Notes under the pieces: model-generated
Seen by the model: only the letters and a program-made list of their open reading frames with translations
What the model was told of the DNA's origin: nothing
Database searches by the model: none
Part shown: positions 1 to 57,097 of the stretch, piece after piece
Layout of the letters: every line of letters starts with the position of its first letter
Position numbering within the stretch: the stretch's first letter is position 1
Translations under genes and position numbers: made by a program
NCBI GenBank assembly: GCA_021732785.1
Contig: JAKFUG010000034.1
Span: 1-57,097, forward strand
Length of the DNA: 57,097 nucleotides
Reading direction: 5' to 3'
Origin: Planctomycetaceae bacterium
GTDB lineage: Bacteria; Planctomycetota; Planctomycetia; Planctomycetales; Planctomycetaceae

Positions 1-195
1 CAAACTGGCGTTCCGGTTCGCCGCAAGGTCACCGCCCCGTGGTCCGGACCGAAAGGCTTTGGCAAGCACGATAAAAAAGAGCAAATGTCCGACCGCAACC
101 TCGAAAAGCTCGGCTTCACGAAATATGTGAAGGGCAAAGGGGGGTACGAAAAGACGACCGGGAGCGGCCCCGATCTCATTCGCAAGGATTCATGA
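1..195 (+). CDS. C-terminal end of an unrecognised protein (5' truncated)
   Basis: An open frame runs from the first base of the window to a TGA at 193-195 and gives 64 residues. It is basic and rich in Gly and Lys, with a stretch reading LEKLGFTKYVKGKGGYEK. The start lies outside the window. I do not recognise the family. The next gene is convergent, with its stop only 12 bases away, which fits this being a true 3' end. No domain can be named from this tail. Confidence 0.5.
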   Translation, partial: QTGVPVRRKVTAPWSGPKGFGKHDKKEQMSDRNLEKLGFTKYVKGKGGYEKTTGSGPDLIRKDS

Positions 196-206
196 CCGCG
201 GAAGAC

Positions 207-1766
207 TCACGGAGTCGCCATCATGTGTTCCAGCTCCGTAGCCAGATCGTCCGCCATGGAGGCCCCGATCAACCGCAGCAATCCGGCGTCGAGTTGCAAG
301 TGGAGCGTCAATCCTTTTGGATGGGGTTCGACGCGCAGTTTCACCTGATCCTCGCCTTTCTGCAGTTCGCCGTCGGCCCAGCCGTGGCTGAAAATCTGCA
401 GGTAGGGGATTAAATCTCGCGCCGACATGCGAACCTGGACCGCTGTCGGTTTGAATGGCGCAGCGGCCGGTTCTTCCACGGCAAGCATCGCTTTCTTTAA
501 CGCTGCGGATGCCGGTTCCGGCGGCCCAAAGCCCCACCAGACGACATCCTGACGAATCCCGCACCAGCACTCGGGATCCCAACCGGTGAACCGCCGCAGG
601 GCTTGGGGAATCGGCAAGTCCTGAATGCGTCGAAACACGACATCGCCCGCACGGAATGTCTCCCCTGTCGCTGCGGGCCAAAGCGCACATTCTTCCGGCA
701 ATCCGGGCACCCGCAGAGCAACCACGGTGGTGCGATCGCCGTAAGGATCACCGAACACCTGCCAGGCCATCTCCGCCGCGCCGTCACGATCGGGCCGCTC
801 GGCGGTGATGTCCTTCGCCCACGGAATCTGCACCGATCCAAACGCAAACGCATCCGGGGTATCGAGCCGGATCATGGACGTCTTGCGGGCCGGCCATTGC
901 AGCCACGTCGCCGCACCGGCCGCATGGACGTCCCCTTCCAGCCGCACCTGAACTTCCGCCCGGCGGCGGAGCGTGTTGATTTTCACCCCCACCACAACGC
1001 GATCCAGTTTCGAAAGCGCTTCGGTGACGAAACCGAGCAATGCGCGACCGGAGCGGGCCCGCCAGACGTGGGCTTCCGCGGGTTCGTCATCCTGCCGTTG
1101 CAGCAGCGGTTCAAAGTTTAGCCGCCAGTCTTCAACCCATTTCTGCCGACGATCGGCCGGGACCTGTCGCAGATCCCACGCAATCGCCAGATCGAACTCG
1201 CGGACGAGATCGTTGACGATGGTTTTCAACTTCGTGGAGAACCGCCGCAATGTTGCCGGATCATCTCCCAGCCACAGGACTTCGTCGCGGACGATCGCAT
1301 GATAGGGCGTGCCGGGCCGATCGATCTCGAAATGTCCGGGCGTGACTTCCCGATAGGGAACGATATCGAAGGTAATGGTCTTGAGCAGCGGCCCGACGGT
1401 TTTGATGGGCACGAACAGGAGTTCTTCGTGCGATTCTGCAGCTACCGTGTCGGGATTGTCGGATCGCCACGCCCACAGCAAACCCAACGGCCGGGTGCGA
1501 TCAATTCCGCCGAAGTCCTGCCAGGTGCGGTATCGGTTCGACAAGACTTCCGAAAGCTCGGGACGATCAGCGGCTTGCAGCAGTACGTCAAAATGATCGA
1601 GCAGATGATCGAGCCGCGCGACACAGAATGTCATCCACGGTCGTTGTGAACCATCTTCGACCGGCCGCGGACGGTCTTGAGCCGAAGTGGTCGCTGATCC
1701 CACAATCAGAATCAGGAGGCTGGCAAGGCGACCGAATCGAATTGCGATCGGACAGGGGGCGTTCAT
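207..1766 (-). CDS. secreted protein of unknown function
   Basis: The gene encodes 519 residues from the ATG at 1766. The frame stays open for 32 more codons upstream, but this ATG is preferred because it begins a clean signal peptide (short basic stretch, then LASLLILIVGSATTSAQ). The mature part is mixed alpha/beta with no motif I can name. It contains a pair of WLG-type segments and many Trp and Arg residues. I would place it in the periplasm or at the cell surface from the signal peptide alone. The upstream genes on this strand are two secreted proteases, but a terminator separates them from this gene, so it probably has its own promoter. Function is unknown. Confidence 0.75.
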   Translation of the reverse strand: MNAPCPIAIRFGRLASLLILIVGSATTSAQDRPRPVEDGSQRPWMTFCVARLDHLLDHFDVLLQAADRPELSEVLSNRYRTWQDFGGIDRTRPLGLLWAWRSDNPDTVAAESHEELLFVPIKTVGPLLKTITFDIVPYREVTPGHFEIDRPGTPYHAIVRDEVLWLGDDPATLRRFSTKLKTIVNDLVREFDLAIAWDLRQVPADRRQKWVEDWRLNFEPLLQRQDDEPAEAHVWRARSGRALLGFVTEALSKLDRVVVGVKINTLRRRAEVQVRLEGDVHAAGAATWLQWPARKTSMIRLDTPDAFAFGSVQIPWAKDITAERPDRDGAAEMAWQVFGDPYGDRTTVVALRVPGLPEECALWPAATGETFRAGDVVFRRIQDLPIPQALRRFTGWDPECWCGIRQDVVWWGFGPPEPASAALKKAMLAVEEPAAAPFKPTAVQVRMSARDLIPYLQIFSHGWADGELQKGEDQVKLRVEPHPKGLTLHLQLDAGLLRLIGASMADDLATELEHMMATP

Positions 1767-1899
1767 GGATGATGTCCTGCCGAACCGATGCCGACGGCCT
1801 CGCGACGATCCCACTTTGGACGATGTGAGCATAGCAGCGACATTGCCTGAGGCAAACGGCAATCTGGCGGTCGGCTCCGATTCTGTTCACCAATGAAAA

Positions 1900-1930
1900 C
1901 CGCCTGATTCTCACAGAGAGAACCAGGCGG
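1900..1930 (-). terminator. intrinsic terminator of the matrixin-like gene
   Basis: A 13-bp stem (1900-1912 with 1918-1930, one G-T pair) closes a 5-base loop and on the minus strand is followed by TTTTC. It lies 54 bases past the stop of the metalloprotease gene that ends at 1984, in the right orientation to end that transcript. Confidence 0.75.
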
Positions 1931-1983
1931 CGGTGCGTCAGACGCATTCGGCTCGTGAAGCACGGAGGGCAACCGTCCCTCGA

Positions 1984-3375
1984 TTACGGGAAGCCGGTAC
2001 TGATGTTGGTCACGACGGTGGAAGTCGAGCCGTTGTAAGTATCCGTGCCCGATCCGCCGATCAGGTTCAGGATGTTGACCGCACACAAGTTGAGAACCAC
2101 GGAGTCGTTGCCGCCGGACAAATCCATCATCAATGTCGAGACATCGAGGCCGACGCAGGTGAGGGAATCGCTGCCGCTGCCCATGGTGCCGTTGATGGAG
2201 ATCTGACCGGAGACGCCCAGGAAGCTCTGCGTGGCGACTTTCGTGTTCAGGTAAGACAGGGTCGTCCCGGTCCCGGCGGTCAGCGTGAGCGTGGTGCCGG
2301 TGCGGGAGATTGTCAGGTTGTTGGCACTTCCGTCACCGGTAATGGTCAGCGTCTTCGATCCCGGCGTATAAGCGATCGTCACCACGGTTGTCGTGGGCGT
2401 AGGCGTGGGATCCGGGACCGGCGGCACAGGGACGGGCGTTGTCGTGGGCTTGGGCCCATAAATCGCCTGAATCCCATCCCGGTCGTCCGGGAAAATGAAG
2501 GCGGTCCCCGGACCGGAGAACCGTCCGGCATAAAAGGGGTACATGATGGCCTGGACAACGGTCGAGTGCGCCAGACCCAGCGCATGACCCGTTTCATGCA
2601 GGCAGGTTTCGATGAAATCGATACGGGCACCACTGGGTTTCACCACCCAGGTTTCGCCTTCATCAAAGTGCAGGTCACCGGACAAGCCATCACCCGCAAC
2701 GTCGTACGGATAGTAGGCGTGGGCCAGTACGGCCGACGCACCATCAATCGCATGATGACCGTATCGCAGACGTGGCGCCCCCCCGGGAACATAGGATGCG
2801 TCGCTCACGGACGGTCCCGAGTCGGGGACTTCGACAAACTTCAGCGGCGTCACGGCCGACCAGATCTTCAAGACTTCGGCGACACCGGCCTTCAACTGCG
2901 CCGCCGTCACCCCTTTCATCCCGCCATCGAGGAGGTTGGAATAGCTGTAGGTGATGGTGAGCGCCGTTCCCACGCCGTTCGGTTGCGGCCATTTCCAGGC
3001 CGGATTCTGGACGACGAAATCCGCCTTCACATTCTTGGCGATCGCATCTTCCTGCCCGTTTTTCGGAAAATGCCAGGGAGCATACAATGCACACGGAATC
3101 CGGGGATCATCGGAGCTGACACAGCGTCCATCCGGACAGCCCTGCATGCGCACTTGCACCAGCGGCGCGCGATCGAGCGTGCGGGCCGAGAGCGCCGGAG
3201 CTAGAGGAACGGGGTCTACATCGTTCCAGGACAATCCCGAGGCTTGTTCCCGCGGAACATGGGCCGCCGGAGACAGCCCGAAGGCCGCAGCCGCGAGAGT
3301 GGCAGCCACGAACCCGGCGGCACAACGGGTACCCCAGTTCGCTCGCCGCGAAAGATCGTCATTCACCGAAGCCAT
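1984..3375 (-). CDS. secreted matrixin-like zinc metalloprotease (M10-type) with a C-terminal RTX-like module
   Basis: The protein has 463 residues. A signal peptide spans about residues 12-40. The catalytic domain carries HETGHALGLAH at 260-270, the HExxHxxGxxH zinc site of metzincins, and a Met-turn methionine at 278 (AIMYP), so it should be an active extracellular peptidase. A Pro/Thr linker (about 310-330) leads to a 130-residue tail with GGND and GGSGTD motifs like calcium-binding RTX repeats and two cysteines. The same tail ends the subtilisin encoded just upstream. The start is supported by AAGGA seven bases before the ATG. Substrate is unknown. The gap of 279 bases to the subtilisin gene leaves room for a separate promoter. 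Confidence 0.88.
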   Translation of the reverse strand: MASVNDDLSRRANWGTRCAAGFVAATLAAAAFGLSPAAHVPREQASGLSWNDVDPVPLAPALSARTLDRAPLVQVRMQGCPDGRCVSSDDPRIPCALYAPWHFPKNGQEDAIAKNVKADFVVQNPAWKWPQPNGVGTALTITYSYSNLLDGGMKGVTAAQLKAGVAEVLKIWSAVTPLKFVEVPDSGPSVSDASYVPGGAPRLRYGHHAIDGASAVLAHAYYPYDVAGDGLSGDLHFDEGETWVVKPSGARIDFIETCLHETGHALGLAHSTVVQAIMYPFYAGRFSGPGTAFIFPDDRDGIQAIYGPKPTTTPVPVPPVPDPTPTPTTTVVTIAYTPGSKTLTITGDGSANNLTISRTGTTLTLTAGTGTTLSYLNTKVATQSFLGVSGQISINGTMGSGSDSLTCVGLDVSTLMMDLSGGNDSVVLNLCAVNILNLIGGSGTDTYNGSTSTVVTNISTGFP

Positions 3376-3654
3376 AAAAGTTCCTTACCGCAGAGGAGCG
3401 CGATGCGTGCTGTAACCGTTTTTCGCCGGGGAAGGACCGCAGGCGAACCATGTAATTTTGCGTTGATGAAGCATTCCCGGTGAACCGCCGTCCGGTGCCG
3501 GAATTGTCCATGCAACTATTCTTTTCATCGAACCGGGCCAAAAACAAGCCGATTCTGCGGGCTGCGGGAAATCGGCGGACGATTCACAAAGATCCTGCCA
3601 AGGGCGGTTGCGAACGATGTCGCAGCGTCCCATCGACATCATCGTTGCGAGGGC

Positions 3655-5295
3655 CTAGGGATAATTCACGCTGTTATTCACCGCGATGTTAGACGTGGTG
3701 GCCGTAAACGTGTCCACGCCCGTGCCGCCATCCAGGGCAAGCACATCGACATTGCAGTAATTGAGCACGACATTGTCATTGCCGGCGCCGAGTTTGGGGT
3801 TCATGGTGGAAACCTCCAGCGAGACGCATGAGAGGGTATCGTTTCCGCCGCTCAAATCGCCGGTGACCGCAATCTTGCCGGAGACATTGGCGATGGTCGC
3901 CGAGGTGCTGGTGACATTGTTGTACTTGATCTTGGTTCCCGCACCGCCGGCGATCCGCACGGTCGAACCCGACTTTGAAACCGAGATGGAGTTCGCTTCG
4001 GTATCGCCGGTCAGCATGACTGTCTTGGTACCGGCATTCCAGGTCACCGTCACGAGGCTGGGTGTCGGCGGCGGCGGCGTGGCATTGTCGAGCTCCGTCT
4101 TCGCTGCGGTGATCATGTCGACGGCATCGGCACAGGCGTAGCTGAGATTCGTGTTAATGACGTTGTCGGTTTCGTCATCTCCATCAAACCGAACCGTTCG
4201 CGGTGTGACGGTCCGCATCCAGTTTTCCAACTGATCGACGGTCGGAAGGACCCCCTTGCGGCGTTTGTAATACTCCTGAGTCAGCAGAATCAGCCCGCAG
4301 GCAACCGGAGCCGCCTGGCTGGTTCCCTGATACGTCGATTCCGCCATGTCGTTGGCAATCCCCGCCGCCGTCAACTCGGCACCGGGGGTGAAAATATCGG
4401 TCCGGGTGAAGGGTGCAAAGCTCGGATGCAGCCGCTGGGAAAAGGGGGTAAAGCGTCCGGCACCGGTCGACGGTGCAGCGGCTCCCCCGCCGTAGAATTG
4501 CGGACCGATGTTCGCGTCGTACAACGCACCCACGCTGGTGGTCTCGCGGATGATCGCCGGGTATGCCATTCCCGGCTGGCTGCTGAACTCGAAGAAACTG
4601 TTGCCGGCGGACACCACGACGGCGACATTCGCAGCCCGCAGGGCTTGAATCTTCTGCGCGATGGGATCACCACCGAAATTGTCCGTGATCAGGTTGCTGG
4701 TGGACCCCAGCGACATATTGATCGCGGAAATGCCGTAGGTGACACGATTGGTCAACACCCATTGCAGCGCGGAATCGATCCCGGAGGAACTGCCGCTGCC
4801 GTTATTGGCGAGCACCTTGAGGGGAATAATCTTCGCACCGGGGGCGATGCCGGTATGAATGCCGCGGCCGACGATAATGCCCCCGACATTGGTGCCGTGG
4901 CCGTCGCCGTCGGCCGCATTGGCGATGTTGCCGTTGTTGTCGTTGGTGAAGTTGACCTGCGTCGCCACCTTGCCGACAAAGTCGACGTGCGTGGTCCGCA
5001 GACCGGTATCCAACACCGCCACGGTCAAACCCGTACCATCGACCGAAAACTGCGTCCGCGCCGTGACCACCCGAATCAGCGTGTCGGTTTCCGCGTCCTG
5101 CGAGCGGATTTGAGATTGCGTGAACTGCTGGCTGACGTCCTTGGGCTTGGACACCGTCGGATAGGGATAGACCGGTGCCGGCGGGGCGGACAGACCGGGG
5201 ACCGCATCCCACGCGATGACACCCCAAGCCAGTCCGGCAAGTGATGCGAGCGCTCCCACCGATTTCGCCGACGTCCGATTCCAGAAGCGCATCAT
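3655..5295 (-). CDS. secreted subtilisin-family serine protease (S8) with the same C-terminal module
   Basis: The protein has 546 residues from the ATG at 5295, chosen over an upstream frame extension because a TAGGAA site precedes it and it opens a signal peptide (about residues 10-38). The catalytic triad is complete: Asp96 (AVLDTGLRTTHVD), His133 (DGHGTNVGG) and Ser326 (GTSQAAP), with the oxyanion Asn232 (VVSAGNS). After the protease domain comes a short Pro-rich linker and a tail of about 130 residues homologous to the tail of the neighbouring metalloprotease, again with GGND and GAGND motifs and two cysteines. It should act outside the cytoplasm. The tail may bind calcium or anchor the enzyme; that role is inferred. 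Confidence 0.92.
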   Translation of the reverse strand: MMRFWNRTSAKSVGALASLAGLAWGVIAWDAVPGLSAPPAPVYPYPTVSKPKDVSQQFTQSQIRSQDAETDTLIRVVTARTQFSVDGTGLTVAVLDTGLRTTHVDFVGKVATQVNFTNDNNGNIANAADGDGHGTNVGGIIVGRGIHTGIAPGAKIIPLKVLANNGSGSSSGIDSALQWVLTNRVTYGISAINMSLGSTSNLITDNFGGDPIAQKIQALRAANVAVVVSAGNSFFEFSSQPGMAYPAIIRETTSVGALYDANIGPQFYGGGAAAPSTGAGRFTPFSQRLHPSFAPFTRTDIFTPGAELTAAGIANDMAESTYQGTSQAAPVACGLILLTQEYYKRRKGVLPTVDQLENWMRTVTPRTVRFDGDDETDNVINTNLSYACADAVDMITAAKTELDNATPPPPTPSLVTVTWNAGTKTVMLTGDTEANSISVSKSGSTVRIAGGAGTKIKYNNVTSTSATIANVSGKIAVTGDLSGGNDTLSCVSLEVSTMNPKLGAGNDNVVLNYCNVDVLALDGGTGVDTFTATTSNIAVNNSVNYP

Positions 5296-6079
5296 CAATT
5301 TCCTAACGGAGGTGTGAATGACGGACCTCACAAGGGAAGAAATCGGTCCCGCAGCGCGAAGCACGATTGTTCCGGGGTGAGGCTTTTGAATGCTGACAGA
5401 GGAACGAAGAACGCGATCGCCACTTCCGAGTGAAGCAGCGGGCACGCCAAGAACGATGAAGCCGGACAACGGACAAGTAACGATTTTAACGACCAGCCGG
5501 AGACGTTACCAAGATTTTCCAGAAAATTTGGCCCACGAATCGGCGGTTCGTCAACGGGTGGCCACGCGAGGGCCAATTCTCTGTTCGGACTCATCGGTGA
5601 ATAGAAATCGGCCAATTTTGAACGCGAGGACGATTCGCTGACAGCGACCGGAGAAACTCGACGGATGCACCTATTTCGGGAAGTTTGCGGCCCGAGCCCG
5701 CGCAGGCAAGTTCGTAACTATGGGGAGAACCCGCCGCATCCGTGACGACCGATTCCTCGTCCTTTCCGCGTTGTTCGGACAAGTCACCGCCCATCACACG
5801 ATGGATGAATTACGACGCACAATAATTGTGCCCGGCAGACGCCAGAACTCTTTCGTACGGAATTGTCGTCGTTTTGTGCGGACTGTCGTCGCAATGATTT
5901 CGCCTGCCGTGAATGGACGGCACCTCTCGCCGGTTCACAGTGGGGTTTTCTCGACGTTTTTGCACGAAACCGGCCGGGATTTGGCAATCCGGCGGTTTGG
6001 CATGACCACTGCGATAAAGGGGAAGTGTGATCGGAAACCGTCAGCCCGATACGAAACCCCTTCCATTGGAGATGCTCAC
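5296..6079. other. 784-base divergent intergenic region
   Basis: This lies between the divergent subtilisin gene and the Gly/Tyr-rich gene. Short open frames on both strands have no good ribosome binding site and no protein-like composition. It must hold the promoters for both neighbours, but I cannot point to a convincing -35/-10 pair. No repeat longer than about 10 bases stands out. Confidence 0.4.
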
Positions 6080-6454
6080 ATGACTCGTCAACTGCTTGCG
6101 ACGGCTGCCATGGCTGTCTGTGTCGCGTTCGCCGGTGCCAACACCGCTTCCGCGAATGGCCCGCACGGCCAATCCCATCATCACGGTGGTTCCGGTGGCT
6201 ATGGTGGTGGCTACGGTGGGTATGGTTATTCCGGTGGGTATGGCCCCCGGTATTACGCGCCGCCCGTCGTCATTCGCCCGCAACCGGTGTACGTCGCCCC
6301 GGCCCCCTATGGCGCGTATGCTCCGGCACCTTGTCACACGGGTTACGGTTACAACTCATATGGCGGCTACGGATCCTACGGCTCGTATGGTGGCTACGGT
6401 CAGTCCGGGATCGGTTTCAGCAACCGCGATTTCTCGCTGTGGCTCGGCCGGTAG
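6080..6454 (+). CDS. small Gly/Tyr-rich exported protein
   Basis: The protein has 124 residues from the ATG at 6080, preceded by GGAG at a good distance. Residues 1-30 form a signal peptide ending in ANTASANG. The rest is low complexity: GGYGGGYGG- and GSYGSYGGYG-type repeats, a His cluster (SHHHG), and a central Pro/Tyr/Val stretch (RPQPVYVAPAPYG). It ends in SNRDFSLWLGR, which differs from the repeats and may be a conserved functional tail. Similar short GYG-rich secreted proteins are common in planctomycetes. It is probably a surface or matrix protein; no enzyme motif is present. Confidence 0.75.
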   Translation: MTRQLLATAAMAVCVAFAGANTASANGPHGQSHHHGGSGGYGGGYGGYGYSGGYGPRYYAPPVVIRPQPVYVAPAPYGAYAPAPCHTGYGYNSYGGYGSYGSYGGYGQSGIGFSNRDFSLWLGR

Positions 6455-6469
6455 GTTGCCCTGAAACCC

Positions 6470-6514
6470 GCCCGCAGTGATAACGCCGATGCCTGTCATC
6501 ACCCCACTGCGGGC
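6470..6514 (+). terminator. hairpin just past the Gly/Tyr-rich gene
   Basis: A perfect 10-bp inverted repeat (6470-6479 with 6505-6514) flanks 25 bases and starts 16 bases after the stop. No T-run follows, so it is either a weak terminator or an mRNA 3'-end stabiliser. Confidence 0.4.
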
Positions 6515-6543
6515 TGGACGAAGAATGGCGGATCGCGAACGGT

Positions 6544-6578
6544 AAAAAAAGAAAGTCGGGGCCAGACACCCCGACTTT
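6544..6578 (-). terminator. intrinsic terminator of the 352-residue TPR gene
   Basis: On the minus strand a perfect 10-bp stem (6552-6561 with 6569-6578, loop of 7) is followed at once by CTTTTTTT. This is a textbook rho-independent terminator 25 bases beyond the stop of the TPR gene ending at 6603. Confidence 0.9.
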
Positions 6579-6602
6579 CCGCGTTGGCAGCGAACCACAA
6601 AT

Positions 6603-7661
6603 TCAGTTCTGAACGGTGCTCAGCTTCTTCGTCCATTCACTGTTGGGATAGCTGCTCTGCAACTTGGCTTCCGCTTCGAGGCCCCGTTCCGGCAATTGCA
6701 CGGCCTTCCACAGTTTGGTCATGTTGTAGAGCGATTCCGCGTGATAGCCCGCTTCGCGCGGGAACAGTATGTCGACATGCAGGTATGCCAAAACCGCTTC
6801 TTTGGATCGGTTCAGAGCCTGCAGAGCATTCCCCTGCAGGACGTACGCTTCGGCTTGCAGGCCCGTGTCCTCGTGGGAAGCATTCAGGGTGACTTCGTCG
6901 AGGACCGTCAGCGCTTCGGCGTGTTTGCTTTGCTGAATCAACGCACGGGCTTTGCCGAGCATGGCCTCATGTTTCCGCGCCATTTCGCCACTGCCTGTCC
7001 CGGCCGATTTGATCGCGTCGTCGAAGGCCGTCACCGCTTCATCGAGCTTGTTCTCGCCCGTTAAAATCCGCCCGGTCGCAATCTTCGCGGCCAGCTTGGA
7101 TTCATTCCACGGCGACTGTGCCAAAGCATCAAACGATTTCCGGGCGGCATCATAATCCTGCTTCGCCAACTGCACTTGCCCCAGCAAAGCCATCGATTCG
7201 TAATAGCGGAAGTGATCGCTATTTCCTTTCTGGAAGTCCTGCAATTGCTTAACGGCGTCATCGCGCTTGGTTGGATCGGCGAGGGCAATGCGGGCATGAA
7301 TGCGGGCCAATGTGAAATCAAACTCCCCCTTCAGCAACGCATTATCGGTCTTCGTTTCGGTTTTGCTTTTGGTGACGCGCTGCAGAGCGGCATCGAACCG
7401 GCCGGAGTTTTCATCGGCGTGTCCCAGCTTCATGTCGGGCGTTGCATCGTCGAAATCGACAACCAGCAGATCGTTCGCCGGGACGTTCAGCGCATCGGTG
7501 GTAGAGGGCTTGATGGTCAGTTCGGTCTTGGAACCGCCGGTGATCTTGCCGGAAACCCGACCGCCACTTTTCTTGGTGATCGAGTCGGCCGCGGAAGCGG
7601 TCCCGATCATCACCACGGAACAAAGGCCAGCCAGTAAGAGCGAATGCAGGCGGACGGACAT
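6603..7661 (-). CDS. exported TPR-repeat protein
   Basis: The protein has 352 residues. Residues 1-24 form a signal peptide ending in GTASAAD. The next 60 residues resemble a small beta domain (SGKITGGSKTELTIK). From about 90 on it is all-helical with TPR-like units, for example YDAARKSFDALAQSPWNES and KLDEAVTAFDDAIKSAG, and a last one ending in SSYPNSEWTKK. Such proteins scaffold other proteins in the periplasm. It sits 96 bases downstream of a much larger TPR gene on the same strand and has its own terminator, so the two may form one transcript. No catalytic residues are evident. Confidence 0.8.
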   Translation of the reverse strand: MSVRLHSLLLAGLCSVVMIGTASAADSITKKSGGRVSGKITGGSKTELTIKPSTTDALNVPANDLLVVDFDDATPDMKLGHADENSGRFDAALQRVTKSKTETKTDNALLKGEFDFTLARIHARIALADPTKRDDAVKQLQDFQKGNSDHFRYYESMALLGQVQLAKQDYDAARKSFDALAQSPWNESKLAAKIATGRILTGENKLDEAVTAFDDAIKSAGTGSGEMARKHEAMLGKARALIQQSKHAEALTVLDEVTLNASHEDTGLQAEAYVLQGNALQALNRSKEAVLAYLHVDILFPREAGYHAESLYNMTKLWKAVQLPERGLEAEAKLQSSYPNSEWTKKLSTVQN

Positions 7662-7757
7662 CTGATTTTCTCCAACGCCAACGAAAGGGTGGCGTGCGTG
7701 CTGTGATTCGATTGGGAAGGATTGTGAACGCGATCTTCGGACCGGAATGCCTGTTCT

Positions 7758-10700
7758 TTACGGTGCCGGCGGCTTGGGCTTCGGCTTCGGAGCCGCGGGT
7801 TTGGCAGCGGGAGCGCCGGGGGCCGCGGGCTTGGTTCCCGCAGGACGGGCGGTTGCCGTTCCCGCTGACGGTGCAGCTCCCGTGGCGGCCGGTCGCGGCC
7901 GCGGTTTGGGTGCCGCCGGAGCCGTGGCGATCAGAATGTCCGGACTGTTCGATGCGAACAGCGAGTCTTTCGCGGGAATCGGCATCAGCCGTTTGTGCGA
8001 CTTTGTCTTGCGCGTGAACATGTAGGCCACCAGCGCGCCACCACCGAGGAGAATGACGCCCAGCCCCAGATAGATGGGCATGCTACTCGCCGGGGCTGGT
8101 TTTGCCGCGACTTTGGCCTTAGTTTTGGTGACTTTGGGTTTATCCGCGTCGGCCGTTTTCTTATCCGCCGGGGATTCGGAATTGGTGGCGATGGGGACTT
8201 CCGAACGGACCTTCAAGTCGACGACCGGTTTCCCCTGATCCTGCAGAATTCGATGATAGACCTCGTTCATATCCGCGAGTTGGTCATCGGACAGTTCCCG
8301 CATCACCGCGACCGTCGCCATCAGTTCCGATTCGGCGCGATCGAACTCCGTGCGGCGTTTTTCCGGACTGGTTTGCGTCAGCCCATATTGCCGCCGGGTC
8401 TCGGCACTTTCGACGCGGCTCTCCACGAATTGGGGAATCAATTCCGCGCGTCCCCGTTCGATTTCCTTCTGCAACTTGGTGCCCAGCAATCGCCAGCCCC
8501 AGACTTTTTTCTTTTGATCGCCCGTGATGGCGACGAGGAGTTTCGGCGTATTCTCGGTCCCGCCGTGGATGCCCCAGTCTTCATACACGTGAGCGGCTTC
8601 GGCTTGGGCACGCGGTTCTTTTTCACGTTCATTCAAGACTTCGACAATCAGCCGTTCGGCGGTTTCAAAGTCCCTCTTCAGGCGATGACAACGGACCAGC
8701 CGCACCTTCACCGCGGCGACTTGATCGGGCGTGAGAAACCCCGGCGTCTTGTCGCCCATGTTGAGCAGATCCTGGAACGACACCCCGGCCTTCTCGAAGT
8801 AACCGGCCATCCGCACCGGGTCTTCGGCGGTGGCTTCACCCAGTGCGAAATACGTTTCCCCAATCCAGCTCAAGGACCCGAATGTCTGACCATCTTTGCG
8901 TTGATAGAGATCGTTGAGGAAGGTTTCAAAGGACGTCATCAACTGGTTGAAGCGGTCCATTTCCTTCGCTTCTTTCAACCGGTCGAGTTCTTCGCTGAGG
9001 AGTTTCCCAAGGCCGACGTAGAGATCGGTGACGTCCGCGCCCGCTTCCGCTCCGGCGACCTTTTCCAACGTTTTCATGGTGTCGCGGGCTTCGTTCAACT
9101 TCCCGGCACCAATGTACGCGCGCAACAACAGCTTGTAACATTCCGTGGCGAAGAGCCGACTCTGCACCCCCTTTTCCGGACGCATGGTTTCATCCGGAAC
9201 GGTGATCGCCTTGATCACCGATTGCGGATCATCCAGCAGCAGTTTGATCGCTTCGGCGTCTTGTCCCAGCGTGATCACAATCTGCGATTGCGCAAATTTT
9301 GAGGCAATCAATTCGCCGGGAGCGGCCCCTTCTTTCGGCAGCGTGGGAAGCAGTTTCTCGTTGCCGTTTCGCAACAACTTCAGGGCGAGTTGCTTCCATT
9401 CGGCGAGTTGTTCGGCTGTCGGTTTTTCCGCGTCAGGCATGCGGTCGGCACCGAGACATGCCGCCCAGTACGATTGCCCGGCGGCGAGTTGTGCATACGG
9501 ATATTTCGGATCGGTCGCGGGAACCTTGTTGTACCATTCCGCGGCCATCACCGGCTTTTTCAGCTTGCCGTAGATTTCGCCCAACTGCATGCGGGCATCG
9601 TTCGCCCGGTCGCTTTCCGGCCATTTCACCGTGATGAGATTCGCGGCGTTGATGATGAACCGCATATCGGGTTCTTTGTCTTCGTTCGACCCCTTCACAT
9701 CGTTGAAGGCCTGCACGTACGCTGCGAGGGAGAGAAACGCCGCATCCAGCCCCACCGAGGAATCTTCTTCGCTGACCGATTTCGCCACGTATTCGCCGAG
9801 AATCGCGGCTTCATAGTTCTTCCGCATCAGATAACAGACGTAGGCATAATTAAACCGGGCGTTGGTGATGCTCTTCGCATCGTCGTTCTTGTTGGCGAGC
9901 CGGAGGGCGAGATCGAAATAGCCCGCCGCTTCCTTCAACTGGGCGTTGAGATCCTGCTGCATCTTCTTGAGTTCGTCCGCCGGTTTCTTTGCCCGAATGG
10001 CAACATCGAGCGCGTCTTTGCTATCTTTAATTGGGGTGACCAATTGCCGCCCAAGTCCGTAGGCCGTATCGAATTTATCGGGCGTGCGCTCTTTCCCGCC
10101 GAGCTTGGTATCGAGCCGCTGCGATAACGCCATCGCGATGTCACGATACTCGCCGTTGAACTTGCTGACCTGCTGGGCGTTGTCCCGGGATTCACGCCAG
10201 AAACGCTGGGCATCGGGCTTGGGAAGATCGCGCTTGTCGCCGAGGTGCTCGTACGCCCGGGCCACTTCCCAGCGAATGCCGAGGCCAATCCGCGACCGCG
10301 CATCGGCACCATGTTTCTTCAACCATTCTTCACCGAGATCGACCACCAGTTGGTAATCGCCCCGTTCTTTGGTGTTGAGGCAAATCAATTTGAATTGCAG
10401 CGTCTGATCTTTCAGCCGCGCCATCGGACCATCGTTGCCGGGGTTGTCCACCAGTTCGTTGTAAATGCCCAGCGCCTTGGGCAGATCGCCCTGCTCTTCG
10501 AAGCACTTCCCTTGCCAGAGGTGGGCATACAAACCGCCGACCTGGCTGCGGTACCGCTGGTGCATCTGCTCGAACGCTTCCGCCGCTTCCGTAAGTAACC
10601 GTTTCTGCTCGGCATCCCCGGCGGTGTGCGTTTGCGCCTCTTCGTAGATACATTGAGCCAGATCGAGTTGGGCCTTGATCATGTTGACTTCGGACTTCGC

Positions 10701-11264
10701 GCGGGCTTCGGCTTTTTCCGGTTCTTTTGCTTTGTCGATGAACGTGCCGAAACTTTTCATGGCGGCTTCGTGCTGATCGAAGGCCGTCTTGAAGACCGAC
10801 TTCGCTTTCGCAATCAAGTCGCGGGCTTTCTTCTGATATTCGGCTTTGTTGCCCTGATTGGCGGGAGCCCGCGATTGCACGATTTCGACGCGCGCCTTGC
10901 CAAGCAGAATCTGCGCGCGTTCCGTATTGGCGTCCGCGGCCTTCGGATGATTGGGGCTTTCCTTCACGAATTGATCGAGATAGGCCAGCGCCTGGTCGAG
11001 TTGCTCGACCTGCTTTTCGGGGCTGCGAGAAGCCGCCGCGCTACTGAGCAGAGTGACCGCTTTTTCGTACGGAATCACCTGCTTCAGTTCGGTGGGAATC
11101 TCCGGTCGGGCCGCCAACTGATCGAGATAGATCAGTGCATAGTCATAGTATTGGCGATCGCGCAAACCGGCGAGGAACTCGGCGTACGGTTCTTCGCCGA
11201 TCACCATTGTCGTGCAGAAGCACACACTCGCCACGAACACCAAACCACGGACCGAATGGTTCAT
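7758..11264 (-). CDS. large membrane-anchored TPR protein
   Basis: The protein has 1168 residues from the ATG at 11264, the start that gives a signal peptide (VRGLVFVASVCFCTTMVIG). An extracytoplasmic region of about 1000 residues is almost entirely helical hairpins of TPR type (for example KRDFETAERLIVEVLNE). Near the C-terminus lies one membrane helix (MPIYLGLGVILLGGGALVAYM), then a basic stop-transfer segment (TRKTKSHKR) and a Pro/Ala/Lys tail of about 60 residues that would sit in the cytoplasm. It is therefore probably a single-pass scaffold facing the periplasm. It may be cotranscribed with the smaller TPR gene downstream. Its binding partners are unknown. Confidence 0.82.
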   Translation of the reverse strand: MNHSVRGLVFVASVCFCTTMVIGEEPYAEFLAGLRDRQYYDYALIYLDQLAARPEIPTELKQVIPYEKAVTLLSSAAASRSPEKQVEQLDQALAYLDQFVKESPNHPKAADANTERAQILLGKARVEIVQSRAPANQGNKAEYQKKARDLIAKAKSVFKTAFDQHEAAMKSFGTFIDKAKEPEKAEARAKSEVNMIKAQLDLAQCIYEEAQTHTAGDAEQKRLLTEAAEAFEQMHQRYRSQVGGLYAHLWQGKCFEEQGDLPKALGIYNELVDNPGNDGPMARLKDQTLQFKLICLNTKERGDYQLVVDLGEEWLKKHGADARSRIGLGIRWEVARAYEHLGDKRDLPKPDAQRFWRESRDNAQQVSKFNGEYRDIAMALSQRLDTKLGGKERTPDKFDTAYGLGRQLVTPIKDSKDALDVAIRAKKPADELKKMQQDLNAQLKEAAGYFDLALRLANKNDDAKSITNARFNYAYVCYLMRKNYEAAILGEYVAKSVSEEDSSVGLDAAFLSLAAYVQAFNDVKGSNEDKEPDMRFIINAANLITVKWPESDRANDARMQLGEIYGKLKKPVMAAEWYNKVPATDPKYPYAQLAAGQSYWAACLGADRMPDAEKPTAEQLAEWKQLALKLLRNGNEKLLPTLPKEGAAPGELIASKFAQSQIVITLGQDAEAIKLLLDDPQSVIKAITVPDETMRPEKGVQSRLFATECYKLLLRAYIGAGKLNEARDTMKTLEKVAGAEAGADVTDLYVGLGKLLSEELDRLKEAKEMDRFNQLMTSFETFLNDLYQRKDGQTFGSLSWIGETYFALGEATAEDPVRMAGYFEKAGVSFQDLLNMGDKTPGFLTPDQVAAVKVRLVRCHRLKRDFETAERLIVEVLNEREKEPRAQAEAAHVYEDWGIHGGTENTPKLLVAITGDQKKKVWGWRLLGTKLQKEIERGRAELIPQFVESRVESAETRRQYGLTQTSPEKRRTEFDRAESELMATVAVMRELSDDQLADMNEVYHRILQDQGKPVVDLKVRSEVPIATNSESPADKKTADADKPKVTKTKAKVAAKPAPASSMPIYLGLGVILLGGGALVAYMFTRKTKSHKRLMPIPAKDSLFASNSPDILIATAPAAPKPRPRPAATGAAPSAGTATARPAGTKPAAPGAPAAKPAAPKPKPKPPAP

Positions 11265-11746
11265 CGGGATCAATCCCTTCCTCCGAGTGGGAAGCCAAGA
11301 CAGGAGTTCTCCCAACGACGACCGCCTGAGACGAAGTCGGAAGAGAATTGCTGCGCTTCAGCATACGCGCGCATCCGCCGCAAAGGCAAGCGGCGGCAGC
11401 ATTCCGGTGGTTCCTATCGAGCGTACCGAACCGCCAACCAGCCGCTGGGCGCTTGCCCACGGTTCTGCTGCGGAACCGGACGCGAAGCCACCCTGGCTGG
11501 ATGCCCCGTAAATCCAGGATGGAGCGACAGAGCTGGTCGGTCGCAAATCGGAGTCCGCAGAGTTTGCCCAATCTTCCGAACTTGCACGAATGCAAGGCGG
11601 CGAAAAATTCGTGAGCCGACGGCGATTTTTTCCCGGATTCCTGTTGCAAATATCGCTTCGACGGATAGTCTCTGAAATTAGGCGGCAAATGTGCTCGCCG
11701 TGAGTTCTTTCGCAAGGCGGTGCCACGACGCAGTGGAGGACGAATC
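11265..11746. other. 482-base divergent intergenic region
   Basis: This separates the large TPR gene (minus strand) from a small plus-strand gene. Open frames here overlap one another on both strands and lack ribosome binding sites. A GGAGGA site at 11735-11740 belongs to the small gene. I see no promoter I would defend and no repeat. Confidence 0.35.
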
Positions 11747-11944
11747 GTGCAGATGATGCTCATGGCTTCTGAAGCCGAAAGCGCGTTCGAAATTGACCCG
11801 GTCGAAGAAATGCGACTGCGGACATGGGCGCGACGGAATTACAGTCCCACGGAGGAGCGAGATGGAAATTGGCACCCCATTGTTTTGGACGAAATGATCC
11901 GGAAAGACCAGGAAATTCCGGAGCGTCCCAATCGTCCGCGCTAA
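11747..11944 (+). CDS. small conserved-looking protein of unknown function
   Basis: The protein has 65 residues if it starts at the GTG at 11747, which lies six bases after a strong GGAGGA. An ATG at 11753 or 11756 is the alternative. The sequence is charged and Trp-containing: MRLRTWARRNYSPTEERD, then WHPIVLDEMIRKDQE. Its composition is protein-like, and I recall short planctomycete proteins of this pattern (R-x-W-A-R-x-N-Y ... W-H-P-I-V-L-D-E-M), but I cannot verify this. It has no signal peptide or membrane helix, so it is probably cytoplasmic. It stands alone between divergent and convergent neighbours. Confidence 0.6.
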   Translation: MQMMLMASEAESAFEIDPVEEMRLRTWARRNYSPTEERDGNWHPIVLDEMIRKDQEIPERPNRPR

Positions 11945-12019
11945 CCGTGTGTCTCTGGCACGGATCGCCTTGAATCCTGCTCCGTTCGGATGACAGTGTC
12001 CCTTTTCTCCTTGTTGACC

Positions 12020-12056
12020 ACGATAAAACAACACAGGGGGCTGTTCGCCCCCTGTG
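12020..12056 (-). terminator. intrinsic terminator of the YbjN-like gene
   Basis: A perfect 10-bp stem (12032-12041 with 12047-12056, loop of 5) is followed on the minus strand by TTGTTTTATC. It lies 27 bases past the stop of the gene ending at 12084. Confidence 0.8.
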
Positions 12057-12083
12057 CCGTTCGTCGTGTGGACTGCGCCCGCT

Positions 12084-12806
12084 TTATTTGCGGATCGTCC
12101 CCTGAATTTTGGGATCGTTGATGGCTTGCTGAGGTGCCCGCGCGCCCGGCAGCGGCTTCGGGGCGGTATTCGGACCGGCAATCACCGGGGCCGAAGACGG
12201 AGCACTTCCCTTCACCGCGACACCGGGCTTCACCGGTTCTTCGGCCGGGGAAGTCGTGGCGCTCCAATTCTGCACCGACCAGAATGGATAGGTTTGCACG
12301 ACGGTGGCACCGAGGTCATCCAGCGCCGCCCGGAACGCCGCCGTCGTCATGTTTTCGTTCGGAATCACCCGCTGCAACACGAATCGGCGGTTCGACGCGA
12401 TGTAGGCGAAGAACTTGCCGCGGCCCATTTTGTCGTTTTCCGACAACAGCCGCAGCAATGCCGTCCGCGGGGTTTCCGTGGCGGATTTCGGCAATTCATC
12501 GAGCCACGCCATGATCCAGACCGAGGTGGCGTCCTGGCTGAGAACCGCCGACATCGACAGCACCCAGTCCTGATCGGCAACCGTCGACTTGAATTCGAAG
12601 TCGTAGCGCTTTTCGGCCAGCTTGGCTTCCAGACCCATCGCCTTCAGCAGCGTGCCCAGCGATTCGTCGGAGAGCCGCCCTTTGGCCGCAGCGGCCGGGA
12701 CAACCACGGGAGCCGCGGTGGGCTTATCTTGAGCGGAGAGGATGGCGGGCGCAGAGACCGCGGCGACGGCCGCACCCAGAATTGAACGGCGACTCCATTG
12801 CGTCAT
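12084..12806 (-). CDS. Tat-exported YbjN-like protein
   Basis: The protein has 240 residues. The N-terminus SRRSILGAAVAAVSAPAIL matches a twin-arginine signal followed by a cleavage region (SAQD). Residues 45-175 resemble the YbjN / type III chaperone-like fold: a first helix (LGTLLKAMGL), paired strands (DQDWVLSMSAVL, SVWIMAWLDEL), LLRLLSENDKMGRGKFFAY, then RRFVLQRVIPNENMTTAAF. This family usually acts as a non-enzymatic binding protein. The tail of about 60 residues is Pro/Ala-rich and disordered-looking. A strong terminator follows. The fold assignment rests on reading the pattern, not on a search. Confidence 0.6.
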   Translation of the reverse strand: MTQWSRRSILGAAVAAVSAPAILSAQDKPTAAPVVVPAAAAKGRLSDESLGTLLKAMGLEAKLAEKRYDFEFKSTVADQDWVLSMSAVLSQDATSVWIMAWLDELPKSATETPRTALLRLLSENDKMGRGKFFAYIASNRRFVLQRVIPNENMTTAAFRAALDDLGATVVQTYPFWSVQNWSATTSPAEEPVKPGVAVKGSAPSSAPVIAGPNTAPKPLPGARAPQQAINDPKIQGTIRK

Positions 12807-12908
12807 TTCGAGACACTCCTTTGTCGGGGACGGGGCGGTCGGGATGAACTCGGCAGACCCTGCGCCATCCCAGCACCGGGCGTTCCACGCCCGGCGTTGA
12901 TTCTTCGA

Positions 12909-13523
12909 TTAGCCGCCGTACAAATGCTTGAGACAAATCTGCGACCAGGTTTCAAACTGATCCCAGTCCTGTAGCAATTGTGACGGTGAGGCAAACCCTG
13001 TCTCTTGAATCGACGATTCGCGTGGGGAAACTTTTGCCGAGTCGAGCTCAAAAACATGAACAATGCCGAGATGCACTTGCCCGACAGGAGTCGCATCGTC
13101 ATTGATCAGGCCCACGCACCGATCCGTAAAGGCTGATTCCAGAAAGACTTCCTCGTCAATCTCGCGGTGCATGGCCTCGGCGTAACGTCTGTCGCCGTGC
13201 ATCCGGTCGGTGGAAGAAATATGTCCGCCGACGCCGACCGACCGCTTGCTATGCAGCCTGCCCTCTCCCCCCGCTTTGCCCCGTCGATAGGAGAACAACT
13301 CGTCCCCGCATTGAAACAGGCAATATGGGATGAGTTGCTTGTAGCTGGGATCGGTCTCAACTTTGTCCCGCGGCTGAAAGCTGGTGTGGGCGGGATCGAG
13401 CAGGATTCGCAGGTACCGATCGACGTCCGGCTGGAATCCCTGAAAGTAACCGATCTCGTGGAACAATAACGTCGGGACACAGAGCACATGTTCCACGGGA
13501 ATCTCGGTCGACATCGCATCCAT
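12909..13523 (-). CDS. Nudix-like hydrolase
   Basis: The protein has 204 residues. Near the middle it has GGHISSTD and then [16 protein letters not shown]. The REIDEE part matches the core of the Nudix box (REUxEE), in which the glutamates bind metal and assist hydrolysis of nucleoside diphosphate-linked substrates. The flanking sequence ([39 protein letters not shown]) fits the strands of that fold. The glycine spacing before the box is longer than the canonical motif, so catalysis is likely but not certain. Similar genes are sometimes annotated only as phosphoesterase. It has no signal peptide, so it should be cytoplasmic. Start codon choice (13523 or 13514) is open. Confidence 0.65.
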
Positions 13524-13697
13524 CCGGCAGGAGTTCCAATCGCGTCCGGACCGTCGCCGGAGCAGCGCTGAATCCTAACGGTCAACGAATGAACCTGCAA
13601 AGCGACCCCGACGACCGCTTGCCGCTTTGCGGGTCACTCCGCGTTCATTGACTGGGAAGAATTAAAGACCCGCGCTGTTGCTTCCGCAAGCGTGGCT

Positions 13698-14057
13698 TCA
13701 TTGTTGGTCTTGATCATTCAGAGTGCCAACGGATTGCGGCTGCAAATGCAATTTCAGAACTGCTACCAACCGGTCAATGGCGAATGACGATAAGGCTCCT
13801 TCGCCCAGCAGAAAACTGCGCAATTCCGTTTGTGCGATACCTGTTTGTTCGAGGAGTGCGGGCAGAAACTGATGATGTGTCCGCGGGAAGGCATGGATGG
13901 CACGTCGTAATTCACCACTGAAGGAATCTTCTTCCGCGGCGGCACGCAAACGGTCTACGCGCGCATTGATATCCGGTCGCTCGCCCTCAATCGCAACCGC
14001 CGCGTCCCGCAACCGTTGTGAGTCTTCCGAACTGAGAGTGATGTGCTTACGGGCCAT
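13698..14057 (-). CDS. HTH antitoxin-like protein
   Basis: The protein has 119 residues. The N-terminal 50 are charged helices (LSSEDSQRLRDAAVAIEGE). The C-terminal 50 resemble an XRE/Cro-type helix-turn-helix: FLPALLEQTGIAQTELRSFL, then LLGEGALSSFAIDRLVAVLKLHL. Its ATG overlaps the stop of the upstream toxin-like gene by one base (TAATG), which implies translational coupling. In this arrangement the protein would bind the operon promoter and neutralise the partner. Here the toxin-like gene comes first, the reverse of many type II modules. The assignment to a toxin-antitoxin pair is an inference from size, overlap and domains. Confidence 0.6.
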   Translation of the reverse strand: MARKHITLSSEDSQRLRDAAVAIEGERPDINARVDRLRAAAEEDSFSGELRRAIHAFPRTHHQFLPALLEQTGIAQTELRSFLLGEGALSSFAIDRLVAVLKLHLQPQSVGTLNDQDQQ

Positions 14058-14299
14058 TATTGTTCCTCGGGACTATAGGCCGTCACCGGAAGAATCGAGA
14101 TGGTGTCAATGTACTCGAAGACGCAAACCAGCCGTCTTCCCGTCGATGTATAGCCATCGACAAGCGGACGCCCGGACGAATCACTTTCGTCAAAGACTCG
14201 GGCGGAAAATACGACTTCCTCGAATTCATCTTGCGTGACACCGTGCTGAGCCAGGTGTTCAAGGGCTTCATCAGTCCAATAGACGTCGAACCACGGCAT
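14057..14299 (-). CDS. BrnT/DUF4258-like toxin-type protein
   Basis: The protein has 80 residues. The pattern VYWTDEALEHLAQHGVTQDE, then EEVVFSARVFDESDSSGR, then STGRRLVCVFEYIDTISILP, is close to that of BrnT-type proteins (RelE-like fold) and of DUF4258 proteins: an N-terminal strand-helix with H-G-V, then a strand pair with T-x-x-G-R-x-L-V-V. BrnT is an mRNA-cleaving toxin; the activity of this protein is inferred only. It overlaps the following HTH gene by one base. It begins 37 bases after the end of the MFS transporter gene on the same strand, but is probably expressed on its own. Confidence 0.62.
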   Translation of the reverse strand: MPWFDVYWTDEALEHLAQHGVTQDEFEEVVFSARVFDESDSSGRPLVDGYTSTGRRLVCVFEYIDTISILPVTAYSPEEQ

Positions 14300-14336
14300 G
14301 GGGCCGTTACTCCCTTGTGTCGTATTGGATTATATC

Positions 14337-16025
14337 TCAGGAGATGTCCGATATCGATTTGTTTCCCCCCGTCAACGGCCGCGTCGCATCCATCACGCAG
14401 GCACTGATGCCCGAGATGACGAATGCCCCGCCGCAGCAGAAGAAGAGGAGCGTCCAGTCGGCTAACGCCGGTGCCTTGCCCAGCACGATCTCACTCAATT
14501 GCGAGGCTAACGCCGCGCCGAGATTCCCCCACATGTTGGCCCACCCCAGCACGGCAGACGTATGTTTGCCGCCCACATCCTGTGCCCATGCCCATGTCGC
14601 GGGAACCCCCAGATCGGTGGCGACCGCCACCAGCGACAATCCCGCCACGGCAATCCACGCCGTGCTGATCGATTCCCGCGGTCCCAGCCACCCCCACATC
14701 ACCGCGACTGCCAGCGCGTAACCACCGACGGCAAGAACACGGGACAGTGCAATCGGCCCGGTCCGTCCCCAACGCCGGCCCCAACGCACGGTCCACCGAT
14801 CCGTCCACGGCCCGCCGATGAGGATGCCCGCCATTCCCGCAAACAGCGGAATCGACGACATCACGCTGCGCTGGATCACCGGCACCTGATGGACTTCGTC
14901 GAGATAGCGCGGCAGAGTCGTGCCGAGAAAAATCCAGCCGACGTTCGTCATGAACTGCATCAATGAGTTGGCCCATAAGTTCCAATTCGTGAGCAACCCC
15001 ATCCAGGGAAAGGGATCGGATTCGGGCTCGGCCGCGTTCACCGGCTGGCCGCGTTGGATGAGCGCGACTTCCTCGGCATTGCACCACGGATGCCGCGCCG
15101 GTTCTTCCCGGAAGAGCCACCAGAATCCCAGCGCGACGAAAATCCCGAGCACACCGAAGAGGATCAATGTCTGCCGCCACCCGCGGGATTCCAGTTTTTT
15201 CACGTGCTGGGGTAACGCCGCTTGCCAGAACTCTCGGGCGGCTTTGGGCGTGAATGAGCTTTCGGACAGGCGGAACTGTTGCATAACGTCGCTGGGTAAT
15301 CCCACGGCGAAAGCGCTGAGCGTCGCCGGATCGTTCAGAAAGGCCGCGATTTGAGCCCGATCGGCATCAACGAGTGTCGCCGTAAGTCGCGAGACTTCTG
15401 CGTCGGGCGCGGCGGCTTCGCGCATCTTGCGGAACCAGTCCGCCGCGGCTTTCGGTTCGGGGGCGATAATCGCCTGCGCGGCCTTCACCGGGTCGAGAAT
15501 CTCGTCGGGTTGAATCGTGGGATCGGCTTTCATCAGCGCGAACCACAGCATCAGCGAGCCCGTCAACACCGGAGCAATGGCCCCGCCGACCCGACCGCCG
15601 AACGTGACGTACGAACTGCCTACGCCGCGCTGGGCAACGGGCATCCAGTCTCGAATGATGCGGCCAGCACACGGAAAGGCTCCGGCTTGAGCCAGGCCGC
15701 ACAGCAACCGCAGGGCGATGATCGCGGCCACGCTGGTGACGGCCCCAATCAAACCCGTGAAGAGCGACCACGTGAGGATGAAGGCCGTGAGCGCGAAACG
15801 AATGCCAAATCGATGCCCGATCCAACTGGCAGGGACCTGGCCAAGCGCATACGAATAAAAGAACGCACTGACGAACCACCCCATCATGACGGGGGATGCG
15901 TTGAATTCCTGCTGGATGGCGTCCCGCGCGAAGCCGACACAATAGCGGTCGAGATAGAGCAGCAGCGATGCGATCGCGGTGATGCCGACAATGCCCCAGC
16001 GGACGCGCGTCGCACTCTGTTCCAT
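14337..16025 (-). CDS. MFS transporter, anion:cation symporter (ACS)-like
   Basis: The protein has 562 residues and about 12 membrane helices. The first half has the MFS pattern YLDRYCVGFARDAIQQEF, then WFVSAFFYSYALGQVPASWI and HRFGIRFAL, as in the ACS family that moves hexuronates, glucarate and other organic anions with protons. A cytoplasmic loop between helices 6 and 7 is unusually long (about residues 165-290), with charged helices; family members are normally near 430 residues. The second half keeps GILIGGPWTDRWTVRWGRRW. The substrate cannot be read from sequence. There is no neighbouring sugar catabolic gene to help. Two hairpin elements lie just upstream of its start. Confidence 0.82.
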   Translation of the reverse strand: MEQSATRVRWGIVGITAIASLLLYLDRYCVGFARDAIQQEFNASPVMMGWFVSAFFYSYALGQVPASWIGHRFGIRFALTAFILTWSLFTGLIGAVTSVAAIIALRLLCGLAQAGAFPCAGRIIRDWMPVAQRGVGSSYVTFGGRVGGAIAPVLTGSLMLWFALMKADPTIQPDEILDPVKAAQAIIAPEPKAAADWFRKMREAAAPDAEVSRLTATLVDADRAQIAAFLNDPATLSAFAVGLPSDVMQQFRLSESSFTPKAAREFWQAALPQHVKKLESRGWRQTLILFGVLGIFVALGFWWLFREEPARHPWCNAEEVALIQRGQPVNAAEPESDPFPWMGLLTNWNLWANSLMQFMTNVGWIFLGTTLPRYLDEVHQVPVIQRSVMSSIPLFAGMAGILIGGPWTDRWTVRWGRRWGRTGPIALSRVLAVGGYALAVAVMWGWLGPRESISTAWIAVAGLSLVAVATDLGVPATWAWAQDVGGKHTSAVLGWANMWGNLGAALASQLSEIVLGKAPALADWTLLFFCCGGAFVISGISACVMDATRPLTGGNKSISDIS

Positions 16026-16112
16026 CCGGCTGGCCCCCGTCCGTATCGCATCAGCATCGCGTCATTCGACACGAAGGCACGGTAGGGCCGTATTGCGAGA
16101 ACGTCAAGGAAG

Positions 16113-16134
16113 CCCAGGGATTCTGATCCCTGGG
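16113..16134. repeat. 22-base palindromic repeat, copy 1
   Basis: Two 9-base arms (CCCAGGGAT and ATCCCTGGG) flank TCTG. The identical 22 bases occur again at 57004-57025. Both copies lie in intergenic DNA next to minus-strand genes. It is probably a small dispersed repeat rather than a site specific to one gene. Confidence 0.75.
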
Positions 16135-16149
16135 TCGGTTTTCAGCGCA

Positions 16150-16196
16150 TAAAAATACCGAAGGCGTCCTGAACCTACGATCCAGAACGCCTTCGG
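16150..16196 (-). terminator. intrinsic terminator-like hairpin with no gene ahead of it
   Basis: Arms 16158-16171 and 16182-16196 pair over about 13 bp with one mismatch and on the minus strand are followed by TATTTTTATG. The shape is that of a rho-independent terminator reading leftwards, yet the next gene to the right (panB) runs the other way. It may end an unseen minus-strand RNA or be part of a dispersed element. Confidence 0.5.
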
Positions 16197-16522
16197 GTTG
16201 TGCCCCGAGTGCAAGTGCGGGCCAACGCCTGCCTCCAAGGCAGAAGAACTACCTAGCAAGCAATGTGCCAATGAAGACCAACCACCACAAATTGTCGAAA
16301 TACACTGCAATTCTCGGATAAAACACAAATCCGAGACGATGGGCAACTTGCTGCAGATTCAGGATTCAGAATGCCGCATCGATCAATCCTGCTGTAGCAA
16401 AATCGCGCAGCAAGACTTTTGGACGCTCATTTCGCGGCGGCATGCGCCCGATCAACACTTTCCGCCACTAAGGTCTTGCGCTACGATGCAAGGACCGTTT
16501 GCCTGTATCACAAGGTTTCCGC

Positions 16523-17329
16523 ATGACCGACGCTTCTGTTCGTCCGCTCACTGTCCCCCAGTTTCTCGCCGCGAAAGCGCAGGGGAAAAAGCTCGCGGTT
16601 GTCACGGCGTACGATCACCTTTGGGCGGGGATTAGCGATGCGGCGGGAGTCGACGCGATCCTCGTGGGTGATACCGTCGGCATGGTCGTCCAGGGGCACA
16701 ACACCACGCTGCCGGTCACCGTCGGGCAGATGATCTACCACGCGGAAATGGTGTGCCGGGCGGTGAAGCGAGCGCTCGTCGTGGTCGACCTGCCGTATCT
16801 CAGTTATCACGTCAGCCCGCGACAGGCGATCCGTAACGCCGGCCGGATTATCAAACAAACCGGCGCGGCGGCGGTCAAACTCGAAGGAGGCGTCACCCAG
16901 GGGGATACCATTCGCGCCCTGACAAACGCCGAAATCCCCGTGATGGGGCACGTCGGCCTGCGACCGCAATCGGTTCGCAAACTCGGCGGCATGGGAAAGG
17001 TGCAGCGCGACGAAGAGCAACTCCTCGCCGACGCCCACGCCGCGCAAGACGCCGGGGCCTTTGCGATCGTGCTGGAACTGATCCCGCGCTCCATCGCCGC
17101 GCGGATTACCAAAGAGCTATCGATCCCCACCATTGGCATCGGTGCCGGCCCCGACTGCGACGGCCAAGTGCTCGTCGGCCCCGACCTCCTCGGCCTCACC
17201 GGCGACTTCCACCCCAAGTTCCTCAAAAAATACGCCGATCTCCGCACCGCCGCCATCAACGCCCTGCAGCAATACACGCAGGAAGTCCACAACGGCGAGT
17301 TCCCGACCGCGGGGCATAGTCATGAGTAA
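16523..17329 (+). CDS. panB: 3-methyl-2-oxobutanoate hydroxymethyltransferase (ketopantoate synthesis)
   Basis: The protein has 268 residues, the usual family length. It transfers a hydroxymethyl group from 5,10-methylenetetrahydrofolate to 2-oxoisovalerate, the first step of pantothenate and so coenzyme A synthesis, in the cytoplasm. Family motifs are intact: DAILVGDTVGMVVQGH with the metal-binding Asp50, VVDLPYLSY with Asp89, KLEGG with Glu121, IPVMGHVGLRPQSV, and FAIVLELIP with the catalytic Glu. The ATG at 16523 is preferred over an upstream TTG because AAGG precedes it. No panC or panD lies nearby. A long inverted repeat starts seven bases after the stop. Confidence 0.97.
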   Translation: MTDASVRPLTVPQFLAAKAQGKKLAVVTAYDHLWAGISDAAGVDAILVGDTVGMVVQGHNTTLPVTVGQMIYHAEMVCRAVKRALVVVDLPYLSYHVSPRQAIRNAGRIIKQTGAAAVKLEGGVTQGDTIRALTNAEIPVMGHVGLRPQSVRKLGGMGKVQRDEEQLLADAHAAQDAGAFAIVLELIPRSIAARITKELSIPTIGIGAGPDCDGQVLVGPDLLGLTGDFHPKFLKKYADLRTAAINALQQYTQEVHNGEFPTAGHSHE

Positions 17330-17335
17330 TCCGCA

Positions 17336-17439
17336 GTTTAGCCGCGACCCGACAGGGGAGCGCTCGCGTGGAGCACACCACCCGTGACGAGTGATCCACA
17401 CGAGCGCTCCCCTCCGCGGACTCCGGGTCGCGGCTAAAC
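17336..17439. repeat. 104-base near-palindromic repeat after panB
   Basis: Outer arms of 16 bases (17336-17351 and 17424-17439, perfect complements) enclose inner arms of 19 bases (17354-17372 and 17395-17413, one mismatch). The element lies in the 154 bases between panB and the NYN gene. It could fold into a long hairpin and may stabilise or end the panB mRNA. Its size and symmetry suggest a dispersed REP-like or miniature element. Confidence 0.75.
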
Positions 17440-17483
17440 GGACGCTCATCCACTGACACGCCAAAAATGATCGGATCCACCAC

Positions 17484-18242
17484 ATGGACATCGGACGTGA
17501 TCAACCGCGATTCGCCGTGCTGATTGATGCGGACAATGCGCAGGCTGGTGTGATCGATGCGTTGCTGTCGGAAATCGCCAAGTACGGAGTTGCGAGTGTC
17601 AAGCGGGCTTATGGCGACTGGACGACGCCCCAGCTCAGCGGGTGGAAAGACAAGCTGAATGAGCACGCCATTCAGCCCATCCAGCAGTTCAGTTACACCA
17701 CCGGGAAGAATGCCACCGATTCGGCGTTGATCATCGATGCGATGGATTTGCTCTACAGCGGTCGGCATCAAGGATTTTGCATCGTCTCCAGCGACAGCGA
17801 TTTCACCCGGCTGGCGACGCGATTGCGCGAAGCCGGAATGCACGTCCTCGGCTTCGGTCAGAAGAAGACGCCCAGTCCGTTCGTGAAATCGTGCGACAAG
17901 TTCATCTATACCGAGATTCTTCTGCCCGCCGAGAAAGCCACCACGACCACCGCGGAATCATCCACCAAAAAGAACGCCCAGGAATTGCGACGCGATACGA
18001 AGCTCGTCAGTCTGCTGCGCACCGCGGTCGAGTCGTGTGACGATGATGATGGTTGGGCGAACTTGGCACGTGTCGGTTCCCAGATCGTCAAACAATCGTC
18101 GGACTTTGACCCTCGGAATTATGGTTACCCGCGACTGCTGTCGCTGCTGGTCGCGACCGGCTTATTTGACATCGATAAGCGGGCCCTCAAGAAGACCGGA
18201 CAGATTCAGCATTTCATCCGCAGTAAACGCGTCTCGACTTAA
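17484..18242 (+). CDS. NYN-domain protein with C-terminal OST-HTH/LOTUS domain
   Basis: The protein has 252 residues. Residues 8-150 form a NYN (PIN-like) domain: FAVLIDADNAQ with the first acidic residues, GKNATDSALIIDAMDLLYSG, and FCIVSSDSDFTRLATRLREAG, the order found in LabA/NYN proteins, which are thought to be metal-dependent RNases. Residues 170-250 form an OST-HTH/LOTUS domain (GWANLARVGSQIVKQSSDFD, then RNYGYPRLLSLLVATGLF), which binds RNA or protein partners. The domain pair is well known in bacteria, but its substrate is not. It stands alone and is cytoplasmic, with no signal peptide. It is convergent with the Kelch gene. Confidence 0.88.
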   Translation: MDIGRDQPRFAVLIDADNAQAGVIDALLSEIAKYGVASVKRAYGDWTTPQLSGWKDKLNEHAIQPIQQFSYTTGKNATDSALIIDAMDLLYSGRHQGFCIVSSDSDFTRLATRLREAGMHVLGFGQKKTPSPFVKSCDKFIYTEILLPAEKATTTTAESSTKKNAQELRRDTKLVSLLRTAVESCDDDDGWANLARVGSQIVKQSSDFDPRNYGYPRLLSLLVATGLFDIDKRALKKTGQIQHFIRSKRVST

Positions 18243-18371
18243 CGATTTCCACCGTCGTGAACGGATCAGAATCGGCGATGATCGAAAGGCGGACCAAGCC
18301 GGATGAGTTAGCGAGGGATTGCCTTTCGGATCGCGGCCTGAAGAAGCTCCGTTGTTGACGCTTCCGTCTCA

Positions 18372-19355
18372 TCAACGCCGGCAACGCAGCAGGAGCGTGG
18401 CTTCGAATTGGGGGCCGCCGTGGCGGACTTCGCCGCCGTACATCAGCAGGCCGTTCAACTTTTCATTCCACACCAGCGGCGAGCACTGGTGCCGGGGATG
18501 AAGCCGCGGAGCGTTCGCCCATTGCCACCCATTCGACCCGCGGGTCAGGATGCCTCGCTCGGCCGAAACCCCTTCCAGCATGACGAGGCAATTCGCACTC
18601 TGGTGGTATGCCAGCCCATGGTCATCGCGCGGCGAAGTTTTGAAGTCGGCTCCCAGGCGCGTCCATGTGCCATCGCGAAAGAGCCAGGCATCGCCGTACG
18701 ATTCCTTGCCGAGTTCGTCGTTCGAACCGCCATGCAGTACGCATCCCTGCAGGTCCGGATCGTACGCCATCGAGGCATACCGGCGGGGACGCGGGGAGGG
18801 GCCCTTCACCACTTTCCATCGCGAACCATCGAACAGCCAGGTATCACCCAGCGACCGGTCGAAGCGACCAACGCCGCCGAAAAGCACGGCGGCACCGACG
18901 GACTCGTCGAAGGTGAGGCAATGTCCGCACCGCGGGGAAGGGTGCGCCGTCCACCAGCCGGCGGGCCATTTCTGCCACTGCCGATCGGCGTACAGCCACG
19001 TATCACTCAACAGCTCCAGGCTCGAACCCTGGCCCCCAAACAATACAGCCTGCTGGCGAAGGGAATCGTACGTCATCGCACCACGATGACGCCCGGGCGG
19101 GGAGATGCGCGGCTTTAATGCGACCCAATTATCGCCGTCGAACTCCCACGTGTCGGCGGGAAGCCAGCCTTCGTCTGCCCAGACAATGCCGCTGAACAGG
19201 ATCATCGATTGCGACGTGCGATCATAAACCAGCCCGTGCCGGCTGCGGGGACCGGGACCGTCTTCGCCGTCATCAAGCACTTTCCAGACAAACTGCGTTT
19301 CCGGGGAGTCCGGCTGTTGTTTTCCCACGTTGACGATCCGCGCCTCAACCAACAC
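18372..19355 (-). CDS. Kelch-repeat beta-propeller protein
   Basis: The protein has about 327 residues. At least five Kelch-like units can be seen, each with a hydrophobic strand, GG and a W: for example AVLFGGQGSSLELLSDTWLY, AAVLFGGVGRFDRSLGDTW, GCVLHGGSNDELGKESYGDAW. Such propellers bind proteins or sugars. The frame is open back to 19436, but that would overlap the end of the upstream gene, so a GTG at 19355, 22 bases after that stop, is chosen; a GTG at 19328 is also possible. Neither has a strong ribosome binding site. No signal peptide is visible. It is probably cotranscribed with the upstream exported protein. Substrate unknown. Confidence 0.72.
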   Translation of the reverse strand: MLVEARIVNVGKQQPDSPETQFVWKVLDDGEDGPGPRSRHGLVYDRTSQSMILFSGIVWADEGWLPADTWEFDGDNWVALKPRISPPGRHRGAMTYDSLRQQAVLFGGQGSSLELLSDTWLYADRQWQKWPAGWWTAHPSPRCGHCLTFDESVGAAVLFGGVGRFDRSLGDTWLFDGSRWKVVKGPSPRPRRYASMAYDPDLQGCVLHGGSNDELGKESYGDAWLFRDGTWTRLGADFKTSPRDDHGLAYHQSANCLVMLEGVSAERGILTRGSNGWQWANAPRLHPRHQCSPLVWNEKLNGLLMYGGEVRHGGPQFEATLLLRCRR

Positions 19356-19377
19356 TGATAAATTGAGGAGCGGTATT

Positions 19378-20775
19378 CTAACGTGACTTGCGCAGTTCTT
19401 GCAGCAACGTTGCGGCTTCAAAGGCATCGGCATCATTGGCGGCGAGTTCTCGCGCCCGCACCAATGCGGGTTCCGCGAAGCGGCCGAGCGTGCGCAGAAT
19501 GGTCGGCGGCGGAAGCGGTTCCTGGTTTCCTTCTTCGCGATGCTCTGCCCGCAGTTTTCGATGGAGTGTGACCGCTTCGCTGAGCTTCGCTTCCTGGCTC
19601 GGCGGCAACAATTCCATCCGGCCGACCATCACCCGCACGGTTTCATCCGGCGGCGGCGTGATATGCAACGGTAACACACTGTCGGTGACGGCCGACGGCA
19701 ACAGGTAGAACAAACGCAGTCCGGGTTCGCGGAACCAGGAGTCAGACCACGTTTGCACCATCGCGGCGGCTTCTTTTTCGAAGAGCCCCTCCTGCACCAG
19801 TGCTCGTTGGACTTCTCCACGCAAATCATCCGGCGTGATTGGCTCATTCAATGACGGCAATGTGGCATCGGCCTTCGCATTCAGTGCTGATAAATGGCCG
19901 CGCAGAATTCGCACACCATTGTCCCGAGGGGTCACATCAATCAGGAACAGCGAGCGGATCGGTTCGCCGCCGGTATTCTGCACATGCACGCGGCCATCGG
20001 CTTGAACATCGGCGGAAATGGGCAGCGGAAACTTGCCGACGCCGCGGTAAAAGAGAAACTTTTCCACATGCAGACCGCTGGGGGGCGGATCACTCAGCGG
20101 CGTTTTGCTGGCGTCCGGCGGCGCGGGCAGATTCACGGCGACCAGTGCGGAGTCCGTCGCCCGGGCCGCATCATAGTGAAAGTTGCCGAACGCTGGTGGC
20201 GGCGCGGCTTGCATGAGCCGATGCGCCAGCAGTTCCGATAACGTGTCGTTGCCGAGCTTCGGTCGCAAGGCGGCTTCAGGAATGAGCTGGACCTTGCCCC
20301 AATCGAGCGTCGAGGGGCCAAGCGTCTCCGGTCGCTTCCGATTGTAAGCCGGCTGCATCTCACGAACCGGGGGATAGAACTCGGTCAGCAGCCCGCCGGG
20401 AAAACCGACTTTCACTTCCACTTCCCGCGGTTCATCGACATAGAAATACGTGACCGGCGTCTCCATCCGCAGTGGGGCAAACAGGGAACTCTTGGTAAGC
20501 AGCGAACGCGCTCCCGCTTGCCGTTCGCGATTCAGCACAAAGCCCGGCAGGTCGGAATCGAGGAGGGGGCGGAAGTCGAGTTGCACGCCATTCGAACCGG
20601 AGAACGAGGTGAACGTGCCCCACTCATGCACGACGAAACGCCCGGCCGTCGGCGATGTTGCGACCCTATCACCCGTTTTGGTCGCGCCGGAAAGGCTGGG
20701 CGACCCTTGCGTTACCAGCACGATTGCCAAGCCACCAAGCACCGTGGCCGCCAGTCCCCATGAGGCGCGAACCAT
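19378..20775 (-). CDS. exported protein of unknown function
   Basis: The protein has 465 residues from the ATG at 20775, preceded by GAGGAG at six bases. The frame extends upstream by 75 codons, but that part is Arg/Ser-rich and not protein-like. Residues 1-33 form a signal peptide or anchor (LAATVLGGLAIVLVTQGS). The next segment contains FVVHEWGTFTSFSGSNG, a pattern I associate with a planctomycete family of unknown role. The middle is beta-rich and the last 120 residues are helical, resembling HEAT-like repeats (TILRTLGRFAEPALVRAREL). It is probably periplasmic. It heads a two-gene unit with the Kelch protein and is divergent from another exported protein. Confidence 0.75.
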   Translation of the reverse strand: MVRASWGLAATVLGGLAIVLVTQGSPSLSGATKTGDRVATSPTAGRFVVHEWGTFTSFSGSNGVQLDFRPLLDSDLPGFVLNRERQAGARSLLTKSSLFAPLRMETPVTYFYVDEPREVEVKVGFPGGLLTEFYPPVREMQPAYNRKRPETLGPSTLDWGKVQLIPEAALRPKLGNDTLSELLAHRLMQAAPPPAFGNFHYDAARATDSALVAVNLPAPPDASKTPLSDPPPSGLHVEKFLFYRGVGKFPLPISADVQADGRVHVQNTGGEPIRSLFLIDVTPRDNGVRILRGHLSALNAKADATLPSLNEPITPDDLRGEVQRALVQEGLFEKEAAAMVQTWSDSWFREPGLRLFYLLPSAVTDSVLPLHITPPPDETVRVMVGRMELLPPSQEAKLSEAVTLHRKLRAEHREEGNQEPLPPPTILRTLGRFAEPALVRARELAANDADAFEAATLLQELRKSR

Positions 20776-20933
20776 GACCGTCTCCTCGAATTGAGCGCGG
20801 AGTAAACTCTCTTTTCGACGAACGCGGGAGTGCCGAGTTCCCGGGAATGTACGCCGTAGCCGGTGAATTCGCGAGAAAATTCCGGCGCGGCAGAAAATCA
20901 CACGGCATCGCGAAGGCGGCCAGGGACTCGTTC

Positions 20934-20962
20934 TTGACAATTCCCGGCCGAGAAGCGACAGT
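20934..20962 (+). promoter_or_regulatory. weak candidate promoter for the gene at 21015
   Basis: TTGACA at 20934-20939 is a perfect -35, followed after 17 bases by GACAGT, a poor -10. A second TTGACA lies at 20964 but has no -10 at the right distance. Position fits the gene starting 53 bases on. Confidence 0.3.
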
Positions 20963-21014
20963 GTTGACAGACGCAATGTCTGTTTTCGGGCGGTCATCAT
21001 TTGAGGAGTGTTCC

Positions 21015-21896
21015 ATGCGACGTCGGTCTGCCATTCATGACGAGATGCGACTATTGGGGCAGATCATGGCTGCCTTCACGATCGTTTGGGCAACCTCGCC
21101 GCTTCTCCTTGCGGACGACGCCAACAAAACCACCAAATCGCGTGAAGACGTGCTCGTCGAACAGCGTTTCGAGCTGATGCGTTCTCGTATCGCGGCTGCG
21201 GAAGTCGAATGCCAGGAAGCGGGTTTCCCCAGGAAATTTGAACCGAAACCGATCTTTCGTTACAGCGATCCGGCGCGCGGCGCGATTGCATCATCGCTAT
21301 GGAAACTGGGCCATGAAGGCCGCCCGAAAGCGCTTCTCGCAATGGAGCTTCACCGGTCCACACAACAACGGCCGTGTGTGATGTACGAATACAGCTCGCT
21401 GACCACCACGCCATTCGTGCTGACGGCCAGCGATATGAATTGGTCTCCCAAAAGCACGCTGTATGAATTCCAGACTCTGCCCGACATGCGTCCGCCAGAA
21501 AAGACCGCGCCGCGCCGGTTGATCCAGATGCGGGAAGCCGCACATCGATTTGAAGGGGCCGAGATCGTCGACAACGAGAAGTGTGAACTGCGACTGCTGC
21601 CTCAGCCCATCGATCGTTATCGGCCCAACAAAGCGGATTACGCCGACGGCGCGATTTTCCTCTTCGCGTTTGGCACCAATCCCGAAGTCGTTCTGCTGAT
21701 GGAATCGGACGGGACCGAATGGACGTACGCCCTGGGACGAATGACGGGGGCGCAGTCCGTTTCGATCACTCTCGACGGCAAGCCCGTCTGGCACGGTGCG
21801 CCGCTGGAAAAAGGCCCCGCCTCATCCTACACCGGCAGCGTGACGGCAATCGCCATTCCCGGCTACGCGGCCGATGGAACCGAATTGAAAGAGTAG
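21015..21896 (+). CDS. exported protein of unknown function
   Basis: The protein has 293 residues from the ATG at 21015, preceded by GAGGAG six bases away. The frame upstream is open but not protein-like. A long N-region (RRRSAIHDEMRLLGQ) leads to a hydrophobic core (IMAAFTIVWATSPLLLADD) as in a signal peptide. The mature part is mixed: EQRFELMRSRIAAAEVE, then RLIQMREAAHRFEGAEI, and a C-terminal half rich in strands (GAIFLFAFGTNPEVVLLMES). No enzyme motif is evident. The SRIAAA- and RYSDPARG-type segments recall a planctomycete-expanded family of unknown function. It is probably secreted or periplasmic. Confidence 0.72.
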   Translation: MRRRSAIHDEMRLLGQIMAAFTIVWATSPLLLADDANKTTKSREDVLVEQRFELMRSRIAAAEVECQEAGFPRKFEPKPIFRYSDPARGAIASSLWKLGHEGRPKALLAMELHRSTQQRPCVMYEYSSLTTTPFVLTASDMNWSPKSTLYEFQTLPDMRPPEKTAPRRLIQMREAAHRFEGAEIVDNEKCELRLLPQPIDRYRPNKADYADGAIFLFAFGTNPEVVLLMESDGTEWTYALGRMTGAQSVSITLDGKPVWHGAPLEKGPASSYTGSVTAIAIPGYAADGTELKE

Positions 21897-22022
21897 GTGA
21901 GGTTCACTCCGCCCGTTCGAGCGATTTGTGGCCCACCGCCGGGCGGTGCCAACGTGCGTGGACTGCACCGCGTCGCGAAGCTGCCGCTTGCCACATCCCT
22001 TATCTCCGCAGGCGAGCCTCAT

Positions 22023-23330
22023 TTAGTGGGCTGGTATTGTTGCCAGGAATTCAGCTCCTGTGGGGCTATCCGCAGCATTCTCTTCACACAGTATGGACGG
22101 CAAGGGGATCCGAGCCGAAGTGAGGAATCTTCGTCGCATGCCGATGGCACTTACCGCCATGAACAATGGCTCATGCACATGCCGGAAACGGCCGCCACCG
22201 TAGAAGATGAGGACGCACATAAATGTTGCTATCAATTGCACAGCGAACGTTCCTGCGAGGAGCGGGTGGTGCTTTTGTAATTCGGGCCAGCCGAGCAGCA
22301 AGCCGGGTATCGTTAATATCCAGGCAACAGCAAATGCCCAGAAAACAAGCCGATTGGGTGTGTTTTCGGTCGGCAGCACGAATCGCCAGACCTTGGCAAG
22401 CAACAACTGTGGCATCAGTCGGGAGTGCTTGCGGATGTCCTCAAAAGCATACTTCCACCATATCGCCTCCTGTTCGATTTCGCCTTCTGGCCAGGCCCGG
22501 ACACCATCATCCAATTGCGATAACCCGATCCAGTCTCCGCGGACTTGGGGGTCGGTAAAGGTCAGTTGGTTGTGGGCCCCCCAGAATGTGATCCCACCCA
22601 CCACGGTTGCAAAGCAAGGTTTGTGCATGACCACAGCATTGCGTACCACCCAGGGCATGGTGAGCAGCAGCGCAAGGACCGCCTGGATCGCCAACGGCCA
22701 GAAAAAGTCTCGTCGCCGCACTCCAGACCACCACCAGACCAGCATCGCGATCGGGACCATCAAAACTGCCTGCGGGCGCAACAAAATCGCCATTCCCCAA
22801 GCTAAGCCGGCGGCGGCAGTCCAGCGAGGAGATTGATCCATTCGTTCGAGACTGCGGACGGTGAGCCATGTGCCCAGGACCGCGATGAATGTGAACGGGG
22901 CTTCACTCAACAGGAACATCGCATAGTAGGTCATTCCCGGGTGAAGCGCCAGCGCGGTGGCAGCGCCGAGAGCTGCGCCGTGGCCCCATTTATTGCGGAG
23001 CAGTTCCGCACCGAGTAGGCATGTCAGCGCAGAGAGGAACGTGATCCACACGTGGGCCGCGAGATAAGAGCGACCGCACAGCAGATAGATCGGCAACAGG
23101 ATCAGCGATGTTCCCGGTGCTCGTCGTGCGGTGGGGGTGCCGTCTTCCAGGGTATAGCCTTCGCCGATGCTGAGGCGATAGGCGAACAGGTCGTAATCCA
23201 TCTGATCCAGCCCATCGCGTGGATCAGGAGCCGCAGTCAGCCCGATGAAAAAGGCGGTCATTCCCAACCGCAAGGCCCAGGCCAGCAGCGTGATGAGCAT
23301 CAAAGCAGAACTGTAACGGCGCGCGGTCAT
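22023..23330 (-). CDS. GT39/ArnT-like membrane glycosyltransferase
   Basis: The protein has 435 residues and about 10 membrane helices. The first periplasmic loop carries acidic residues (PDPRDGLDQMDYDLFAY) in the place of the catalytic Asp of GT-C enzymes, followed by RAPGTSLILLPIYLL and the second-helix pattern of the dolichyl-phosphate-mannose transferase superfamily (PMT/ArnT/GT39). Such enzymes move a sugar from a polyprenyl phosphate donor to protein or lipid outside the inner membrane. The length is at the short end for the family. Donor and acceptor cannot be told from sequence. It stands alone. Confidence 0.75.
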   Translation of the reverse strand: MTARRYSSALMLITLLAWALRLGMTAFFIGLTAAPDPRDGLDQMDYDLFAYRLSIGEGYTLEDGTPTARRAPGTSLILLPIYLLCGRSYLAAHVWITFLSALTCLLGAELLRNKWGHGAALGAATALALHPGMTYYAMFLLSEAPFTFIAVLGTWLTVRSLERMDQSPRWTAAAGLAWGMAILLRPQAVLMVPIAMLVWWWSGVRRRDFFWPLAIQAVLALLLTMPWVVRNAVVMHKPCFATVVGGITFWGAHNQLTFTDPQVRGDWIGLSQLDDGVRAWPEGEIEQEAIWWKYAFEDIRKHSRLMPQLLLAKVWRFVLPTENTPNRLVFWAFAVAWILTIPGLLLGWPELQKHHPLLAGTFAVQLIATFMCVLIFYGGGRFRHVHEPLFMAVSAIGMRRRFLTSARIPLPSILCEENAADSPTGAEFLATIPAH

Positions 23331-23606
23331 ACCGAACTATGCTGTGCAGTCTCGCGAATAGCAGTCGCGGCCGCCCCTTCGCCATGGATCTCGTGTGGTA
23401 AAATGTGTACACGGTGACAAAATCGATAAACGGCGCGGGGCATCGCGTCGCGGTATGCGGACAGTCTCGCTCTGCGCGCGTTGCGGGGCATCCCCTTGAA
23501 TGATCGCACGCCGGAGAATTCGACGTTGGCGGACACCCGCCGTAAGCCGTCACCTTCCTAGCATCGACAAAAGCTGGGCTTCTGCGATCGGTCTCAGCCC
23601 CGCCGG

Positions 23607-25061
23607 TTAGCGGTGCCAGATCACGACGTGCGATTTGGGCTGCGGCTGACTGCTGCGACGGACCTGAAGCATCACGCTGCCCGTGCTGTCGGCGGCTTCG
23701 AGGGCCGACTGCAAATCGTCCATCGATCCCACCGAACGGCGGCCGATCGATTCGACGACGTCGTAAACCTGCACGCTCGCGGACAATTGGCTGGTCGGTT
23801 CCACTTTCAGAATCAGCAAGCCCCGCGTCGTGCGTTCAAAACCGAGTTGCTGGGCGAGATCGCCGTCGAGCGGGTGCATGGTGAGTCCCATCTGTCGGAC
23901 TGGCACGCCCATTCCCGGTTCCAGCGGGGCTTCGCTCGACTGATGCAAATCGTTTCGATCGGCGAGCGTCAACGTCAGCGTGATTTCACGCCCGCCACGC
24001 CAGACGGTGAGCTTCACCTGCCGACCAATCGGCGTGAGACTGACGAGATTGATCAGATGATTTTCATCCTGCACATCGGTCGTGTCGAAACTGAGGATCA
24101 CATCTTCGACTTGCAGATTGGCCCGTGCGGCCGGGGTGTTGGGATAAACCTGCGTGACACGGGATCCGCGAGCGCGTTCGAGCTTGAGTTGCTTCGCCGT
24201 TTTCAGGTCAAAACTGGGGTCCAGGCGAACGCCCAGGTAAGCGCGATGGACGACGCCGTATTCCAGCAATTGCTCCATCACACGCTGGGCGAGATTGCTG
24301 GGGATGCTGAAGCCGATTCCTTCATTGCCGCCGCTGCTGGAGGCGATTGCGGTATTAATGCCGACAACGCGCCCCTGCAAGTCGATGAGCGGGCCACCGC
24401 TGTTGCCGGGATTAATCGCGGCGTCGGTCTGCAGGAAATCCTGATTGAGCACTTCTGCCGACCCGAGTTTCAGTTGTCGGCGGGCCTTCGCGCTGATGAT
24501 GCCCATTGTGACCGTGCGGCTGAGTCCGAACGGGCTGCCCATCGCCAGGACCAGATGCCCGATTTCGACTTGGGCGCTATCGGCCCAACGCGCGGGCGTC
24601 AGATTCTGTCCCGTGACCTTCAAGACAGCCAGATCGGTCGCGGCGTCGGTTAACACGCGCTCGGGATGAATCTCACGGCCGTCGTAGAGCTGGATCGTGA
24701 TATCGTCGAGCGCGGCCCCGTCGATGACGTGCCGATTTGTAACGACGTACGTGCCATCGCGTTTGGCACTCGTCATCAGGACGCCGGAGCCGGTTTCTTC
24801 GACGCGCCCTCGGGCGGCGGTTCGTTCGCTTTGAATATGCACCACACAGGGCGTGGTCGCGGACACGATTTTTGCCATCGTCTGGCTGATCTGTTGCAAC
24901 GACGCCGTATCGCGGGCCAGATCCTGCCAGGCGCGTTCCGAATTGGCGTCGTTGCCCCGGGCATGCAATTCCGTGCGGAAGTCGTGGCCGAGGAATGCTC
25001 CCGCCGCCAACCCGAGAAGCAGGGTCGTTCCGCACATCCAGACCCAAATTCGAGTCGGCAT
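23607..25061 (-). CDS. HtrA/DegP-type serine protease with two PDZ domains
   Basis: The protein has 484 residues. A signal anchor lies at residues 5-25 (WVWMCGTTLLLGLAAGAFLG). The trypsin-like domain has the full triad: His111 (TNRHVID), Asp143 (TDLAVLK) and Ser221 (PGNSGGPLID), plus INPGN and GFSIPSN blocks typical of HtrA. Two PDZ domains follow, about 255-350 (YLGVRLD, GSRVTQVYPNTPAARANLQVEDVIL) and 380-470. HtrA proteins degrade or refold damaged periplasmic proteins. The second PDZ domain binds more weakly conserved sequence than the first. A helical stretch between the anchor and the catalytic domain (SLQQISQTMAKIV) is common in planctomycete members. It stands alone, without a visible regulator. 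Confidence 0.95.
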   Translation of the reverse strand: MPTRIWVWMCGTTLLLGLAAGAFLGHDFRTELHARGNDANSERAWQDLARDTASLQQISQTMAKIVSATTPCVVHIQSERTAARGRVEETGSGVLMTSAKRDGTYVVTNRHVIDGAALDDITIQLYDGREIHPERVLTDAATDLAVLKVTGQNLTPARWADSAQVEIGHLVLAMGSPFGLSRTVTMGIISAKARRQLKLGSAEVLNQDFLQTDAAINPGNSGGPLIDLQGRVVGINTAIASSSGGNEGIGFSIPSNLAQRVMEQLLEYGVVHRAYLGVRLDPSFDLKTAKQLKLERARGSRVTQVYPNTPAARANLQVEDVILSFDTTDVQDENHLINLVSLTPIGRQVKLTVWRGGREITLTLTLADRNDLHQSSEAPLEPGMGVPVRQMGLTMHPLDGDLAQQLGFERTTRGLLILKVEPTSQLSASVQVYDVVESIGRRSVGSMDDLQSALEAADSTGSVMLQVRRSSQPQPKSHVVIWHR

Positions 25062-25416
25062 GGCGCTTCACCGTGGAAAAGAGGAACGGAGGACGGGGTC
25101 TCAGCAATCCTTCGTCGTTTCACACCGTAGAAGTCGACCAAAACCGGTAATGCACCGGTCACGCCTGTTTCGTGCAATCTTCAGGTTGTGAACGCCGTAG
25201 GACTTCTGCTTCACTCGCCGAACATGCCGGGAATACCGTCTTTACGGACGATGCCACGGAGAGCGCCATCACAGAGTGGGAGAGAACGTCAAGACCGGCC
25301 TCCGCCACCAGGACAGGCGGGCAGTCCTTGCTCGCGACTCAATCGTAACATCCAAAAACGGAAAGTCGAGAGGGAACTGAGGCCCGCTTGCGGTTTCGCG
25401 CCTGGTTAAGAAGCCG
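25062..25416. other. 355-base intergenic region
   Basis: This lies between the HtrA gene start and the end of the sialidase-like gene. It must contain the HtrA promoter, but I find no convincing hexamer pair. No open frame with a ribosome binding site and no repeat are visible. Confidence 0.35.
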
Positions 25417-26598
25417 TCAGTTCTTCAGTGACCACCGCGCTTGCCGAAGCTGCGCGAGCGGGGACTCTTTCAGCTTTTCATACCACACGGTGACGAACTG
25501 GTTGTTCTCGATTTCCACTGTCGAGGGATAGCCCAGGTCGCCACCGATGCCATCCGCGCTGAGGGTGACGGGAACGCTCCATGTCTTGCCGTGATCGGAG
25601 GAGATCCGCGCCTGATTGCCGAACGGTGCGCGGCGGTGGCCATAGCTCATCATCAACCGGCCGTCATGCAGGCGCAGCAGGTGGGACGGCAATCCCCATA
25701 CGCCGATGGAATGCGGCGTCGACCAGGTCTTGCCGCCATCGGTCGATTCACATTGCAGCGTTTCCCCATTGTTGACGTCGTTATGATTGCGGATGTGGCA
25801 GACGATCGTGCCGTCGCTCGCCTCGACCGCATGCAGTTCGTGATAGCCGCCCGGTTTGTCGCCATCGCGGGTGGGGATACAGGACAGTCGCTGCCAGTTT
25901 TCGCCGTCATCGGCCGATTCATAGAAACCCACCAGGCGGTCGGCACTCCACAAGGCGATGCCGGGGTACAGCAATCGCCCGTCGCGCAAGGCAATCGGTC
26001 CATGCGGGCTGTTGACCGACACGCGATACCGCGCCGACCAGTTCACGCCGCCATCGGTGGAGCGGATCATCCAGCAGCCGACTTCCCGTTGCCGCTCGTT
26101 CGCGGTCAACCGCCCATGCACGGCTTGCCATTCGCGTAGTTGCAGTTCTTCGAACGCTCCCGGTTGCCCCGGCTTCGCGGCTTCTGCTTTGGCCAACAGC
26201 GGCTGGTAAGCCAGCGAGGTGAAATTAGTGACGAGCAATGTCCCCTTGGCCGTTTCCACAATCCCGGCGTCGCGATCATCAATGGGACCGTCGTATAACA
26301 CTTGCGGCCAACCCCACGTCTTGCCGCCGTCTTTGGAGCGCATCGCTTCCAGACGACCGAACGGGCAAACATGCGATTCACGGCCACCCGAGAAGACGAG
26401 CCATAACTCGCCGTTCTTCCGGCGCGTGAGTGTCGGCCAACCGTGATACAACGGCGGCTTCCAACTGATGATCCGCGTCTCCTCGATCTCCACACGGAGA
26501 TCGTCGGCGGCAAGGCTGCGCGTGGTCGGCAGCAGGCATGCCCCAGCCGTGGCCATCGCAGCCGTCAACCATTCGCGTCGGGACAAGAGATCGTGCAT
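25417..26598 (-). CDS. Tat-exported sialidase-like (BNR/Asp-box) beta-propeller
   Basis: The protein has 393 residues from the ATG at 26598. The N-terminus HDLLSRREWLTAAMATAGA is a twin-arginine signal. Five Asp-boxes (S-x-D-x-G-x-x-W) can be seen: SKDGGKTW, STDGGVNW, SADDGENW, STDGGKTW and SSDHGKTW, as in six-bladed sialidases and related propellers. An early Arg in PTLTRRKNGELWLVFSGGRE could be one of the arginine triad, but true sialidase activity is not proven; planctomycetes hold many such proteins of unknown specificity. An upstream ATG at 26643, five bases after the preceding stop, could add 15 residues and would mean translational coupling. Confidence 0.78.
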   Translation of the reverse strand: MHDLLSRREWLTAAMATAGACLLPTTRSLAADDLRVEIEETRIISWKPPLYHGWPTLTRRKNGELWLVFSGGRESHVCPFGRLEAMRSKDGGKTWGWPQVLYDGPIDDRDAGIVETAKGTLLVTNFTSLAYQPLLAKAEAAKPGQPGAFEELQLREWQAVHGRLTANERQREVGCWMIRSTDGGVNWSARYRVSVNSPHGPIALRDGRLLYPGIALWSADRLVGFYESADDGENWQRLSCIPTRDGDKPGGYHELHAVEASDGTIVCHIRNHNDVNNGETLQCESTDGGKTWSTPHSIGVWGLPSHLLRLHDGRLMMSYGHRRAPFGNQARISSDHGKTWSVPVTLSADGIGGDLGYPSTVEIENNQFVTVWYEKLKESPLAQLRQARWSLKN

Positions 26599-26648
26599 CG
26601 AGAGCTCGACTGATCGCAGGTGACTGGCGACGCCCTGGGCCATTCCCG

Positions 26649-26780
26649 CTACTTCGCGGTCGGCTTACCGCCGTATTTGGGCGGCGGCAGGATTTTGGGG
26701 ATGACGTTTTTGAGCATCTGTTTTTGCAGGTGCGGGAACTTGGTCGCGGGTTTGCGCGGACCGGGTTTCGATTGAGCCAT
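26649..26780 (-). CDS. very small basic protein of unknown function
   Basis: The frame gives 43 residues from the ATG at 26780: basic and Pro-rich, with KPATKFPHLQKQMLKNVIPK and PPKYGG. Its end lies five bases before a possible start of the sialidase-like gene. The composition is protein-like and unlike the reverse complement of either neighbour, but the ribosome binding site is weak. I keep it as probable. No function can be named; the charge suggests nucleic-acid or ribosome contact. Confidence 0.45.
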   Translation of the reverse strand: MAQSKPGPRKPATKFPHLQKQMLKNVIPKILPPPKYGGKPTAK

Positions 26781-26886
26781 GAGTACGATTCCGAAGGACG
26801 CCGGGTCGAGACGGAGAAATCGTACCATGCGTCTCGTCGTCAAGGCAGCCGATTTCGTCGCGAATTCTGCACAGCAGACGCATGGG

Positions 26887-26964
26887 GTGCCACTGGCTCT
26901 GCCAGTGTCTTGGCTCCGCCATCGCGATCCACCATTGAAAGAGCACTGGCAGAGCCAGTGGCAC
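26887..26964. repeat. inverted repeat family A, copy 1
   Basis: Two perfect 21-base arms (26887-26907 and 26944-26964) begin GTGCCACTGG and flank 36 bases. The same arms appear at 56091-56167 around an unrelated spacer. Conserved arms with a variable centre suggest a dispersed miniature element or REP pair. It lies in the gap between the small basic gene and the DgkA-like gene. Confidence 0.85.
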
Positions 26965-26984
26965 ACCTTCCGAACAAGCGAAGA

Positions 26985-27407
26985 TCAGAGACCGTAGAGA
27001 TCGCGGATGCGTTGCCAATAGACGGCGGCGATGAGACACGATCCGCCGATGAGCGCGACCGTGACGGCGGCGGTGGCCATTTGCAGAATCGGATCCCACC
27101 GACCGGAAGGATGCGTGATCTTCAGCTCGCGAATCAGCGCTCGCAGCGCCTGGCACAAGAGCTCCGCAGTCATGACCAATGTGATCACCATGCCGACGGT
27201 GATCCATTGCGAACTGGAAAGCCGGAAAATCACGCCGACGGCAACCAGCAGGCAATCGAAAAAGAGATACACGAACAACGTGCCATCGCCGCGCAGACCG
27301 CGCAGGAGACCGCGCTCGGCTTCCACCAGCCGCTGTCGCCACGGCGCTCGGCGAGCGCTGCGTGAGGATTCGGCAACTCCGGATGACATCGGCACCGTGG
27401 GGGGCAT
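26985..27407 (-). CDS. DgkA-like small membrane protein, catalytic residues not conserved
   Basis: The protein has 140 residues from the ATG at 27407, preceded by AGGTGA. Three membrane helices can be seen: about 45-62 (LFVYLFFDCLLVAVGVIF), 68-90 (WITVGMVITLVMTAELL) and 115-135 (TVALIGGSCLIAAVYW). The second helix and next segment (MTAELLCQALRALIREL) line up with the AELLNSAIEAVVDR motif of diacylglycerol/undecaprenol kinase DgkA, but Asn becomes Cys and the catalytic Glu becomes Arg. It is therefore probably a non-kinase relative or only a look-alike. It follows fliH by 24 bases, in the place where fliI is usually found. Function unknown. Confidence 0.5.
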   Translation of the reverse strand: MPPTVPMSSGVAESSRSARRAPWRQRLVEAERGLLRGLRGDGTLFVYLFFDCLLVAVGVIFRLSSSQWITVGMVITLVMTAELLCQALRALIRELKITHPSGRWDPILQMATAAVTVALIGGSCLIAAVYWQRIRDLYGL

Positions 27408-27431
27408 GACGATCACCTGCTCTGTGGCGGT

Positions 27432-28139
27432 TTATGCGGCCAAAAGTTCTTCTGCAATCCGATGCAGCATCGCGTCCAACCGGGCATCAATTTCCCCATG
27501 GCGCGTTTCCAATCGGCAATCACCCGGCTGCAAGGTCCCATCGGCAATCAGTTCGGGTGCGGAGCACGCCGAGAGACTTTGCACGACTTGTTCCGCTTTG
27601 TCGCCCAAGCGTTCCAAGTCAGCGGGGTGAAGAAACACGCGGAGTTGCGGTTGGCCCGCGGCTAATCGCAGGGCTTCGGAAATCATACCCGTAGCCAGTT
27701 CCGGTCGTGCTGCAAGATTGGTTCTGAGCAGCTTGGAAGCGATGGCCACGCCGAGTTCAATTGCCACGGTTTCCCAGCGGACGAGCCATTCGTCGCGCTC
27801 CTGTTGCAATGCCGATGCGACTTTACTGAGCGCCGGCAGTGTCGTTTTGAGATGCTCGCTGAAACGCTGATCGGTGAGCTGGCGGGCGTGCTTGTCAATT
27901 TGTGCGGCGGCTTCTTCCATCCCCGTCCGCCGACCCGTTTCGCGACCTTCACCGATGGAACGCTGTCGGATGGCATCGGCATCGCGCTGCGCAGTGGCGA
28001 GAATTTCCTGCGCCTGTTGCTTGGCATCGGCGATTTGCGCCAAAGCCTGGGCACGCAGATCTTCAAAATTGAAGATGGCCGCCGGCCCGGGTTGCCGGGT
28101 CGAGTGCGCTTTCAACACGCGTGGCGAGTCTTGAGACAT
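27432..28139 (-). CDS. fliH: flagellar assembly protein FliH
   Basis: The protein has 235 residues from the ATG at 28139, a start chosen because the 14 codons before it look non-coding; no clear ribosome binding site precedes it. FliH regulates the export ATPase FliI and tethers it to the export gate in the cytoplasm. A long charged coiled coil (about 25-85, LRAQALAQIADAKQQAQEIL) is followed by the FliH/HrpE/YscL domain (VAIELGVAIASKLLRTNL) and, near the end, PQLRVFLHPADLERLGDKA and LQPGDCRLETRHGEIDARLD, the family's conserved tail. It is the last recognisable flagellar gene of this run. Confidence 0.92.
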   Translation of the reverse strand: MSQDSPRVLKAHSTRQPGPAAIFNFEDLRAQALAQIADAKQQAQEILATAQRDADAIRQRSIGEGRETGRRTGMEEAAAQIDKHARQLTDQRFSEHLKTTLPALSKVASALQQERDEWLVRWETVAIELGVAIASKLLRTNLAARPELATGMISEALRLAAGQPQLRVFLHPADLERLGDKAEQVVQSLSACSAPELIADGTLQPGDCRLETRHGEIDARLDAMLHRIAEELLAA

Positions 28140-28190
28140 AGGAAAGTCAGCGAAGAGAGGGTAGTGAAAAATGAATGCCAAAACCGAAGA

Positions 28191-29180
28191 TTACGCGATC
28201 ATCTGCTCGCCGCCGCCTGCCACAATAATCTCGCCCGAGTCTTCCAGACGGCGGACAATGTCGACAATCTGCTGCTGGACGCCTTCCACATCGGAGAGCT
28301 TGATCGGCCCCAGAAATTCCATTTCTTCTTTGAGCGTCTCCGCGGCTCGTTGCGACAGGTTGCCGAAAATCTTCTGTCGAATCTCGTCGGAAGCCCCTTT
28401 GAGCGCAATCGCCCACTGATTGTTTTCGACTTCCTTGAGCAAGCTGCGAATGGCTTTGTCGTCCAGCTTCAGCAAGTCGTCAAACACGAACATCAAGCGG
28501 CGAATCTCATCGGCCAGCTCGGCATCCTCCTGCTCCAGGCTTTCCAGAATCCCTTTGTTCGTCATGCGGTCGGTGACGTTGAGAATCTGGGCCACCATCG
28601 GCACGCCGCCCCGTTTTTCCATCGACTGGCTGAACGTGCTCGACATCCGCAACTGCAAACTGCGCTCGACGTCGGCGATGACATCGGGGTTCGTCTGCTC
28701 CATGTTGGCCACGCGTCGAATCACGTCGAGTTGCTTGCTCGACTCCAGCCCGCTCAACATTTCGGCGGCCAGCGGTGCCGGCAAATGCGACATGATCAGG
28801 GCGATGGTTTGCGGATGTTCTTCGGAAATGAATGTCAGCAGATTGTCGGCCCCGGCCTTTTGCAGAAAGCCGAACGGGACGGAGTTCATCGACTGCCTGA
28901 CCGATTCCAGAATCTGGCCGGCATTATCTTTGCCGAGCGATTGTTCCAGCAGCTCGTTGGCGAAGTTGATCCCGCCCCGTTCAATGGGGACGAGTTCTTT
29001 GAAGTGGCCGTCGAATTCCTCGAGCACGCTTTGTTGCTGATCGCGCGTGACGTCGTCCACCTTCGCGATTTCGAGCATGATCTTTTCGACCTGCTCGCGC
29101 GGCAACTGACTGAGCACCTCGGCCGACAGGGGCTTGTCCAGGCTCAGCAACAGAATGGCGGCTTTTCTTACGGCGTCCAT
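28191..29180 (-). CDS. fliG: flagellar motor switch protein FliG
   Basis: The protein has 329 residues, the usual length. FliG forms the upper ring of the rotor, contacts FliF above and the stator below, and sets torque and direction. Start: RKAAILLLSLDKPLSAEVLS. Middle domain: LLTFISEEHPQTIALIMSHL, with the EHPQTIAL motif. Armadillo linker and C-terminal motor domain: VFDDLLKLDDKAIRSLLKEV with the charged torque helix, then ALKGASDEIRQKIFGNLS. It overlaps nothing and lies 49 bases after fliF and 51 before fliH. The ATG at 29180 is preferred over a TTG six codons earlier. Confidence 0.97.
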   Translation of the reverse strand: MDAVRKAAILLLSLDKPLSAEVLSQLPREQVEKIMLEIAKVDDVTRDQQQSVLEEFDGHFKELVPIERGGINFANELLEQSLGKDNAGQILESVRQSMNSVPFGFLQKAGADNLLTFISEEHPQTIALIMSHLPAPLAAEMLSGLESSKQLDVIRRVANMEQTNPDVIADVERSLQLRMSSTFSQSMEKRGGVPMVAQILNVTDRMTNKGILESLEQEDAELADEIRRLMFVFDDLLKLDDKAIRSLLKEVENNQWAIALKGASDEIRQKIFGNLSQRAAETLKEEMEFLGPIKLSDVEGVQQQIVDIVRRLEDSGEIIVAGGGEQMIA

Positions 29181-29229
29181 AACGGATACGAATCGCAAAG
29201 AGAGTGACGTTCAATACAACTTCGCAGGC

Positions 29230-30825
29230 TTACTTGGCGGCCTGCAACCATCGGCTGATGATGGCCGCGGTCGCTTCCGGATTATCGCGCACCAGACCTT
29301 GCAACATGTCACGCTTGGTGAGTTCCTGTACCGGTTCGGCTGCTTCAGCCACCGCATTGTTCGCCGACGGGGAAGACATCATGGTGGGGAACGCCGGCGG
29401 GGTGTCTGCGGGCATCGCGGGCATGGAACGCCGGACCATCATCAGGGCGAAGAGGGCCATCACGGCCATCATCACCGTGTTACCCCATTGCTTCATCCAT
29501 TCGGTCATCGTTTCCATGAACGACGGCTTCACATCGGGCAATGTCGTCGACACGCGATCGACCGAAGTGACTTTCACCGCGGTGGTGGGCGAATCCGCGG
29601 GAATTAACCGCTTGACCGACTCCGTCACGTTCGCCAGAACTTCTTTTTCGATGGCGACAATATCCAGTTTGGTGGCATCCGCTTCGCCCGCCGCCTTCCG
29701 CTGCGCGGCCACATTCCGGTAATAGTCGCGGGGAATCCCCACGCTGACCTGCACTGCTTTCGGCATCGCACCGATCAGTTCCTTCTGCGAAGTTTCGAAC
29801 GAGACCCCGTTGAGGTTCTGGCTGCTTTCGTCGCTGAATTGGCGGTTGCGATCCATTCCCGGCGTCGCGCTGACCGAGCCGGGGCGGTTGGCCACCTGCC
29901 CTCCTTCACCTTTGGACGGCTGTTGTTGCAGCGTGTCCTTGAGTTTCATTTCCTGCGAGAACAGCGGGGCAGTCTTCTTGGGATCAATAACCTGGCTGTT
30001 GACCCGCGTCCACAAGTAAGGATCGATATCGACATTGACGGTGACACCCACGTCGGGGATGTAGGACAGGTCGCGCTGAATCTGATGCTGATAGGTGCTC
30101 TCGAATTCACGGATCCGCGAATTCACCTTGCTGTTCAGCGGATCATCCGCCGCGTCCCCTTTGAAACTGATGCCGTTGACGTTATCGAACACCGTCACAT
30201 CGGATGGTTTCAAATCAGGGACCATGCTCGCGACGGCGGCTTGAATGGAACTGACCAACCGCGTGGAGAGTTCCCGCCGATTCCGCGGCGTGACGGTGAC
30301 ATTCGCCGTCGTGTGAGACTTCTGGCTCCAGCTTCGTTTGCCGGAGGAAGCAATCGCCACGCGTGCGTCCTGCACTTCGGGAACCGCCCGAATGATCCGG
30401 CGAATTTCTTTCAGCAGCATCGCATCTTTGCGTTCCTGACGTTCTTTCTCGGTACTGAACGGGCCCATCGATTCGTACTGTTTGAGCAGTTCTTCACCCA
30501 GGCCGTTGGGCATGGCATCGAACTTCAACAAGGCAGCGTTGTACTTGTCCCGGTCTGCTACAGGGACCATGATCCGCTGGCCTTCGCGGCGGAATTCTTT
30601 CAAACCTTCTTGTAGAAACGCTTGTTCCGCGCTGATGAGTTCTTCCGTCGTGTAAACCTTGCCCCACGAGAGCGCGGTGAACGAATCGCCCCGCGGCTGA
30701 TAGAGCAGCCAACCAAAGCCGGCCATCACCATCAGCGGCACCACCATCAGCGTGGCCCGCTGACTCGGTGCCATGCCGCGGTAGAGTTCCATGAACTGGC
30801 GGGTGATGCGTTGTAAAACGTCCAT
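29230..30825 (-). CDS. fliF: flagellar MS-ring protein FliF
   Basis: The protein has 531 residues. FliF forms the membrane-supramembrane ring that founds the basal body. Membrane helix 1 lies at about 24-42 (ATLMVVPLMVMAGFGWLLY) and helix 2 at about 442-464 (WGNTVMMAVMALFALMMV). Between them are the ring-building motifs (SWGKVYTTEELISAEQAF, VQDARVAIASSGKRSW, ANVTVTPRNRRELSTRLVSS) and a long insertion in the periplasmic collar region. The C-terminal end (LTKRDMLQGLVRDNPEAT) is the FliG-binding segment. The gene starts 127 bases after fliE, a gap filled by an inverted repeat. Confidence 0.97.
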   Translation of the reverse strand: MDVLQRITRQFMELYRGMAPSQRATLMVVPLMVMAGFGWLLYQPRGDSFTALSWGKVYTTEELISAEQAFLQEGLKEFRREGQRIMVPVADRDKYNAALLKFDAMPNGLGEELLKQYESMGPFSTEKERQERKDAMLLKEIRRIIRAVPEVQDARVAIASSGKRSWSQKSHTTANVTVTPRNRRELSTRLVSSIQAAVASMVPDLKPSDVTVFDNVNGISFKGDAADDPLNSKVNSRIREFESTYQHQIQRDLSYIPDVGVTVNVDIDPYLWTRVNSQVIDPKKTAPLFSQEMKLKDTLQQQPSKGEGGQVANRPGSVSATPGMDRNRQFSDESSQNLNGVSFETSQKELIGAMPKAVQVSVGIPRDYYRNVAAQRKAAGEADATKLDIVAIEKEVLANVTESVKRLIPADSPTTAVKVTSVDRVSTTLPDVKPSFMETMTEWMKQWGNTVMMAVMALFALMMVRRSMPAMPADTPPAFPTMMSSPSANNAVAEAAEPVQELTKRDMLQGLVRDNPEATAAIISRWLQAAK

Positions 30826-30868
30826 GTCAGCGTGAGTTCACGAAAAGAGGGCGTTAACACGAATGAGG

Positions 30869-30947
30869 GTAGGGTTTGCCGAGTCCGCGAGGCGAACCAA
30901 GATCGCGATGATGCAAAGGTTCGTCTCGCGGACTCGGCAAACCCTAC
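30869..30947. repeat. inverted repeat inside the flagellar run (fliE-fliF gap)
   Basis: Arms of 30 bases (30869-30898 and 30918-30947, one mismatch) beginning GTAGGGTTTGCCGAG flank 19 bases. The hairpin would form in the mRNA directly between fliE and fliF and could tune their relative output or protect mRNA ends. The length and near-perfect arms suggest a recent miniature insertion. Confidence 0.85.
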
Positions 30948-30952
30948 GTTTC

Positions 30953-31255
30953 TTAGAACCGCATCTGCTGAATTTCGTTGTAGGCATCCATCAGCTTGTT
31001 CCGAATCTGCATCGTCAGCTTCAACGCCAAATCGGCTTCACGCATCGCAGTGAAGGATTCGACCAGGGACAGTTCATCGCCGAGTAAATTCTGCTGGACG
31101 GTCGACTGCGATTTGTTGCCCAGATCCTGCGTGGTCTGCAGGGCTTCGAGCAACATTTCCTGAAACCCGACCGGAGCGCCCGTCGCGGCGATGGACGGCG
31201 TGGCGGGTGAGGCAATGCCGCCGACGCCGGAACTCATGGACAATGGGCTGATCAT
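30953..31255 (-). CDS. fliE: flagellar hook-basal body protein FliE
   Basis: The protein has 100 residues. FliE links the MS ring to the rod. The C-terminal half has the family pattern: GFQEMLLEALQTTQDLGNKS, then LSLVESFTAMREADLALKLT and IRNKLMDAYNEIQQMRF. The first 25 residues are Ser/Gly/Ala-rich and disordered, as in other members. It is exported by the flagellar type III route and so has no signal peptide. It follows flgC by 20 bases, a sign of one transcript. Confidence 0.95.
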   Translation of the reverse strand: MISPLSMSSGVGGIASPATPSIAATGAPVGFQEMLLEALQTTQDLGNKSQSTVQQNLLGDELSLVESFTAMREADLALKLTMQIRNKLMDAYNEIQQMRF

Positions 31256-31275
31256 GACGTGCTCTTATGAAAGGG

Positions 31276-31686
31276 CTAACCGAGCAACTTGTAGGTGGTT
31301 TCGATCATGTCGCGGGTCACCTGCATGGTGGAGACGTTGGCTTCATAAGCGCGCGACGCTTCCATCGCGTTCACGAATTCGGTGATCACGTTCACGTTGG
31401 GATAACTGACATAGCCTTGCGCATCGGCATGGGGATGGCCGGGGTCGAGCACTTTCCGCGGCGGCGTTTGCGTATCCACATCGACGGTCGCGGTGACCCC
31501 CACGCCACGAGTTTGAGCGGCGGCGTTGTTCTGCGCTTCGAGCACCACCAATCGGCGCTGAAACGGCGACGCTTCGCCCTTCTCATTCTGCGTCGTATGC
31601 GAATGTGCGATGTTCCCCGCGATCGTGTCGATCCGCAATCGCTGGGCCGCCAACCCACTGGCACTGACATCGAGTGTGCGAAACAT
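31276..31686 (-). CDS. flgC: flagellar proximal rod protein FlgC
   Basis: The protein has 136 residues. The N-terminus FRTLDVSASGLAAQRLRIDT then AGNIAH is the rod-family signature (N-terminal helix plus ANIAN-like motif). The C-terminus (YVSYPNVNVITEFVNAMEAS, then RAYEANVSTMQVTRDMIETT) matches the conserved YVxxPNVN and RAYEAN blocks of FlgC. It builds the proximal rod with FlgB, FlgF and FliE. It lies 93 bases after flgB and 20 before fliE. Confidence 0.97.
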   Translation of the reverse strand: MFRTLDVSASGLAAQRLRIDTIAGNIAHSHTTQNEKGEASPFQRRLVVLEAQNNAAAQTRGVGVTATVDVDTQTPPRKVLDPGHPHADAQGYVSYPNVNVITEFVNAMEASRAYEANVSTMQVTRDMIETTYKLLG

Positions 31687-31779
31687 GGGAAGGCTCCAGG
31701 AGAAGTGTCAGTGGTCAGTTGTCAGTTGTGTCAGCCATCCGACACTTGGAACTAAGAACTAACAACTGAGAACTGCTGA
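31687..31779. repeat. short repetitive spacer between flgB and flgC
   Basis: The 93 bases hold two tandem groups of the words CAGTTGTCAGTTGT and AACTAAGAACTAACAACTGAG, near-complements of each other with a spacing of about 25 bases. It looks like a fragment of a simple dispersed repeat of the AACTGACAACTGA type found in many bacteria. Confidence 0.5.
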
Positions 31780-32250
31780 TTACACTCGTTCCGAAATCAC
31801 CGTTTGCAACTGGTCGTATTGGCCTTGCAGCACCTGCACTGCAAATTGTTGCCGCAGGGCGTTCTTCGTCATTTCGAGGAACTGATGCTCCAGGCTGCGA
31901 TTGTTCGCGTCCTGAAATGTCAGCCCCGGTTGTTCTGAAGGTGCCACCGCTTTGAACAATGTCTCGGGGAACAAATCCTCGATGCGTGTGGGAACCGCAC
32001 CACTCATGCCGGGACTCAGCGGTTGCTGAAGTCCTGGCGAATCGGTCCCCGATGCGCGGGGTGTGTGCGATTGGGCGACCGCCCGCTGCAATGCCGTCTG
32101 GAATGCCGCGGCGGGCAAGTCTCGGGTGCGGTACCCGGGCGTGTCCACATTGGCGATGTTCCCGGCCAACACTTCCTGCCGCCGCTCGGTGAACCGCGCG
32201 ACCTGCTTCAGCAGCGAAATGTTGGTCGAACCCAGCAGCGGTTGCAGCAC
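31780..32250 (-). CDS. flgB: flagellar proximal rod protein FlgB
   Basis: The protein has 156 residues. The rod-family signature is present near the start: RRQEVLAGNIANVDTPGYRT, with the GNIANVDTPGY motif. The C-terminal helix (HQFLEMTKNALRQQFAVQVL) fits the family. The central loop is Pro/Ser-rich and variable, as usual. It is the first rod subunit above FliE. The gene is the first structural flagellar gene after the regulator. The 211-base gap ahead of it, which contains a repeat, may hold its promoter. Confidence 0.96.
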   Translation of the reverse strand: MLQPLLGSTNISLLKQVARFTERRQEVLAGNIANVDTPGYRTRDLPAAAFQTALQRAVAQSHTPRASGTDSPGLQQPLSPGMSGAVPTRIEDLFPETLFKAVAPSEQPGLTFQDANNRSLEHQFLEMTKNALRQQFAVQVLQGQYDQLQTVISERV

Positions 32251-32300
32251 GATGGATGTCCAATCCGTATCACATCGATCAAAGCCGGCGCGAACAAAGT

Positions 32301-32417
32301 CCCTTCTCCCCCGTCTGCGGGGGAGAAGGTGGCCGAAGGCCGGATGGGGGGGTGATCGTTTCTATTCGCCCCCTCACCCTGGCCCTCTCCCCCGCGGACG
32401 GGGGACCGGAGGGTTCG
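32301..32417. repeat. double-hairpin GC-rich repeat ahead of flgB
   Basis: The first hairpin has perfect 11-base arms (32302-32312 and 32319-32329, CCTTCTCCCCC with its complement). The second has arms around 32388-32405 (TCCCCC with GGGGGA) extended by CCCTC and GAGGG flanks. The two hairpins share the CTCCCCCG...CGGGGGAG core and are joined by a GGCCGAAGGCC palindrome. This is the pattern of a dispersed repeat family common in planctomycetes and some proteobacteria. Confidence 0.75.
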
Positions 32418-32461
32418 TGCCAATCGGAACAGGTTCCCGACCGGCGTTGTGTTGATGTCGT

Positions 32462-33964
32462 TTAAGCGGCCCGTTGTTCCGCGGCCGGCTCCTCGAACGG
32501 AGCGGCGACCGGAACCCACGGCTTGGCGTTCGAGCCCGGGCCGCCACGCGGGGGATAGCCGTAATCCCGCAGTTTCCCCGACAGCGTCCGAATTCCAATC
32601 TGCAACGCCTTCGCCGTCTTCTCACGATTCCCCGCGAATCGGGCGAACGTCGTTTCAATCAACCGGCGTTCCATTTCCTGGAGTGTCAAACCGCACGGGA
32701 CATCGTCGGTGGCGGTTACGGTCATCCACGGTTCGAGCAATGCCGCGGTGAGGCGACGACTGCTGTCGATTGTGCAAGCCCGTTCGATCACGCTTTCGAG
32801 TTCCCGCAGGTTGCCCGGCCATTGGTAACTTTGCAGCAAATGCAAGGCATCCATCGTCAGGCTGCGAGGAGCGAGACCTTCCCGAGCGGCGAACTTGCGA
32901 AGGGCAAATTCCGCCAACGCGGCGATGTCTTCCGGGCGGGATCGCAGCGACGGGACATCGATCCGATTGATCGCCGCGTCCTGGTGCAGTTCCGAACGGA
33001 ACAAGCCGCGGGCCATCAATTCGTCGAGATCCACGCTGGTTCCGAGAATGACGCGGACATCAATCCGGACGCGATCACCGGTGCGATCGTGTTCGAACCG
33101 TTGTTCCCGCAGCACGATCGCCAGCTTGCGTTGCAGTGGCAGCGCGATGCAGTTGACGTTATCGAGCAGCAGCGTGCCGCCGTCGGCTTGTTCGAAGCGC
33201 CCCGATTGCCGCGGGCTGCCGCCGGATGCCGCGATACCGAACAGTTCCTGTTCGAGCGTTTCCGCGGAGTGGACGCTGCAATCGATGGTGACGAACGGTC
33301 GATGAGCCCGGCGGCTGGCATCGTGAATGCCTTGGGCCACGAGATCGAGGCCGCTGCCGGTTTCACCGACGAGCAAGACGGCGGCGTTGTGGTCCGCCAT
33401 CTGCTGGACGCCGTGCCGCAACTGCTGCATCGCGGGGCTTTGTCCCACCATGTCGCGCAGGTTGCGATTGCAGAGCTGCCGGCGGAGCCGCTTGATCTCG
33501 TTCTGCGAACGGGATCGGTGGCAAGCCGCAGCCACCGTCAACTTGAGGAAGTTGGCGGCATACGGGACGGCGAGCAACTCGATGCCGATCGCCGAAGTGA
33601 GCGTCGGCGAGACGTCGCTGAAGGATTCAGACGCCAGGCAGATGAGCTGCGTGGCCCATCCGCGTTGCTGAATGGTTCCCGCGAGTTGTCCAGCGGAATC
33701 GCCGTTCGCCAGCGGGCCGACGAAGCAGACTTCGGGGGTCGCCGCCAGCATCGATTGCAGGGCGGCGTCCACGGAGTCCACCGACTGGGCCTCGTATCCA
33801 GCACTGCGAAGGTCCTGCGTCAGACTGTCCGTCAGTGCAGAATCCACACTGACAATCAGTACCGGCGGGGAAGCCTCCACGGTGGCTGCCACAGGGGCCG
33901 TGGTCGTCGGTCGACCGGGGAAGGGAATGATGTCGGGATGCGCCTGAGTCATGCGGGGCACCAT
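32462..33964 (-). CDS. degenerate NtrC-type AAA+ regulator with Fis HTH (pseudo-activator) in the flagellar run
   Basis: The protein has 500 residues in three parts. Residues 34-145 look like a receiver, but the phosphate-accepting Asp region reads EVCFVGPLANGD, without the usual Asp. Residues 170-400 are an AAA+ domain of sigma-54 activators: MVGQSPAMQQL, ELFG, GGTLLLDN, LRSRPEDIAAL, and QWPGNLREL. The Walker A lysine is Leu206 (GETGSGLD), Walker B has Asn269 in place of Glu, the GAFTGA loop is missing after ELFG (11 residues instead of about 14), and the arginine-finger Arg is Asp329. The Fis-type HTH (about 432-470, AKALQIGIRTLSGKLRDYG) is intact. It probably controls flagellar genes by DNA binding alone; this is inference. 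Confidence 0.88.
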   Translation of the reverse strand: MVPRMTQAHPDIIPFPGRPTTTAPVAATVEASPPVLIVSVDSALTDSLTQDLRSAGYEAQSVDSVDAALQSMLAATPEVCFVGPLANGDSAGQLAGTIQQRGWATQLICLASESFSDVSPTLTSAIGIELLAVPYAANFLKLTVAAACHRSRSQNEIKRLRRQLCNRNLRDMVGQSPAMQQLRHGVQQMADHNAAVLLVGETGSGLDLVAQGIHDASRRAHRPFVTIDCSVHSAETLEQELFGIAASGGSPRQSGRFEQADGGTLLLDNVNCIALPLQRKLAIVLREQRFEHDRTGDRVRIDVRVILGTSVDLDELMARGLFRSELHQDAAINRIDVPSLRSRPEDIAALAEFALRKFAAREGLAPRSLTMDALHLLQSYQWPGNLRELESVIERACTIDSSRRLTAALLEPWMTVTATDDVPCGLTLQEMERRLIETTFARFAGNREKTAKALQIGIRTLSGKLRDYGYPPRGGPGSNAKPWVPVAAPFEEPAAEQRAA

Positions 33965-34011
33965 TCTTGCAGTTCAAGGGACTGGGAAAAGAATCAGGAA
34001 AGGGAGAGACG

Positions 34012-34461
34012 CTAGAGATCGATGTCCAACCCGAGTCGAGAACCGATCATCGGGGCCGGACCATAAGCCGAGTCAATCAGTCGCGATGAGCTCAGCTGCG
34101 CGAGTTCGCGCTCCGAAGCATCGCGACGCGCGGTCAATTCATTCGTGCCGAGTTGTTCTTCAGCCAGCAGCGACTGCAGCAACGCTTCGGTTTCTTCCAG
34201 CAGTGCGTCACCGGCGGTTCGCAAGGAAGGCGACAACATGCCGCGGTCGTTCTTCCAGCGTTTCCAGGGGGCATTCGGCGGCCCGACGAGTTCATCGACG
34301 AGACGTTGTTTCATTTGCAGCAGTTCGATCAAAGCCTCGTAGTTGTCGGCTTCAATGAACGGAATTTGTTCACGGGAAAGTTCCAGCAAAGCCCGGCAGC
34401 ATTCCCGCCGCGTGCGAAACGCTGCGAGGTATTCGTCGCCGGTGAGTGCGGGAAAGGACAT
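34012..34461 (-). CDS. FlgN-like flagellar export chaperone
   Basis: The protein has 149 residues from the ATG at 34461. It is all-helical with the FlgN-like pattern: CCRALLELSREQIPFIEADN, then YEALIELLQMKQRLVDELVG, and later ALLEETEALLQSLLAEEQLG. FlgN binds hook-associated proteins FlgK and FlgL and brings them to the export gate in the cytoplasm. The position, 47 bases ahead of the flagellar regulator, supports a flagellar role. The family is short and poorly conserved, so this rests on pattern and context. No strong ribosome binding site is visible at the chosen start. Confidence 0.55.
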   Translation of the reverse strand: MSFPALTGDEYLAAFRTRRECCRALLELSREQIPFIEADNYEALIELLQMKQRLVDELVGPPNAPWKRWKNDRGMLSPSLRTAGDALLEETEALLQSLLAEEQLGTNELTARRDASERELAQLSSSRLIDSAYGPAPMIGSRLGLDIDL

Positions 34462-34510
34462 GGTTTTCGCTGATCTTGACGAGAGAGGTGACGTTGTCGG
34501 ACGACGTGAA

Positions 34511-37054
34511 TTACTGCTGAACCTGCCGCACCCGATCGAGCCACAATTCCCATTCATTGCGCGTGAGATTGGTGGTCGGCGCGGTGAAGGCCGCGGTCGG
34601 AATCTGCTGTTGATCCATGATGACTTTGGCTTGTTCGAGGACGCTGCGGGCCTCGATGTTTTTGCCGAGTTGGGCGTAGGCCTGGGCCATTTGCACATAA
34701 GCGGTGAGCACGCGGACGTCTTGCGGATAGCGATTCACCGCCGCGGTGTACGCGGCGATGGCTTCTTCGTAGCGGACGCGCTGGTAGCGGCCCAATTGGT
34801 ATTGAGCGTGCGGCAATTCGAACCAGGCACTTTGCAGAATCACGGCATCCAGTTCGTTGAGACGATCTTTCTGCGCTTCCGGGGTCAGGTCGTTGCGAAC
34901 CGTTTTGAACGCCAACATCGCTCGTTCCAGTGTTCGCTCGTACTGCGCCTGAGTTTGCTGCCGGGCGTTATCGGTTTCGGCATTCACGGACTGCCGTTCA
35001 ATCCATTCCGCATACAGATGCAACGACTTACCGAAGTAGTACTGGGCCTCCGCGAGGCGCGGCGATTCCGGATAACGATTCAGATAAGCAGCCCATTGAC
35101 GGATCGCCTCTTGCGAGCGTGAGGCGACGGCATTCCACAGGACTTCGGGGTCGACCGGTTCGTCATCGTTTCGGCTCGAAGCTTTCCGCTTGTCGAGCTC
35201 AGCCGTGTCGGTCAGCAACCGGGCCAGTGAATGCTGTGCATCGCGCCATTCCATCGCCGCCGGCGTCAGCCCGTTCGCGGTTAACATGCCCCGCCAGGCG
35301 GCTTCCGCTTCATCGCGACGATCGAGTTCCAACAGGCATTGCCCCCGCAGCAATTGCGCGGAGAACACGTTCGGACTCGTTGGCATCGTCTGGAGAATCT
35401 CGTCGACATTGCTCAAGGCTTCGGTAGGCCGATCGAGATCGAGCAGCACCTGGGCCCGGCGAACCATCGCGACCGGACGTTCCGAATCGACATCCGTGCC
35501 CTGAGCCAGAAACTCGTCATATTGAGTCAGAGCACGAACGTAATCGTGACCGCGGGCAAAGTGATCGGCACTCGACCACAACGCGTTCGTGTGGTTCACC
35601 GAATCACGACGCGATTCGGCCAGTTCCGCGTAGGCTTTGCCGCTGTCGCACCAGCGTCGGCGTTCTTCGGCCCGTCGCCGCTTTTGTTCGCTGTAAGGAA
35701 GTCCCGCGAGTTCTTCCGAAAGCGCTTCCGCGGCCCGCTGACGGACACGGGCGGTCAGTTCGTTGGCTTGATCGCGGGCAAACAGCGGAATCATCAATTC
35801 GGTCATCGCGACCGCTTCGGAGTAGCGGCCTTGCCGGGTCCATTCCGTCCATGCCGCCAGCACCTGTTGCCGAACGTCTTCAATCTTCAGCCAGCGATTC
35901 TGGAAATCCTCTGCCCGGCGAATCGACCGGAGTACATGGCTGAAGGTGCGTAAGGCTTTTTCGTGAGCGCCGTCTTCCTGCTGCAGGCGGCCTAACATCA
36001 CCTGCGCGGCGAAGGCTTCGTCGCTTCCCTCGAATCGATCGATCGTCTTCTGAAAATACTCGTTGGCTTCATGCCGGATTTCGAGCTGATGGGCATCGGC
36101 GGCGGCGGCGACATCGTGTTGACGCACGAGTTGATTCGCGGCGAATCCCATCAGATACAGGGCTTGCCGGGGATAACGCGGGTCGCCATCGGTCGCTTCG
36201 CCAACCGGTTTCAACACGCTGACGGCTTCGGCGAAGCGACTATCCTGAATGAGCTTCCAGCCTTTGAGCAGAATCGAACCAAAACGGCCGGCATCGGTGG
36301 CCTTCACTTCGGCGAGTGCGGCTTCGGCTTCTTCCGGCCGGTTCAATCCCACGAGGATGTCGGAGCGCTGCAGCAGGATGTAATCGCGATCGATGGCGTC
36401 GGAAGGTGCGGCAAGTGCGGCAGTGTTTAATTCCAGCGCTTTGCCCAGTAATTCCGGTGTGCGATCGCCCGACTTGAGATAAATGTCCGCCAGCAACTTC
36501 GCCGCGGCGGCTTTCCGCGGGGCATCATGTTCGAAAGCGTCGTTCAGCAACGGACCCGCCGCGCTGAATTCCTTGCCGTCCAGCAAACTCTTGCCGAGGG
36601 CGAAGCTCCATTCCGGTCGGCGTTCTTCTGGAATCTCGGACTGTCCGGCTTCACGCAGGAAACTCGCGGCGACGGTGTATTGGGCCGTGCGATTTTCGGA
36701 AGTGAGATCGGCGTCGGTTTCGGCTTCCTGAAAGGCCGCCATCCCCAGAATGTAGGCGATACCACCGGAGAACTCTTCCGGATGGAATTGCGAGTCCTGC
36801 AATTTTTTGGCGATGTCGCGGGCGGCTTCGATCTCTTTCGCATCGAGTTTCAGCAGCGCGGACTGGAACTTTTCTTGCGGTGTGGCTTCGGGCGGACCGC
36901 TGAGGAACCACGCGATCAGACCACCGAGCAGCACGACCGCGGAAAGCCCACCACCCAGCAGGATCGTTCGTCGCGAGAACCGTCGTCGTGGAGCCTCCGC
37001 CGCGTCATGCCCTTTGGCAACGTGAGCAACGGTGGGGGATGACGGCGACGACAT
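34511..37054 (-). CDS. membrane-anchored TPR protein heading the flagellar run
   Basis: The protein has 847 residues from the ATG at 37054; the eight codons before it are probably not used. A basic N-terminus (EAPRRRFSRRT) precedes one membrane helix (ILLGGGLSAVVLLGGLIAWF, about residues 31-50). The remaining 790 residues are TPR-like helical hairpins, for example EARSVLEQAKVIMDQQQIP and QRVRYEEAIAAYTAAVNRYP. It should face the periplasm with a short cytoplasmic tail. The FlgN-like gene follows after 49 bases on the same strand, so it may belong to the flagellar transcript. Such a protein is not part of the classic flagellar set. Role unknown; scaffold is likely. Confidence 0.75.
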   Translation of the reverse strand: MSSPSSPTVAHVAKGHDAAEAPRRRFSRRTILLGGGLSAVVLLGGLIAWFLSGPPEATPQEKFQSALLKLDAKEIEAARDIAKKLQDSQFHPEEFSGGIAYILGMAAFQEAETDADLTSENRTAQYTVAASFLREAGQSEIPEERRPEWSFALGKSLLDGKEFSAAGPLLNDAFEHDAPRKAAAAKLLADIYLKSGDRTPELLGKALELNTAALAAPSDAIDRDYILLQRSDILVGLNRPEEAEAALAEVKATDAGRFGSILLKGWKLIQDSRFAEAVSVLKPVGEATDGDPRYPRQALYLMGFAANQLVRQHDVAAAADAHQLEIRHEANEYFQKTIDRFEGSDEAFAAQVMLGRLQQEDGAHEKALRTFSHVLRSIRRAEDFQNRWLKIEDVRQQVLAAWTEWTRQGRYSEAVAMTELMIPLFARDQANELTARVRQRAAEALSEELAGLPYSEQKRRRAEERRRWCDSGKAYAELAESRRDSVNHTNALWSSADHFARGHDYVRALTQYDEFLAQGTDVDSERPVAMVRRAQVLLDLDRPTEALSNVDEILQTMPTSPNVFSAQLLRGQCLLELDRRDEAEAAWRGMLTANGLTPAAMEWRDAQHSLARLLTDTAELDKRKASSRNDDEPVDPEVLWNAVASRSQEAIRQWAAYLNRYPESPRLAEAQYYFGKSLHLYAEWIERQSVNAETDNARQQTQAQYERTLERAMLAFKTVRNDLTPEAQKDRLNELDAVILQSAWFELPHAQYQLGRYQRVRYEEAIAAYTAAVNRYPQDVRVLTAYVQMAQAYAQLGKNIEARSVLEQAKVIMDQQQIPTAAFTAPTTNLTRNEWELWLDRVRQVQQ

Positions 37055-37515
37055 GGCGCGACAATCCTGACGGCGCAACGCGAACGCGTCGCACCGTGTG
37101 CAATCAAACGGGAATTGAATTCGTGATGGGAGTGGAGAACCAGTCGAAAGGCGCGATGACTGGAGTCACCAGCAGTGCCTGTCGCAAGGAACGACAGGAG
37201 GCTGCGGGAGACTTCAGTCACCAGCACGGACAACAGCGAACAGGGAACGGCGAAGGACAACAACGAGCGTTGAAGATCGCGGTCCATGAACGGCAGTGGC
37301 CGTGTGGGACGAACGTCGAAATCGAATTGTTTGTGAACGGGAGTTGTGGGCGGAGTGTTACCTGCAAAGGCTGCCGAATGTCAATGCGTCTTCAGCACGA
37401 TTTGCCGAATCGATAGTTCGGTACCGTTTGCCCCTGTCGGAAGGGTGAAAATCGGCCAAAAACGGGGAGTTTATTGTACTTTTGGGTAAAAGCGGAGGAC
37501 GTTGGCACGCAGTTA
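37055..37515. other. 461-base intergenic region ahead of the flagellar run
   Basis: This should contain the promoter for the TPR-flagellar genes on the minus strand. I looked for a -24/-12 site (TGGCAC-N5-TTGC) on that strand and found none that fits, and no clear sigma-28 or sigma-70 pair. No open frame has a ribosome binding site. No repeat stands out. Confidence 0.35.
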
Positions 37516-40500
37516 TTAAGGGCGATGCAGGCCCGCGACTTCGTGCTCGGTCACCAGCACGGCGCGCTGCCGACCGGCAGCGGCGATATCAACCTCGCGG
37601 GCCGGTTCACGCAGGCGAAGAGTTTGGCAACGCTGCCCCGTTTCCGCCGTAAAGAGATCCACGGAACCCACGTGCGCTCGGACTTCATTCACGTCGGTCG
37701 CGGCGGCCGGAATCACAGCCAGAGTCGCGGCGGAGCTTTCTTCATCCAGAACCACGCAGCGCAACTGACCCTCAACCGCACTCGGCAATGCCGACTTCCA
37801 TAACACGGAACCCGTCTCGAGATTCATGGCCACCAGACTCCCGGCGCTGGCGGCAAAGAGCGTTCCATTCCACACCGCGGTTTGTACCGCCGGATCGCGC
37901 AGCGGGAGATCGGCGATCGCTGTCGACCAGCGCGACCAACCGGAATCGGGTTGAATGCGCACCACGCGCTGTCCTTCAATCACGACAAAGCAATCGCCCC
38001 GTCGAGAAAACATCCAGGGCGGTGCGAGGACGCTCGACACTACGCCCACGAACTCCCAGCGGCGCAGGGGAACCGTTGAAGACCCCATCAGACGGTCGTT
38101 TTCCTGCAAGGTGACGTAGTCATCATTCTCGCCGAAAAACAGCGGCGCAGCCTTCCAGGGGCCCGATGCGGGATGCTCGCGGCGAAGTGTTCGCCCCGTC
38201 CGCACGTCCCAGATTTCCGCTCCGCCTTGCCCGCGCGGATGCACGGCCAAACGGTGTGCATCCCATCCGATCTCTGCTTGCCAACCCCCGCGTTCGGATT
38301 CGCGATGCCACTGCCACTCACCGCTGGTCACGTTCAACAAACTGACAGACCGCGGCGAGGCGAGCACCAGTAGGCCCTCAGGATGAACGATCCAGCGTGT
38401 CGATTCCGACATCGTGGCGGCCGGGCGCGGCAACCGTTGCCTGACGGACTGTCGGTCGCGATCCCAGACGAGGATTTCGTCGTCCGTCACACAAACCGTG
38501 CGATGGGGCCATTGCCCACACCACTCGATTTTCGCCGGCGTCGTTGTCAGGACAGCTTCGATTCCGGTGGCGGCGTCCCACATCGACAGTCTGGCACCAT
38601 CGACTAACACGGACGCGCACTGGTCCTCGTGTGCGACAACGGGAATCCTGGCCCGGACCGAACGGTCCACCGGCTTCTGCCACAAACGTTGCCAGTAACC
38701 GGTTGTCGGTGGTGCGAGACGAGGCGGTGAACGGACATCGCTGCTCGCCGCGATTGGCGTGGCAGGAATTGCCTTATCGAGATTCGTCGGCGTGCGGGAG
38801 GATCGCCGACCGGGCAACAGCGACACTCGCGCTTGAGCGCGGCGATTCTCCGACAGCGGTGCCGATTCCGGCTGTTTCAGAATGTGGTCCCACAGGGCTT
38901 CGGCTTGTTTCGGCTCGCCGGCAGCCCAGGCGATTTCCGCGAGCTTGAGTTCCCGCCGCCAATTGCGACGCGCATCGCTGAGCGGGCGTTGTAACGGTTC
39001 GCGCAACCGTGCGAATTCGCCGTACGCCGTCAATCGGTCTGCACCTGCGATCAAAATCACGCCATGACTGACGGTGATATTGCCACCACTGCGCGGCGCA
39101 TCGGCATCGCGCAGGGGATGATCGCGCAGCAGTGCGCCGCTTCGTTGATCAATGAACCACAACACTTGATTCGTAGTCCAGAGAACGTGATCGCCCGCCA
39201 AAGTTCCCCGGCCGAATCCCCAGTCATCGGGATCGGTGGACGGGACACTCCACGCCAGATCGCCGGTCCTGGCATCGAATCCCCATAAGGAACGGCCCGA
39301 AACGATCACACGGTCTTGCGCGACGCCCAGCATGTCGCGCACCGGTTCCGTGAGGGGGCGCGACCAGACAAAGCGTCCGGATGCGGCGTTCAGGCATACG
39401 AGGCGATCGCCATCGGCCAGCGCGGCATACAACCGTCCGTCCACATACACCGGTGGGATCGACCCCACCAGATCATTCGCGGGAGCCGTGCTTTCATACG
39501 TCGCCGCCCAGTTGACCAAACCATCACGCGGATTCACGGCGACAATCGCCCCCCAACCCGTCACGAGGAACAGTTGCCCGCCCCCGGCGGTCAACAACAA
39601 ACTCGTGGCACGGTTCTCCTGATCGGGCGGCGTGGGTCGCGTCACACCGACCGGTCGATGCCAGAGCAGCAAGCCCGACTCGGCATCGAGACAAACGAGC
39701 GACCATTCCAATTGCGGTCGCCGCCGCGACAGCACGGCATACACGCGCCCCGATTCCACTACCGGCGAGCCTTCCCAGCGCCAGGCGGGCAGATCGCCTT
39801 CCGTGGGGGCAAACTCGTCCGCGGTTTGTTTCCACAAGAGTTGACCTTCCCCCTGGGAAATATCGAGACACACCATCTCGGCGGGCAGATCGCGGAATTC
39901 GGAGACCGCGGGAGTGGTGACCGCCGACCCCATCCGTGCATAGACCCGTCCCTGTGCCACCGTCACGGTCCATTGCGCCTGGCCCACCACGGCGCGGCCG
40001 GGAATCATGGGCAACGGATCGGCGATCAAGGGGTACAAAATATCGCCCCCTTCCCGCGCGGCGTCCCAATACGGCTTGCCCGAATACAAGTTCCACGCAT
40101 GCAGTTGCCGCCCGTCGTTCAGCAACACCAGGTCATCCAGCACCGCGGGGTGAAAGGCCAATGGTAACGGCGGCGGAAAGACCAGCGGACGATTGGCCGC
40201 GGGCAAACGGGGATTCGGCAACGGCACACTCCACAATTCGCCGCCAATGTCGAGCGATTGCGGGGCCACGCGCTGTCGGCTTTCATTTCCGCCGTAGGTG
40301 ACCACGTCTTCCGAAGTCACCTGCGGATCCCAACTCGCGGACTGTTCCAGAACTTCTTTCAGCAAATCGGCCCAGCGCCCGGTGCGACCGCCCAGCGATC
40401 CATTGGCCTCGGGAAAGCGTTCGGCAAAGAGTTTCCACGCCCGCTGTGCCGCCTCGGTTTGGCCGGCAAAGAGATCGCACAGAATGAGCCGGGCCATGAC

Positions 40501-41094
40501 TTCCGCCGGCGGGAATGCCGAATCGGGATAGCGCGGTTCGGCCACCGGCGTGTCCTCCGCGGGAAGGAGCCGTTGCCACAGTCGCTTTGCTGCCGGGTAG
40601 TCTTCGCGATTCCAGCGTTCCTGAGCCGCAGCCCAGAGAGCGTCGTCGCCCCAGGAACTGAAGAACGCCCGGGTGACCAGCCGGTCGAGATACCGCGAGT
40701 CGCCGGTCGACTGCCAGGCTTTCCACCACGGCTCTGCCAGCCGGTCAATGCGCTGGCGGTATGTTGTCAATGTCTCCGACGGCAATCCGGCGATCAGTTC
40801 ATCGCTCGCCGATTGCAGGCGAACAAAACGCGCCGCGCCTCCGGACACACCGCGATCTTGCAGCACCAGCAAGTCGCCGCGCGTTTCGCAGAGATCGATG
40901 AGCGTTCCGAGTGTCGATGGATCGGGACCGTTCTCCCATTGATCGCGAATCATGCGCAACGATTTCGCGGCATCGGGATCGACATTGATCGACACCGACT
41001 CACGAAACGGCCGCTCCTGGGCCATCGCCAGCGGGCTCAGGACGACCAGCATCATCGCGACGGGAAAGCACCTCTGGCAGGCGGTCCGGGGCAT
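37516..41094 (-). CDS. large exported PQQ-like beta-propeller protein with helical N-terminal part
   Basis: The protein has 1192 residues. Residues 1-25 form a signal peptide (VAMMLVVLSPLAMAQ). Residues 40-260 are helical, TPR-like (YPAAKRLWQRLLPAEDTP). Then two propeller blocks follow with PQQ-type strands: for example HAWNLYSGKPYWD, VCLDAESGLLLWHRPVG, VCLNAASGRFVWSRPLTEP, FDARTGDLAWSVPSTDP, AMNLETGSVLWKS. These form the A-x-D/N-x-x-T/S-G-x-x-x-W pattern of quinoprotein-like repeats; no PQQ-binding residues can be confirmed. Its ATG lies one base after the stop of a small membrane protein, so translation is coupled. It is probably extracytoplasmic and binds a ligand or partner. Confidence 0.82.
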   Translation of the reverse strand: MPRTACQRCFPVAMMLVVLSPLAMAQERPFRESVSINVDPDAAKSLRMIRDQWENGPDPSTLGTLIDLCETRGDLLVLQDRGVSGGAARFVRLQSASDELIAGLPSETLTTYRQRIDRLAEPWWKAWQSTGDSRYLDRLVTRAFFSSWGDDALWAAAQERWNREDYPAAKRLWQRLLPAEDTPVAEPRYPDSAFPPAEVMARLILCDLFAGQTEAAQRAWKLFAERFPEANGSLGGRTGRWADLLKEVLEQSASWDPQVTSEDVVTYGGNESRQRVAPQSLDIGGELWSVPLPNPRLPAANRPLVFPPPLPLAFHPAVLDDLVLLNDGRQLHAWNLYSGKPYWDAAREGGDILYPLIADPLPMIPGRAVVGQAQWTVTVAQGRVYARMGSAVTTPAVSEFRDLPAEMVCLDISQGEGQLLWKQTADEFAPTEGDLPAWRWEGSPVVESGRVYAVLSRRRPQLEWSLVCLDAESGLLLWHRPVGVTRPTPPDQENRATSLLLTAGGGQLFLVTGWGAIVAVNPRDGLVNWAATYESTAPANDLVGSIPPVYVDGRLYAALADGDRLVCLNAASGRFVWSRPLTEPVRDMLGVAQDRVIVSGRSLWGFDARTGDLAWSVPSTDPDDWGFGRGTLAGDHVLWTTNQVLWFIDQRSGALLRDHPLRDADAPRSGGNITVSHGVILIAGADRLTAYGEFARLREPLQRPLSDARRNWRRELKLAEIAWAAGEPKQAEALWDHILKQPESAPLSENRRAQARVSLLPGRRSSRTPTNLDKAIPATPIAASSDVRSPPRLAPPTTGYWQRLWQKPVDRSVRARIPVVAHEDQCASVLVDGARLSMWDAATGIEAVLTTTPAKIEWCGQWPHRTVCVTDDEILVWDRDRQSVRQRLPRPAATMSESTRWIVHPEGLLVLASPRSVSLLNVTSGEWQWHRESERGGWQAEIGWDAHRLAVHPRGQGGAEIWDVRTGRTLRREHPASGPWKAAPLFFGENDDYVTLQENDRLMGSSTVPLRRWEFVGVVSSVLAPPWMFSRRGDCFVVIEGQRVVRIQPDSGWSRWSTAIADLPLRDPAVQTAVWNGTLFAASAGSLVAMNLETGSVLWKSALPSAVEGQLRCVVLDEESSAATLAVIPAAATDVNEVRAHVGSVDLFTAETGQRCQTLRLREPAREVDIAAAGRQRAVLVTEHEVAGLHRP

Positions 41095-41095
41095 G

Positions 41096-41260
41096 TCATG
41101 TCTCTCGAATTCGTGTGCCGATCCAAAAGATCACAATCCCGACCGTTAACAGCGCGGGCATCCACACGAGCGCAAATCCGAATTGCAGTTGCCACCAGAT
41201 CAACAACGGCAACGCGGTCAGCACGAAGAACTGTAAGCCGATTCCCAGATATTGCCGCAT
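41096..41260 (-). CDS. 54-residue membrane protein coupled to the PQQ-propeller gene
   Basis: This short gene starts at the ATG at 41260 (AGGTG five bases before) and stops with TGA one base before the ATG of the 1192-residue gene. It encodes two membrane helices: LGIGLQFFVLTALPLLIWW and ALVWMPALLTVGIVIFWIG, joined by a short turn, and ends in TRIRET. Length and spacing argue that it is real. It lies 73 bases after the thioesterase gene, so all three may be one transcript. No family name is known to me. Confidence 0.7.
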   Translation of the reverse strand: MRQYLGIGLQFFVLTALPLLIWWQLQFGFALVWMPALLTVGIVIFWIGTRIRET

Positions 41261-41333
41261 GCGCGCACCTGCCGATCCGATACCGAACCACTTCTTCGCT
41301 ATCGTACCGTGAGGCGGTTCTCAGGGACACGAT

Positions 41334-41822
41334 TCAACCAGGGGATCGCGGCGGCGATGTGGCGGAATCCCAACGCCCTTCCGGATCGCGCAACGGTTCT
41401 GTCCGGGCGGCCGCGGCATCGAGAAGGTTGGCAAGATCGTCCGGCAGATTGGCAGACCGCATGGGTTCACCGTGCGGGAAGACGCAAAAAGCGGTCTTCA
41501 TTTCGCCGTTCGCGAGCAGGGTCTCGCCGTGGAAGAAATCGTACTTCGTCGTTAACGAGCGAGCGGACCGACGCACGATGGTGATGCGAATCTCGACCAC
41601 CTGCTCGTAAAACGCCGGTGCGTGAAACGAGCACATCGCATTCACCCGCGGCCAGCCGTACTTGGTGCCGTCGGGAAGAAAGCCATGGATTTTGAGGCCG
41701 TATGCACGGAAGAATGCGTGCTCGGCTTGTTCCATGTAGCGATAGAAATTCGCGAAGTGGACGATGCCCGCAAGATCGGTATCGCAGAACTCCACGCGGC
41801 GGGTGGTGACAAAGTGGATCAT
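41334..41822 (-). CDS. acyl-CoA thioesterase, hotdog fold (4HBT-like)
   Basis: The protein has 162 residues. The N-terminal motif TRRVEFCDTDLAGIVHFANF is the 4HBT/YbgC signature, with the catalytic Asp in DTDLAGIVHF. Further blocks fit the fold: FRAYGL, VNAMCSFHAPAFYEQVVEIR, and SLTTKYDFFHGETLLANGE. Such enzymes hydrolyse acyl-CoA or related thioesters in the cytoplasm as tetramers. The last 25 residues are an extra tail rich in Ser/Pro/Arg. The substrate cannot be read from sequence. It is upstream of the small membrane protein and the PQQ-propeller gene on the same strand. Confidence 0.88.
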   Translation of the reverse strand: MIHFVTTRRVEFCDTDLAGIVHFANFYRYMEQAEHAFFRAYGLKIHGFLPDGTKYGWPRVNAMCSFHAPAFYEQVVEIRITIVRRSARSLTTKYDFFHGETLLANGEMKTAFCVFPHGEPMRSANLPDDLANLLDAAAARTEPLRDPEGRWDSATSPPRSPG

Positions 41823-42098
41823 AGACTCGAAGGTACCCCACGGAGATCACCTTCGGCAACCCGACCCCCTCGGGGTGGCTGAGACGTTCCGAGAACCGTT
41901 GTGGCGGGCCGCCGAACTTTCCTCCGGCGCGAGGAAAATCCCGACGACTTAAAACGGCTCGAAGAACGATCTCAGCCACCCCGTCGACGTCACCGCGAAA
42001 AGGAACCGCAACACCGGGGAGCTCCGCCGGTGTGTGGGACCTCAGCGGAGTTCATCGTCACGAATTCCGCCCGCGGGACGTCCTGGAACAGATAACGG

Positions 42099-42860
42099 CT
42101 AGAAGTGCAGATCCACCACACGACCGGGAATCAAGCGAATCCAGCGAACATCGGTGGAAAGGACTTCCCCTGCCTTGGTCTTCTTCTCGGCTTTGATGGC
42201 ATAAATGTGCGGGACCCCGGGCAACAGCGGATCTTTCAGTTCCAGCCGCCAAAGTTTGCCGGTCCAGACGGACTTCATTCCCCGCGCGGAGACGTCTAGA
42301 TCTTCCGGAAGGTAAACATCCACCGCGGCCATCCGCGGGTGTTTCTCATCGTCGAAGATGCGGGATCGCTGCTGATACGTGCGGCCCAAAGTTCCCGGCG
42401 GCGGGGCCATGCCGAAGCGGTTGTAACCGGGCCGATCCAGATTGCCGCCGTTCGATGTCGCTGGTGCATAGTCCTGGGAAAGCGGAGTGGGCGTCAGCAT
42501 TTGTCCGAACGGCAAGGGGGCCGCGTCTCCATCCATGACCGTGCCGGCATTCGGCATCGGTGAGTAAACCGGACCTTGCGGTGGAGACGTGAATGTCGGG
42601 TTGGAGGGTGGATTCAGCGTTGGCATCGGCCCCGGCGGAGGTGCCGGTGGCAGTCCGGATTGGAACTGAGGGACCGGCGGTGCGGGGAAGCCATTCGGCA
42701 TGGGGATGGGAGATAAGGGTGCGGCCGGAGGCGGGGCCACCTGGCTGATTTGACGAACATTCGTTCGATTGCACGGACATTCCGCCATGACAGCGGCGGC
42801 GTGGGACACGCTCGCAGCACACGCGACGCCGAAACTCACCGACTTCCAGCCACGGAACAT
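42099..42860 (-). CDS. exported Pro-rich protein of unknown function
   Basis: The protein has 253 residues from the ATG at 42860, preceded by GAGGTGG. Residues 1-25 form a signal peptide (VSFGVACAASVSHAAAVMA). Next come CPCNRTN and 100 residues rich in Pro, Gly and Met (PAPPVPQFQSGLPPAPPPG), which look unstructured. The C-terminal 80 residues form a compact beta-rich domain: MAAVDVYLPEDLDVSARGM, then SVWTGKLWRLELKDPLLPGV and HIYAIKAEKKT, ending in DLHF. This domain recalls TIGR03000-type planctomycete domains (VYLPEDA, then ...) in which strands are separated by a W, though the typical length is shorter. It is probably secreted or at the surface. Confidence 0.68.
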   Translation of the reverse strand: MFRGWKSVSFGVACAASVSHAAAVMAECPCNRTNVRQISQVAPPPAAPLSPIPMPNGFPAPPVPQFQSGLPPAPPPGPMPTLNPPSNPTFTSPPQGPVYSPMPNAGTVMDGDAAPLPFGQMLTPTPLSQDYAPATSNGGNLDRPGYNRFGMAPPPGTLGRTYQQRSRIFDDEKHPRMAAVDVYLPEDLDVSARGMKSVWTGKLWRLELKDPLLPGVPHIYAIKAEKKTKAGEVLSTDVRWIRLIPGRVVDLHF

Positions 42861-43055
42861 GATCCACCTCATCGCTAACGGGCGTCCGAATTCCCACGCG
42901 TGTCCAAATGGCACGGCGGGATGACCAGACAACTCTACCCGCGCGGTGACCCGACGCAGCGATGCAGCAGCATCCACGGCGGTTTTCCCCCAGTGACTTT
43001 GCGGGGGATGCGTCTCGCACCGGTCCAGCAAAGACGCCGGGCGCTGTCGAGGAAA

Positions 43056-44456
43056 TTACTCCACATATTGGCGGAGGTGCGATGGCGCGTGTGTCAGGAA
43101 TTTCGGGGGCGGCGGCGTATCGACGGCGTTGATTGCCGGTTCGCACTGTTCCTCATTCGACAAACGCAGACTCGGAGGCATGTTTTCGGGCGTATCACTC
43201 ACGCGGCGAATTTCGGCACCGAGAACATTCAGCTTGCGCTCGAGTTGTTCATATCCCCGATCGAGATGGTAGATCCGGCGAATCACGGAATCACCTTCCG
43301 CCGCGAGGGCCGCGAGTAATAATGCCGCGCTCGCGCGCAGATCGGACGCCATCACGCACGCACCGCTGAGCGGTTTACCACCGGCGATGATGCCGCTGGC
43401 TCCTTCCCGACGGACATTCGCTCCCAATCGACACAATTCGGGAATATGCAGAAAACGGTCCGGGAAGACTTTGTCGTTGACGACGCTGATCCCCTCCGCC
43501 TGGGTGAGCAACGCGGTTAACTGCGCCTGCACATCAGTGGGGATGCCGGGGTAAGGCAAAGCGGTGATATCGCACGGCCGCAACGGTTGATTCCCGGCGA
43601 CACGAATTGTTGTGCCGGTCCCTTCAATCGAAACGCCGATCGATCGCAGTGTGTCGGTCACCGCGGCAAGGTGCGAGCGGCACACGTTGGTGATTCTTAA
43701 CTCGCCACCCGTGATCGCTCCCGCCACCATCAACGTTGCCGCTTCGATCCGATCCGGGATAACGGTATGTTCGATTCCCTGCAGCCGCTCAATCCCTTTG
43801 ATGTGCAACACCGGCGTACCCAGCCCGGAGATTTTCGCACCGGCCCGATTGAGAAAATGGCCTAAATCGACGACTTCGGGTTCGCACGCCGCGGCGGCAA
43901 TCGTGGTGGTTCCCTCGGCAAAGCACGCCGCCGTCATGACATTGCAGGTGCCTGTGACCGTGCTGCCGAACGAGCCCCCGAGGTAGATTTCGGTCCCGAT
44001 CAACCGCTCGGCTTTGGCGAAGACGTAACCCCGTTCCACCGTGATTTCGGCCCCCAGCGCGCGCAGGCCTTTCAGATGCAGATCAATCGGGCGATGGCCA
44101 ATGTTGCAGCCGCCGGGGAGAGAGACACACGCCCGCTTGCGACGCCCGAGCAACGGCCCCAGGACGCACACGCTGGCCCGCATGCGGCGAACCAGTTCGT
44201 AGTCGGCGAGGCACGGTTGATCGTCGTCGACCGACAGCGTCATGCCCCCGCCGGGAGCACGCACGCAACTCATCCCGAGCGATTGCAGAACTTGCCCGAG
44301 CGTCGACACATCCGCAAGTTCCGGGACATTGCGGAGCGTCGTGGGACCATCGAGTGCGAGGGCGGCCGCCATGATGGGCAGCGCTGCATTCTTCGCGCCG
44401 CTGACGGCGACGGTGCCACGGAGCGGCTGACCGCCCCGAACGACGAACATGTCCAT
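43056..44456 (-). CDS. murA: UDP-N-acetylglucosamine 1-carboxyvinyltransferase
   Basis: The protein has 466 residues, about 45 more than E. coli MurA. It transfers enolpyruvate to UDP-GlcNAc, the first committed step of peptidoglycan synthesis, in the cytoplasm. The start (MDMFVVRGG) and [20 protein letters not shown] with Lys23 fit the family; the active-site Cys117 is present in [19 protein letters not shown], so the enzyme should be fosfomycin-sensitive. Later blocks ([50 protein letters not shown]) are complete. The last 45 residues form a Pro-rich tail without counterpart. Its presence agrees with recent evidence that planctomycetes make peptidoglycan. Confidence 0.96.
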
Positions 44457-44537
44457 CCTTGGACCTTTCCGCCTTCAATCGCCTGGTGCGATCATGAAAG
44501 CGTCAGCAACGACACCTCGTGTGTCGTTGAGGAGAAA

Positions 44538-44807
44538 TCAAAACGGGGACTGAAAACCCATCACTTGAAAACGGGCAAGATCCAGCGGCTGGGTAATTTT
44601 GACGGCCTGAATCGCATCGTACGACAACATCACTTTTCGCGCCCCGTAACTGTCGGGGATATCGCGTTCCAGCAAGATGATGCTGCCGGAGATCAAGAAA
44701 TCAACGAAGGGAACCGCTTCGTTGAAGGTGGTGACGACCAGACCCTGGCGGTTGATGGTCTCGGGCCAGTTTTCGAAGATTGACCGCCAGGCTTCTGCCG
44801 CGTGCAT
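44538..44807 (-). CDS. small conserved-looking protein of unknown function
   Basis: The protein has 89 residues from the ATG at 44807, preceded by a strong AGGAGG at seven bases. The longer frame upstream is not used, since it runs through the tRNA-Glu gene. The sequence is AWRSIFENWPETINRQGLVV, then TTFNEAVPFVDFLISGSIIL, then LERDIPDSYGARKVMLSYDA and KITQPLDLARFQVMGF. It has the mixed pattern of a small alpha/beta cytoplasmic protein. It lies between tRNA-Glu and murA on the same strand. I cannot name the family. Confidence 0.72.
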   Translation of the reverse strand: MHAAEAWRSIFENWPETINRQGLVVTTFNEAVPFVDFLISGSIILLERDIPDSYGARKVMLSYDAIQAVKITQPLDLARFQVMGFQSPF

Positions 44808-44879
44808 CAGACATCCTCCTGAATGTTGTCCGTCGTCCGGTATCAAACCGGAAGACGTCACAACGATGCGACGCAAAAA

Positions 44880-44952
44880 TGACCCCAAGGGGATTCGAAC
44901 CCCTGTACTCGGACTGAAAATCCGATGTCCTAGGCCTCTAGACGATGGGGCC
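44880..44952 (-). tRNA. tRNA-Glu (anticodon TTC)
   Basis: The 73-base cloverleaf is complete: acceptor GGCCCCA/TGGGGTC with one G-T pair, anticodon stem TCGGA/TCCGA with loop TTTTCAG (TTC at positions 34-36), and T arm AGGGG-TTCGAAT-CCCCT. The discriminator is A. The CCA end is not encoded. TTTTT follows at once and probably ends transcription. Confidence 0.97.
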
Positions 44953-44964
44953 ATCGCGGGCGAG

Positions 44965-44993
44965 AGTCTAAGCAATCATCGAGTGGACGGCAA
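44965..44993 (-). promoter_or_regulatory. sigma-70-type promoter of tRNA-Glu
   Basis: TTGCCG (44988-44993) and TAGACT (44965-44970) are separated by exactly 17 bases, and the tRNA begins 12 bases after the -10. Spacing and position make this the likely tRNA promoter. Confidence 0.65.
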
Positions 44994-45083
44994 GGGATGG
45001 CGGATCGAGATTTCCGCCAGCGGCAAGACCACTCCCGCTGCGCGACGTCACCCGCGGCAAAACCGGAAAAACAGCCATTCCCC

Positions 45084-45380
45084 TTACGAGGGCGTTGACG
45101 CCGAAGCCGGATCATTTCCGTTGACGGCCGATGATTCCGCGTGACTCGGCACTTCAAGTGAAACCGCAGGCTGGCTGACAGAGGAACTCCCGGAATCCGT
45201 TCCCGTCGCGTTTTGGTTAAACGCCTGGATGGCGGCATAAACCTCACTACGGTGAATGGGCACTTCGCGGGGGGCTTCGATGCCGAGGCGCACTTTGTCA
45301 CCGCGGATTTCCACGACGGTAATGACGATGGCATCGTTCACAACGATGCTTTCGTTTTTCTTACGCGACAACACCAGCAT
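45084..45380 (-). CDS. csrA: carbon storage regulator CsrA with C-terminal extension
   Basis: The protein has 98 residues from the ATG at 45380; GGAG lies six bases before it, which favours this start over an ATG two codons earlier. The core (residues 1-55) is typical: LVLSRKKNESIVVNDAIVIT, VVEIRGDKVRLGIEAPREVP and IHRSEVYAAI. The two arginines needed for RNA binding are in place (RKK near residue 6 and PREVPIHR). CsrA binds GGA motifs in mRNA 5' regions and, with FliW, adjusts flagellin synthesis. The last 40 residues are Ser/Asn/Ala-rich and disordered, unlike the 61-residue E. coli protein. Given its RNA role it may regulate the flagellar genes nearby. Confidence 0.95.
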   Translation of the reverse strand: MLVLSRKKNESIVVNDAIVITVVEIRGDKVRLGIEAPREVPIHRSEVYAAIQAFNQNATGTDSGSSSVSQPAVSLEVPSHAESSAVNGNDPASASTPS

Positions 45381-45489
45381 AGCCATCTCCGAGGGCTTCT
45401 CGACTCCTCATTGCCGGCTCTCCTATGCTGCGCAGATTGCGTCAGCACAGACCGGTCTCACATCCTGCATCACAATGGGTGCGGAGTCG

Positions 45490-45518
45490 ATTGTAGAGGT
45501 TACAATTGGCGCGGTCAA
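45490..45518 (-). promoter_or_regulatory. strong sigma-70-type promoter of csrA
   Basis: TTGACC (45513-45518) and TACAAT (45490-45495) are spaced by exactly 17 bases on the minus strand. The csrA start is about 110 bases downstream, giving a leader of roughly 100 bases. The rest of 45381-45744 holds no gene I can support. Confidence 0.75.
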
Positions 45519-45697
45519 GTAGAAAGTTCAGGCGCGCAAAGACTTTCGGTGGCGGGAGCGGCTCCCGACCGATGGAGACAGGTTTCTGGTAAGAAGTTTT
45601 TCAACGGCCGACGAATCGCGGCGCGAGAAACCGACGGGAACAGAGATCGCCTGAATCACGATCCGGCGCTGGGGCGATCCCGTTCCGTCTGACGGAC

Positions 45698-45729
45698 GAT
45701 CCGGCGAGCGTGACACGCTGCCGGATCGA
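45698..45729 (-). terminator. hairpin after the HU-like gene
   Basis: A 9-bp stem CGATCCGGC/GCCGGATCG (45698-45706 with 45721-45729) continues inward with AGCG/CGCT. It lies 16 bases past the stop of the HU-like gene. No T-run follows, so it may be a factor-assisted terminator or a 3' stabiliser. Confidence 0.5.
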
Positions 45730-45744
45730 CACGCCGTGGACACG

Positions 45745-46068
45745 CTATGCCATTTCTTTCAACGCCTTGAGGGGGCGCAGTTTGACCTTGCGGCTGGCCG
45801 GCTTGGCTGCCACTTTCATCATCTCACCCGGCTTGAACGGGTTGGGCTTGGTGCCGGCTTTGGTGGCCGGCTTTTGCACCACGGTGATCTTCATCAGGCC
45901 GGGAACGGCAAACACGCCCGGACCCTTCTTGCCAATTTCCTTGCCGATCAATGCCGACAATTCTTCGAACACCTTCGCGATGTCCTTCCGGGCAATGCCG
46001 GTCGACTCGGCCAACGCGGCCAGAATTTCGGATTTGCTCTTCGGCTTCGCGGTCTCGGTCCCTGCCAT
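45745..46068 (-). CDS. HU-family DNA-binding protein
   Basis: The protein has 107 residues. It has the HU/IHF order: helical start SKSEILAALAESTGIARKDI, FEELSALIGKEIGKKGPGVF, then the beta arm region PGLMKITVVQKPATKAGTKP, NPFKPGEMMKVAAKPASRKV and the closing RPLKALKEMA. The NPFKPGE part matches the GxNPxTGE arm tip, with the Pro that intercalates. It binds and bends DNA as a dimer. It has a short Lys-rich N-terminal extension. A good promoter lies upstream and a hairpin after the stop, so it is probably monocistronic. Confidence 0.94.
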   Translation of the reverse strand: MAGTETAKPKSKSEILAALAESTGIARKDIAKVFEELSALIGKEIGKKGPGVFAVPGLMKITVVQKPATKAGTKPNPFKPGEMMKVAAKPASRKVKLRPLKALKEMA

Positions 46069-46169
46069 CTTTCTGCTCCTGCTCGGCGACGTTCTTGTCA
46101 GCGACTTCCTGTGCTGTTGCGACGACCATGTCTCGGTGAGGTCTCACATGATCCTCATATCGACGCGCT

Positions 46170-46198
46170 AGTAAACTGGCCGGAAATTCGCTTGTCAA
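46170..46198 (-). promoter_or_regulatory. sigma-70-type promoter of the HU-like gene
   Basis: A perfect TTGACA (46193-46198) is followed after 17 bases by TTTACT (46170-46175). The HU start is about 100 bases downstream. The divergent receiver gene begins on the other side at 46385; I see no clear promoter for it in the rest of this gap. Confidence 0.65.
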
Positions 46199-46384
46199 TC
46201 AAGCGAGCGTCATTTTTCCCTTGTTTTCTAGGGATTGTCTTCGGTGCGGGGTGAGAGTCCCCGTCGACGATCCTTTTCCCGATTGCCCTTTTCCCCGTTG
46301 CGTCCGGTTGCTCGTTCGGGTATCCCCTTCTATTATGCAGCGCTGAATCCTACCCCGTTGCCTCCCGTGCAAGGGGACCAACCC

Positions 46385-46951
46385 ATGTCTGAAGCTGATC
46401 GCTGGTCAACACTCTCGGCGCAGGAAGTCCCCTTTCGGATGCTCCTGTTGATCGATGATGATCCGCACACGGCCACCTTCGTCAAGCAGGTCTTTGAACC
46501 GCACGGGGTGACCGTGCGCGTGGCGAAAGATGGCGGGCAAGCGCAATCGTCGTTCGTCATGCACAAGCCCGATCTGGTCGTTCTCGACCTGATTCTTCCC
46601 GGTGAAAGTGGCTTCGAGATTTGCGAACGGCTGAAGCACACCAATGACACCGTTCCCGTGCTGGCGCTGACCGCGATTGAGATGGAAGATTCCCGCGTGC
46701 TGGCCGACCGCGTGGGCGTGGATGCTTATCTCACTAAGCCCGTCAGCCCCGAAGCTTTGGTCGTTGCCGCGGGGGATGTCGTGAAACGCGTCTGGCGGCG
46801 CGTGCATCAGCTCGACGAACCCGAGTCCGACGGAGAACGCGTGCGGTTTACCTGTCATTGCGGGAAAAAATTCAAAGTCAGCCCGGCCCATCGCGGCAAA
46901 AGTATGACCTGTCCACAATGTGGTGAGCCGCTGGTCGTTCCCAAGCGTTAA
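46385..46951 (+). CDS. CheY-like receiver with C-terminal zinc-ribbon
   Basis: The protein has 188 residues from the ATG at 46385, preceded by AAGGGG. The receiver (about 18-135) is complete: acidic pocket LLLIDDDPH, phosphate-accepting Asp67 (LVVLDLILPGESG), Thr95 and Lys117 (AYLTKPVSPEAL). A linker leads to a zinc-ribbon with four Cys: FTCHCGKKFKVSPAHRGKSM, then TCPQCGEPL (Cys156, 158, 175, 178). There is no known output domain, so the zinc-ribbon probably gives protein or nucleic-acid contact. The next gene, an FHA protein, begins 48 bases later on the same strand, suggesting a paired function. Confidence 0.88.
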   Translation: MSEADRWSTLSAQEVPFRMLLLIDDDPHTATFVKQVFEPHGVTVRVAKDGGQAQSSFVMHKPDLVVLDLILPGESGFEICERLKHTNDTVPVLALTAIEMEDSRVLADRVGVDAYLTKPVSPEALVVAAGDVVKRVWRRVHQLDEPESDGERVRFTCHCGKKFKVSPAHRGKSMTCPQCGEPLVVPKR

Positions 46952-46999
46952 ATCTTGCAGACAGGGATTCGTATCGGACAATGCAGAAACGGTGGGCCC

Positions 47000-47620
47000 A
47001 TGTTTGATCTGGTGATTCAAGGCGGCAAGCAGAACGGAAAGCGGTTAACGCTGCCCGAGAACAAGACGATTGTTGTCGGACGCGATGAGAGCTGTCAGCT
47101 CGTCCTCAATTCGTCGCTGGTCAGCCGCAAGCATTGCGAATTGAAACACGCCGCCGAAGGGATCTGGGCCACCGACCTGCAAAGCCAGAATGGCACGCAC
47201 GTCAACGAGATCCCCATCACGGAACCGACGCTGCTGGCCCATGCGGACATCATTCGCATTGGCCCGCTCATTCTCGAAGTTCAGGGGAAGGTCGTTCCCC
47301 CACCGGCACCATCGCCTGCGCAAGCGGTGACGATCCCCCCGAAGGCGCGAAAGGGTCCCGGGCTTTCCGACGATGAAATCGCCGCCTGGTTGGGCGAAGG
47401 CGAAACGAGTCCGGCAAAATCCGCGCAGGACACGGCGGTCTATGACATGCCGCCGGCCGCCATCGTCGCGGCGGTAGCCCCGCCACCTGTTCCGGTCGCA
47501 AAGCCCCCGTTGGCTGCGCCAGCGCCGGCACCAAAGAAATTCCGGTCGGTCAAAGAAGAAGCCGCGGACATCATTCGCCGCCACTGGGCCAACGTCCGCG
47601 GCACCGCCCCCACCGAATAA
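47000..47620 (+). CDS. FHA-domain protein
   Basis: The protein has 206 residues from the ATG at 47000. The N-terminal 100 residues form an FHA domain: IVVGRDESCQLVL with Gly27-Arg28, SLVSRKHCEL with Ser42, Arg43 and His45, and DLQSQNGTHVNE with the conserved NGT. These residues bind phosphothreonine peptides. The rest is a Pro/Ala-rich linker (PAPSPAQAVTIPPKARKGPG, then VPVAKPPLAAPAPAPKKF) and a short C-terminal helix (KEEAADIIRRHWANVRG). It has no signal peptide or membrane helix. The receiver/zinc-ribbon gene is directly upstream, so the two may work in one phospho-signalling pathway; partner kinases are not in the window. Confidence 0.88.
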   Translation: MFDLVIQGGKQNGKRLTLPENKTIVVGRDESCQLVLNSSLVSRKHCELKHAAEGIWATDLQSQNGTHVNEIPITEPTLLAHADIIRIGPLILEVQGKVVPPPAPSPAQAVTIPPKARKGPGLSDDEIAAWLGEGETSPAKSAQDTAVYDMPPAAIVAAVAPPPVPVAKPPLAAPAPAPKKFRSVKEEAADIIRRHWANVRGTAPTE

Positions 47621-47641
47621 AGTGCTAGCGCGGAAAACAAC

Positions 47642-47706
47642 ACAGGATCGCAGTTCGCGCAGCCCACATCATTCGATGCGACGGCTGAGCCGAATGGCGA
47701 TCCTGT
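47642..47706. other. structured 65-base element between convergent genes
   Basis: An outer perfect 10-bp stem (47642-47651 with 47697-47706) encloses an inner hairpin CATTCG/CGAATG (47670-47675 with 47691-47696) that abuts the right arm. It starts 21 bases after the FHA stop and lies before the end of the convergent 82-residue gene. It could act as a terminator for either side, or be a dispersed structured repeat. Confidence 0.5.
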
Positions 47707-47736
47707 TGCTCAATCTTCTGCATGCGACTGCGGAAA

Positions 47737-47985
47737 CTATTCCGCGTCGGCGGTTACGCCCGCTTCTTTTTCCGCCTTGAGACGCAGCAATTCGGCGTTG
47801 TTTGCTTCAACAGTCGCCACGGCGCGCAACCGGCGACGCAGAGCGGCACAATCCGCGTTCCACTTCCGCCACACCGGATCGGCCTTCAACACGGCGGCTT
47901 CGTTGCCCAGTTTTGAAGCCCGTTGACCCAACGTGGTTTCTGCCAGCTTGAGTTGCCGTTCCAAAGTTTCACGAGACAAAGGCAT
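47737..47985 (-). CDS. small helical protein of unknown function
   Basis: The protein has 82 residues, highly charged and helical: LSRETLERQLKLAETTLGQR, then EAAVLKADPVWRKWNADCAA and RRRLRAVATVEANNAELLRL. The heptad-like spacing of Leu suggests a coiled coil, perhaps a dimer. No signal peptide or membrane helix. An AAGG lies 13 bases before the ATG. The composition and the absence of stops support a real gene. I cannot name the family. Confidence 0.68.
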   Translation of the reverse strand: MPLSRETLERQLKLAETTLGQRASKLGNEAAVLKADPVWRKWNADCAALRRRLRAVATVEANNAELLRLKAEKEAGVTADAE

Positions 47986-48240
47986 GGCTGAACTTGACCT
48001 TTCTTCCGCATCGGCACATCGCGGTCCGAGCAGAACACTCCATGAATTCCACCCGCACTTCGGCCGACGATGATGACATCACCGAAGACTGCGGGAAATG
48101 TTCGAATCCGGAAGAGTATCGCAGATGCAGATTGCTGTCCACCCATCACAGATGGGGGTCTGTTTGCATGAACACTATTTGACGCGAGCAACGCGGAATC
48201 GAGCGTATGTTGCGGCAAGGACCAATTCAAATTGAAACGC

Positions 48241-48310
48241 GTCGGGGCAGGGGCCCCGAACAATGATTTTGGTTCGTTTTCCATTCATCGGTCGGGGCCC
48301 CCGCCCCGAC
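48241..48310. repeat. GC-rich inverted repeat ahead of the cupin gene
   Basis: Arms of 19 bases (48241-48259 and 48292-48310, one mismatch), GTCGGGGC...-type, flank a 32-base A/T-richer centre. It lies in a 426-base region without a supported gene (47986-48411). It resembles another dispersed GC-rich element rather than an operator of the cupin gene. Confidence 0.75.
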
Positions 48311-48411
48311 TCTTCAAACGGCATCACGAAAATTGCAGGACTGGTGATCTTTTCCGCGACGCGCTATTCTGCACTGCGTGAACCACCGCGCTATCACCAG
48401 GAACGACCAGC

Positions 48412-48771
48412 ATGGGATTTATCGATTTGGCTTCCATTCCCACGATTGAACCGGTGCCGGGCTGTCGGATGCGGACGCCTTTCGGTCAGAATCTGATGCT
48501 GTCCTACCTCGAAATGGACGATGGTGCCGAAGTCCCGCTGCATCACCATCCGCACGAACAGGGCGGCATTTTGATCAAAGGGAACGTGCAACTGACGATT
48601 GGCGAGGAAACGCGCGTTGTGACCGCGGGGTCGCTCTTCATCATCCCGCCGAACACGCCGCATCGGGCCGTGGCCGTGAATGGTCCGGCCGTGGTTCTCG
48701 ACGTCTTCAGCCCGGTGCGTGAAGACTATGCGGAGTTAGCGAATCGGTATATCCCGCCGGTCACCCGTTGA
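48412..48771 (+). CDS. cupin-domain protein
   Basis: The protein has 119 residues; AGGAA lies eight bases before its ATG. The cupin motif 1 is complete in GAEVPLHHHPHEQGGILIKG, with three metal-binding His and Glu (HHHPHEQ). Motif 2 (TAGSLFIIPPNTPHRAVA) supplies the last His. It is a small beta-barrel, probably a metal-dependent enzyme or sensor of small molecules; the reaction cannot be named. It has no signal peptide. It stands alone on the plus strand. Confidence 0.92.
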   Translation: MGFIDLASIPTIEPVPGCRMRTPFGQNLMLSYLEMDDGAEVPLHHHPHEQGGILIKGNVQLTIGEETRVVTAGSLFIIPPNTPHRAVAVNGPAVVLDVFSPVREDYAELANRYIPPVTR

Positions 48772-48930
48772 TTTCTTCCCGCGGTTTTCGTTCCGGTCGC
48801 ATGCGAAAGCGCCCACGAGCGCGGTCAATGGCTCGTAGGAATCAGCAGCCCCTCACGCAGTCGGTTCCTGGCCTTCTTCCCGTCTGAGCGAACTCCATTC
48901 CACGCCGTTCGGCACGAAAGGATCATCGTC

Positions 48931-49482
48931 ATGTGGTTCACCGAAGATCCGTGGCCGCCGATGTTGCTGTGCGGGATTGGTTTGCTGATCGGTCTGGGAA
49001 TGTGGGCTTCGAGTCAGCGCGTGCTCCATCTCGGAATTTCGATCGTCTCGATCCTCCTGGCGGGCGTGATTTTTTACGTTGAGCAAGTGATCGTCACGCC
49101 GGCCGAACAGGTCGAGCAGCACGTCGTCCGCTTGTGCGATGAATTCCGCCGGAAACAACCGACGGCACTCGATTATTTCTCGGCCACCGCGCCCGAACTG
49201 CGGTTGATGGCGGAAGGTGCCATGGCCCTGGTGACGATTGGCGATGATCTCTCGGTCACCGACTTCAAAACGACCATCACCAATGAAGGTTCCCGGGCGC
49301 AATGCCATTTTCGGGCGAATGCCACGATCTCGTTAGCCGGTGCGGGCAACGTCGGCCGCCAACCCGCCCGGTTTCTGCTCACGTGGGCGAAAGAAGGCAA
49401 CGACTGGAAGATCGTCGGCGTGAAGCGGCTCAATCCCGTCAATGGCAGCGACATGGGGATAATGGACTCCAAGCCGAATTAG
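48931..49482 (+). CDS. membrane protein of unknown function
   Basis: The protein has 183 residues; AAAGGA precedes the ATG. Two membrane helices fill residues 9-55 (PMLLCGIGLLIGLGMWASSQ, then HLGISIVSILLAGVIFYV). The C-terminal 120 residues (HVVRLCDEFRRKQPTALDYF, then FLLTWAKEGNDWKIVGVKRL) resemble NTF2-like domains, which bind small ligands or act as docking modules. The domain would face the cytoplasm or the periplasm depending on the topology of the hairpin, which I cannot settle. It is convergent with the next gene. Confidence 0.72.
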   Translation: MWFTEDPWPPMLLCGIGLLIGLGMWASSQRVLHLGISIVSILLAGVIFYVEQVIVTPAEQVEQHVVRLCDEFRRKQPTALDYFSATAPELRLMAEGAMALVTIGDDLSVTDFKTTITNEGSRAQCHFRANATISLAGAGNVGRQPARFLLTWAKEGNDWKIVGVKRLNPVNGSDMGIMDSKPN

Positions 49483-49512
49483 CACGGCCTGAAGTTCAAT
49501 CTTGATTCCCGC

Positions 49513-51042
49513 TCATTCATCCACATCAAACCACACATCCCGGAGTTGTCCGACAAACCGGCCGCGCGGACCGTCGCCGATTCGCAAGGTGATTCCGTTG
49601 GTTTCCAGCGAAAGACCGGCCTCGAACGGGGCCGATTCTGCGGCTGGCTGATTGTTGACGTACAGCCGCAAGCGATTGCCCGCACGTTCGGCAACGACGG
49701 ACTGCCAGCCCGCTTCCAACTCACGATCGTAGGTCACGCACCCGCCGGTGGACATCGACCAGATGTGCCCCGACGGCAACGTGGTGCTGAAGAGCCGTCC
49801 CTGGAACGACGCCATCGTCCACACGCGGCGGTACTTCACATCCGGCGTTTCATCCAGTTGCTTGAGCCGCGACCACCTGGCATCACCATCGAAGCGGTAA
49901 ATCTCCGCCAGCGGCAATGAACCCGCATAGAACGAACCGTTGTAGGGCAGCATCGCCATCACTTCGAGTTCCATTCCCAGCCGCCCGGTATCGACCCACG
50001 TGTTTTTATCGCTCAACCGAAAGACGCGACCGCTCGGCCAGGTGCCGACGTGCAATGCGTTTCCAAACGGCGTGAAAGAATAAGTTTGCGTGTTGTCCCC
50101 GACGATTCCGAGATCCGTCCACATCGTTCCATCGAAGTGATAGACCGACCCGGAATCGTAGCTGCTGGCGTAGAGGCCGCCGCGATGCACGCCCATCGCT
50201 TCTACGCGCTTCCCGTTCGGCGTCGGGATGGACGTCCATTTTCCATCGGCGTCATAGCGGAAGAACCCCGCCGGTGCGTAGAGCGAGGACGCATAGAGAT
50301 GGCCATCGTAATTGACGAGTGCGGCCACGGCCTCGGTGGGATCGAGATCGCCCACGAGGTCCCATTTGCCGGGTGAGACAAAACGATAGACGCGGCCGCC
50401 CCGATGTTCATTTTCGGAATTCGGCAGCGCGGATCCACCGAGCCGATACTTGCCGGTTGCCGCGTACAGATGACCGCCGAAACTTGCCAGGGCGGTCACG
50501 CTGTTTGCATCATCGAGACGGCCGAGATCAACCCACTGACCGGGCCCGGCATAGCGGTAGACTTTGCCCGCCTGATCGCGGCCCGGTTCACACGTGGAAA
50601 CGTACAATTCGCCTTGATGAGCACAGAGTGCGAACCCGAGCAGGGCCGATCCGGGTTTGCCTTCATCGCGAAACTGCGGCTGAGTCTCGGCGTCGATTCC
50701 GAATTCCAGTTGCCGCCAATTCGGCTGGCTGCTCGTGCAACCGGTGTTGTTCCGTAAGCCGAGATGAAAACCCGTGCGGCGCGATCCATCCCACAGGCTG
50801 ATCAAATCGCCGAGATCATCGCGTGAGGATTCTGCGGTCTTCAGCGAAAGTCCGACACGAAAGTTCCTGTTCTTGAGGTCGATGTCCCGGGCCGTCTCGA
50901 TATTGATCGGAGCATCGGCGTCAAATGTTCGCGGCGTTGAACCGATCCACATCCGCGCTGTTGCTGACGGAACGGGTGCTGCGGCCAGGAGCGGCGCAGA
51001 CACCAAACACAGAACACACCAGGTCAGTCGCATCGCTCGCAT
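49513..51042 (-). CDS. exported propeller protein with a LamG-like split domain
   Basis: The protein has 509 residues. Residues 1-21 form a signal peptide (TWCVLCLVSAPLLAAAPVP). After it, FRVGLSLKTAESSRDDLGDL, and at the very end WQSVVAERAGNRLRLYVNNQ and LRIGDGPRGRFVGQLRDVWF, look like the two halves of a concanavalin/LamG-type domain. Between them lie about six propeller blades: VYRYAGPGQWVDLGRLDDAN, GRVYRFVSPGKWDLVGDLDP, SVYHFDGTMWTDLGIVGDN, VFRLSDKNTWVDTGRLGM. The result is a LamG domain with a propeller inserted. It is probably secreted and binds carbohydrate. Its start is five bases after the truD stop, so the two are coupled. Confidence 0.75.
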   Translation of the reverse strand: MRAMRLTWCVLCLVSAPLLAAAPVPSATARMWIGSTPRTFDADAPINIETARDIDLKNRNFRVGLSLKTAESSRDDLGDLISLWDGSRRTGFHLGLRNNTGCTSSQPNWRQLEFGIDAETQPQFRDEGKPGSALLGFALCAHQGELYVSTCEPGRDQAGKVYRYAGPGQWVDLGRLDDANSVTALASFGGHLYAATGKYRLGGSALPNSENEHRGGRVYRFVSPGKWDLVGDLDPTEAVAALVNYDGHLYASSLYAPAGFFRYDADGKWTSIPTPNGKRVEAMGVHRGGLYASSYDSGSVYHFDGTMWTDLGIVGDNTQTYSFTPFGNALHVGTWPSGRVFRLSDKNTWVDTGRLGMELEVMAMLPYNGSFYAGSLPLAEIYRFDGDARWSRLKQLDETPDVKYRRVWTMASFQGRLFSTTLPSGHIWSMSTGGCVTYDRELEAGWQSVVAERAGNRLRLYVNNQPAAESAPFEAGLSLETNGITLRIGDGPRGRFVGQLRDVWFDVDE

Positions 51043-51047
51043 CGATC

Positions 51048-52172
51048 TTACCCCACAGTTTCGTCGGCTTCGGGTTCAGTTTCATCGGTTCGCTCAACAA
51101 TCGGGAGGGCAGTCGGCGCGAATTGTCCCCATGCTTCCAGCAAGGTCGTGGCATACACGCCCGCTGGCAAGATAAACTGTAATCGTAAGGTTTCTCCGGT
51201 AACAGTCGCAGCCAGAGCCTGCGGGCGAATCAGGTACGGTCGGCGCGTCCCCGAGAGCTCGTCCCCGAAGCCGACGAACGACTCGGCAGTCAAACCGGCA
51301 TCGGTGAGGATCGCGGTTTCACGCAGGGCGGGCTCACCCGTGGTTTGCCGCATTTTGGGACCGAACAGCGGCCCCGTCGTCACGGTTTCGTAGGCATCAA
51401 ACCGGGGCTGTTCGACGGCGGCGTCTTCCACCGTGAACTTCCCGCCGGTCGCGACGACTTCCATCACATCGCCGTTCAAAACCTTGTCGATGAGCCCGTC
51501 GCGAACACGTGCAGCCAGCGTCTGATTGAACAAATCCGACTGCACGGCCGACAGCGCGAGTCGAAACAGAAACCGACGCCGCGAGTACGGGATGTCGCGC
51601 TTGGATTTTCGTCGGGCGAGCAAATCGAGGCCGAGTTGCAGCGTCTCGCCCGCATGGCCGAAGCGTTGGTCACCAAAGTAATTCGGAAAGCCCCGCGCGG
51701 CGACCGCTTCCACGACCAAGGCCACGGTTGCGGGGTCCAATGGCGATCCCGCCGGATCGCGCACATCACGCAACAGAATGTCGAACCGATTGCCGCGGAG
51801 GTGACCGGTGCGAAGTTTGTTGTTGTGGCGAGTGGTTCGCAGTACACGAATGCGGTCAGTATCGATCAGCGGGACACGTTCTGCAAGTTTCGCCGGAACG
51901 GAGAGCCATTGTCGGGTGACAGCCCGGCGGTCCTTCAATCCGGCGACGCCGACGTCACGGGCGGGCATGTCCAGCATGCGTGCCACATGCCGCGCCAGTT
52001 GCTCCGCGGGGACGTCACGCTTTTCAATCCACAGGAAGAGATGTTCGCCCTCGCCGCTGAGTTCGTATGCCGGGATTTCCTCGACCACGAAATCTTCGGG
52101 TTCGACTTTCAAATGCCCCGTCAGCAATGGTGCGGAAACACAACGGCGCGGCAATTCGCTCAAAATCGTCAT
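51048..52172 (-). CDS. truD: tRNA pseudouridine(13) synthase TruD
   Basis: The protein has 374 residues. It isomerises U13 in the D-stem of tRNA. The active-site motif VAGLKDRRAVTRQWLSV carries the catalytic Asp81. Other blocks fit TruD: LKVEPEDFVVEEIPAYELSG at the start, NNKLRTGHLRGNRFDILLRD, GFPNYFGDQRFG, and the TRUD-domain insertion with LFGPKMRQTTGE. The ATG at 52172 is chosen; a TTG seven codons earlier is possible. Neither has a strong ribosome binding site. Coupling with the downstream secreted propeller gene is unusual, since that protein has no evident link to tRNA. Confidence 0.95.
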   Translation of the reverse strand: MTILSELPRRCVSAPLLTGHLKVEPEDFVVEEIPAYELSGEGEHLFLWIEKRDVPAEQLARHVARMLDMPARDVGVAGLKDRRAVTRQWLSVPAKLAERVPLIDTDRIRVLRTTRHNNKLRTGHLRGNRFDILLRDVRDPAGSPLDPATVALVVEAVAARGFPNYFGDQRFGHAGETLQLGLDLLARRKSKRDIPYSRRRFLFRLALSAVQSDLFNQTLAARVRDGLIDKVLNGDVMEVVATGGKFTVEDAAVEQPRFDAYETVTTGPLFGPKMRQTTGEPALRETAILTDAGLTAESFVGFGDELSGTRRPYLIRPQALAATVTGETLRLQFILPAGVYATTLLEAWGQFAPTALPIVERTDETEPEADETVG

Positions 52173-52690
52173 CCGTGGAGAAGCAGCCGTCAAAGTTCCA
52201 CATCAACATAACATGCGACCTCCCGGCGTTCATCCCCGGCGTCTCCCGGTTCGTTCACCCCGCAGACAACACAAACGACGCGAGTTTCAGCGAATGGAAA
52301 TCATTCGCCTCTGCATCGGAGATGATGATTCGCTACAGCCACTACAGACTGATCGACGGAAGTCCCGACCAATGATCGACCCCAACGAGTGGACGCATGC
52401 TTATTTTTCCGCACGAACCGGAATCGCGACCTACACTTTCCTCGACGTCGTTGCGATGCGCACGCCATGTCGTCGGGCACGACTATTGAAAAGCCCCTAC
52501 CAACCCGCTGCCACATCCTTCCTCTGGAGGCAAAAGCCTAGACCTCACCACATCGCCCCCTCGGGGGGAGACCACCAACGATTACCACGCCCAATTTTTG
52601 TGACCGGATTGCTGGTCGGGAAGCGCCCTGCCGCGCTCCCGTCGGACCGGTCCATGGGCCATGCCCTTATTCTCATTGCGGTTCTCTGTG
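52173..52690. other. 518-base divergent region between truD and the GGDEF gene
   Basis: A plus-strand frame ending at 52375 reads like protein for about 55 codons (for example NITCDLPAFIPGVSRFVHPA) but has no usable start in its non-overlapping part. It may be a gene remnant. A CCCCCTCGGGGGG palindrome lies near 52557. I see no promoter I would defend. Confidence 0.35.
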
Positions 52691-53662
52691 ATGAACAAGC
52701 CTGCGACGATTTCGACCAACGAAATCCCGATTCCCAACTGGCGTTTCGGCATTCCCGCCGCGACGCCGCTGCGCGACTTACCAACCGAATTGGGTGAATT
52801 TGATGTCCGCTATGCACTGATCGAAAATGAAAACGGCCTGATCGGCGGGATCGTCGATCTCCAGCGCGTCTTCGAGCTGCTGAATTCGGACAATCCCACC
52901 GAACGGGCGCGTTGGGCGGATGTCGCCGTCGGGAGCATCGCCGAAGTTCTGGTCCCGTGTGGTGACGATCTCGAACGGGTCGATAATCCCTTCGAGCAGC
53001 CTCTCATTACCACCGTGCGCGACGAAGTTGGGACCGCGGCCGTCGTGGTCGGCGGCGAGACCTTCGTGAACTGGAATCGCGTCAATGCCGCATTCCAGCG
53101 CAATCACCTCGACCCGGTTACCGAAATCCCCGGCCGGCAGTCCTTCAATCGCCGGATTCGTGAAGAAGTGGCCCGTGCCATTCGCAGCGAACAACCGCTC
53201 GCCGTGATGCTGATTGACCTGGATAACTTCAAGGAAGTGAATGACCGTTACGGTCATCGGACCGGTGACGCGCTGTTGTGGACGGTCGCGGATGGTTTGC
53301 GACGGGCGATCCGTTCTTACGACTTTGTCGCCCGAATTGGGGGCGATGAGTTCGCCGTGCTCTGCAACTGCTGCGGTCCGGAGAGCATTGCGCTCCCTGT
53401 CTCGCGGCTGCGGGAATCGCTCAATTTGCAGCTCAGCCAGTTCACGCCGTCCCAGGTGAATGTGACGGCATCGATCGGTGTCGCCATCGCCACGCAGGTT
53501 GACGAATGCTGCTGTGCTGAGGCTATTGTCGAGCAGGCGGATATCTGCCTGTATCACGCGAAACGCAGCGGTCGGAATACCTCGTTTTTTGTCGATCTCG
53601 ACCCGTTTGCCCGCCCGAAATTTGCCCCCGTGGAATTGGACAAGCCATTGCCGCGCGGGTGA
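52691..53662 (+). CDS. diguanylate cyclase (GGDEF) with an N-terminal CBS-like domain
   Basis: The protein has 323 residues from the ATG at 52691. The GGDEF domain (about 155-310) has PGRQSFNRRIREEVARAIRS, LAVMLIDLDNFKEVNDRYGH, GGDEFAVL and TASIGVAIATQVDE, so it should make cyclic di-GMP. RSYD lies five residues before GGDEF, the position of the RxxD inhibitory site, so product inhibition is likely. The first 130 residues (RYALIENENGLIGGIVDLQR, VLVPCGDDLERVDNPFEQPL) recall a pair of CBS-like units, a probable ligand sensor. There is no membrane helix. Cyclic di-GMP usually controls the switch between swimming and attachment. Confidence 0.93.
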   Translation: MNKPATISTNEIPIPNWRFGIPAATPLRDLPTELGEFDVRYALIENENGLIGGIVDLQRVFELLNSDNPTERARWADVAVGSIAEVLVPCGDDLERVDNPFEQPLITTVRDEVGTAAVVVGGETFVNWNRVNAAFQRNHLDPVTEIPGRQSFNRRIREEVARAIRSEQPLAVMLIDLDNFKEVNDRYGHRTGDALLWTVADGLRRAIRSYDFVARIGGDEFAVLCNCCGPESIALPVSRLRESLNLQLSQFTPSQVNVTASIGVAIATQVDECCCAEAIVEQADICLYHAKRSGRNTSFFVDLDPFARPKFAPVELDKPLPRG

Positions 53663-53937
53663 GTTCTCCGATTTCAAAGCCGTTGCGCTGATCGCGACTC
53701 TTTCCGAGTGATGTCCGAGCTTCGACACGACATGCCGATGCAGCCGTCAAAAACGAACGGCGTGCCAGGCGCGTGGACAGGGAGTGCGTCTTCGTCACGG
53801 GAAGTCATACCGATCCTTACTATGAGCCGCGTGATGAGCGGTACGTTTCAATACGCGCGGATGCCTCCTGGAATGCGTATCATTCATGAAGTCTGTCCAT
53901 CGTCTTGCGTTTGCGGGACGGAATCGATCAATAAAAG
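53663..53937. other. intergenic stretch after the GGDEF gene
   Basis: The 341 bases to the next gene hold open frames on both strands without ribosome binding sites or protein-like composition. Only the terminator at 53938-53962 stands out. Confidence 0.35.
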
Positions 53938-53962
53938 AGCCCGGTCATAAAATGACCGGGCT
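53935..53962 (-). terminator. intrinsic terminator of the thioredoxin-protease gene
   Basis: A perfect 11-bp stem (53938-53948 with 53952-53962, loop of 3) is followed on the minus strand by CTTTTATTG. It lies 41 bases past the stop at 54004 and ends that transcript. Confidence 0.85.
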
Positions 53963-54003
53963 ATCAGGAACGCATTGGGCAAGCGGACTTCGTCTCATCA
54001 AGA

Positions 54004-55737
54004 CTACGGACGACGCGGACTGACCGGCGGGCGTTTCGACGCGGGGGCCGTGACCGTTGTGGGAATCAGCGTTTCCGAACGGGTTAACGCCGTGTCACGG
54101 GCGGCCGGAGTGGCTCCGGTCCCGCCGACATCGTCCATCAGATAACTCAGCAGTTTGGAACTGGCCTGGTTCACGACCACCACGCGGCTGGGGGCTGCCG
54201 AATTCTTCGGCCGCACGATCACGATGATTTCGGCATCGGGCGATTGCTCGACCGCCTTCCGCAACGAATCGGTGGGCGACGTTGCCACACCGGCCGTCTG
54301 AGCGGCCTGGACCATCGCTTCGGCAAATTCATCTTGAGCCGAGGGCAACGGGACCGATTTGGGTTGGACCGTAGCCGGCGTGGTCTCGACGAGGGCCGAA
54401 TTCATGGCCGGTGGTCCGCCGCGGAGAACGTGTCCATACCCGGCGGCTTCGATGAGCCCATGAATCGGCTTCAAGGCGGCATACACACCACGGCGGTTGT
54501 CGGGATCGGCGGCAATGCACACCCCGACAACGGTGTTGCCCCGGAAGAGTCCGCCACCGGAGCGGCCTTGCACGGGCAGGCCGGTACATTCGATGTTGTC
54601 CGGACCATCGTAACGGTTGACCGCGGTGACCGCGAGTTCTTCCTTCGAGGGGAGGTCGCCGCCGCCGCAGCCGATGCTGACCACTTTTTCGCCCGTCGTC
54701 AAAGGCGCAGTGAGCCTGGCCAACCCGACCGAGGACAGAGCAGCGTCGGTATTGATCAGCACCAGCCCCACATCGGAGGCAAGGTCATACTTCACGATTT
54801 TACCGACGAACTGATAGGACTGCCGGTCGACATCAAACACATCCACTTCGACGGTGCCGTCTTTTTCTACATTCCGGAAGATGTGTCCGCAGGTGAGGAT
54901 CAACGCCTGTCCGGCGCGGAGATCGATGATGGTGCCCGAGCCGAAGTTGATGCCGGTGAGATCCTTCACCCGCAAGCGGACACTCGCCGACAGGGGATCG
55001 TGCGGCAAGGCCATCACAATCCGTTCGGAGTCGGGCGTGTTGCCGCGGATGACAGCCGGTTCCGCGGGGGCTTGCGGCTTTTCTTTTCCGCGGCCGAAGA
55101 GGGACGGCATGCCAAAGCGCGGCTTGGTATTTCCTTTCGGTGGTTCGGTGGGCGCGAGGGCAAACGATTCGTCCAACGCGGGTTGAGGCGTCCCCAGATC
55201 AACGGGGATAGTGAGACTGGGGTTGCTGCCGCGATCGGTGACTTTCGTTTCCGGTTGACGGCGGCGGCCTTGTTCGGCGAGTTCGCGTTCCCACTCGGGA
55301 ATCTGCTGAACCATCCGGCGGAGCTGGCCTTCCGACGTGGCCCCGGTTTGACGCATCACTTCGCGCCCGTTGACGAGCAGCACGAAGGTGGGCATCGCGG
55401 TGACACCGAAGCGTTCGGCGACCGCCCGTTCGCGATCGACGTCAATCTTGCGAACCGGATACCCCTGTTCGGCGAGTTTGTCGATGATCGGACTCATCTG
55501 CTGACAAGGTCCGCACCAGGTCGCGGTGAAGTCGAGCAGCACGGTTTCGGGAAGCGATGCGTTCGCTCGTCCCGAAGCCGCCCCGGCCGCAACCCGGCTG
55601 GTGGGAGTGGCGAGCGCGACGAGTGTCCCCCCGGCGACGAGGCAGCCCAGGCACACCATCATGCGGCCCAGAAGATCGCCCCAGGGGAGCGGTGCAGACG
55701 TCGCGAGCGCGGACTCTGACTCTGAAGATCGGTGCAT
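54004..55737 (-). CDS. thioredoxin-trypsin fusion protein, membrane-anchored
   Basis: The protein has 577 residues; AAGGAGG lies nine bases before its ATG. One membrane helix at about 22-44 (LLGRMMVCLGCLVAGGTLVA) is followed by a thioredoxin domain (63-150) with the active-site WCGPC at 74-78 and the cis-Pro at 116 (TAMPTFVLLVNG). A linker of 90 residues leads to a trypsin-like domain (about 250-420) with His285 (LTCGHIFRN), Asp322 (LASDVGLVLI) and Ser393 (GRSGGGLF), an intact triad. The last 130 residues are Ser/Thr/Pro-rich. Both domains should face the periplasm. Thiol exchange plus proteolysis suggests quality control of secreted proteins. Confidence 0.9.
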   Translation of the reverse strand: MHRSSESESALATSAPLPWGDLLGRMMVCLGCLVAGGTLVALATPTSRVAAGAASGRANASLPETVLLDFTATWCGPCQQMSPIIDKLAEQGYPVRKIDVDRERAVAERFGVTAMPTFVLLVNGREVMRQTGATSEGQLRRMVQQIPEWERELAEQGRRRQPETKVTDRGSNPSLTIPVDLGTPQPALDESFALAPTEPPKGNTKPRFGMPSLFGRGKEKPQAPAEPAVIRGNTPDSERIVMALPHDPLSASVRLRVKDLTGINFGSGTIIDLRAGQALILTCGHIFRNVEKDGTVEVDVFDVDRQSYQFVGKIVKYDLASDVGLVLINTDAALSSVGLARLTAPLTTGEKVVSIGCGGGDLPSKEELAVTAVNRYDGPDNIECTGLPVQGRSGGGLFRGNTVVGVCIAADPDNRRGVYAALKPIHGLIEAAGYGHVLRGGPPAMNSALVETTPATVQPKSVPLPSAQDEFAEAMVQAAQTAGVATSPTDSLRKAVEQSPDAEIIVIVRPKNSAAPSRVVVVNQASSKLLSYLMDDVGGTGATPAARDTALTRSETLIPTTVTAPASKRPPVSPRRP

Positions 55738-55768
55738 CGGCTCGGCCTCCTTGCCTGTGATTGCACGA

Positions 55769-55798
55769 ATTACAAATCGCGGACTCGCAACTTGGCAA
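55769..55798 (-). promoter_or_regulatory. promoter of the thioredoxin-protease gene
   Basis: TTGCCA (55793-55798) and TGTAAT (55769-55774) are 18 bases apart on the minus strand; the ATG is about 30 bases further, after an AAGGAGG. Both hexamers differ from consensus by one base. Confidence 0.5.
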
Positions 55799-56090
55799 TT
55801 TTTACCATCACGAAGTCGTCAGCCATCCTTGGCCATCGCCTTCATCGCGGTTTGAACTGCTTGTCAGGAAACGAATTGCATCGCGTCGAGACCGGTGGCT
55901 GCGGACCGACAATGAGAACCACCGCCGGCGTCCAGAGTGAGAGTCATGCACCCCGCATGCCACACCGGCATTTTCTGCCGATCATTGTAAAATCGCGAGA
56001 TTATCCGCTGTGCGGTTTCGCGCCCCGCGCTGAACCCGCCACGTAATGCCCCCGGTCAATGCAACGTTTTGCATTGGGAGTGGCTTTTCC

Positions 56091-56167
56091 GTGTGCCACT
56101 GGCTCTGCCAGTGTGTATTGTCGCAATGACTTGCGAAGAGAAGACACTGGCAGAGCCAGTGCCACAC
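56091..56167. repeat. inverted repeat family A, copy 2
   Basis: Arms of 24 bases (56091-56114 and 56144-56167, one mismatch) share their 21-base core with the copy at 26887-26964, while the 29-base centre differs. It lies in the 484 bases (55738-56221) between the thioredoxin-protease gene and the DUF1080 gene; the rest of that stretch, apart from the promoter at 55769, shows nothing. Confidence 0.85.
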
Positions 56168-56221
56168 GACGGTTTTGTGGCCGCCCTGCCCCCCGGTCAT
56201 TGACCGATGGCTAAGACGGAA

Positions 56222-56950
56222 TTAATCCAGCGCCTTCATGCGGATGTTCTTGAATTCGACCCACATCGGTTTCCCGGCGTGCAATTGCAGGGCGAGAATC
56301 CCTTCGGACAACGCCCGCTTGGCGTCGTTATCGGTGAAGTCGAGAATGAGCTGACCGTTGAGGTAATGCTGAATGTGGTTCCCTTTCGCGCGGATCACCA
56401 CTTCGTTCCAGTCGTCGAGTTTGAAGAGTTTCGCGAAACCTTCTTCGTCAATCAACGTTTCGGTCACCGTCTTCTTCCCCTCGGCGTCGCTGGTCGCCCT
56501 TTCACCGACGAGGCACACCCGACCGCGGCTGCCCCCCTCGTCGTAAATGAAGCTGGATGTGTTCGGGAACTTGATCTCGTTCCGAAGTTCGTGCTGGTAA
56601 CCACGGACCACCCATTCGTTGTTGACCTTCTCGGTGATGTGCTTCGAACGGTACTGGATGCCCGAGTTGTTGGTGGCATTGCAGCGGAACGACAATCGCA
56701 GATCGAAGTCCTTCAGAACGCCATCTTTCCAGATGATGAACGTATTCCCCTTCGCGACGTTTTGCTCCGTCGTTTCACCATGAATGACACCGTCCTTGAC
56801 GCTCCACAGCCGTGAATCGCCGCTCCAGCCGGAAAGATCCTTGCCGTTGAAAATCGACTGCATCCCCGCCGGTTCCGCGGGGACGGTCTCCGCCGCGAAC
56901 GACCATTGAGGCAGAACAATCACAGCGGCGGCAATCAGGGTGCGCAACAT
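56222..56950 (-). CDS. exported DUF1080 (3-keto-disaccharide hydrolase-like) protein
   Basis: The protein has 242 residues. Residues 1-20 form a signal peptide (TLIAAAVIVLPQWSFAAE). The rest is a concanavalin-like DUF1080 domain: FNGKDLSGWSGDSRLWSVKD, GVIHGETTEQ, FDLRLSFRCNATNNSGIQYR and, after a variable loop, DDWNEVVIRAKGNHIQHYLN with GQLILDFTDND, as in the family now linked to hydrolysis of 3-keto sugars. The NSGIQYRS and WNEVVI blocks are the most conserved parts. Planctomycetes hold dozens of paralogues for breakdown of polysaccharides outside the cell. The exact substrate is unknown. Confidence 0.93.
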   Translation of the reverse strand: MLRTLIAAAVIVLPQWSFAAETVPAEPAGMQSIFNGKDLSGWSGDSRLWSVKDGVIHGETTEQNVAKGNTFIIWKDGVLKDFDLRLSFRCNATNNSGIQYRSKHITEKVNNEWVVRGYQHELRNEIKFPNTSSFIYDEGGSRGRVCLVGERATSDAEGKKTVTETLIDEEGFAKLFKLDDWNEVVIRAKGNHIQHYLNGQLILDFTDNDAKRALSEGILALQLHAGKPMWVEFKNIRMKALD

Positions 56951-57003
56951 GATGCAATCTCGCAGGAGTTCAAGTGTTGAAGATCAAAAGTTCAGAGCGG
57001 ACG

Positions 57004-57025
57004 CCCAGGGATTCTGATCCCTGGG
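57004..57025. repeat. 22-base palindromic repeat, copy 2
   Basis: These 22 bases are identical to 16113-16134 (arms CCCAGGGAT and ATCCCTGGG around TCTG). This copy lies between the end of the partial gene at 57041 and the DUF1080 start. Confidence 0.75.
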
Positions 57026-57040
57026 GCTCATCATTTCCCA

Positions 57041-57097
57041 TTACTTCGCAGCGATGTCGTACACCATCAGATGGTTCTGCTCGCGGAGATAGAGCTT
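57041..57097 (-). CDS. C-terminal end of a probable PQQ-like propeller protein (5' truncated by the window)
   Basis: A minus-strand frame enters from the right edge and stops with TAA at 57041-57043, giving 18 residues: KLYLREQNHLMVYDIAAK. The pattern G/K-LYLRxQxxLxxYD is the last strand pair often seen at the end of PQQ-like beta-propeller proteins, which commonly neighbour DUF1080 genes. The assignment is weak because so little is visible. Confidence 0.4.
   Translation of the reverse strand, partial: KLYLREQNHLMVYDIAAK

Follow-up and report, generated by a model that had tools for sequence, protein, structure and literature searches.

What remains of a flagellar activator once the residues that make it an activator have gone, and what is such a protein kept for? 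The question is raised by an ORF of 500 aa, here called REG, encoded by the minus strand at 33964 to 32465, with its stop codon at 32462-32464, in the window, i.e. the whole 57,097-nucleotide stretch of planctomycete DNA that was analysed. A first-pass annotation had read REG as an NtrC-type sigma-54 activator that lost its activator motifs under selection for a new role.

Organization and degenerate motifs of REG

REG is part of an operon-like run on one strand, in the order TPR, FlgN-like, REG, flgB, flgC, fliE, fliF, fliG and fliH (Table 1). The gene was described as lying directly ahead of flgB, and flgB is indeed next, after a gap of 211 bp. Repeat-like translations are found in this gap (32251-32461), and the corresponding gap in locus L053, an independent record 90% identical to REG, contains GC-rich inverted-repeat-like DNA.

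The NtrC-type domain order was recovered in Pfam matches to Sigma54_activat (128 bits), the AAA+ lid and the Fis-type HTH. No Pfam receiver model matched REG; the receiver was seen only in the predicted structure, where residues 34-135 form receiver-like alternating strands and helices. This predicted model retains the receiver, a long linker helix, AAA+, lid and HTH (mean pLDDT 82, pTM 0.53). Its AAA+ core aligns with the AAA+ domain of FlrC at a target-normalised TM of 0.93, and VpsR is among its fold matches. Because its input alignment comprised mostly intact activators, the model carries little information on the lost loop.

Table 1. Features of the window discussed in the text (positions in the window)
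Feature	Coordinates	Strand	Basis
REG, degenerate FlbD/NtrC-type regulator (protein P0002), 500 aa	32465..33964	-	ORF, Pfam, alignment with own-genome homologues
Pseudo-receiver domain, aa 34-135	33560..33865	-	phospho-acceptor column Gly83, acidic pair lost; predicted model
Pseudo-AAA+ core, aa 172-340	32945..33451	-	Leu206, Asn269, Asp329, no GAFTGA; Pfam, alignment
AAA+ lid, aa 341-414	32723..32944	-	Pfam
Fis-type HTH and near-invariant tail, aa 425-479, IGIRTLSGKLRDYGYPPRGGPGSN	32528..32692	-	column conservation, profile search
TPR protein gene, leading the operon-like run; its start codon is uncertain	34511..37078	-	Pfam, synteny
157-aa ORF, weakly FlgN-like (E 0.0016; 19.3 bits, below the cut-off of 30.5 bits)	34012..34485	-	
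flgB	31780..32250	-	profile match
flgC	31276..31686	-	profile match
fliE	30953..31255	-	profile match
fliF	29230..30825	-	profile match under curated cut-off, plus synteny
fliG	28191..29198	-	profile match
fliH	27432..28181	-	profile match under curated cut-offs, plus synteny
Sigma-70-type promoter TTGACA-N18-TAACAC, upstream of the operon's first gene	37355..37384	-	conserved among relatives
ftr-like palindrome CGGCAGCCTTTGCAG, 9 of 10, in the -35/-10 spacer	37362..37376	-	motif scan
Second ftr-like palindrome CGGCAAATCGTGCTG, 9 of 10, 31 bp upstream	37393..37407	-	motif scan

Motifs of REG were read in alignment with the 13 other sigma-54 activator homologues of the same genome, in which rpoN is also present. 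Walker A reads GETGSGL, with Leu206 in place of Lys, and Walker B reads LLLDN, with Asn269 in place of Glu. GAFTGA is absent, the segment between ELFG and GRFEQADGG being IAASGGSPRQS. The Arg of FRxDLYYR, which corresponds to the finger Arg in PspF numbering, is Asp329, and the preceding Arg323 is still present. In the receiver, Gly83 occupies the phospho-acceptor column and the acidic pair is gone. The first-pass annotation had named the receiver Asp, Walker A, Walker B, GAFTGA and arginine-finger changes; all of them stand, and neither Lys, Glu nor GAFTGA was recovered by realignment in two alignments. Measured against an NtrC-type sigma-54 activator (bEBP), REG has the AAA+ fold, the lid and the Fis-type HTH, and lacks GAFTGA, the Walker A Lys, the Walker B Glu and the finger Arg. 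Sequencing error was rejected as a cause, L053 having the same Walker A, Walker B and finger states. A second own-genome activator homologue without recognisable GAFTGA, with Walker A and B intact, lies in locus L013 (G000:C13:61320-61817).

Distribution and selection inside and outside the family

A profile of the HTH and tail (A2) was used to search 61 genomes of the window's family, its own included. Matches at E <= 1e-33 were obtained in 39 genomes, cleanly split from the next match (3e-16), and 22 genomes (assemblies 87-100% complete) had no REG profile match. Among orthologues read in the family (40 aligned rows, i.e. 38 fetched relatives, the window and L053, plus 20 further members), GAFTGA is missing in 60 of 60, many of which share genera. 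The Walker A Lys is kept in 8 of the 40 rows, the Walker B Glu in 3 and the finger Arg in 2; no row has all three of these ATPase residues and 28 have none, and Asp is found at the receiver column in 24. The 20 further members, all from genera already sampled, include none with GAFTGA, two with the Walker A Lys pattern and one with the Walker B pattern, and every one of them carries the HTH signature. So many losses had been thought unusual for a planctomycete flagellar activator; the losses are real, but they extend throughout the family and are not a one-off.

Conservation of the family rows is concentrated in the DNA-binding part, with at least 90% identity in 30 of 43 HTH columns, 14 of 174 AAA+ columns and 0 of 106 receiver columns. 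The tail, YPPRGGPGSN, is near-invariant across the family. REG and its L053 counterpart share 449 of 500 aa, and the dN/dS ratio between them is 0.118 overall, 0.33 in the receiver (aa 34-150), 0.043 in AAA+ and 0.023 in the lid; in the HTH and tail there are zero replacements (dN/dS 0). Frames of 360-639 aa, stop-free in the matched part, are present in the 39 genomes, the shortest being L146 (360 aa), in which the receiver part is missing. Short ORFs with a REG-like HTH (91 and 160 aa) were also noticed at L193:4685-4957(-) and G577:C63:13477-13626, in genomes that carry a full REG as well.

Fifteen REG-negative loci were fetched, all with a strong FliG, and REG is missing from its slot in all 10 in which both neighbours are readable. 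Over the 61 family genomes, FliG is strong (E <= 1e-38) in 30, divergent (E 1e-9 to 1e-31) in 25 and without a match in 6, and these classes may represent two flagellar lineages in the family. Apparent natural FliF-FliG fusions occur directly downstream of REG in four loci, L128:3145-4950(-), L135:2882-4957(-), L140:2949-4952(-) and L148:2690-4432(+). Three of them join YscJ_FliF to FliG_C, and in the L148 ORF it is joined to the FliG middle domain; no flgB, flgC or fliE match was found in the fetched stretches of these loci.

The profile was also run over 392 genomes of the phylum and 248 of the class. Matches outside the family (E 1e-16 to 1e-26) came from other families of the class, in 40 genomes, and 149 of the 248 class genomes had no match at 1e-12. 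Thirty of the 40 loci were fetched, in sets of 10 and 20. All of the first 10, six of which are close relatives from one family, encode intact NtrC-type activators in the same slot before flagellar basal-body genes, and flgB was found in 9. From the next 20, 17 were read whole (L234 and L252 failed the HTH pattern and were excluded; L236 is cut by a contig end), and GAFTGA, Walker A and Walker B are present in 17 of 17, while the strict finger pattern failed in 3. GAFTGA is thus present in all 27 outside orthologues read whole. Counts inside and outside the family are not independent, because the samples share genera or close relatives.

In a tree, the 40 family rows form one branch (support 100/100) and ten outside rows another (100/99). 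Bootstrapping stopped slightly short of convergence and the tree is effectively unrooted; orthology is therefore judged from synteny and from the likeness of the HTH. On grounds of synteny and parsimony, an intact flagellar activator would have been the ancestral form, and GAFTGA would have been lost at the base of the window's family. The first-pass annotation had allowed that intact homologues in the same clade would mark REG as a decaying copy. Intact homologues were found solely in other families, which points to the ancestral state and not to decay of the window copy, and REG itself is under purifying selection.

Promoter and palindromes of the flagellar operon

The gap between REG and flgB was scanned for -24/-12-like sites with weights that we take to represent the sigma-54 consensus. 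Sites were found in 23 of 28 loci outside the family versus 0 of 17 inside; the family set includes L053, and for two of its loci boundaries were assigned manually, at the end of REG in L125 and across the whole gap in L185, where flgB was not found. All of the first 10 outside loci have a site scoring at least 8.4, in 8 of them 47-50 bp before the flgB start, and 13 of the 18 later ones have one (in L241, without flgB, 500 nt were used as the gap). Before the window's flgB the best score is 6.4 (shuffle p 0.36). Five hook/filament stretches of the window's genome gave two -24/-12-like matches of at least 9.0, one of them ~450 bp before a hook-like gene and on its strand, together with six scattered palindromes. 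Because of these matches, loss of the sigma-54 site is claimed for the REG-flgB gap only.

Upstream of the operon start, or of REG where it stands alone, TTGACA-N16/17/18-TATCAC was found in the family at 10 or more of 12 matching positions in 32 of 39 genomes, versus a mean of 1.7 and a maximum of 6 in ten letter shuffles. The consensus was derived by eye from this first sample, and the same sequences were then scored; L053, a near copy, was left out, and L118 and L119, where the TPR gene is missing or cut, were counted with regions anchored on REG, not on operon starts. The spacer is 18 bp in 26 of the 32 and 17 bp in 6. The promoter recurs in 13 of 20 later family genomes of the same genera, one with a doubtful 16-bp spacer. 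At the solo loci of genus g34 it is missing in 6 of 7, and the seventh has a doubtful 16-bp spacer. The flagellar operons of L195 and L196, which lie apart from REG, have neither this promoter nor a -24/-12 match of at least 8.8; REG stands alone in L195, with one palindrome at the separate flagellar operon, and beside a FliF-FliG ORF in L196.

Exact TTGACA-N18-TATCAC matches number 15 in the 61 genomes versus 10 for the reversed-pattern control, and 10 of the 15 are at the loci read in this analysis. In G055 another is followed, ~1.6 kb on, by a FliG_C match within a frame of 590 aa. The window's genome gave no indication that this promoter is used generically (4 one-mismatch matches versus 8 in the reversed control); one other match there precedes an asparagine synthase-like ORF, named by eye. 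In the window, three 30-bp segments that cover the promoter (-310 to -221) are 97-100% identical to L053. About 276 bp (37079-37354) separate the promoter from the presumed start of the first gene; in relatives this distance is 72-519 bp.

Taken with the regulator, the promoter type of the operon appears to have changed in the window's family. The promoter is more common where REG is present (32 of 39 genomes) than among REG-negative genomes with enough upstream DNA (4 of 9; p 0.03). REG is evidently dispensable, since 22 of 61 genomes lack it and the promoter persists in those four.

A de novo dyad scan (5-base half-sites, spacings 0-12) of the 39 family upstream regions against 12 dinucleotide shuffles ranked CGGCA-N5-TGCCG first of 13,312 dyads, in 15 of 39 upstream regions versus 1.0 in shuffles. 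This dyad matches the published FlbD site CCCGGCAxxxxxTGCCGGG (PMC3333781). Sites with at least 9 of 10 matches were found in those 15 regions and in 7 of 20 further ones. In other families the same palindrome resides in the REG-flgB gap, in 9 of the first 10 and 13 of the 18 later loci, compared with 0 of 17 inside the window's family. Its association with REG, 15 of 39 genomes versus 1 of 9 without REG, is not significant (Fisher p 0.24).

Offsets of the sites from -35 cluster at +8, -22 to -33 and -104 to -117, others being scattered. An offset of -107 is shared by L121, L123 and L124 and by L253, L254 and L257 of the same genera; offsets of -104 to -117 were found in L120, L122, L127, L128, L148 and L255 (just 8 of 10 in L120 and L128). 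In the window, L053, L114, L127 and L137, the -35/-10 spacer itself contains a site matching at 8 or 9 of 10. CGGCA or TGCCG is present in 9 of 32 spacers versus 1.4 in shuffles, this word pair ranking third of 512, after two pairs with which it overlaps. The upstream palindrome of the window is identical in L053. In the gapped alignment, however, its 30-bp segment scores 0.36, and the sequence past it is unlike that of L053. An ftr-type site at flagellar genes, as expected of a FlbD equivalog, is thus present in the window. REG scores 205.7 bits against the equivalog model NCBIfam NF050807, short of the cut-off of 750, as do three intact orthologues from outside the family (335-349 bits).

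Proposed role and comparison with known systems

At the sequence level, REG has lost its motifs and is under purifying selection, its orthologues elsewhere are intact in the same slot, and the operon has another type of promoter, with palindromes. We read these features as probable marks of a former FlbD-type activator that now serves as a DNA-binding repressor of the sigma-70-type promoter of its own operon. An FlbD-type flagellar sigma-54 activator would have been the ancestor of REG. The sigma-54 contact (GAFTGA) would have been lost in the family ancestor, with ATPase and receiver residues drifting afterwards, an order that we infer, and REG would have persisted as an ATP-independent DNA-binding regulator. 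It is predicted to occupy the CGGCA-N5-TGCCG palindromes at the promoter, one of which sits in the -35/-10 spacer of the window and the other 31 bp upstream. Because an operator lies within the promoter spacer, repression of the own operon, as negative feedback, is the most likely outcome. The pseudo-AAA+ domain may be retained as an oligomerisation scaffold. DNA binding and the repressor half of the ancestral function would probably have been kept, and the activator half lost.

Selection for a non-activating, DNA-bound role, as proposed at first pass, is supported by the family-wide loss of GAFTGA, the near-invariant HTH, the low dN/dS and the lack of -24/-12 sites in the 17 family gaps. Among the roles suggested then, a DNA-bound repressor fits best and a dominant-negative partner is less likely. 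With more reserve, at somewhat less than even chances, we suggest that in the whole family a flagellar protein with dual activator and repressor roles became purely a repressor, independent of ATP. Loss of the sigma-54 contact would have gone hand in hand with loss of the -24/-12 promoter, and operators would have come to stand at a new sigma-70-type promoter at the start of the operon. ATPase and receiver residues would then have drifted, with the HTH frozen and the pseudo-AAA+ ring left only to hold operators together.

Sites 104-117 bp upstream of -35 count against repression in that they suit activation or looping equally, and the -107 class leaves room for activation. REG could be an ATP-independent activator of the sigma-70-type promoter from upstream ftr sites, comparable to the GAFTGA-less NtrC of Caulobacter and R. 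capsulatus, which regulate sigma-70 promoters (PMC10274813). The near-constant upstream offsets (-107; -104 to -117) and the higher frequency of the promoter in genomes with REG agree with this. However, sites internal to the spacer in the window and four relatives, the excess of half-sites in spacers and the promoter kept in four of nine genomes without REG speak against it, and we regard activation as rather unlikely.

Gradual erosion, with REG nearing deletion and retained by chance in many lineages, would account for the series from intact genes in other families to degenerate ones in 39 and no profile match in 22 of the 61 family genomes. It would also suit the lack of REG between its neighbours in 10 readable of 15 signature-negative loci, the lineage-specific residue losses and the receiver-less frame of L146. 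Chance retention is nevertheless improbable in view of the dN/dS values, the stop-free frames in 39 genomes and the HTH and tail near-invariant over deep branches. More improbable still is that REG acts as a dominant-negative or mixed-ring partner of an intact activator. The predicted, constrained AAA+ fold and the 13 homologues encoded with rpoN in the same genome would allow this, but no own-genome protein closely matches the REG HTH (next matches at E 2e-5 or weaker), which makes such a role less likely, and there is no -24/-12 site before flgB as the partner's target. A DNA-binding repressor thus remains our preferred reading of REG.

This locus offers a natural record of how a sigma-54 circuit is dismantled, from intact activator and promoter, through an activator-dead protein with another promoter, to no REG at all. 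It makes testable the order in which an AAA+ activator loses its parts and the survival of such proteins as repressors, and it is also of interest for how planctomycetes control their flagella. In its available part, a 2025 sigma-54 regulon survey counts the Planctomycetia with the classes in which motility is to some degree under sigma-54 (PMC12316311), which fits the intact activators in other families. No paper in the open-licence collection searched combined "planctomycet" and "FlbD", and none of the matches listed for planctomycete activators and flagellar regulation, by title and abstract start, described a REG-like case.

Among known systems, FlbD of Caulobacter crescentus and DVU1063 of Desulfovibrio vulgaris resemble REG as flagellar NtrC-type proteins with an atypical receiver and the same type of palindrome (PMC3333781, from the excerpt available). 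FlbD is reported to bind ftr4 upstream of fliF and repress, and to activate later genes (PMC3930126), and class II genes are repressed by it (PMC3096577). FlbD is a sigma-54 activator, whereas in REG the GAFTGA motif is gone, as are the residues of the Walker motifs and the finger. GAFTGA-less NtrC of Caulobacter and Rhodobacter capsulatus shares with REG the missing loop and sigma-70 promoters, the action of REG being predicted, and in Caulobacter it represses its own operon (PMC10274813). According to the accessible text, that NtrC requires its phospho-Asp for activation and serves nitrogen control; in contrast, REG has lost the phospho-Asp and belongs to a flagellar operon. VpsR, TyrR, DhaR, HupR and YplP are, like REG, activator homologues with a defective GAFTGA, and the excerpted source describes none as flagellar or as a family-wide change accompanied by a promoter change (PMC3162934). 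FleQ of Pseudomonas aeruginosa is flagellar and represses a sigma-70 promoter without ATP hydrolysis (PMC10723142, in part), but, unlike REG, it still has its GAFTGA loop; FleQ is also an ATPase and an activator at sigma-54 promoters. GAFTGA-less activator homologues at sigma-70 promoters and repression without ATP hydrolysis, as by FleQ, are already known.
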